Origin: a virus
Reading direction: 5' to 3' (one strand)
DNA length: 25,378 nt
Virus record (IMG/VR): IMGVR_UViG_3300035701_000263
Span: 1-25,378 of that record
Position numbers and translations under genes: made by a program. Shown here in pieces: positions 1-25,378 of the stretch. Below the pieces are notes generated by a model. The model ran no database searches and had not been told where the DNA came from. It saw nothing but the letters and a program-made list of their open reading frames with translations. Position 1 is the first letter of the stretch. Each line of letters begins with the position of its first letter.

Positions 1-21
1 TAATCATATAAATTAAGGCAA

Positions 22-52
22 ATACTATGTCGGATAATATATCTTATGTCAA
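22..52 (-). promoter_or_regulatory. Weak candidate promoter reading left
   Basis: On the minus strand a perfect TTGACA (47-52) is followed after 19 bases by TAGTAT (22-27). The spacer is longer than the optimal 17, and no gene is visible downstream because the window ends. It would fire away from the XRE gene, so it could drive a divergent gene outside the window. This is pattern matching only. Confidence 0.2.
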
Positions 53-61
53 GTTGATGGC

Positions 62-113
62 GGGTGACGATTAACAGATATTTATTGATATTAAGCCAAA
101 ATTAACATCACCC
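62..113. repeat. Inverted repeat left of the operator cluster
   Basis: GGGTGA with following GATTAA (62-74) faces TTAACATCACCC (102-113) across an AT-rich loop of about 27 bases. The long loop makes an intrinsic terminator unlikely; a protein-binding dyad or a chance repeat are both possible. Apart from this, the first 126 bases are AT-rich and show no gene. Confidence 0.3.
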
Positions 114-141
114 TTCAGTTGTCCACATGGGATATTTACGG

Positions 142-192
142 TTTCCTACCAGTTTACATCCTCGACGACATAAAAATGTAAACTCGCAGGAA
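142..192. promoter_or_regulatory. Imperfect operator-like dyad 1
   Basis: TTTCCTACCAGTTTACAT (142-159) is matched on the opposite strand by ATGTAAACTCGCAGGAA (176-192), leaving a 16-base centre. The left arm repeats almost exactly in dyad 2 (205-221). Two copies of a GTTTACA/TGTAAAC dyad just before a helix-turn-helix gene suggest operators, possibly for that protein itself. Confidence 0.5.
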
Positions 193-205
193 CGGGGTTT
201 TCAGT

Positions 206-238
206 TTCCTACCGGTTTACATTGTAAACCCACAGGAA
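206..238. promoter_or_regulatory. Operator-like dyad 2, 33-bp imperfect palindrome
   Basis: The arms 206-221 and 223-238 are reverse complements around a single T at 222, with only a few mismatches; the core is GTTTACATTGTAAAC. It has the same half-site as dyad 1, 63 bases away. It lies 39 bases before the likely XRE start, as expected for autoregulation. Binding by this particular regulator is inferred, not shown. Confidence 0.55.
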
Positions 239-242
239 CATT

Positions 243-271
243 ATTAGCAACAATTAGCAATAAATTAGCAA
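243..271 (+). repeat. Three helically phased ATTAGCAA direct repeats
   Basis: ATTAGCAA occurs at 243-250, 253-260 and 264-271, spaced 10 and 11 bases apart, so all three copies face the same side of the helix. They sit directly before the ATG of the XRE gene, where a ribosome binding site would normally be. They could be regulator half-sites or iteron-like sites. Confidence 0.5.
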
Positions 272-276
272 TAATT

Positions 277-513
277 ATGAAGTTTCATACAAAGTTGAAG
301 CGGTTGCGGAAGCGGAAAAAAGCCACGATGGACTTCACGGCAAAGGTCTTGCTTATCTCAAGGCAGTATTTGTGCAACCTTGAGCATGGGAGGCGCGAGA
401 TCAGGACCGTCCGGCTATTAACGCGGATCTGTTGCTTTTATGATGTTTCCCGGGACTGGTTGCTGGATGAAACGAGCAGGTTTCCCCCTATCCCATTTTA
501 CAAAATAAATTAA
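277..513 (+). CDS. XRE-family helix-turn-helix regulator
   Basis: A 78-residue DNA-binding protein and the only convincing plus-strand gene. It begins MKFHTKLKRLRKRKKATM, followed by a helix-turn-helix pattern (AKVLLISRQYLCNLEHGRRE) and a third helix region ending VSRDWLLDE, which matches the compact XRE/Cro fold. The frame is open from an ATG at 127, but those extra 50 codons run through the palindromes and direct repeats, so I prefer the ATG at 277. No clear Shine-Dalgarno precedes it. It converges on the late operon, and a terminator-like hairpin follows at 615-640. It could be a lysogeny repressor or Cro-like regulator. The family call is firm; the role is inferred. Confidence 0.75.
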   Translation: MKFHTKLKRLRKRKKATMDFTAKVLLISRQYLCNLEHGRREIRTVRLLTRICCFYDVSRDWLLDETSRFPPIPFYKIN

Positions 514-614
514 CAAGTAGCCCCGCCCCTCGCATGAAGCCTAAAATATTATAATGTTTGGCGCTTCCGATCAGGGTCGGAGCTGCTTGTTAAAGAATTA
601 GAGACCGCGTGGTG

Positions 615-640
615 CCATAGGCCGGGTTCCTTGGTTTTTC
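615..640 (+). terminator. Intrinsic terminator after the XRE gene
   Basis: CCATAGG (615-621, one bulged T) pairs with CCTTGG (629-634) around a 7-base loop and is followed by TTTTTC. The orientation suits the plus-strand regulator gene. The rest of 514-688 is AT-rich convergent intergenic sequence with a weaker hairpin (TCCGA/TCGGA near 567-580) and an 8-base inverted repeat TTAACAAG/CTTGTTAA (510-517 and 586-593). Confidence 0.5.
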
Positions 641-686
641 TTGAAGCAATTATAGCTTTAACCCACAATATTATTTTTTTTAATAT

Positions 687-699
687 GGTCAATTTGACC
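687..699. repeat. Perfect 13-bp palindrome GGTCAATTTGACC
   Basis: GGTCAA and TTGACC flank a central T. The palindrome overlaps the stop codon of the last minus-strand ORF (689-691). It may be a protein-binding site or the core of a recombination site. No second copy was noticed in the window. Confidence 0.4.
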
Positions 700-787
700 T
701 ACCTTCATTGCATTTGCGAAAAGGAGTAGCATCAAAGCCCTTCCCACAAAAAAGACAATTAAGAGGTATTCTATTTTTTTTGCTCAT
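689..787 (-). CDS. 32-aa zinc-ribbon-like micro-protein or HNH fragment
   Basis: ATG at 785-787 follows GGGAGG and overlaps the end of the 95-aa gene by 17 bases. The product contains CLFCGKGFDATP and then a third cysteine. This resembles the N-terminal zinc ribbon of the HNH endonuclease at 21092-21598 ([12 protein letters not shown]), so it may be a standalone micro-protein or the remnant of a decayed HNH gene. It is the last minus-strand ORF in the window. The good ribosome site favours translation. Confidence 0.5.
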   Translation of the reverse strand: MSKKNRIPLNCLFCGKGFDATPFRKCNEGRSN

Positions 788-1058
788 TTTCCTCCCGCCA
801 TTTATCATATCCTGGGATATCGAATTTCACCTTAAATAAATCAGGGTTTTCTTCTCTATATTTCTCGGTTGCACCTTTTATCTCTTTTTGGTAAAAAGAG
901 TCATTAAGTCGCCCGACTGCCGTGTCCCAGCTCATCTTTGCCTGGAACGCCGCGACAAGGATCTCAAACAGTAATCCCAGCTTCTTCGCCTTATACGCCC
1001 GGATAAAGATGTCCACTAAAAGGCGGATCATCTTCCGGTCATTCTCAAAGGTGTTCAC
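771..1058 (-). CDS. Hypothetical 95-aa protein at the end of the lysis cassette
   Basis: Not recognised. The GTG start overlaps the stop of the holin candidate as GTGA, with AGGCGG a few bases upstream. The product is helical and charged: a moderately hydrophobic N-terminal half (residues 10-40, amphipathic rather than clearly membrane-spanning) and a lysine/glutamate-rich C-terminal half ending REENEQKK. Translational coupling to the holin candidate suggests a lysis-related or late role, but nothing in the sequence gives a function. Confidence 0.65.
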   Translation of the reverse strand: MNTFENDRKMIRLLVDIFIRAYKAKKLGLLFEILVAAFQAKMSWDTAVGRLNDSFYQKEIKGATEKYREENPDLFKVKFDIPGYDKWREENEQKK

Positions 1059-1237
1059 TTGCCGCCTATTTCTTTAATAGAATCACCGACTATCATGGAA
1101 ATAATAACACCCGTAATTGCTAACATTTGGTCCCCCGGCAGTAAATTGATCTGGCTGTTCACATAGATCAGCACCGAGGTTATTAACCCGGCCCAGAAAC
1201 GTTTCGACCCGCCTAATGCCTTTACCTTATCAATCAT
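1055..1237 (-). CDS. Small two-TM protein, holin candidate
   Basis: A 60-residue membrane protein. Two hydrophobic segments (about residues 14-27 and 42-55) are separated by a short turn containing NLLPGDQ, with a basic N-terminus, as in small two-TM holins that open the inner membrane for the endolysin. I chose the ATG at 1235-1237 because AAGGGGGTGA lies about 8 bases ahead; the in-frame GTG at 1249 would sit on top of that ribosome site. It is two genes downstream of the M23 endolysin. Size, topology and position support holin, but no specific family motif was recognised. Confidence 0.65.
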   Translation of the reverse strand: MIDKVKALGGSKRFWAGLITSVLIYVNSQINLLPGDQMLAITGVIISMIVGDSIKEIGGK

Positions 1238-1238
1238 A

Positions 1239-1385
1239 TTATTCTTCACCCCCTTCCTTATGCCAATTTACGCAAATCACTTCTTCGCAATTCATGCAGT
1301 CTTTTCCCCGGTCTTTACACCACTTCCTGCGCTTCTCGGCTTCTTCATCCTCCCATTCCTGAACAGTTTCTATCCCGCCACCCAT
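1239..1385 (-). CDS. 48-aa cysteine-motif micro-protein
   Basis: A small gene between endolysin and holin candidate. ATG (1383-1385) is preceded by GGAG inside the 3' end of the endolysin gene, which it overlaps by 16 bases. The product is highly charged (many E, K and R) with cysteines spaced C-x6-C-x2-C-x4-C in its second half, suggesting metal binding. The stop at 1239-1241 lies 1 base before the holin start. The overlaps and ribosome site support it; no family or function was recognised. Confidence 0.55.
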   Translation of the reverse strand: MGGGIETVQEWEDEEAEKRRKWCKDRGKDCMNCEEVICVNWHKEGGEE

Positions 1386-1807
1386 GTTAAATACTCCATT
1401 GGATTCCTGGCCGCCAAGATACCATTAAAACCAATCCTTACTGATAGGTGCAGGTGTGGGCCCGTAGACCACCCGCTATTACCGGAGAAACACATGATTT
1501 CTCCCGGCTTGACCGTCTTTATCCCTAACTTTATCGCGCTCAAATGAGCATACAATGACCATACATTGCCGAGTCTGGGGTGATAAACGATAACCGTCAG
1601 GCCATAATTCCCGCGCAAGCCGGTAAAAACTACCTCGCCGGGGTAAACAGGATAGATCCCGGTTCCGATAGGGCAACTAAAATCCACACCGGAGTGCCAA
1701 ACTTGAATTTTATTGCCGGATTCTCCTGTCTTAAAAGGATTCAATCTCCACCCGAAGGGGCTTGAGATCGGGATCGATGGGTTTACCGGATAATTTAATT
1801 TCATCAT
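1370..1807 (-). CDS. M23-family peptidase, probable endolysin
   Basis: A zinc metallopeptidase of the LytM/M23 type, which cleaves peptide bridges in peptidoglycan. Visible motifs are HSGVD (metal-binding His and Asp), a beta-rich core with YAHLS, and GPHLHLSV, the conserved HxH pair. It has no signal peptide, so a partner such as the holin candidate at 1055-1237 would have to let it reach the wall. The ATG at 1805-1807 overlaps the previous stop as ATGA; a second ATG at 1804 has better spacing to GAGG, and the farther ATG at 1822 lacks a ribosome site. A virion-associated role is possible, but its place among TM proteins favours lysis. Confidence 0.85.
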   Translation of the reverse strand: MMKLNYPVNPSIPISSPFGWRLNPFKTGESGNKIQVWHSGVDFSCPIGTGIYPVYPGEVVFTGLRGNYGLTVIVYHPRLGNVWSLYAHLSAIKLGIKTVKPGEIMCFSGNSGWSTGPHLHLSVRIGFNGILAARNPMEYLTWVAG

Positions 1808-2049
1808 GGCCTCATGTGCCATTCATAAAGCTTGTCGATCTTCCGCTTCATGTCCTTAATACTTTCAGCATAGACGTTGAAGGTTTCCTTGCTGACATAT
1901 TTCTTTTCGCTATCAGCCCTCATTTCTTCCTTGATCTTCTGCGGCATGGCCCCCATGCTTAAGATCACTCCCCCAACCATAACTGCCAGGATTATCAGGT
2001 CTTTGATTAAGCTAAATGTTAGCGTTATCTTGCCATTGGCGTCATTCAA
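1804..2049 (-). CDS. TM plus coiled-coil protein, XhlA-like holin accessory candidate
   Basis: An 81-residue protein with one N-terminal membrane segment (about residues 17-35, DLIILAVMVGGVILSMGA) followed by a long charged helix (AESIKDMKRKIDKLYEW). A single TM joined to a coiled coil resembles XhlA-type haemolysin/holin accessory proteins or half of a spanin pair, but the polarity (TM first, helix after) leaves both open. The start is TTG overlapping the previous stop as TTGA, with only a weak ribosome site, implying coupling. It lies directly upstream of the endolysin. Confidence 0.65.
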   Translation of the reverse strand: MNDANGKITLTFSLIKDLIILAVMVGGVILSMGAMPQKIKEEMRADSEKKYVSKETFNVYAESIKDMKRKIDKLYEWHMRP

Positions 2050-2456
2050 AATATAATTCCCACCCTAAAAGAATTCATCATTTCTGCGCCTTCCGAAATG
2101 CCATTATCGTTCCCTGCGATAAAATACCTGCCACCCAGACTATATGTCGCCCAGAATGGCTTCACCGCAATGCCGAGATTCCAGATTGCTTCGATAGAAT
2201 GATGGTTAAGCGAAAAAGGGTTACTCCGTGGGGCCGTGTAAACCAATGCCCCCTCGAATTCCGAGAGATAATATGCTTTATTACCGAAGAACTTCCCGGC
2301 AAATTTCGCCTGGTTCAATTCCAGTTTTGGCAGGCGATATTCAAAAGAAGAATTTAGGCCCTTCGTCTGTTCGATATAAAGGTAGCTCTCGGCGCTTGCC
2401 GCCGTCATCATCAACCCGCATATTAAGAGAGCGATTAACGCTTTATGGTATAGGAT
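2046..2456 (-). CDS. Exported outer-membrane-type beta-barrel protein, no canonical start
   Basis: From about 2456 the frame reads as a near-perfect signal peptide (LYHKALIALLICGLMM then TAASA before ESYLY), followed by about 110 residues of alternating, aromatic-rich strands that end in ...SFRVGIIF. The terminal Phe is the usual signal for outer-membrane barrel assembly. No ATG, GTG or TTG stands before the signal peptide. The frame is open to an ATG at 2621, but that adds an Arg-rich stretch overlapping the fibre gene by 179 bases. I place the start at an ATC (2454-2456), 8 bases after AGGGGG; the first canonical codons, TTG-ATG-ATG at 2414-2406, would remove most of the signal. Likely host-surface modification; function inferred. 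Confidence 0.6.
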   Translation of the reverse strand: MLYHKALIALLICGLMMTAASAESYLYIEQTKGLNSSFEYRLPKLELNQAKFAGKFFGNKAYYLSEFEGALVYTAPRSNPFSLNHHSIEAIWNLGIAVKPFWATYSLGGRYFIAGNDNGISEGAEMMNSFRVGIIF

Positions 2457-5109
2457 AGAAAAATTCCCCCTGGACTGATTTAGTCCCCGAAGCGGTCCAT
2501 GCTCCCGCCGATATCGTCTTATAGCACGAAACGGTCGCTGAATCTTTTGGCAGTAAAATATACCCGCCATTCGCTGTTGCCCCGTTATCCGCCGCCATCG
2601 CCGTATGGCAAGCCGTCCCATTTGACGGCAAGGTCGCGTGGGAAGTCAGGGGAACGGTAAAGGTAGCTTCTGTAGAGTTGCTCGTGCCGGTAATATAATA
2701 ATAAACGTGGACCTCTTTCCCGATAGTCTTATAGATGATCTCCTTTGTCGGAGTGGCGGCCCATCCAACCACGGTGGATGAGCTCGAATAATCGGTAAGA
2801 GCGGTCGTGTAAATGTCCGTTCCGATGATAAGGGTATTAATTGTCGTGGCGTTTATCGTGCCGCCCTCCACCTTATCCCCGCTTATTTGATTGGCTGCCA
2901 AGGTCAACGTTCCGGCAGACACATCAAGGGTTTTCCCCGATCCAACGGTTACATTGGAAGTGGCGATCGTAGCGTCATCGATTGTCCCGCCGTTAACATC
3001 CATCGTTGTAACCGTTCCCAGGTTAGCGCAAGTCTTATCGGCCGCGCTCCACGGGCCATTGATGGTCAAAGTTCCCGTGGCATTTCCAATTGTCGTCCCG
3101 CCGGTTGAAACGGTATTGAGAGATAAAAGCCCGCTCCCCTTAGAAAAGATTGTTAAAGGAATGTTGGTGGGATTGCCAGTTGCTTCGAGCGAAGGCCCTG
3201 CTCCGGTTCCATTCGATATTGTTAGCTCGCAAGTTGCGCTCGCAATCTGTTTGAATTTGAGAATCTCAGCATTGTTGGCATCTGTAATTGATCCATCACT
3301 ATCAATCCCTAACAATTGGGTCCCCATGCTTCCAATCATTCTGAAATTATTTGTATAAATTATACCGTTGGATTGCCCCCTATCACAATGATTGGCGACT
3401 TCTTCTTTATTTAATGCCCTGTTATAAATTACGGCTCGGCCAACATCCCCCGAGAAAAATGCTGTATTCTGAAAAGTATACTCACATCCAATCCGAACCC
3501 CGCGTGTATTTGTTACGTTATAGCCGCCATCTGACGTAGAATATTCTCTCCCATTAACATAAAGTTTTACATTTGTTCCGTCCCTTACGCCAACAAGATG
3601 ATACCAGGTAGCGGTATTCCGGTTAGCAGAACTGCTGTTCTGATATATCCTGTTAAAGCTTGTTCCGTTACCACAAACAAAAGTCCATCCATAATATTTA
3701 TTCCAGTAAATTTGCCAGCCAGGATAAGCACCGCCAACCTCCCCATCGCCGTTCCCAATTACTGAATGATCCGCAGATGAATCAGAAAATCCAGGTCTTA
3801 CCCATATCTCAACAGCAAAAGAACCCGTCCCAAAATCAAAGTTAGTATCATGGGGAAATAAAACTAAAGAAGTGGAACCATCAAAATTATAAGCGCCTCC
3901 ATATCTTCCCGCCGTCCATCCCCCGGCGCCAGCGGTAATCGTTCCAATCCCGCCATATAAACCGCCTGCATAAAGGGTAGTCCCTGTTCCCTCCATGAAA
4001 TTGGTTGCGAAAATCAATCCTTTTTCAGTTCCGTAACTATGTTGCCAAAGTGAACTCAAAACCATGCGACCGATGCCAGTTCCTTTAGGAGTAAAAGTCA
4101 TGCCAATATTTGTATCTCCACCCGTTGCGGAAATATCCGGCACGAGATTGGTTGCCGCATTTGAAATAGTTAGGTAATTGACCGCGTTTGAAACGGTTGT
4201 CGGAAAAGCAATTATGCTTTGGTCTCCGGCATCTTTAATATTGCTTGCCGAAGCAATCCGAATGTCCCCGGATGCAAGGTATAAAGCATAATTGAGCCCT
4301 GAGCTGGAAGCATTATTAGCCTCGGCATAGACCGCCACATTATTCGCCCCGGTATGCGTATCGGTAGAAGAAAAATACCCGCCATAAGCAATCCCGGCAT
4401 TGGTTGCCGAAGCAACTTTCCCGTATCCGCTAACCCCCATTGCATTATAAGCTGCCGAGGTAAGCCCCCATCCGCTAAGTCCAGCAGCTGCATAACTCCC
4501 ATCCGCAACCGATTCCCCGATTAAACCTATATATTTTGTTGATGTCCCGCCGGAATCCCCCTCTGAAAAAATAACTTGTGCCCTCGGATAATCTGTTGTA
4601 GAGGCAGTTGAACCAAGCAGGATTTTATTGCTTACTCCTGCTTGCCCGATACCGATCCCTGCGAATTGAGTTGGATTGTTAACGGTCAAATTCCCGATAG
4701 TTGCTGCCGTAAAGCTGGCAGTTGTAACAATCCCAAGATCGGCAATGGTATTCCCGGCATTGGTCCAGTTCCCAGATATTGAGGTTAAAGCCAAAGTTCC
4801 GATAGTCGCATTGGTTATACTGGCATTGGCAATACCAGATATATTACCGGCCAGGTATAAATCTTTCCAGGGATAAGAGCCCGATCCCAGGCTGAAAACT
4901 TCTCTCGTCGATCTCGCCCCGGTCGATTCCCGCGGATAATAATTGCCGGTAAGGTGCAGATTGATCGCATTAAAATCATTCGCATCAATTATCTCCGTGC
5001 CCGCGCCAGTATCGTTCAGGAATGTTTTCCAGAAGTCCGTTTCATCCGCCCGGGCAATCCCTCCGATTGCCAGGACTAACATCAACCCGACTAACATTTT
5101 TTTTAACAT
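2443..5109 (-). CDS. Large LamG-containing tail-fibre-like protein with signal peptide
   Basis: An 888-residue protein following the tail hub, the usual position of receptor-binding fibres. A Sec signal peptide (MLKKMLVGLMLVLAIGG, cut after ARA) is followed by Ser/Thr/Asn/Gly-rich repetitive beta structure (residues 80-350). A LamG/concanavalin-type lectin domain spans about 365-577 (AYNFDGSTS, FAVEIWVRP, WYHLVGVRDG, VKLYVNG, IYNRALNKEEV); more repetitive beta and a compact C-terminal region follow. AGGAGG is 8 bases from the ATG at 5109 and only 2 from the one at 5115, so I use 5109. The signal peptide is odd for a virion protein assembled in the cytoplasm. Alternatives are a secreted or surface-anchored adhesin. 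Confidence 0.75.
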   Translation of the reverse strand: MLKKMLVGLMLVLAIGGIARADETDFWKTFLNDTGAGTEIIDANDFNAINLHLTGNYYPRESTGARSTREVFSLGSGSYPWKDLYLAGNISGIANASITNATIGTLALTSISGNWTNAGNTIADLGIVTTASFTAATIGNLTVNNPTQFAGIGIGQAGVSNKILLGSTASTTDYPRAQVIFSEGDSGGTSTKYIGLIGESVADGSYAAAGLSGWGLTSAAYNAMGVSGYGKVASATNAGIAYGGYFSSTDTHTGANNVAVYAEANNASSSGLNYALYLASGDIRIASASNIKDAGDQSIIAFPTTVSNAVNYLTISNAATNLVPDISATGGDTNIGMTFTPKGTGIGRMVLSSLWQHSYGTEKGLIFATNFMEGTGTTLYAGGLYGGIGTITAGAGGWTAGRYGGAYNFDGSTSLVLFPHDTNFDFGTGSFAVEIWVRPGFSDSSADHSVIGNGDGEVGGAYPGWQIYWNKYYGWTFVCGNGTSFNRIYQNSSSANRNTATWYHLVGVRDGTNVKLYVNGREYSTSDGGYNVTNTRGVRIGCEYTFQNTAFFSGDVGRAVIYNRALNKEEVANHCDRGQSNGIIYTNNFRMIGSMGTQLLGIDSDGSITDANNAEILKFKQIASATCELTISNGTGAGPSLEATGNPTNIPLTIFSKGSGLLSLNTVSTGGTTIGNATGTLTINGPWSAADKTCANLGTVTTMDVNGGTIDDATIATSNVTVGSGKTLDVSAGTLTLAANQISGDKVEGGTINATTINTLIIGTDIYTTALTDYSSSSTVVGWAATPTKEIIYKTIGKEVHVYYYITGTSNSTEATFTVPLTSHATLPSNGTACHTAMAADNGATANGGYILLPKDSATVSCYKTISAGAWTASGTKSVQGEFFYPIP

Positions 5110-5119
5110 ATCCATCCTC

Positions 5120-6394
5120 CTATATCTCTCGTAAAGTTATCGTTGACTTAAAACTCATCACATCATGTATAATTTTTATTATCTTCATTTCCTTCGATAT
5201 CTTGATCCCTCCCCTACTCTGGCGACCGGTGAAAAGCGACGACCCGAAAAGGCTATGCCCCCATAATGAGGCCGGGGAAACAGACGGATCTCCGTAATAA
5301 TTGAGTTTTACCCGGTCCAGCAGTTTTAATTGCGGCACGAATTTAGTTTCGATCGTGACTTCTTCTTTTGGGTTAAAATATGCGGCAAAAAGACTGTCGC
5401 ATACCGTTTGCCGTGTTGCATCGGACGTTACCAGCCGATTATCGACAGAATAGGTTCGCTGCCCGTATTTCCAGGTCGAGCTGTTATCCCCCGGCTTCCA
5501 GGACTCAACCGATTCGATCAGCGGATCCGTGTTATACCAAGCGATCCGGTTAAATACGTTGCGAAGCCCCTCGTTATAATCAAAAGCCCTCAAAATATTG
5601 ATAGTTTTTTGCTCGGCTATCCCGGTCCCATTGAAGGTGAATTGGACCGAAGCCGAAGGCTCCTTCGACTGGAATTTGAGCCTGAAATCCGCCCCTACCC
5701 AATGGGCCGAATTGCTGACCTCGGCCATCTTATCTAATGCTTGAAGGCAACTGTAATCCCTGAAATCATAGAGGTCGGCCACGATGTCATTGCCAGGGGC
5801 GATATCCGCCCCAGCCAGGAAGGGATGGAAAACGTAAGCGCCACCTATCTGGAGATCATAAAGATATTGAGCAACCTCGGATACCAGTTTCGTATCATAC
5901 CAGTCAGTTTCGCCACTCGGGAGCAGTCCCTCGTTCACATAATCCGCCGGTGTTTCGTCAAATAACGTGCTTGGTGCAATGCAGGGAATATAGATCGTGC
6001 CGTCCGATTGGGTGTTTATCTCGTCCCCCACGATCAGCCCGGCGCCGATATCGTAGGGATATTCGGTTCCATCATCCGCAATATATCCCGCCTCGATCTT
6101 TATTTCCGTCTTGTGCCTGGTCAGGAACCCATAAAAATAACTCGCGGAATAGCTTTCATTGGCCCATTTGAAAAGGTCGTTTTTGCAGGTCAGGCCGAAT
6201 CCACCCTGGGTGAAATTGTTAAGTTCGAGATGGTCAATATTCCAAACGATCGGATCGACCGAAAAGATATCTGAGGTTACATCATACCAACTGGTTTCAT
6301 AATAGGATGATCCGGGGATAAGCAGTCGCCGTTTGATCTTTATCCGTTTGAAGCAATGTTGATAATCCTTTTCGATCTCAAAAAGCAGGCTCAC
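5120..6394 (-). CDS. Tail hub / tail-tip protein
   Basis: A 424-residue protein directly after the distal-tail gene and before the fibre, the place of the gp27-like hub or tail-associated protein in siphoviruses. It is rich in beta strands and aromatic residues (WYDVTSDIF, YDLQIGGAYVFHPF). Its C-terminal half (LLDRVKLNYYGDPSVSPASLW, then KIIKIIHDVMSFKSTITLREI) resembles the closing beta domain of hub proteins. The GTG start overlaps the previous stop as GTGA, with AAGGAAAC just ahead. I see no peptidase motif. The call rests on gene order plus fold-like features rather than a diagnostic motif. Confidence 0.6.
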   Translation of the reverse strand: MSLLFEIEKDYQHCFKRIKIKRRLLIPGSSYYETSWYDVTSDIFSVDPIVWNIDHLELNNFTQGGFGLTCKNDLFKWANESYSASYFYGFLTRHKTEIKIEAGYIADDGTEYPYDIGAGLIVGDEINTQSDGTIYIPCIAPSTLFDETPADYVNEGLLPSGETDWYDTKLVSEVAQYLYDLQIGGAYVFHPFLAGADIAPGNDIVADLYDFRDYSCLQALDKMAEVSNSAHWVGADFRLKFQSKEPSASVQFTFNGTGIAEQKTINILRAFDYNEGLRNVFNRIAWYNTDPLIESVESWKPGDNSSTWKYGQRTYSVDNRLVTSDATRQTVCDSLFAAYFNPKEEVTIETKFVPQLKLLDRVKLNYYGDPSVSPASLWGHSLFGSSLFTGRQSRGGIKISKEMKIIKIIHDVMSFKSTITLREI

Positions 6395-7143
6395 GTTTCC
6401 TTCACCTCAAAGGAGCCTGCATAGCAACGCTCCCCGGCAACGGTAAAGGCCAGTATTTTCCTGAAATTAAAGTTAATCATATTGCAATAATATTGATCTT
6501 CGACCTCGGAATCATCCGGCATGAACCAGAAACTTGCGTTCTGATTTTTCAACCATTCGATATAATCCCGGGTTGTTTTCGGAACATTATTAAAGCTGAA
6601 TGTGTTTTGATATTTACTGGTAAGCGATTCGATAACTATCACGGAGCCGCCGTTTACTTTCTCATGCTCGGTCTGCCTAAAATGAGCAATGGGATTTTCC
6701 TGGTCCGGCATATCGTCGTCAGAAATGCTGAAATGCTCCTGATAGGCCAGAAGTTCGCCAATCTGCTTTTGTGCGTTGGCAATAATTGTTTTAGTCGCGG
6801 ATAATTTTATCTTTAGTGTGCTGACTGAATTAAAGGAATAAAAGTTGTCGGTTGTGGTGTTTACTGTTTCATTGATCGGCGTGCTGAAATCAACGTAACC
6901 GCCCCCATCCCAATACTGGACATTAAATTCCTTGAGGTTGTGGCCGAGAACGGAGATCCGGTCCATTGTAACCACTCCCGGCCAGATAACCTCAATCGTT
7001 TCGGTAACGACATCGCTGCTTCCAACCGATTGCCATTGGGTAGAAAAGGTGCGGTCATATAGGCTTGCCTTGCTGGTAGCGCCGCTCGATACTGTCAAAG
7101 TGGTAAACGAATCAACCCGATTGACCGTTAGAAATCTCATCAT
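6391..7143 (-). CDS. Distal tail protein-like, discoidin-like N-terminus
   Basis: A 250-residue protein immediately after the tape measure, in the position of the distal tail protein that caps the tail tube and joins it to the hub. Residues 30-120 (TFSTQWQSVGSS, IEVIWPGVVTMDRISVLGHN, FNVQYWDGGG) look like a galactose-binding/discoidin jelly-roll. The C-terminal part (FWFMPDDSEVEDQYYCNMINF) is typical of tail-tip beta proteins. The start overlaps the tape-measure stop as ATGA; a second ATG follows at once. A carbohydrate-binding role at the tail tip is possible but inferred. Confidence 0.6.
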   Translation of the reverse strand: MMRFLTVNRVDSFTTLTVSSGATSKASLYDRTFSTQWQSVGSSDVVTETIEVIWPGVVTMDRISVLGHNLKEFNVQYWDGGGYVDFSTPINETVNTTTDNFYSFNSVSTLKIKLSATKTIIANAQKQIGELLAYQEHFSISDDDMPDQENPIAHFRQTEHEKVNGGSVIVIESLTSKYQNTFSFNNVPKTTRDYIEWLKNQNASFWFMPDDSEVEDQYYCNMINFNFRKILAFTVAGERCYAGSFEVKET

Positions 7144-9368
7144 ACGGTTAAGTTCCGCCTCTCTATTTTTTTGTTGTAGTAGGCGATCAATTTGGCGAAT
7201 TGCAGAGCATCGGATTCGGTTCCCATGAAGGCACCGACGCTAATATGAATATGCGTTTCCGATGACCCTCCAGCCGGGATGATCGTTTCACCCTTGTGGA
7301 CCAGCGCGGGCCCGGTTTCCTGGACAACACCGCCGGATTGATATTTTGGTAGTGCGGCAATCTTTTGCGCGAGATCGAGTTTCTCTTGTGCCGCTTCTAA
7401 TTCCGCAACACCGAGTAAAGTATTGATTTCGGCGATACGAGTTTTCAGCGCCGCAACTTTACCTCTCTGTTCAGTAGTATTTGTGCCGGGCAATGTCGCT
7501 TTTAATTGTTCAAAGGGCAATTGTAATTCAAGGGCTGTTTTTTCATTTTTCAGCGTTTTATATTCCGATGGTAATTGTCCGGCCTTTGCATAAAGAGCTT
7601 TCAATGCTTGTGATTGCGTCATTCCTACGATGTCGATTCCGGCAACTTCCTTAATCGCTGTTGCCTGTGTGCTTGCACCGAAATATGCCTTTGCTTGTCC
7701 CGCCCTCACTGCTTCGTTATATTGATTTTTGGTTATTGTTCCTGCTTTTAATTGTTCTTTTAATTTATTTACTTGTTCTGGCCCAAATAATCCCTTGCCC
7801 AATGTTTCAACAATATCTACCGCTTTTGATATCTTCGTCTTTTCGCGCCCGATCTCATCCAGTTTCTCATTGGTCTTTTGGACCATTTTGTCGTAGGCTT
7901 CCTTGGTATATTCAGCCACCGATTTACTTTGCCCACCCAGAAGATTAAGAAACCCCCCGACCGCCATGCCGATAACCCCACCTACCCCACCGGCCAGAAC
8001 CGTTCCAATATCCCCAAACTGGCCCAGCATGGAATTTAACCCCTTGGCCATCGGTATAAAAGCTTTGGTTACGAGGGTCTTAGTGATATCTTTAGCTAAC
8101 TTTTCAACGGCATTTTCCGATCCGGTAGCGGCCGCCATGAAGGAAGAGGCCATCAGTTTAGCGGTTTCTTTTGCTTGCTCTAATTCGTGGTCATGGAGTT
8201 TATCGATCAGCTTTACGCGTTCATTATGCTGAAGGTGTTTGTCATTGGTTATTTTACCTTCGATGATCTTCAGTTTATCCCTGTCATCGCCGGCAAGTTT
8301 GATCTCGCGGTCCCAATATTCCTGTTCAGCTTTGCTTTTTTTGTCAATTCGCTCTTGATCCTTTTTTGCCTTTGCTTGTTCTGCCGCTTCATCCTTTTTA
8401 ATATTTAATCCCAAAATTGTTGATAAATTAGTGGATATTTTTTCTTTTTTATCCGATTGTTTTTGATATAAATCAATAACATCTTTTGTATGTTGAGCTT
8501 CTAACTTTTTATTTTCTTCCAATGCTACCTTGAATTTTCCGAAGTCCCGGGAAACAACAGCATCGAAAACCCCTTTGCAGATGTTGCCGAATTCTTGCAT
8601 ATTCAGGATCAGTCCCTTTACCTGAACTTCGGCAAATTTAATCATCGCCGTGCCAACACTGGCTAACCATCCAAGCATCGGCAGGAAAACTCGGCCAGAT
8701 GTTTCGCCTAATTCTCCAAATGCCGTTTTTGCTTTTCTTATGCTCCCTTCCGCCGTGTTTCCTAATTTTTCAGTTTGACCGCCATAAAGTTCGACTGCTT
8801 TTCTCAACGCCTCAGTAATCGGAATGTTCGTTCCTACTTCTATCCCGTATTGCCTGAGCCCCCGGGCATTTCCAAGCACGGCCATTGATAAGGCCTCGGT
8901 TGTTTCACTTAATGATTTTCCACTGCCGGATGACATATCCATTGCCAATTTGACCAAATTAAAAGAAGCAGGGGCATCTTTAGTGACTTTTAATAACGTA
9001 TTGAAAGATCGGATAACTTCTTCATCATTCACGCCCGACCAATCCATCATCTTTTGGGCAAAATCTTTAACGCTGTCAATAGTAACTTTATTTTCAAGCC
9101 CGAGATTTTTTATAGTCTGGGTTAATATGCGGCCTTCTCTTTCGCTTTCGATCGCGGCATCCGCCATTCCCTTCATGGCGGCAACCACGGCAGCAGCAGA
9201 AAGTGCTGGCAGTAATCCTTTAAAGAATCCGGTCAGTTGGTTGATCGATTCGCCGGACTTCTTCCCTGATTCCTGCATCTTATTCAGCGCATCGATCGTC
9301 TGTTCAAGCCCCTGGCCTTCCTTGATGGCCTTGATAATAAGTTTTATCTCTTGGTCATTTATCGCCAT
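7140..9368 (-). CDS. Tail tape measure protein
   Basis: A 742-residue protein that sets tail length and is threaded through the tube. It has an N-terminal helical region with a hydrophobic stretch (GLLPALSAAAVVAAMKGMAD), long charged helices (residues 270-400), a Gly/Ala-rich hydrophobic segment about 445-480 (VLAGGVGGVIGMAVGGFLNL), and the frequent C-terminal signature GGVVQETGPALVHKGETIIP followed by a short helix. At about 1.5 angstrom per residue the tail would be near 110 nm. The start overlaps the preceding small gene by 14 bases. No lytic domain is evident. Confidence 0.9.
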   Translation of the reverse strand: MAINDQEIKLIIKAIKEGQGLEQTIDALNKMQESGKKSGESINQLTGFFKGLLPALSAAAVVAAMKGMADAAIESEREGRILTQTIKNLGLENKVTIDSVKDFAQKMMDWSGVNDEEVIRSFNTLLKVTKDAPASFNLVKLAMDMSSGSGKSLSETTEALSMAVLGNARGLRQYGIEVGTNIPITEALRKAVELYGGQTEKLGNTAEGSIRKAKTAFGELGETSGRVFLPMLGWLASVGTAMIKFAEVQVKGLILNMQEFGNICKGVFDAVVSRDFGKFKVALEENKKLEAQHTKDVIDLYQKQSDKKEKISTNLSTILGLNIKKDEAAEQAKAKKDQERIDKKSKAEQEYWDREIKLAGDDRDKLKIIEGKITNDKHLQHNERVKLIDKLHDHELEQAKETAKLMASSFMAAATGSENAVEKLAKDITKTLVTKAFIPMAKGLNSMLGQFGDIGTVLAGGVGGVIGMAVGGFLNLLGGQSKSVAEYTKEAYDKMVQKTNEKLDEIGREKTKISKAVDIVETLGKGLFGPEQVNKLKEQLKAGTITKNQYNEAVRAGQAKAYFGASTQATAIKEVAGIDIVGMTQSQALKALYAKAGQLPSEYKTLKNEKTALELQLPFEQLKATLPGTNTTEQRGKVAALKTRIAEINTLLGVAELEAAQEKLDLAQKIAALPKYQSGGVVQETGPALVHKGETIIPAGGSSETHIHISVGAFMGTESDALQFAKLIAYYNKKIERRNLTV

Positions 9369-9549
9369 GTCTTGTTTCCTTCATAAATAGTTTGAGCGCT
9401 TCGAGTTCGCCCTGGGCCTTCACTTCCATCATCTTCAAGCGGTAATCAATGAATAAAAAGATGGTTACAAGCGGAATATCCCACCAACCAGAAAAACCGA
9501 GGTGGCGAAGCAAAGCCAATACGCCAAGTAAATATAATAATATGCGCAC
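9355..9549 (-). CDS. Small membrane protein just before the tape measure
   Basis: A 64-residue protein with two hydrophobic segments (about residues 3-15 and 22-34, LGFSGWWDIPLVTIFLFIDY) and a charged C-terminal helix (KMMEVKAQGELEALKLFMKE). GTG start with GAGGTGGTG about 9 bases ahead. It fills the slot between tail tube and tape measure that usually holds the two frameshift-linked tail assembly chaperones, but looks nothing like them. It could be a holin-like or inner-membrane assembly factor; no family recognised. Confidence 0.6.
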   Translation of the reverse strand: MRILLYLLGVLALLRHLGFSGWWDIPLVTIFLFIDYRLKMMEVKAQGELEALKLFMKETRHGDK

Positions 9550-9576
9550 TCTGTATTCACCACCTCGTTATTAAAA

Positions 9577-10551
9577 TTAAAGCGCCGAGAAATCGGTCCC
9601 GCACCGCAGCGTGTAGCTGATCGGAACGGTCGATCCGCCCACCGTGCCGGCAAACATATCAAATCCGATCGTTTCCTTCACCAATTCGCGGGAATTGATG
9701 TCCGGGATCGGATTTTTGAACCGAACCTTTGGAATTGTTGCGGTCAAGGTGTATACCTGCGCCCCGGAAATTATCTGGGTGCTTGTATAAACAATCGAGA
9801 TCGCCACATCATCCGCTTGCCGGAACTTATCCCAATTCGAGAGATCCTCGAAATCGAGAACGAATGAACCTTCACCCTTGAACGCTCCGCTCAAGACCGG
9901 CTGCCGGGTTTCTATTCCACCCGAGATCTTATGGTTCGGGATCACCAACCCGTTGGTTTCGGACCATTGAATTGATTCAAGATAAGCAGTTGGTCCATCC
10001 ACGGACATGACCGCTTCCTTAAACGACAAAGGATAGGTCGTCGGATAAGCAAAAGCTGACGGCGATCCTTCGGTCGCAAACTTCCCTCCCCCATCAATAT
10101 CAAGTTTTAGGAGTTGAGCCGCGCTATCTTTCCCTTGATTCCAGGCCAGTTTGTTTATCATATAGCCGGGAACCATTAAAGGATTGGCCCCGCCTTTGCT
10201 GCATTCAAGCGACAAGCTCTTGTCCACCGTCAACCCGGGCTCAAAAACATTGTCGTAGACTCCCGGTTCAACCTGGGAAGCGGAGGCAGTCCCATACATC
10301 GCTAACAGAAAGTAGCCGATAATATCGGGATAGGCGCTTAAATGCACGCCCCCCGGGGTCCATTGGCGGCCAGCCAAGGGTGTCGGAGCAAACCGGCTGG
10401 CATTTAATTCCCCGCCACGATCCATCATGTCAACATCGGGCTTCAATGATTCCCCCAAGATCGGGACCGAAATACTTGGGGAAGTCCCGTCGCCCCAGAC
10501 CGACTCAATTGCAAACTTTAGATAGCTGTCGTAACCCTGTAATGGACTCAT
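9577..10551 (-). CDS. Major tail tube protein
   Basis: A 324-residue protein that polymerises into the tail tube. It starts MSPLQGYDSYLKFAIESVWG, a typical opening for tube proteins of this type. It continues as a beta-rich body with a sequence around FKGEGSFVLDFEDLSNWDKF and ends in a beta strand (TVPISYTLRCGTDFSAL). AAGGAGGAG precedes the ATG. Position upstream of the tape measure and after the tail-terminator gene, plus length and composition, support the call. Confidence 0.75.
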   Translation of the reverse strand: MSPLQGYDSYLKFAIESVWGDGTSPSISVPILGESLKPDVDMMDRGGELNASRFAPTPLAGRQWTPGGVHLSAYPDIIGYFLLAMYGTASASQVEPGVYDNVFEPGLTVDKSLSLECSKGGANPLMVPGYMINKLAWNQGKDSAAQLLKLDIDGGGKFATEGSPSAFAYPTTYPLSFKEAVMSVDGPTAYLESIQWSETNGLVIPNHKISGGIETRQPVLSGAFKGEGSFVLDFEDLSNWDKFRQADDVAISIVYTSTQIISGAQVYTLTATIPKVRFKNPIPDINSRELVKETIGFDMFAGTVGGSTVPISYTLRCGTDFSAL

Positions 10552-10568
10552 TTTTTATCTCCTCCTTT

Positions 10569-10934
10569 TTAGTAACAATAGACGATGGCTTCGACCGTGA
10601 CATTCGGCGCGCCGGAGCCATTGAATACCACGAATTTAGCCCGTGGCGCCCGCACCTGATGGGTCGCATTGAGTGAAATAGATTCACTCGATACCAACGT
10701 CGCAGTTCCCGGGATATACCACCAGGCCTCGGCGGTGAAAGTGCCAGTCGAACTATCCCCGCTCGTCAGAATGAACGTTGAGCACCCGGTCGTATCTACA
10801 TAGCCGGACTGGCTGGACGTAATGACGACGGTCGAATTCCAACTCGTGTTAGCCGTATTGCTCGTGATATACAACCCGAAAGAGGCACTGACCAGAACCA
10901 GACACATCAGCAAACCGAATAAAATCCTTTTCAT
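10569..10934 (-). CDS. Secreted beta-rich protein, paralogue of 13231-13599
   Basis: A 121-residue protein with a clear Sec signal peptide (MKRILFGLLMCLVLVSASFG) and a mature part rich in Ser, Thr and short beta strands (TFILTSGDSSTGTFTAEAWW, TLVSSESISLNA). The second half aligns by eye with the product of 13231-13599: both have a -L-[VL]-S-[ST]-E-S-[IV]- block and a closing V-E-[AV]-x-[VI] strand, and similar length. AGGAGG lies ahead of the ATG. It sits between tail terminator and tail tube, where cytoplasmic virion proteins are expected. A decoration protein or an exported surface factor are possibilities. Confidence 0.75.
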   Translation of the reverse strand: MKRILFGLLMCLVLVSASFGLYITSNTANTSWNSTVVITSSQSGYVDTTGCSTFILTSGDSSTGTFTAEAWWYIPGTATLVSSESISLNATHQVRAPRAKFVVFNGSGAPNVTVEAIVYCY

Positions 10935-10948
10935 TTTCTTTCCCTCCT

Positions 10949-11410
10949 TTATATTCTCTGCCCGGCCGTAAAATACTTGAACTCAAGTTCTAATCTTATC
11001 GTCACCTCCCTATCAGAATTATCAATGATTCTCGTATTTGTCGTCCTTAATCGATAATTATAAACATTCCCTGCAAACTGAAGGTCGGAGCCTTCAAATG
11101 CTTTTTTGATATCGTTCTCAAATCGAAATATCCCGACCTGTTGGGTGTCCCCTATGATCTGACTGTCGAGATGATTTCTTACATCGAGCACACCTCTGAT
11201 AATAATAATCATTTTGTTTTGTCGTAGCAGGGGGAATTCCGCCCATTCTTCCTCGCTCAATTCCGGCTCAAGAATGATACATGGACGATCACTATTGATG
11301 CCCACCTGCCGATCACCCTCAAGCACCTTTTTGACATAAGAAAGTGACGCCGCGGTCCGCAGCCGGTTGGCAAGTTCGATCCAGACGGTTTCTTCGGTGG
11401 TATAGGTCAT
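10949..11410 (-). CDS. Tail terminator / completion protein
   Basis: A 153-residue protein after the gp10-like gene and before the tail tube, the standard position of the tail terminator (lambda gpU-like) that caps tail polymerisation. It begins MTYTTEETVWIELANRLRTA and shows alternating helices and strands (IIIIRGVLDVRNHL, VTIRLELEFKYFT). I chose the ATG at 11408-11410: it overlaps the previous stop as ATGA and has GGAGG 8 bases ahead, whereas the upstream TTG at 11425 has no ribosome site. The call depends mainly on gene order and size. Confidence 0.6.
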   Translation of the reverse strand: MTYTTEETVWIELANRLRTAASLSYVKKVLEGDRQVGINSDRPCIILEPELSEEEWAEFPLLRQNKMIIIIRGVLDVRNHLDSQIIGDTQQVGIFRFENDIKKAFEGSDLQFAGNVYNYRLRTTNTRIIDNSDREVTIRLELEFKYFTAGQRI

Positions 11411-11817
11411 GCGCCCATCCTCCAATGCAGCAGATAGGTTAAAGCAACATCAACATTCAGGGCCAGCCGGTCCTTGATCTCTTGGATTGAATTTTTAACC
11501 ATAGCCGCGGGCCCGGCCCGGCGGTAGATTATTTCCCCTGGCCAGCGCTTGTCTGTCCTCTCCCCTGTTTCAATGAACGGAAAATATTTGACAAGGTTAT
11601 ATATCATCCAGATCATTGGCGCCAATCTCTGGACCTGGAAGCCGCGCCGGAGGTTGCCGATGATCTTCGGCGTTTTCTCCGAGATATAACGCTTCCCTTC
11701 GTTTACAGTTACGTTCACCGCTCTATCCATTTCGGGAATAAGCCGTTCACCCGCCACCTTAACGATCGCGGCGTAATTTTTAACCTGCGTCATGTCAATA
11801 TCAAGCGTGAAGGTCAT
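11407..11817 (-). CDS. HK97 gp10-like head-tail/tail component
   Basis: A 136-residue protein of the HK97 gp10 type, involved in head-tail joining or tail completion. Features are an N-terminal helical part (VAGERLIPEMDRAVNVTVNE), the central SEKTPKIIGNLRRGFQV block (gp10-like proteins have a related P-x-x-T-G-x-L-x-x-S segment), FIETGERTDKRWPG, then a C-terminal helix. The ATG overlaps the connector stop by one base (TAATG). It is followed by the tail terminator, the canonical order. Confidence 0.7.
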   Translation of the reverse strand: MTFTLDIDMTQVKNYAAIVKVAGERLIPEMDRAVNVTVNEGKRYISEKTPKIIGNLRRGFQVQRLAPMIWMIYNLVKYFPFIETGERTDKRWPGEIIYRRAGPAAMVKNSIQEIKDRLALNVDVALTYLLHWRMGA

Positions 11818-12842
11818 TAAATAGATCTCCTCTTATAACGGTCAAGCGTCGCATAAATCTCTTTCGGAACGCTGGTAATGGTTACGGACTGGACGATCCC
11901 GGTTGCGTCAATAAAGGTCCGGGTTTTCAGCCCGCTCAAGCAGGCTACCATCTGGATCGCACACTCCCGGATCTCGTTTGGCGGTTCCTGGTAGGCGGTA
12001 TAATTGATCTTAAACCGCTTATTGCCGGGATAAAAAGCACCGATGGCCGACTCCACATACCCGGGATAAAGGAAAAATTCAGTAAGATCAGGATCGGCAT
12101 TGTAAGTTAGGGCTTCCCCGTTATCGTAAACCGTCGGCGTGCCGTAGATCGGGTAATAGCTCACAAATGCCTTATCCTGGCCTTCTTCAATATCCTGGTA
12201 TTCGTCAGTAACGGCCTTGCTGACGAACTGAACGCCGGTATACTTTATGATCCTATCGGTAACGGAATCGATCAGGCGCAGCAACATGGTATCCGAATTC
12301 TTATCGCCCAGCGCGATATTTAATTCTTTTTTAACGTCCTGAAGCGTGCAAAGCCCGTCAAGTGAGCCACCGCCGAGCGATGCCGCAGACTTATCGGACT
12401 CAGCTGACAAATCGCTGTTAAAATAGCTGTATTTATACCACTTCGCCAGCGTGCCGGTGGGATCAATGGCATAGGTAAAAGGTTGGTCTGCCTCCATCGT
12501 AAAAGGACTGCCGGTTATTTCGGCATAGGTTCCGCCCTCGGTGTCGCTCCGATAAACCTTGATCTTGTTATAGGCACAACTTATGACCTGCGCGTGAGCG
12601 CCGTGATCCCAGGTCAAGGCCCCAATGACTATGGTATTGCCGGAAGGAACCCCTCCGATCTTGACAATCTCTGCCCCTTCTTCCCCGGGATCGCCGACGA
12701 AGATATGATCGCCGTTTGAAAAGCCCTCTATGCTATCAACCGTCAAGGCTATATCGCCAGCGTCGGCCGCCACAGTCAGGACCGTAGATTCCGCCCCGGC
12801 TACATCGAGTATTTTTAATAACCGATCGATTACTAAAGACAT
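11817..12842 (-). CDS. Head-tail connector (gp6-like) with an extra N-terminal beta domain
   Basis: A 341-residue protein. Residues about 160-341 match the gp6-like DNA-packaging/connector family, which forms a ring under the portal: LCTLQDVKKELNIALGDKNS, then LLRLIDSVTDRIIKYTGVQF, and a C-terminal helix-turn-strand region (IRECAIQMVACLSGLKT). The first 155 residues are an added beta-rich domain (LTVDSIEGFSNGDHIFVGD, IVIGALTWDHGAHAQVI, IKVYRSDTEGGTYAEI) of a kind seen in other phage structural proteins; stand-alone connectors are nearer 100 residues. AGGAGAG precedes the ATG. Cargo or decoration display is one possible role of the extra domain. Confidence 0.75.
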   Translation of the reverse strand: MSLVIDRLLKILDVAGAESTVLTVAADAGDIALTVDSIEGFSNGDHIFVGDPGEEGAEIVKIGGVPSGNTIVIGALTWDHGAHAQVISCAYNKIKVYRSDTEGGTYAEITGSPFTMEADQPFTYAIDPTGTLAKWYKYSYFNSDLSAESDKSAASLGGGSLDGLCTLQDVKKELNIALGDKNSDTMLLRLIDSVTDRIIKYTGVQFVSKAVTDEYQDIEEGQDKAFVSYYPIYGTPTVYDNGEALTYNADPDLTEFFLYPGYVESAIGAFYPGNKRFKINYTAYQEPPNEIRECAIQMVACLSGLKTRTFIDATGIVQSVTITSVPKEIYATLDRYKRRSI

Positions 12843-12859
12843 TTATCTCTCCTGTTTAA

Positions 12860-12887
12860 TTAAAGGGGAGAGAACCTCCCCGTTTAA
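12860..12887 (-). terminator. Hairpin before the connector gene
   Basis: GGGGAG (12865-12870) pairs perfectly with CTCCCC (12876-12881) around AGAAC, and TTAAA/TTTAA extend the stem across one bulged base. On the minus strand only three Ts follow directly, so this is a weak terminator or, more likely, an attenuator or mRNA-processing/stability element between the secreted-protein genes and the connector. Confidence 0.4.
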
Positions 12888-12889
12888 TA

Positions 12890-13219
12890 TTATGGAAGCG
12901 CTATGGCGTCGTAGGTTGCGAGCTGGCCGATCCTGATCGTCCTGTATGTATAGGTGTTGGTCGGCCCTTCAGCTATGATATAAAGATAATAACCAGTCCC
13001 GTCTACGCTAACGCCCATGATCGCTTCGCCGGAAACGATCTCGGTCGTGGCCGCCCTGGTTTCAACGCTGTAAAATTTCAAGGCCCCAGCCTCCGGCTTT
13101 TTGGTCTTGGTGAACTTGCCGTAAACCCCGCCTTTATTCGTGCTGAAATAATCAGCGGTTGCCAGCGCGACGCCAGCCATGAACATGAAACAGACTACAA
13201 GTGCAATAATCTTTTTCAT
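12890..13219 (-). CDS. Small secreted protein of the capsid region
   Basis: A 109-residue protein with a Sec signal peptide (MKKIIALVVCFMFMAGVALA, then TADYF) and a mature, beta-rich domain (GGVYGKFTKTKKPEAGALKF, IVSGEAIMGVSVDGTGYYLY). AGGAGG precedes the ATG. No family recognised. It lies next to another secreted-protein gene (13231-13599), between capsid and connector genes, where head decoration or stabilising proteins are often encoded, but such proteins do not normally carry an export signal. Confidence 0.75.
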   Translation of the reverse strand: MKKIIALVVCFMFMAGVALATADYFSTNKGGVYGKFTKTKKPEAGALKFYSVETRAATTEIVSGEAIMGVSVDGTGYYLYIIAEGPTNTYTYRTIRIGQLATYDAIALP

Positions 13220-13230
13220 CTTTTACCCTC

Positions 13231-13599
13231 CTAATTCAAAATATAGACTTCCGCCGTCCCGCGCGCCGTCAATGGTTCTGCCCCACACGTTGCCAACAGC
13301 CTGAAATATGGCGTCAGCAATGTTTTCGAGTCGCCGACCGTAACCGATTCGGTCGATAGCAGGCTCGTCCCATTGCTTTGATAGAATAATACGGAATATG
13401 TTTCCACCGTCGAATTGGTTGTCAGCGTCAAATAAACCTTCGTTGCCCCTACTTCCTTGAATATCCCGCTTGATGGGCAATAGATGCTTTGCGCTTCGGT
13501 TGTGGTCTTAACAATATTCCAATCCACTGCTTTGGCTGCGAAACTCACCGTCGAGAAGGCAATGACCAGCACCAATGCCACTAAAAGAAGTTTTTTCAT
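13231..13599 (-). CDS. Secreted beta-rich protein, paralogue of 10569-10934
   Basis: A 122-residue protein with a Sec signal peptide (MKKLLLVALVLVIAFSTVSFA) and a mature beta-rich domain (TKVYLTLTTNSTVETYSVLF, SLLSTESVTVGDSKTLL). Its second half resembles the product of 10569-10934, placing the two as a duplicated family. The ATG overlaps the previous stop as ATGA, with GAAGGTGAAG ahead, so it is co-translated with the 89-aa capsid-region protein. Two cysteines in the mature part could form a disulfide outside the cytoplasm. Function unknown. Confidence 0.75.
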   Translation of the reverse strand: MKKLLLVALVLVIAFSTVSFAAKAVDWNIVKTTTEAQSIYCPSSGIFKEVGATKVYLTLTTNSTVETYSVLFYQSNGTSLLSTESVTVGDSKTLLTPYFRLLATCGAEPLTARGTAEVYILN

Positions 13600-13865
13600 T
13601 TCTTCACCTTCCTCGGCCGGCCTACCTTTGCCCCGGGTATCTTCGCCTTTTTGTTTGACGGTGATTCGATCGGAGCCGCCGGCAAAGCCTTTGCAAGGAC
13701 CTTTCCCTCAATGCGTCCGGATTTAATCAGGCCATCAACACATTCCCTGGTAAACAACCCTTTTTCAATGAGGGTTTCATCAAGGGTCGCCCCGCACGGT
13801 ATTACCTGCCGGCCATTATCGTCGCTGTAAGCAACGCCCTTCGGGTCCAAAACTTTATATCCCAT
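13596..13865 (-). CDS. Small basic-tailed protein after the capsid gene
   Basis: An 89-residue protein. The N-terminal part (GYKVLDPKGVAYSDDNGRQV, DETLIEKGLFTRECVDGLIK) looks like a small folded domain. The C-terminus is a lysine-rich tail ending KVGRPRKVKK, with a GRPRK core like an AT-hook that could bind DNA. The ATG at 13863-13865 is 5-6 bases after AGGAGG; an in-frame GTG just before it is too close. The position after the major capsid gene fits an auxiliary head protein; family not recognised. Confidence 0.65.
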   Translation of the reverse strand: MGYKVLDPKGVAYSDDNGRQVIPCGATLDETLIEKGLFTRECVDGLIKSGRIEGKVLAKALPAAPIESPSNKKAKIPGAKVGRPRKVKK

Positions 13866-13887
13866 CACACCCTCCTTTTCAGAATCG

Positions 13888-13912
13888 GCAGGAGGGAGTT
13901 AATCCCCCCTGC
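13888..13912 (-). terminator. Hairpin between capsid gene and downstream genes
   Basis: GCAGGAGGGA (13888-13897) pairs with TCCCCCCTGC (13903-13912) around GTTAA, with a single mismatch. No T-tract follows on the minus strand, so partial attenuation or RNase-blocking of the capsid mRNA is more likely than full termination. Confidence 0.4.
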
Positions 13913-13928
13913 CGCTCCGCTAAACTTA

Positions 13929-15212
13929 TCAGGCAGAAATTTCCTGCGCTCTGCAAACGCCGCCGGTAGAAGCAGTCGTGCTGACCAGCACCTTACCGCC
14001 GTATCTCTTAATACCGCGAATGGTAGAAAGATCGGTCGTGAAGTAGTAGTCCTTGCTCAGATCGATCCTGGTCGTATTGTCGAGAACCGTGACGCACTTG
14101 CTCATGTCCGCGAGAATGAGCACGTTATCGGTCCCGGTTGTCCGCTTGTCACCGCCGACATCAAGCGCCGATCCGATCTTGGTATTGAGGATAAAAGGAA
14201 TGCCGAGCGGTGAGAAATCCCCGCCACTGGCATATTGCGGGAACAGTTTATAGCCTGCTCCATTTTCAAGATTGCCGATCAGGGCCTTAACAACCCGGTT
14301 CCCGATCCAGCGAAGGGAACCCTGGTTACACTCATCGCTGATCGCAGCCAGTTGGTCCTCCATCGTGGAAAATACGAAATTGGCCTTTGTCACCGCCGTA
14401 TCAAGCACGGTGAGAGCATCAAAGACCAGCCCATCAAGCAGATCGGAGTCATTGGTTACGTTACCAACCGCCAGGCGAAGGTCAAGGAACCTTGCCATCG
14501 CCGAAGTATAAGCATTGGTGAAGGCCGTAACCAGGTCAATGCCTTTCTGCGACAGGAACTCGTTGGAAACTGCGGTGAACGCACCAGCCCGTGCTACGCT
14601 AACCGTCGGGTTAGTGAAGGTCGGGGTGCTTTCGGTGGCTGCTGTCCCCTGGTCAGCAATATCAACCACGGCGATGCCATACATAAGCGGGTGGATCTTG
14701 CCGTTCGCAATGATCGCATCCTTGCTCATGTTCGCATACATGACCGAACTGGCATAGATCATCTGCATGATCTCCGCGTCAGTTTCGCTCGGAACCGCGT
14801 ATCCGCCAACTGCGACGCTGTCCGACCGGGCCGGGGTCGGTGCTTTGTGGCCGAGAACCTTGTAATCGGCATCGTTTTGCTGGTCTATTTCGTTTGAAAT
14901 AGCCTTGGCATCAGACAGATCCCGCGTCGCCAGCCCCCGGAGCATCCGGTTAAAGGCCGCTTCCTCCTCGTTAACCTTCCTGATACCGATGATCTTGCCG
15001 GTGTGCATATCAAACACTTTCAACTCTTTCTCTAACGGTAAAAGGTTAAGGTTAGGCAGGTCGGTCAGTTTGATCGATTTCAGCTTCTCATCGACCTTTG
15101 CATCGATCTTCGCTTCCAGGGCCACCTTTTCCGCGACTTCATCAACTGCCGGGATCGCCGCCTTCACCGCATCAGAAACTACACTTTTGACTTCTTCTAA
15201 TGTGACAACCAT
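13929..15212 (-). CDS. HK97-fold major capsid protein
   Basis: A 427-residue precursor that forms the icosahedral shell. The N-terminal 110 residues are charged and helical (VADEVAEKVALEAKID-like heptads, then LKSIKLTDLPNLNLLPLEKE), as in the scaffolding delta-domain that the prohead protease removes. Residues about 125-427 carry the HK97-type core: GGYAVPSETDAEIMQMIYAS, VARAGAFTAVSNEFLSQKGI, DLRLAVGN, IGNRVVKALIG and a C-terminal TTDLSTIRGIKRYGGKVLV. AGGAGG is 7 bases from the ATG. It follows the protease gene in the usual order. Confidence 0.9.
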   Translation of the reverse strand: MVVTLEEVKSVVSDAVKAAIPAVDEVAEKVALEAKIDAKVDEKLKSIKLTDLPNLNLLPLEKELKVFDMHTGKIIGIRKVNEEEAAFNRMLRGLATRDLSDAKAISNEIDQQNDADYKVLGHKAPTPARSDSVAVGGYAVPSETDAEIMQMIYASSVMYANMSKDAIIANGKIHPLMYGIAVVDIADQGTAATESTPTFTNPTVSVARAGAFTAVSNEFLSQKGIDLVTAFTNAYTSAMARFLDLRLAVGNVTNDSDLLDGLVFDALTVLDTAVTKANFVFSTMEDQLAAISDECNQGSLRWIGNRVVKALIGNLENGAGYKLFPQYASGGDFSPLGIPFILNTKIGSALDVGGDKRTTGTDNVLILADMSKCVTVLDNTTRIDLSKDYYFTTDLSTIRGIKRYGGKVLVSTTASTGGVCRAQEISA

Positions 15213-16213
15213 GATTCGTCCTCCTTGATTAACATTTTATTCGGCCGCTCCTGCGCCTCCCGCAAAGCATTCTCATCTTCCGGGCTCAATACTCGGCCGG
15301 CTTTGATACTTTCTTCGATGACTGCTATGCAGTCTTGAAGATTTCTCGCCGTGCCTTTCTCGGCCTCTCCTGGAAGATCAAGCCCTTTGCGCGTCAGCGC
15401 GTCGGGATCAGCTCCTACTCCTACAAGCGAAACCTCGTAAATCTTCGCAAAGGTCAAATGCGATGGGTTATCTTTATCCTCATGGAACCAATTACCCCCG
15501 ATACTTAAAGCCCGGCCATGACCTTCGGCATAGACCGTCCGCGCATGAGCAACCGGCGGGAAATCCGAAGCGGAAAATACCATCTTGAACTTCAGGCCAA
15601 GTTCATCCTCCATGATATAACCGCCCATTTTAGGGTTGAACGATCCCGCGATATTCTCGACGCAGTTGTAATGGTCCAGTAAACATACCGGGTTTTTGTG
15701 AAAGTCATCCAGGTCATAAATGAAATTACGCAACGCGGTAAAAACCGTAGGAATATCCCCGTAACGATCCTCTTTATTTTTCGTATTGGCATAACCTTCG
15801 ATCGTGACCGCGCCGTTTGCAGCCTTATCGATCTTCATATCAATGATCGAGAATTCCTTCCTTGCTTCCACCCCCGCCGCGCTCCTTGCCTCCTGATAAG
15901 CCTTGACCTGATCTTCGTTCTGGACCGTGATAATCCTTTTCATTCCTTTTCCCCCCTTTTCAAATAGCGGACATTCCGGGATCGACCCCGGCTCGAAATC
16001 TTTGCAGACCTGCGGCTTCTGTTCATTGATTGAACACTTGCCATCCTCGGTCAACTTCGGGCATGGCGCGAATATTTTTAACGAGCCATTTTCTCTGATT
16101 TTAATATCACGTGCGCCCATCCACGCCTTAATATCCGGCGTATCCCATTCTTTTATCTCTGGGAAAATAAGCCACTTGCAACACTCGCCACAAGCATTTT
16201 TACATTCAACCAT
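15197..16213 (-). CDS. Prohead protease fused to an N-terminal YkgJ-like cysteine cluster
   Basis: A 338-residue protein. Residues about 91-290 are an HK97-type (U35/S78) prohead protease that trims the capsid delta-domain: VTIEGYANT, PVCLLDHYN with the catalytic His (about 181) and RALSIGGNW with the Ser (about 237). Residues 4-81 are a CxxxCxxCC cluster with a second block (APCPKL, DGKCSI, PQVCKDFEPG), the pattern of the YkgJ/CxxCxxCC family thought to bind zinc or iron. M91 (15941-15943) is preceded by GGGGGGAAAAGGA, so a free protease could be made from an internal start. The ATG overlaps the preceding stop (TGATG), and the 3' end overlaps the capsid start by 16 bases. Confidence 0.85.
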   Translation of the reverse strand: MVECKNACGECCKWLIFPEIKEWDTPDIKAWMGARDIKIRENGSLKIFAPCPKLTEDGKCSINEQKPQVCKDFEPGSIPECPLFEKGGKGMKRIITVQNEDQVKAYQEARSAAGVEARKEFSIIDMKIDKAANGAVTIEGYANTKNKEDRYGDIPTVFTALRNFIYDLDDFHKNPVCLLDHYNCVENIAGSFNPKMGGYIMEDELGLKFKMVFSASDFPPVAHARTVYAEGHGRALSIGGNWFHEDKDNPSHLTFAKIYEVSLVGVGADPDALTRKGLDLPGEAEKGTARNLQDCIAVIEESIKAGRVLSPEDENALREAQERPNKMLIKEDESWLSH

Positions 16214-16392
16214 CAGTTCCTTATCTCCCCCAGCACTAACCGCCGGTTAAGTCCAAGCATTTGGAGAAATTGCCGATGCTTAATTGCCTTTTCCATTAAC
16301 TCGTTATGCTGGATATTCGCCCACCGGCTGATCTGGCCAGCCTGGGCCGCCATTGTTCTCTGCATAGTTAAATCAAATATCCGCATGAACAT
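16213..16392 (-). CDS. 59-aa helical protein between HNH gene and protease
   Basis: Not recognised. The frame is tied by one-base overlaps at both ends (TAATG with the HNH gene, TGATG with the protease), and GGGAGA lies just before the ATG. The product is basic and helical (MAAQAGQISRWANIQHNEL, then LQMLGLNRRLVLGEI). Before the HNH gene entered, it would have followed the portal directly, so a small head-assembly or portal-associated role is conceivable. Confidence 0.6.
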   Translation of the reverse strand: MFMRIFDLTMQRTMAAQAGQISRWANIQHNELMEKAIKHRQFLQMLGLNRRLVLGEIRN

Positions 16393-16814
16393 TAGTCAAT
16401 CTCCCTCGACATTCCGGCAGCCGCCAATGCTTTAGGCCATGAACCGAAAACATGATAAAAAGTTTGGCGATATGGCCGAACATTTAGCTTGTCGTAAGTC
16501 CAACAACTTGGTATTTTCCCGAGCATATCCTTCGCTTTTTGAAGTGCCATTATTAAATCGGCTTTGCTGTAAAACATATGATTTTTATGATATTCGTTGT
16601 GCGCCTTATGATTTGTTAACTCAAGGTTTTCAATTCGATCGTCAGTTTTATCCTCGTTAATGTGATGAACGATCTCTCCTTCCAATAATGCGCGGCCCAA
16701 GTGCTTCTCCATAACCGCCCGTGAGCGGTATTTTCTCTGGCCGTTCTCGTAAACGATGAACCGTCCATGCTGTTTGCTAAAATATTCGCCGTCTTTTAAT
16801 TTAACCGTTGCCAT
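16392..16814 (-). CDS. HNH homing endonuclease, freestanding
   Basis: A 140-residue nuclease. The N-terminal domain carries the HNH core (RAVMEKHLGRALLEGEIVHH, then INEDKTDDRIENLEL and HNEYHK). The C-terminal 50 residues (KADLIMALQKAKDMLGKIPS to FGSWPKALAAAGM) match the homing-endonuclease-associated repeat that helps DNA recognition. It lies 8 bases after the portal and has only a weak ribosome site, suggesting a selfish insertion in the head module. It is related in its core to the HNH protein at 21092-21598. Confidence 0.85.
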   Translation of the reverse strand: MATVKLKDGEYFSKQHGRFIVYENGQRKYRSRAVMEKHLGRALLEGEIVHHINEDKTDDRIENLELTNHKAHNEYHKNHMFYSKADLIMALQKAKDMLGKIPSCWTYDKLNVRPYRQTFYHVFGSWPKALAAAGMSREID

Positions 16815-16821
16815 ATATTTT

Positions 16822-18795
16822 CTAACTCATCTCGGGCAAAAAACATCCGACGTGCTGGGGATGGAAATCTAAACCATCTGCTTCATCAATAGGAATGTGA
16901 TCTCGATTGCAATTCGTTTCTGGGTAGTCGTCAGTTCCACCGCAACCGAAAACGTCCACGAATTCGACTTCAGCGTCTTGATAGCTCAAGATCGACCCCT
17001 TATCGTAGGCCGCCGAGCTCTCCGTCCGTGCGATCATCTCCGCCCGGTAGCCCCGGGCCTGGGTAAATATCTCCTCGATCCGGGCCTTCAGCTCCGAAAT
17101 CGACTCACCGGCATCTACGCCCTCTTTAATGGCGTCACTTATAGCATCCCGGGTAGTTTCATTCACCCGAGTCACTTTGCGCGCCAGAAGCCCTATCCGT
17201 GCCGTTACCTGTGGATTCCCGGTCGAGGAGTCAACGGAAGTGCCGAGAATGTTGTTTGCATCCTCAATCGCCCGCATAACGACCGCCGTATGGCCCCGGC
17301 GGATAGATTTCAGCAATTCTTCTTTTTCCTTATTGAAGTTGAAAATGTCATCGGCGCTCAACTTACGATCAATCGGCAGGCTCTTTTGAGCAACCAACGC
17401 CGCCAGCACCCTGGCTTCCTGCTCACCAAAAAAGTCGACCATCTCTTTCTTGATCGTCTTGCCGATTTTCTTCCGGGTATTAAGCGACGCCCGATACATG
17501 GCCTGCCTGACCGCGGCAGTTACCTTCTTGGTCCCGGCAAACCCTTTTCCCGGAGGTGTCACTGGCGCAGGAGTAGCCCCACTATCTGCGATTGGGATCA
17601 TATTGATCGGCAGGTAGTAGGCATCCATAGCCGGCTCATCCTCATCCTTTGGTTGGTCAAGATACGTTTCCCGGGCTTGATTCGGTGTCATAAGTGAGTT
17701 TTGAACGGCATCCTTCGCCAGTTTCATGTAAAGTTCTTCGTCTTTTTTAACAACATTATCAAAATAAAACCCCTGCCCCGGTTCAAAATCATTGACGATT
17801 CCCAGGGTAAGCGCTTCCTGCAACTTGACCAGGCGCGGAGCGATCGTATCCGCCAGGAACATCTGCGTTTGCTCTTTACTGTTTGCGTAATTCGCATATT
17901 CAAAAATACCTGCCACTGCTGGCGGCACGCCGAAGATGCCAAGTATCTCCTCACGCGAGAACTTTCGCTGTTCGATGAACGCCATGTCCTTCTGCGAAAG
18001 GCCGATATCCTTGATGTCCATCCCATCGGTCAGCGTGATATTTTTATGCGAATTCTTCACGCCGCGGTATTTCTCAAAGCGCGCTTCAAGTTCGTTAATC
18101 TGTTCTGGGTTCAACGATCCCGGGACAACCAGCGCTGTCGCCGGCCTTCCGCCCTTTGCAAAAAACTGCCAATTGTAATATTGCGCGGCATACTCGGTGT
18201 TATAGAGCATCTCGTTCGCCTGTATCTTCCCCATGCCTACCCGATCATCAATGGGGTTCGGCTCTTTCAGGTGAACGATATCGGTATTCTTGAAAATCAG
18301 CTCCCCGCCGTTGCTGTATCTCACCCGGTAGCCGTCAATATATTTCTGCTCCGATAAAATCGGCTCAACTGCCGCCGGGTTGAGGATCCACAATTCGCTA
18401 TATTTCCCTCTTGGCGTTAGATCATAAGCAGTAGCTTTCATCTTCAGGATGTAAGCATTACCGGCCAGGAGCAGGTGCCAGTCTATGATTTCTCGGAGAG
18501 TATAAAATGTCATGAAAGGATTTGGCCGCTGGAATAATTTCAGCAAATCGGCATTTTTCGTTTCGTTGCCATCGGCGTCATAAATCCCCCATCCCGTCAT
18601 CGCCATCCGGGTCGCGATCTTTGAGCAACACACCGATACCCATGAGATCAACTGCGATGCGGAAAGATAATCCCGCTTCGTGCGGAATTGGCTTGTAGCA
18701 GTTACCCCTTCGTCAAATATCGGCCAGTAGCCGTGTGCCGGCGCTCCCTTTGCCATGAAATTAAAAGCCTTGACCAAGTTTTTTATTAAGCTCAT
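16822..18795 (-). CDS. Portal protein fused to a MuF-like C-terminal domain
   Basis: A 657-residue protein. Residues 1-400 are an HK97-type portal: LISWVSVCCSKIATRMAMTG, LFQRPNPFMTFYTLREIIDW, LLAGNAYI, FKNTDIVHLKEPNPIDDRVG, FSREEILGIFGVPPAVAGIF, then LMTPNQARETYLDQP. It forms the dodecameric ring that admits DNA. After a linker, residues about 430-657 are helical and end with a Mu gpF-like segment: MIARTESSAAYDKGS, VDVFGCGGTDDYPETNCNRD and DFHPQHVGCFLPEMS. The two functions are usually separate genes. GGGGAGAG precedes the ATG. A late internal fusion or a natural two-domain lineage are both possible. Confidence 0.88.
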   Translation of the reverse strand: MSLIKNLVKAFNFMAKGAPAHGYWPIFDEGVTATSQFRTKRDYLSASQLISWVSVCCSKIATRMAMTGWGIYDADGNETKNADLLKLFQRPNPFMTFYTLREIIDWHLLLAGNAYILKMKATAYDLTPRGKYSELWILNPAAVEPILSEQKYIDGYRVRYSNGGELIFKNTDIVHLKEPNPIDDRVGMGKIQANEMLYNTEYAAQYYNWQFFAKGGRPATALVVPGSLNPEQINELEARFEKYRGVKNSHKNITLTDGMDIKDIGLSQKDMAFIEQRKFSREEILGIFGVPPAVAGIFEYANYANSKEQTQMFLADTIAPRLVKLQEALTLGIVNDFEPGQGFYFDNVVKKDEELYMKLAKDAVQNSLMTPNQARETYLDQPKDEDEPAMDAYYLPINMIPIADSGATPAPVTPPGKGFAGTKKVTAAVRQAMYRASLNTRKKIGKTIKKEMVDFFGEQEARVLAALVAQKSLPIDRKLSADDIFNFNKEKEELLKSIRRGHTAVVMRAIEDANNILGTSVDSSTGNPQVTARIGLLARKVTRVNETTRDAISDAIKEGVDAGESISELKARIEEIFTQARGYRAEMIARTESSAAYDKGSILSYQDAEVEFVDVFGCGGTDDYPETNCNRDHIPIDEADGLDFHPQHVGCFLPEMS

Positions 18796-18804
18796 ATCTC
18801 TCCC

Positions 18805-20406
18805 CTACACCGCAAATATTTGATAATTCTTCTGTCCCTGGCTGGCGATATCGTCATAAACCTCCGCATGAAAAAAATGATCGGCCTTATTACCTTCGAC
18901 AAAGTTATATACCTCGTTGCCATCGGCATTGATTTGCTTCACCCGCTGCGGAGCCTTGAGTTGGTCGTAATAGCCGGGGATTGTATTGGCGTTCATCGGG
19001 ATCACGTTCTCGCGTTCAATGAAGCGGTTGCCAGTTTCGTCCATCGCTCGGTTGCGGTTGATAAGCACCTTCATCGGCTTATCGTCCCGCTTGAACTCAA
19101 AGGTTTTGTTAGGGTCCTTGAGCAAGTAATAGGCCAGGAATACCCGGCCTGGAAAACGTGCCGCGAATTTCGCCGCTTCCCGGGTTTCCGGCAGGCCGTC
19201 TATAATGCAATGCCGGACATCAAACTGTTTCATCAGTTGATCGAGTTCCTCGAAGTGCTTCCGCGTGCCGATAAAAACTGCCTTCTTCTTATCGCCGTCC
19301 TTCATCGATACCCGGACGTGCAGCAGATCCCCGACATCTACCCCCATCGAGCAATTAACCGCCTTCTCGATCTTGTAATCCTCCCGGCAGGCGTTGAGGG
19401 ATAGATCATCAAGCTTCCCGCCCTCTACCGCATACGGCAGGCCCAGGTTGCCATTGAAAAAGTCCTGGAGGTTGCGGGTGGTCTGATAGTCGATCCAGAG
19501 CGCCTTCAGGTCGGTTACGGCGAAGATAAGTTTTGAGATGTGATAGCCCCGCTTTAATGCCCCGGGGTTCTGCGCCCGCCATTCGCCCATCTGCTTACGG
19601 TCCAGCGGTGCTTTGCAATCCGCGCAGATCAGTTCCACCTTGTCGGGAATAGGTGTTGCTTTATCCCGGGTCGGCGCCGGCGTTATATTCTTGCTCCAAT
19701 CCGGCACTTGCCACTTACCGCATTTATCGCACTTTAGAAAATATTCGTGCTGGTCGCTCTCGATGTATTCCTGATGGATGCCGTATTCAAAATAGGTCGG
19801 CGTGCTGGCCCGCTTCTTGATCTTGTATTTAGAATCACCGAGCCGCTTCTCCATGATCGGCACGTTCATCTGGATCATTTCGTCGTATTCGTCAAGGATC
19901 AGAAGCCCGGCATCAACCGTTTTGATCTGTCGGGTGTTCTGCGATCCCCGGAAGTAAATGAAATTCAGGCCGACCTGCTTTAAGCCGGTATTGTCGGTCT
20001 TACGGATCAGTTCCTGAAGCCGGAAGGAATCGTCAATGCGCGGGTCAACCCTACCCTGCACGAAATCCCTGATCTGGTCCTTGGCTGGCATCGCATAGAA
20101 AACATTCTCCTCATTTTGCAAAGGGAAGTAGAGTGAATAAGCGATCAGATATTCACTGATTCGGCATTGCGCGGATTTCATTATCACCATGTCAGGATGG
20201 GTATCGTAATAAACCTGCTCAAGTGGCTGCCACCCTTCAAAGCCGAAGCGCTGGCCGTCAATGAAATAATTTTCATGCAGCCAGTCCTTGAAAGACATCT
20301 TTTCGGCCAGCGACTTATCAGCCAGCTTGCGCGCTATTTCATCGAGTAGAGCACGGACACTATAAGCCGAACCCGTCGCCGAGCGTTCCATTAAATTGAT
20401 TGTCAT
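18805..20406 (-). CDS. Terminase large subunit, GpA-like
   Basis: A 533-residue packaging motor with an N-terminal ATPase and C-terminal nuclease. The Walker A position reads MKSAQCRISEY (about 76-86) and lacks the usual GK[ST]; Walker B is GLLILDEYDEM (167-177) and a coupling motif STPT follows at 201-204. A zinc finger typical of GpA-like enzymes uses CDKC (226-229) and CADC (261-264). Nuclease acidic residues are seen in GVDVGD (about 356), IIDG (403) and HAEVYDD (about 518). It starts one base after the preceding stop, with GGGGGGAA as ribosome site. The family call is firm. Confidence 0.9.
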   Translation of the reverse strand: MTINLMERSATGSAYSVRALLDEIARKLADKSLAEKMSFKDWLHENYFIDGQRFGFEGWQPLEQVYYDTHPDMVIMKSAQCRISEYLIAYSLYFPLQNEENVFYAMPAKDQIRDFVQGRVDPRIDDSFRLQELIRKTDNTGLKQVGLNFIYFRGSQNTRQIKTVDAGLLILDEYDEMIQMNVPIMEKRLGDSKYKIKKRASTPTYFEYGIHQEYIESDQHEYFLKCDKCGKWQVPDWSKNITPAPTRDKATPIPDKVELICADCKAPLDRKQMGEWRAQNPGALKRGYHISKLIFAVTDLKALWIDYQTTRNLQDFFNGNLGLPYAVEGGKLDDLSLNACREDYKIEKAVNCSMGVDVGDLLHVRVSMKDGDKKKAVFIGTRKHFEELDQLMKQFDVRHCIIDGLPETREAAKFAARFPGRVFLAYYLLKDPNKTFEFKRDDKPMKVLINRNRAMDETGNRFIERENVIPMNANTIPGYYDQLKAPQRVKQINADGNEVYNFVEGNKADHFFHAEVYDDIASQGQKNYQIFAV

Positions 20407-20601
20407 TCATTCCCCCCAAATGCTTTTTGAAAAGGTTGACAATTTTATCGGTGAGCCATCACCAACTGGATCATCAAAATCTTTTAGATCTGGCTTTAAG
20501 CCATTAAGAAACCGATCGGGTAAAACCGGTAACATTAACGGATTTTCCAAATCTTTCGCCCCACAAATTATTTTTAATGCTGAAATTAAAACTCGAATCA
20601 T
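20407..20601 (-). CDS. 64-aa hypothetical protein between terminase subunits
   Basis: Not recognised. The ATG overlaps the small-terminase stop as ATGA and the gene ends next to the large-terminase ATG, so it is translationally coupled on both sides. The product opens with a short hydrophobic helix (MIRVLISALKIICGA) and continues with an acidic, Pro/Asp-rich part (LKDFDDPVGDGSP). It might be a small packaging accessory or a product of low function kept by gene coupling. Confidence 0.55.
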   Translation of the reverse strand: MIRVLISALKIICGAKDLENPLMLPVLPDRFLNGLKPDLKDFDDPVGDGSPIKLSTFSKSIWGE

Positions 20602-21086
20602 ACCGCCACCTTGCTGAGCGCATCGGCTACTTTGCCTTGCGTCCTGGCATCAGGAATGAAGTGCTTGATAATCGACACGACCTGAATGATCGTTCGCTGA
20701 ACCGTTTCGATCCTGATAGTAAACTTCTCACCTTCCTCGATCTTGTTGAGGCGCTCGATATTCTTGCCAATGGTATCGGAAATGTTCATCAGGAGCTGGA
20801 TCGCTTCCTGGTTGAGCGCTAGGCCCTCACCTTCCGGCATCTGATAACGCTTGAGAAAGTTATTTAACAAACTGGACTGGACCAGAAGGATTTCGCGGAC
20901 ATCGGTTAAGCGCGGGTCTTTCCTGGCTTCTTCCATCATGTCGGCCAATCCTTGCGGGGCGTATTTGGAGTAGAGGCCGGTTTTAATAGGCGTTTTCCCG
21001 CCGTGCATACGGCATTTGTCTTTCCCTTTGATAGCATCATTGCCACATTGAACACCCGATCGCTTACTTTTTGCCGTGCATTGCAT
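20598..21086 (-). CDS. Terminase small subunit
   Basis: A 162-residue protein that recognises phage DNA for packaging. The N-terminus holds two Cys pairs and the HGGKTP motif (MQCTAKSKRSGVQCGND, KDKCRMHGGKTPIKTGLYSK), a pattern typical of phage small terminases, followed by long helices (LLVQSSLLNNFLKRYQM, IGKNIERLNKIEEGEK) that would form the oligomer. GGAAGG, within the 3' end of the HNH gene, precedes the ATG. It sits one gene ahead of the large subunit. Confidence 0.85.
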   Translation of the reverse strand: MQCTAKSKRSGVQCGNDAIKGKDKCRMHGGKTPIKTGLYSKYAPQGLADMMEEARKDPRLTDVREILLVQSSLLNNFLKRYQMPEGEGLALNQEAIQLLMNISDTIGKNIERLNKIEEGEKFTIRIETVQRTIIQVVSIIKHFIPDARTQGKVADALSKVAV

Positions 21087-21091
21087 GAACG

Positions 21092-21598
21092 CTAGACCTT
21101 CCCTTTTTTTACAAGAGGTATCAAAATGCTCTTCAGTTGAGCGTGATGTTTTGAGTGTTCGCTATTGTCAGAAAACAACATAAGATTTTCTACCCGGTTA
21201 TCGGCCTTGTTACTGTTTATGTGATGAACAATTTCAGTTGGAAGAAGTGGCCGCCCTAAATACTTTTCCATTATCAGCCGGTGTTCCATTACATACCCAT
21301 CTTTTGTCGAAAAAGGGTGAGAAGGGCAAAGAGAATAAAGATAGCCTTTGCATTTCATCTTCCCGCCATTCCACCGATAATGATGCTCACCCTTATGTAG
21401 TCTTGGCGTTATTCTTGCCGCGTCTAAAGTTCTTTCCCTTCCCTCTTTTGACCAATTAGGAGTCTTTCCTGTTTTGCTTTTTGTATAACAGATCTGGCTA
21501 CAATATTTTCCCCCACCTCTCTTTAATTCCGAGGGTAAGGCACCAAAGGACTTGCCACACAATTTACATTCGGATTTTATTCTTGTTATTTTTCTCAC
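21092..21598 (-). CDS. HNH endonuclease with N-terminal zinc ribbon
   Basis: A 168-residue nuclease. The N-terminal zinc ribbon uses CKLCGKSF and YCSQIC; the HNH core is [39 protein letters not shown] and a trailing HSKHH. GTG start overlapping the previous stop as GTGA. HNH proteins beside terS/terL are common: some act with terminase in cos cutting, others are mobile. The weak ribosome site and a related HNH gene at 16392-16814 favour a homing element, but a packaging role cannot be excluded. Confidence 0.85.
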
Positions 21599-22194
21599 AA
21601 ATAATATCTTGCCCCTAACACTCCAATAGCCAAATTAGTAACCCCGCTCCCAGATTGGAATGGATACATATCCCCAGCAACAGACACGTTTGGAGTAATA
21701 AACTGTTCTATCCCCACAAACAATCCCCAGCAAGGAATTGAATCGGGAAAAATGGCAAGCCCAGCTTTCAAAGAGGTATATTTATCGGCAGACTTCCAAA
21801 TATTCCCAGCCCCTCGAATTACTGCTCGCTGATCAGATAAAATCCGAGTATACCCAGCCTCAATCTCGACATCGGAACCAACATAGCTCAAGGTTGGGAA
21901 ACCACCGTAAATACCGACCGCTACTCCTTGCTTTGGGATAGGCCGGAGCTGTTCGACTACTTGCTTGGCTATTTCTTCCGGCGATTGTCTGAAACTGCCT
22001 TTGCCCCAGACGGTCTGTATGGAAGATGATTCCGGTTCGACCGGAGGATTTTCGAGGACTTGCTTTAATCTGGAATCAGGTGGCGTGTAGGTTTCATCGT
22101 TCGGTCCAGTCTGGTCAGGAACGTAACCACCAGCGAAGGAAGGGAGAGAAAAACAAAGCAGTAGCAAAACAATAACGCCGATTCGTTTTCGCAT
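21595..22194 (-). CDS. Exported outer-membrane-type protein at the head of the late operon
   Basis: A 199-residue protein with a Sec signal peptide ([21 protein letters not shown], cut before GGYVP), a Pro/Glu-rich linker (residues 25-80), and a C-terminal region of alternating strands ([39 protein letters not shown]) ending ...LGARYYL, like an outer-membrane barrel. The ATG at 22194 is 5 bases from GGAGG; the one at 22197 is only 2. It directly precedes the HNH and small-terminase genes. Phage-coded outer-membrane proteins such as Lom or Cor alter host surfaces or block superinfection; that role is inferred here. Confidence 0.75.
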
Positions 22195-22197
22195 CAT

Positions 22198-22302
22198 GGC
22201 CTCCGATTTGAGGGGGAGCAGGGCCAGCGCTCATAACTGCCGGCCCGTCAATCGATCAAGCCCCTCTATATAACGGCTAAAAGGGGGGGGTCGGGACACT
22301 TT
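22198..22302 (-). promoter_or_regulatory. Gap between early and late operons, likely late control region
   Basis: The longest minus-strand gap in the operon (105 bp). It holds an inverted repeat GGGCC/GGCCC (within 22220-22246), a run of eight Gs at 22283-22290 (read as Cs on the transcript) and TTATATAG, but no convincing -35/-10 pair. Following the HTH gene and preceding the terminase module, it is where a late promoter recognised by an activator would be expected. Confidence 0.35.
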
Positions 22303-22554
22303 TTAAGAGGTTTTATAAAGATTTAGTGCTATTTTTTTAAGTTCTTTTAAGATTTTGTGATAACGGCGTTTCGTTGTGTGGTAAGGGATACGGAGCAATC
22401 GGCTCATCTGGCGAAGGCTGTGCGGCTGGTAAGGAAAAATTCCGAACACCCTGTTCACATAGTCAGCTTTTGAAGGTTCCAGATGAGCAAGTATATCCGC
22501 GCCAATTTCCTTATAAACCTCGTAAGTTACTTCATCAAGATTTAGCCGATTCGT
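22303..22554 (-). CDS. HTH protein, likely late-gene regulator, no canonical start
   Basis: About 80 codons read LDEVTYEVYKEIGADILAHL, then KADYVNRVFGIFPYQPHSLR, and a sigma-like helix-turn-helix (SLRQMSRLLRIPYHTTKRRY) with a basic tail. The last gene before the terminase module is where ArpU/RinA-type late activators lie. The frame has no ATG, GTG or TTG before the conserved-looking part; upstream it stops inside the preceding gene. Options are a rare start (ACG at 22552-22554, 7 bases after GGAGGGG), an ATT start, or a +1 shift at the preceding gene's TCT-TGA-TGA, which would join the two proteins. A sequence error is also possible. Confidence 0.6.
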   Translation of the reverse strand, partial: TNRLNLDEVTYEVYKEIGADILAHLEPSKADYVNRVFGIFPYQPHSLRQMSRLLRIPYHTTKRRYHKILKELKKIALNLYKTS

Positions 22555-22780
22555 TGTTTTTCCCCTCCACCGGCCAGTAGGCCAAACATTCGCCCCTTAA
22601 GTCATAACCTTCTTTATAATCCGCGTATCTCTGCATTATTGCGGTCGGCGCGAGCTTCCGCCAGCAGGTGTCAGCCTGGGGGCAGCCGTTAGAGGCGCAC
22701 TTGCAAATATCTGTCATCCTCTGCGCCGCCAATCTTCGTTCAACGCTGTTGGATAACTTCATTCTTTTTATTATAGCCAT
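22535..22780 (-). CDS. Small cysteine-motif phage protein
   Basis: An 81-residue protein. It opens MAIIKRMKLSNSVERRLAAQ and carries KCASNGCPQADTCWRKLAPT, then GECLAYWP, a cysteine pattern (C-x-C-x4-C-x4-C with a later C) found in small phage proteins that probably bind metal. I start at the ATG 22778-22780, which overlaps the methyltransferase end by 10 bases; the open frame extends to 22849, inside that gene. Its N-terminal SVERRLA block echoes the two micro-proteins at 23322 and 23698. It ends TCT-TGA-TGA, directly over the HTH frame. Confidence 0.65.
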   Translation of the reverse strand: MAIIKRMKLSNSVERRLAAQRMTDICKCASNGCPQADTCWRKLAPTAIMQRYADYKEGYDLRGECLAYWPVEGKNNESAKS

Positions 22781-23322
22781 TCTATTTGCGGCCTCCCCGT
22801 ATAACCCTTCTCCCAAACAAACCAAGCAAAACACATCGTCGATGCCCACGGTTTCCCTTTTTCATCCACCGCAACTCCGTTGCGTAAAGGATTTATTCTT
22901 CTCTTAAACACATACACTTTTTTTAGCGGACTGGCCTGCATAAAGGTTGCCCGTTTCACACCTTCCAATGCCTGTATTTTCCCAAATAAAATCACCTTAT
23001 GAGAAGCAATTCCCAACCCCCTTTCGGCGAACTCCTGAAACAAACTGAACGGGGGGTTAGTAATTATGGTTGCACATTCTTTTGTGGAAGTTAAAAAATC
23101 CCCTGTTTCGCCGTAGCCACGATTTATTAAGTCGCTTGCAAGAGTCGCTCCGCATAATAATTTGGCAATATGCCCCTCTCCGCAAGCGGGTTCCCACGCA
23201 GGATATATAATTTCCTCTACTGCCAACAGAGATTTTGTCGCTTCTTCTGGTGTGGCATAATAGTCATCAGCCACTCTTTCCCTGCCGACACTATCCCCTA
23301 CCAAACTGGTTCCTTTCAGCAT
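22771..23322 (-). CDS. DNA adenine-N6 methyltransferase
   Basis: A 183-residue SAM-dependent enzyme of the short phage Dam-like type. DYYATPEEATKSLL is followed by motif I in WEPACGEGHIAKLL (SAM binding) and motif IV TNPPFS (catalytic NPPF). Phages use such enzymes to protect DNA from host restriction or to regulate packaging or expression. The ATG (23320-23322) overlaps the previous stop by one base (TGATG), with GGAGGG ahead; an in-frame GTG lies just before it. Single domain, no obvious target-recognition insert. Confidence 0.85.
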   Translation of the reverse strand: MLKGTSLVGDSVGRERVADDYYATPEEATKSLLAVEEIIYPAWEPACGEGHIAKLLCGATLASDLINRGYGETGDFLTSTKECATIITNPPFSLFQEFAERGLGIASHKVILFGKIQALEGVKRATFMQASPLKKVYVFKRRINPLRNGVAVDEKGKPWASTMCFAWFVWEKGYTGRPQIEWL

Positions 23323-23438
23323 CACTTTCCCTCCCCTCCTAACAGAGCCAAGACATCATCCTTTGCCATCATTTTTGCTCCTTCTTTCTCGTCCAGACAA
23401 ACCAACACCGCCAATCTCCGCTCAATGCTTTTGCTCAT
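23322..23438 (-). CDS. 38-aa micro-protein with IERRLAVLVCLDEKEG block (copy 1)
   Basis: ATG at 23436-23438 follows GGAGG, and the stop overlaps the methyltransferase start. The product begins MSKSIERRLAVLVCLDEKEG and ends with a short acidic/hydrophobic tail. The same block is encoded at 23698-23808, with 54 identical bases between the copies. The frame is open to 23528, but that extension overlaps another micro-gene and lacks a ribosome site. Function unknown. Confidence 0.6.
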   Translation of the reverse strand: MSKSIERRLAVLVCLDEKEGAKMMAKDDVLALLGGEGK

Positions 23439-23548
23439 TACTTTACCTCCATTACTCTCAAAATTTTCCACCACAACCAAACACACGTCCCCAATGTCCC
23501 ACCCAATATCACAAACTGTGCTAAACAAATAATCACTTTTTCACTCAT
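23438..23548 (-). CDS. 36-aa single-TM micro-protein
   Basis: ATG (23546-23548) is preceded by AAGGAGGGGGG, a strong ribosome site, and the stop overlaps the next ATG by one base (TAATG). The product is almost one membrane segment (VIICLAQFVILGGTLGTCVW, then LWWKILRVMEVK). Small inner-membrane peptides of this kind are common in phage early regions. No function assigned. Confidence 0.55.
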   Translation of the reverse strand: MSEKVIICLAQFVILGGTLGTCVWLWWKILRVMEVK

Positions 23549-23560
23549 TTCCCCCCTCCT

Positions 23561-23701
23561 TTAATCTTTCTGCTCCAATCCATTCCGCACCTTCCCAACT
23601 CGGTCAATAACATTTTGGACGAGGGCTGTTCCTATCTCATCCCCAAGTCGTAAAGTTAAATCGCCAATGATATAGCTCAACTCAATAACCGCTTGTTTCA
23701 A
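23561..23701 (-). CDS. 46-aa helical protein
   Basis: A TTG start at 23699-23701 overlaps the previous stop as TTGA, with GGGAGAAG about 7 bases ahead. The product (KQAVIELSYIIGDLTLRLGD, then ALVQNVIDRVGKVRNGLEQ) is a single amphipathic helical region. The frame is open up to a TTG at 23758, but that extension overlaps the better-supported gene 23698-23808 in another frame. Family not recognised. Confidence 0.5.
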   Translation of the reverse strand: MKQAVIELSYIIGDLTLRLGDEIGTALVQNVIDRVGKVRNGLEQKD

Positions 23702-23808
23702 CTTTTCTTCTCCCAATCGTGTTTCATCTCCTTTGCTCCTTCTTTCTCGTCCAGACAAACCAACACCGCCAATCTCCGCTCAATGTTTTTGCTTGCTTTA
23801 TTGGCCAT
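23698..23808 (-). CDS. 36-aa micro-protein with IERRLAVLVCLDEKEG block (copy 2)
   Basis: ATG at 23806-23808 follows AAGGAA. The product runs MANKASKNIERRLAVLVCLD, EKEGAKEMKHDWEKKS and shares its central 18 residues with the product of 23322-23438. It ends in a TTGA overlap with the 46-aa gene. Duplication and coupling support it being real, but its short length leaves doubt. Confidence 0.5.
   Translation of the reverse strand: MANKASKNIERRLAVLVCLDEKEGAKEMKHDWEKKS
23732..23793. repeat. Near-perfect direct repeat of 23374-23435
   Basis: A 62-base stretch matches 23374-23435 with one mismatch (54 bases identical in a row) at an offset of 358. It encodes the shared IERRLAVLVCLDEKEGAK block of two micro-genes. 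The near identity at nucleotide level points to a recent duplication or gene conversion. Confidence 0.85.
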
Positions 23809-23840
23809 TATTCCTTGCCTTCATTGGGGGACTCCCTGAG

Positions 23841-24083
23841 TTAACCAATCCTACCCCCATTTCTATAAGTGAAAAAGTCATTAGCGGCATAAAACGGGGT
23901 TTTGATTGTTGACTTTTTGACCTTAATCAGACCCCCTGCCTCTAATCTCCTCAAGAGATAATATTTAGGCTTTATTTTTATTTTAATTTTCCCGCCACAA
24001 TGACTACACCTGCCAACACAATAAAAGTCCCGTGGGAAAGTTTCCCGATACGATTGCGTCGGCACTATTGCCTTCTCACTCAT
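23841..24083 (-). CDS. 80-aa protein with a zinc-ribbon half
   Basis: Not assigned to a named family. GGAGGGAAG precedes the ATG. The product has CVGRCSHCGGKIKIKIKPKY, an incomplete ribbon with three cysteines, followed by a helical/basic region (YLLRRLEAGGLIKVKKSTI) that could be a winged-helix-like piece. It lies between methyltransferase genes in the early region. DNA or RNA binding is plausible. Confidence 0.6.
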   Translation of the reverse strand: MSEKAIVPTQSYRETFPRDFYCVGRCSHCGGKIKIKIKPKYYLLRRLEAGGLIKVKKSTIKTPFYAANDFFTYRNGGRIG

Positions 24084-24094
24084 TTCTTCCCTCC

Positions 24095-24157
24095 TTATAG
24101 TTTTCTTCCCAGGTCATCTTCTACCCCTCCTTTCTGCCAAGAGTTGAAGCGGCTCAT
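24095..24157 (-). CDS. Possible 20-aa micro-ORF
   Basis: An ATG at 24155-24157 overlaps the stop of the cytosine methyltransferase as ATGA and opens 20 codons (MSRFNSWQKGGVEDDLGRKL). A second out-of-frame 13-codon ORF with a strong AAGGAGGGG site starts nearby (24115) and runs into the next gene. Either may serve only to couple translation. Weakly supported. Confidence 0.2.
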   Translation of the reverse strand: MSRFNSWQKGGVEDDLGRKL

Positions 24158-24723
24158 TGATTCGCCTCAAAAAATGCTTTGGCAAATCCTGGCGGCGTTA
24201 TCGAGCGAAGCCGTTTTGTTTTTTCTGACTTCCCGCCAAGCCGCTGGACCCAGGACCCTTGACTACATACCCGCATAGGTTCTACTGGCGTTTTTATGGG
24301 CGGTTTGAAATTCCCCCACAAGCAGGTTTTTTTTGTGTAAGGATCGCCATAATCGCAGGGATTAAACATCAAACCCGGCTCCCCCAAATATCGTTTTAAC
24401 CTGCCAACTGGATTTTCAAGGGCCCAAAACTTCGGCTTTGTCGCAAATATAATCCGCAAACAAGCATCAACAATCGATAAGGCTTCCAGTAATATCTTTT
24501 CGCCCTTCCGTTTCCAATATTGGGCCCCTGAAACAGAAAAGTCTGTGCAAGGCGGAGCCGCCAAAATACCGTAAACAATAATCTTGGATTGATAAAGGCG
24601 AACATCCTGGTCAGGAGCCGTTATAATACGAACATCGTATCCCGCATCGACATAAGGTTTGCTCCATGCTCCCGTTCCTCCGCAAAGGTCAAGGATTATT
24701 TTATCTTCTAGAAATAAATTCAT
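24154..24723 (-). CDS. DNA cytosine-C5 methyltransferase-like
   Basis: A 189-residue SAM-dependent enzyme. ILDLCGGTGAWSKPY is motif I, GILAAPPCTDFSVSG carries the motif IV Cys (PPC) and WALENPVGRL the motif VI Glu-Asn. The later GDPYTKKTCLWGNF is seen in the phage form of this family. It is shorter than bacterial Dcm enzymes and lacks a large target-recognition domain. I start at the ATG 24721-24723; the frame is open to 24867, but that part overlaps the previous gene and reads as shadow sequence. Likely protects phage DNA from restriction. Confidence 0.8.
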   Translation of the reverse strand: MNLFLEDKIILDLCGGTGAWSKPYVDAGYDVRIITAPDQDVRLYQSKIIVYGILAAPPCTDFSVSGAQYWKRKGEKILLEALSIVDACLRIIFATKPKFWALENPVGRLKRYLGEPGLMFNPCDYGDPYTKKTCLWGNFKPPIKTPVEPMRVCSQGSWVQRLGGKSEKTKRLRSITPPGFAKAFFEANQ

Positions 24724-25027
24724 AATATTGTTTGCTCGCCTTCTCCCCGTAGAAATAGTTGATGAAGCCTGCCGCCTTTGCGTTGGCGTCCATCCTGCCT
24801 CTCTGAAATTCAGGCGAGAGGACGGAAGATGGCCTATCGACCGCCCTGATCGCCGCACACCCGACAAAACTGTTTATCACCGCAGTCCAGAAAGTAATGC
24901 AGACAAGCAAACATAAGGCGATTGCAGAAACTTTAACCCAGTCGATCTTTGGTCTAACCGCCTGTAAATATTTTTCATAACCAATGGGCAGTTCTTTTCT
25001 GTTCTCCTCGCCTGCATAGACTTCCAT
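24701..25027 (-). CDS. Single-TM hypothetical protein
   Basis: A 108-residue protein. A charged N-terminus (EVYAGEENRKELP) precedes one membrane segment at about 33-57 (VSAIALCLLVCITFWTAVIN), then a polar helical tail (SPEFQRGRMDANAKAAGFIN). GAGGATG lies ahead of the ATG, which directly follows the stop of the repeat protein. It overlaps the cytosine methyltransferase start by 23 bases. Not recognised. Confidence 0.65.
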   Translation of the reverse strand: MEVYAGEENRKELPIGYEKYLQAVRPKIDWVKVSAIALCLLVCITFWTAVINSFVGCAAIRAVDRPSSVLSPEFQRGRMDANAKAAGFINYFYGEKASKQYYEFISRR

Positions 25028-25378
25028 CTATTCATCCTCCCTAAATTTTCCATTTTTTAACACATACCACTTCCCGGCTTTGATCTTCTTGCCATCAACC
25101 TTCACGGATTTAACCGTTTTTATTGTCCCATCATCTTTTCTCTCTGCCAAAACCAGCCAGCAACCTTTTGCTCCACTAACTTTGTTTTCAAAACCTAAAC
25201 CACAAGCGACGGAATCTTTTCCTTCAACCATGGCGGCAGACAGGTTGCCGGTGTTCGTGGCCGCTGACCAGTCTCCGGTGTTCGTGGCCGCTGACCAGTC
25301 TCCGGTGTTCGTGGCCGCTGACAGGTCGCCGGTGTTCGTGGCGGCAGACTGGGATCCGGTGTTCGTGGCCGCTGACCA
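25028..25378 (-). CDS. Repeat protein with SAATNTGxx nonapeptides (5' end missing)
   Basis: The frame is open to the window edge, so the ATG at 25231 is not the true start. Visible are five nonapeptides of the form SAATNTG plus two variable residues (SQ, DL, DW, DW, NL), then SAAMVEGKDSVACGLG and a C-terminal domain (GAKGCWLVLAERKDDGTIKT, KAGKWYVLKNGKF). Such arrays followed by a W-L-V-L domain occur in phage and bacterial proteins; the repeat probably stacks as a beta-helix. It ends next to the one-TM gene. Function unknown. Confidence 0.75.
   Translation of the reverse strand, partial: WSAATNTGSQSAATNTGDLSAATNTGDWSAATNTGDWSAATNTGNLSAAMVEGKDSVACGLGFENKVSGAKGCWLVLAERKDDGTIKTVKSVKVDGKKIKAGKWYVLKNGKFREDE
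25248..25378. repeat. 27-bp tandem repeats, about five copies
   Basis: CCGGTGTTCGTGG recurs at 25248, 25275, 25302, 25329 and 25356, exactly 27 bases apart, and the array continues past the window edge. It is a whole number of codons, so copy number can change without breaking the frame. Copies are near identical, which invites slippage and assembly collapse. Confidence 0.9.

Follow-up and report, generated by a model that had tools for sequence, protein, structure and literature searches.

By the accepted view, tailed phages build their particles in the cytoplasm, with decoration proteins and fibers normally assembled without export. The head decoration proteins lambda gpD, T4 Hoc/Soc and T5 pb10 are small or beta-rich, are coded with the head genes and are added to the finished shell, some of them binding late. 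To our knowledge, none of the known head decoration proteins of tailed phages carries a Sec signal peptide. Small exported phage proteins of superinfection exclusion have been described as well, such as T5 Llp, TP-J34 Ltp and phi80/N15 Cor; Llp and Ltp are lipoproteins, and the exclusion genes lie outside the capsid block. A further point of comparison is phrog_5707, a family of beta proteins coded behind the major capsid protein (MCP) gene and listed in PHROGs as of unknown function.

The window described here is a 25,378-base IMG/VR record of a virus whose late region codes for three small proteins with signal peptides (P0001, P0002 and P0003). These are like gpD, Hoc/Soc and pb10 in being small or beta-rich and coded with head genes, but no homology between the two sets was seen. 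With Llp, Ltp and Cor, they share the character of small, predicted exported proteins. However, a lipobox, sought in five signal-peptide proteins of the window, including P0001-P0003, was found in none of them, unlike in Llp and Ltp. The phrog_5707 proteins are similar in size, in their beta-type sequence and in their place after the MCP gene. That family includes one secreted relative (L010), but the members in L031, L035, L188 and L195 have no signal peptide, and P0001-P0003 miss the family profile (no match at E ≤ 1; hhalign ranks 295-412 of 1010).

Organization of the Late Genes

All late genes lie on the minus strand, starting with the terminase, a portal with a MuF domain, an HNH gene, the prohead protease (15197..16213) and the MCP (Phage_capsid, 13929..15212). 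The MCP is followed by a 90-aa gene (13596..13868), P0002 (13231..13599), P0003 (12890..13219), the head-tail connector (11817..12842), a gp10-like protein and the tail completion protein (10949-11425). Then come P0001 (10569..10934), the tail tube protein (Phage_tube_2, 9577..10551), a 64-aa gene, the tape measure, the tail tip genes and an 888-aa protein of the LamG tail-fiber type (2443..5109), which has a signal peptide of its own (MLKKMLVGLMLVLAIGGIARA, followed by DETDF). The genes of P0002 and P0003 lie in the slot marked by the MCP and the connector; that of P0001 does not, being placed between tail completion and tail tube. With the MCP, connector, tail completion and tail tube genes located, the position around the connector genes that the sequence-only reading had given to the three proteins is borne out. 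The 90-aa gene, without a signal peptide, lies directly upstream of P0002, whose start codon overlaps its stop (4-nt overlap). It is the positional counterpart of a 46-78 aa gene that is coupled to the signal-peptide protein of relatives (see below).

Ahead of its gp6-like domain, the connector is extended N-terminally by ~160 aa, and the connectors of L174 and L182 are long, too. In the protease, a CxxCxxCC-type (PF03692) domain is fused ahead of the S78 protease domain. Outside the head-tail block, the window codes for a further signal-peptide protein (21595-22197) and for a protein of uncertain start with an internal signal-like stretch (2046-2621).

Three Small Signal-Peptide Proteins

The open reading frames were confirmed at 121 aa (P0001), 122 aa (P0002) and 109 aa (P0003), each with an ATG start and a good ribosome site; gene starts were taken from an in-house caller. 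The signal peptides reported earlier are present in all three, with an MKR/MKK n-region, a hydrophobic core and a SPase I-type end. They were called by an in-house rule, not by SignalP, and the cleavage points were placed by eye: after MKRILFGLLMCLVLVSASFG and before LYIT in P0001 (SFG/L), after MKKLLLVALVLVIAFSTVSFA and before AKAV in P0002 (SFA/A), and after MKKIIALVVCFMFMAGVALA and before TADY in P0003 (ALA/T). By the same rule, the positive n-region, hydrophobic core and SPase I motif of a Sec-type signal are kept in the pair formed by P0003 and its ortholog in the nearest relative. The mature domains of P0001 (Ser/Thr-rich), P0002 and P0003 are of the beta type.

A Sec signal peptide is unexpected on a protein assembled in the cytoplasm, a tension that is absent from the sequence-only reading. 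Secreted, beta-type proteins in the positions of decoration proteins are nevertheless what the analysis supports, the signal peptide of the post-MCP slot being kept in relatives. As to the role itself, position makes virion decoration plausible, as do the phrog_5707 proteins that occupy the same slot in other phages without being secreted, but cytoplasmic assembly would need no Sec signal.

Sequence and profile searches, IMG/VR and INPHARED included, found no homologs of P0001 or P0002; a match of P0001 to L120 was rejected as serine/threonine low complexity. No credible match was returned by tblastn against INPHARED with P0001-P0003, one member of the A5 family described below and one fiber N-terminus. 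Sequence searches of the PDB gave no match for P0002 or A5, nor for a member of phrog_5707 or the 109-aa cassette protein. P0003 was sought in 295 Elusimicrobiota genomes and found in none.

P0001 and P0002 had also been proposed as a duplicated family with an alignable second half. The block in question (LVSSESISL and LLSTESVTV) is present, but the similarity was not confirmed beyond chance, and the pair stays borderline in significance, backed by neither profiles nor structures. The mature parts gave no BLASTP match to each other. Their Smith-Waterman score was 51 (shuffled mean 31.8, p ~0.01; end-to-end p 0.004), and reciprocal phmmer searches (E 0.2-0.4) ranked each near the top among 489 proteins of 87 loci. 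These values, with the equal length, speak for paralogs that arose by duplication within this phage, whatever their function. Ser, Thr and Val are, however, abundant in both proteins, and windows from other loci with such a composition scored as high in 4/275 and 3/275 cases, i.e., 1-1.5%. Furthermore, BLAST and profile support is absent, and the two cysteines of each protein do not align. AlphaFold2 single-sequence models show beta strands (pLDDT 53.5 and 40.7) but are too poor to compare; the model of P0002, the better one yet still weak, found no match in BFVD by Foldseek at E ≤ 0.001. We consider a duplication unlikely, and none of the related phage genomes was seen to carry the pair. P0003, for its part, shows no convincing similarity to P0001 or P0002 (p 0.03-0.14, worse with softer gaps).

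Relatives and Probable Host

IMG/VR searches with P0001, P0002, MCP, TerL or portal alone yielded no confirmed relative. An alignment of portals led to 80 distant viral loci, and a second one to 80 bacterial loci. Among the bacterial loci, nine Elusimicrobiota metagenome-assembled genomes (MAGs) proved to have short proteases that share 47-56% identity with the protease of the window. The relatives were found with an alignment of these short proteases (A4), which yielded 80 viral loci, including about 40 close ones. Identity of the window protease to the Elusimicrobiota and related viral proteases is 43-65%. The relatives are metagenomic contigs throughout. Judging by the kinship of the proteases and by a single MAG contig, this phage lineage probably has its hosts among the Elusimicrobiota.

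The nearest relative is L173 (57% identity in TerL, 52% in the portal and 60% in the MCP). Behind its MCP, L173 has a 60-aa gene and then the ortholog of P0003 (7047-7376, 38% identity) with a signal peptide of its own.

The Slot behind the Major Capsid Protein

The order MCP, gene of 46-78 aa, signal-peptide beta protein of 129-149 aa and connector recurs in L177, L178, L179, L181, L183 and L254. The signal-peptide proteins in this slot form one family, A5, with about ten loci, a CFRK motif and two cysteines conserved in most members. One locus is an Elusimicrobiota-classified MAG (L277/L288), in which the A5 protein directly follows the MCP; L288 lacks the small gene. Identity among the A5 relatives is 26% for the signal region (vs. 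36%): it is kept in kind more than in letters, as expected of a real signal. P0002 shares with the family its signal peptide and its slot after MCP plus small gene. In a search with the A5 profile, P0002 was absent among the best matches listed, and the mature part of P0001 gave E 3.5. P0002 is of the same slot and kind as the A5 proteins, without being established as one of them.

Fusion of the small protein to the beta domain is seen in L184, L185 and L190, where hydrophobic core and small-residue motif are both retained. The segment is internal there, between two domains, which would suit a membrane-like helix inside the virion, for example, at the joint of an anchor and an exposed domain. 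Such a helix is an improbable, minor alternative for the hydrophobic N-termini as a whole. Even the fusions retain a positive n-region, an uncharged core and a cleavage motif of small residues (the AKA motif before the cleavage point in L184 and L190, where the sole start codon before the core is the beginning of the small protein), the lengths are those of signal peptides, and the segment occurs on unrelated mature domains.

Other proteins are found in the slot, too. In sister and more distant phages (L031, L035, L188, L195), it is filled by the phrog_5707 beta proteins without a signal peptide, a family of which L010 has a member with one; in L018 and L020, the slot holds other proteins with signal peptides. 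In L260, an A5 protein lies beside a non-secreted phrog_5707-like protein and a signal-peptide protein with GGTITVESGG-type repeats. The homolog of the latter in L203 likewise begins with a signal peptide when its start is correctly placed.

A close rival, which we regard as somewhat unlikely, is that these are accessory (moron-type) secreted proteins acting on the host envelope, expressed late and placed in the periplasm or at the surface, where they would mask receptors or block superinfection or re-adsorption to debris. The signal peptides in themselves favor it, as does the gap between MCP and connector, which in L009 and L120 also holds accessory genes of unrelated kinds. The tight coupling to the small post-MCP gene and the true fusions with it stand against an action in the envelope, and so does the fact that one of the secreted proteins is a homolog of slot proteins that are not secreted. 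Judged by sequence only, the blocks after the MCP in L009 (9931-13606) and L120 (14131-18364) are of sugar-transfer, nucleotidyltransferase-like and radical-SAM-like type.

By the stricter rule, signal-peptide proteins make up 28/282 of the lineage, compared with 1/285 in the sister groups and 15/1090 in the other portal-related loci. As the lineage was chosen partly for having A5, the fairer figure is 17/271 against 1/285 in the sisters (p 4e-5), after removal of duplicates, doubtful calls and A5. On the protease tree, the trait is clustered, with at least four gains or losses. Such patchy gain and loss fits accessory genes, too, and counts in favor of envelope proteins and against virion parts.

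Tail Fibers with Signal Peptides

The signal peptide of the LamG protein has counterparts in the tail-fiber genes of L264 (841 aa), L271 (463 aa), L268 (346 aa) and L276 (295 aa). Each of these is preceded by an 80-95 aa gene without a signal peptide; in L276, two further signal-peptide genes lie between this gene and the fiber. In two pairs, the fiber N-termini are conserved and the C-termini variable, as in tail fibers, and a collagen-like fiber with a signal peptide in L255 matches tail-fiber PHROGs (E 2e-23). A secreted fiber could cover the phage's own receptor and would then act in the envelope, and further predicted envelope proteins are present in the window (21595-22197) and at lysis-side positions of L264, L267, L271 and L276. 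Fiber signal peptides beside genes of the anchor type nevertheless fit virion parts better.

A two-gene cassette, made up of a 109-110 aa beta protein (ADIRYRLDG..PT..GH) and a signal-peptide fiber, occurs at three different places of the structural operon (L184, 336-1397; L255, 1721-3330; L272, reverse strand, 11935-14927). The fiber of the L255 cassette is the collagen-like one. The signal-peptide proteins beyond the tail genes of L264, L267, L271 and L276 are 140-154 aa long.

Possible Addition of Virion Parts after Lysis

Of the readings considered, the likeliest in our view is that P0001-P0003 belong to a set of Sec-exported proteins of virion appendages that join the particles after lysis; we give this slightly less than an even chance. 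The conserved slot, the signal peptide of the L173 ortholog, the fusions, the homology to phrog_5707 proteins in the slot, the fiber signal peptides and the enrichment all point in this direction. As we read it, the pattern marks exposed, late-added parts of the virion: head decoration, head fiber and tail fiber. Besides the repeated gain or loss of the trait, the assembly of such parts without export in other tailed phages counts against it, as does the lack of a family-profile match for P0001 and P0002.

The three proteins would be made from the late operon along with the head and tail genes, with a cleavable signal peptide, and would be exported to the periplasm to fold there, where the two conserved cysteines of A5 proteins could form a disulfide. 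Assembly of the particle proper would take place in the cytoplasm. Once the cell lyses, finished heads and tails would encounter the exported proteins, which would attach to them from outside. P0002 and P0003 would decorate the head, bound either to the capsid or to the small coupled protein; P0001 would sit close to the joint of head and tail, and the LamG protein would serve as a tail fiber. Such an addition is physically possible, since T4 tail fibers and Hoc/Soc have long been known to be addable to particles in vitro.

The wider proposal is that tailed phages of one lineage, whose hosts are probably Elusimicrobiota, use Sec to export their head-decoration and tail-fiber proteins and complete the particles outside the cytoplasm. 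Their appendages would be split into a cytoplasmic anchor gene and an exported exposed part. For now, this proposal is a doubtful one. No description of signal peptides on phage structural proteins as a pattern was found in the open-access literature searched. If fibers and decoration proteins were indeed Sec-exported, either the outermost parts would be added after lysis, their disulfides having formed in the periplasm, or soluble copies of the receptor-binding parts would be released and guard the infected cell. The pattern also offers a handle on the phages of an almost unstudied phylum.

Elusimicrobiota Chromosomal Clusters

On Elusimicrobiota chromosomes, a lone pair of portal and protease genes stands among housekeeping genes (L098, L101, L110 and L111, about 9850-11730). 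L287 (reverse strand, 6621-12094) and L284 (reverse strand, 5713-13866) have a cluster of MCP, connector and tail genes in which the tape measure is very short (224-231 aa). L098 and L287 belong to the same genome (G034), with pair and cluster at separate places. These dispersed portal-protease pairs and MCP-tail clusters look like an undescribed gene transfer agent.
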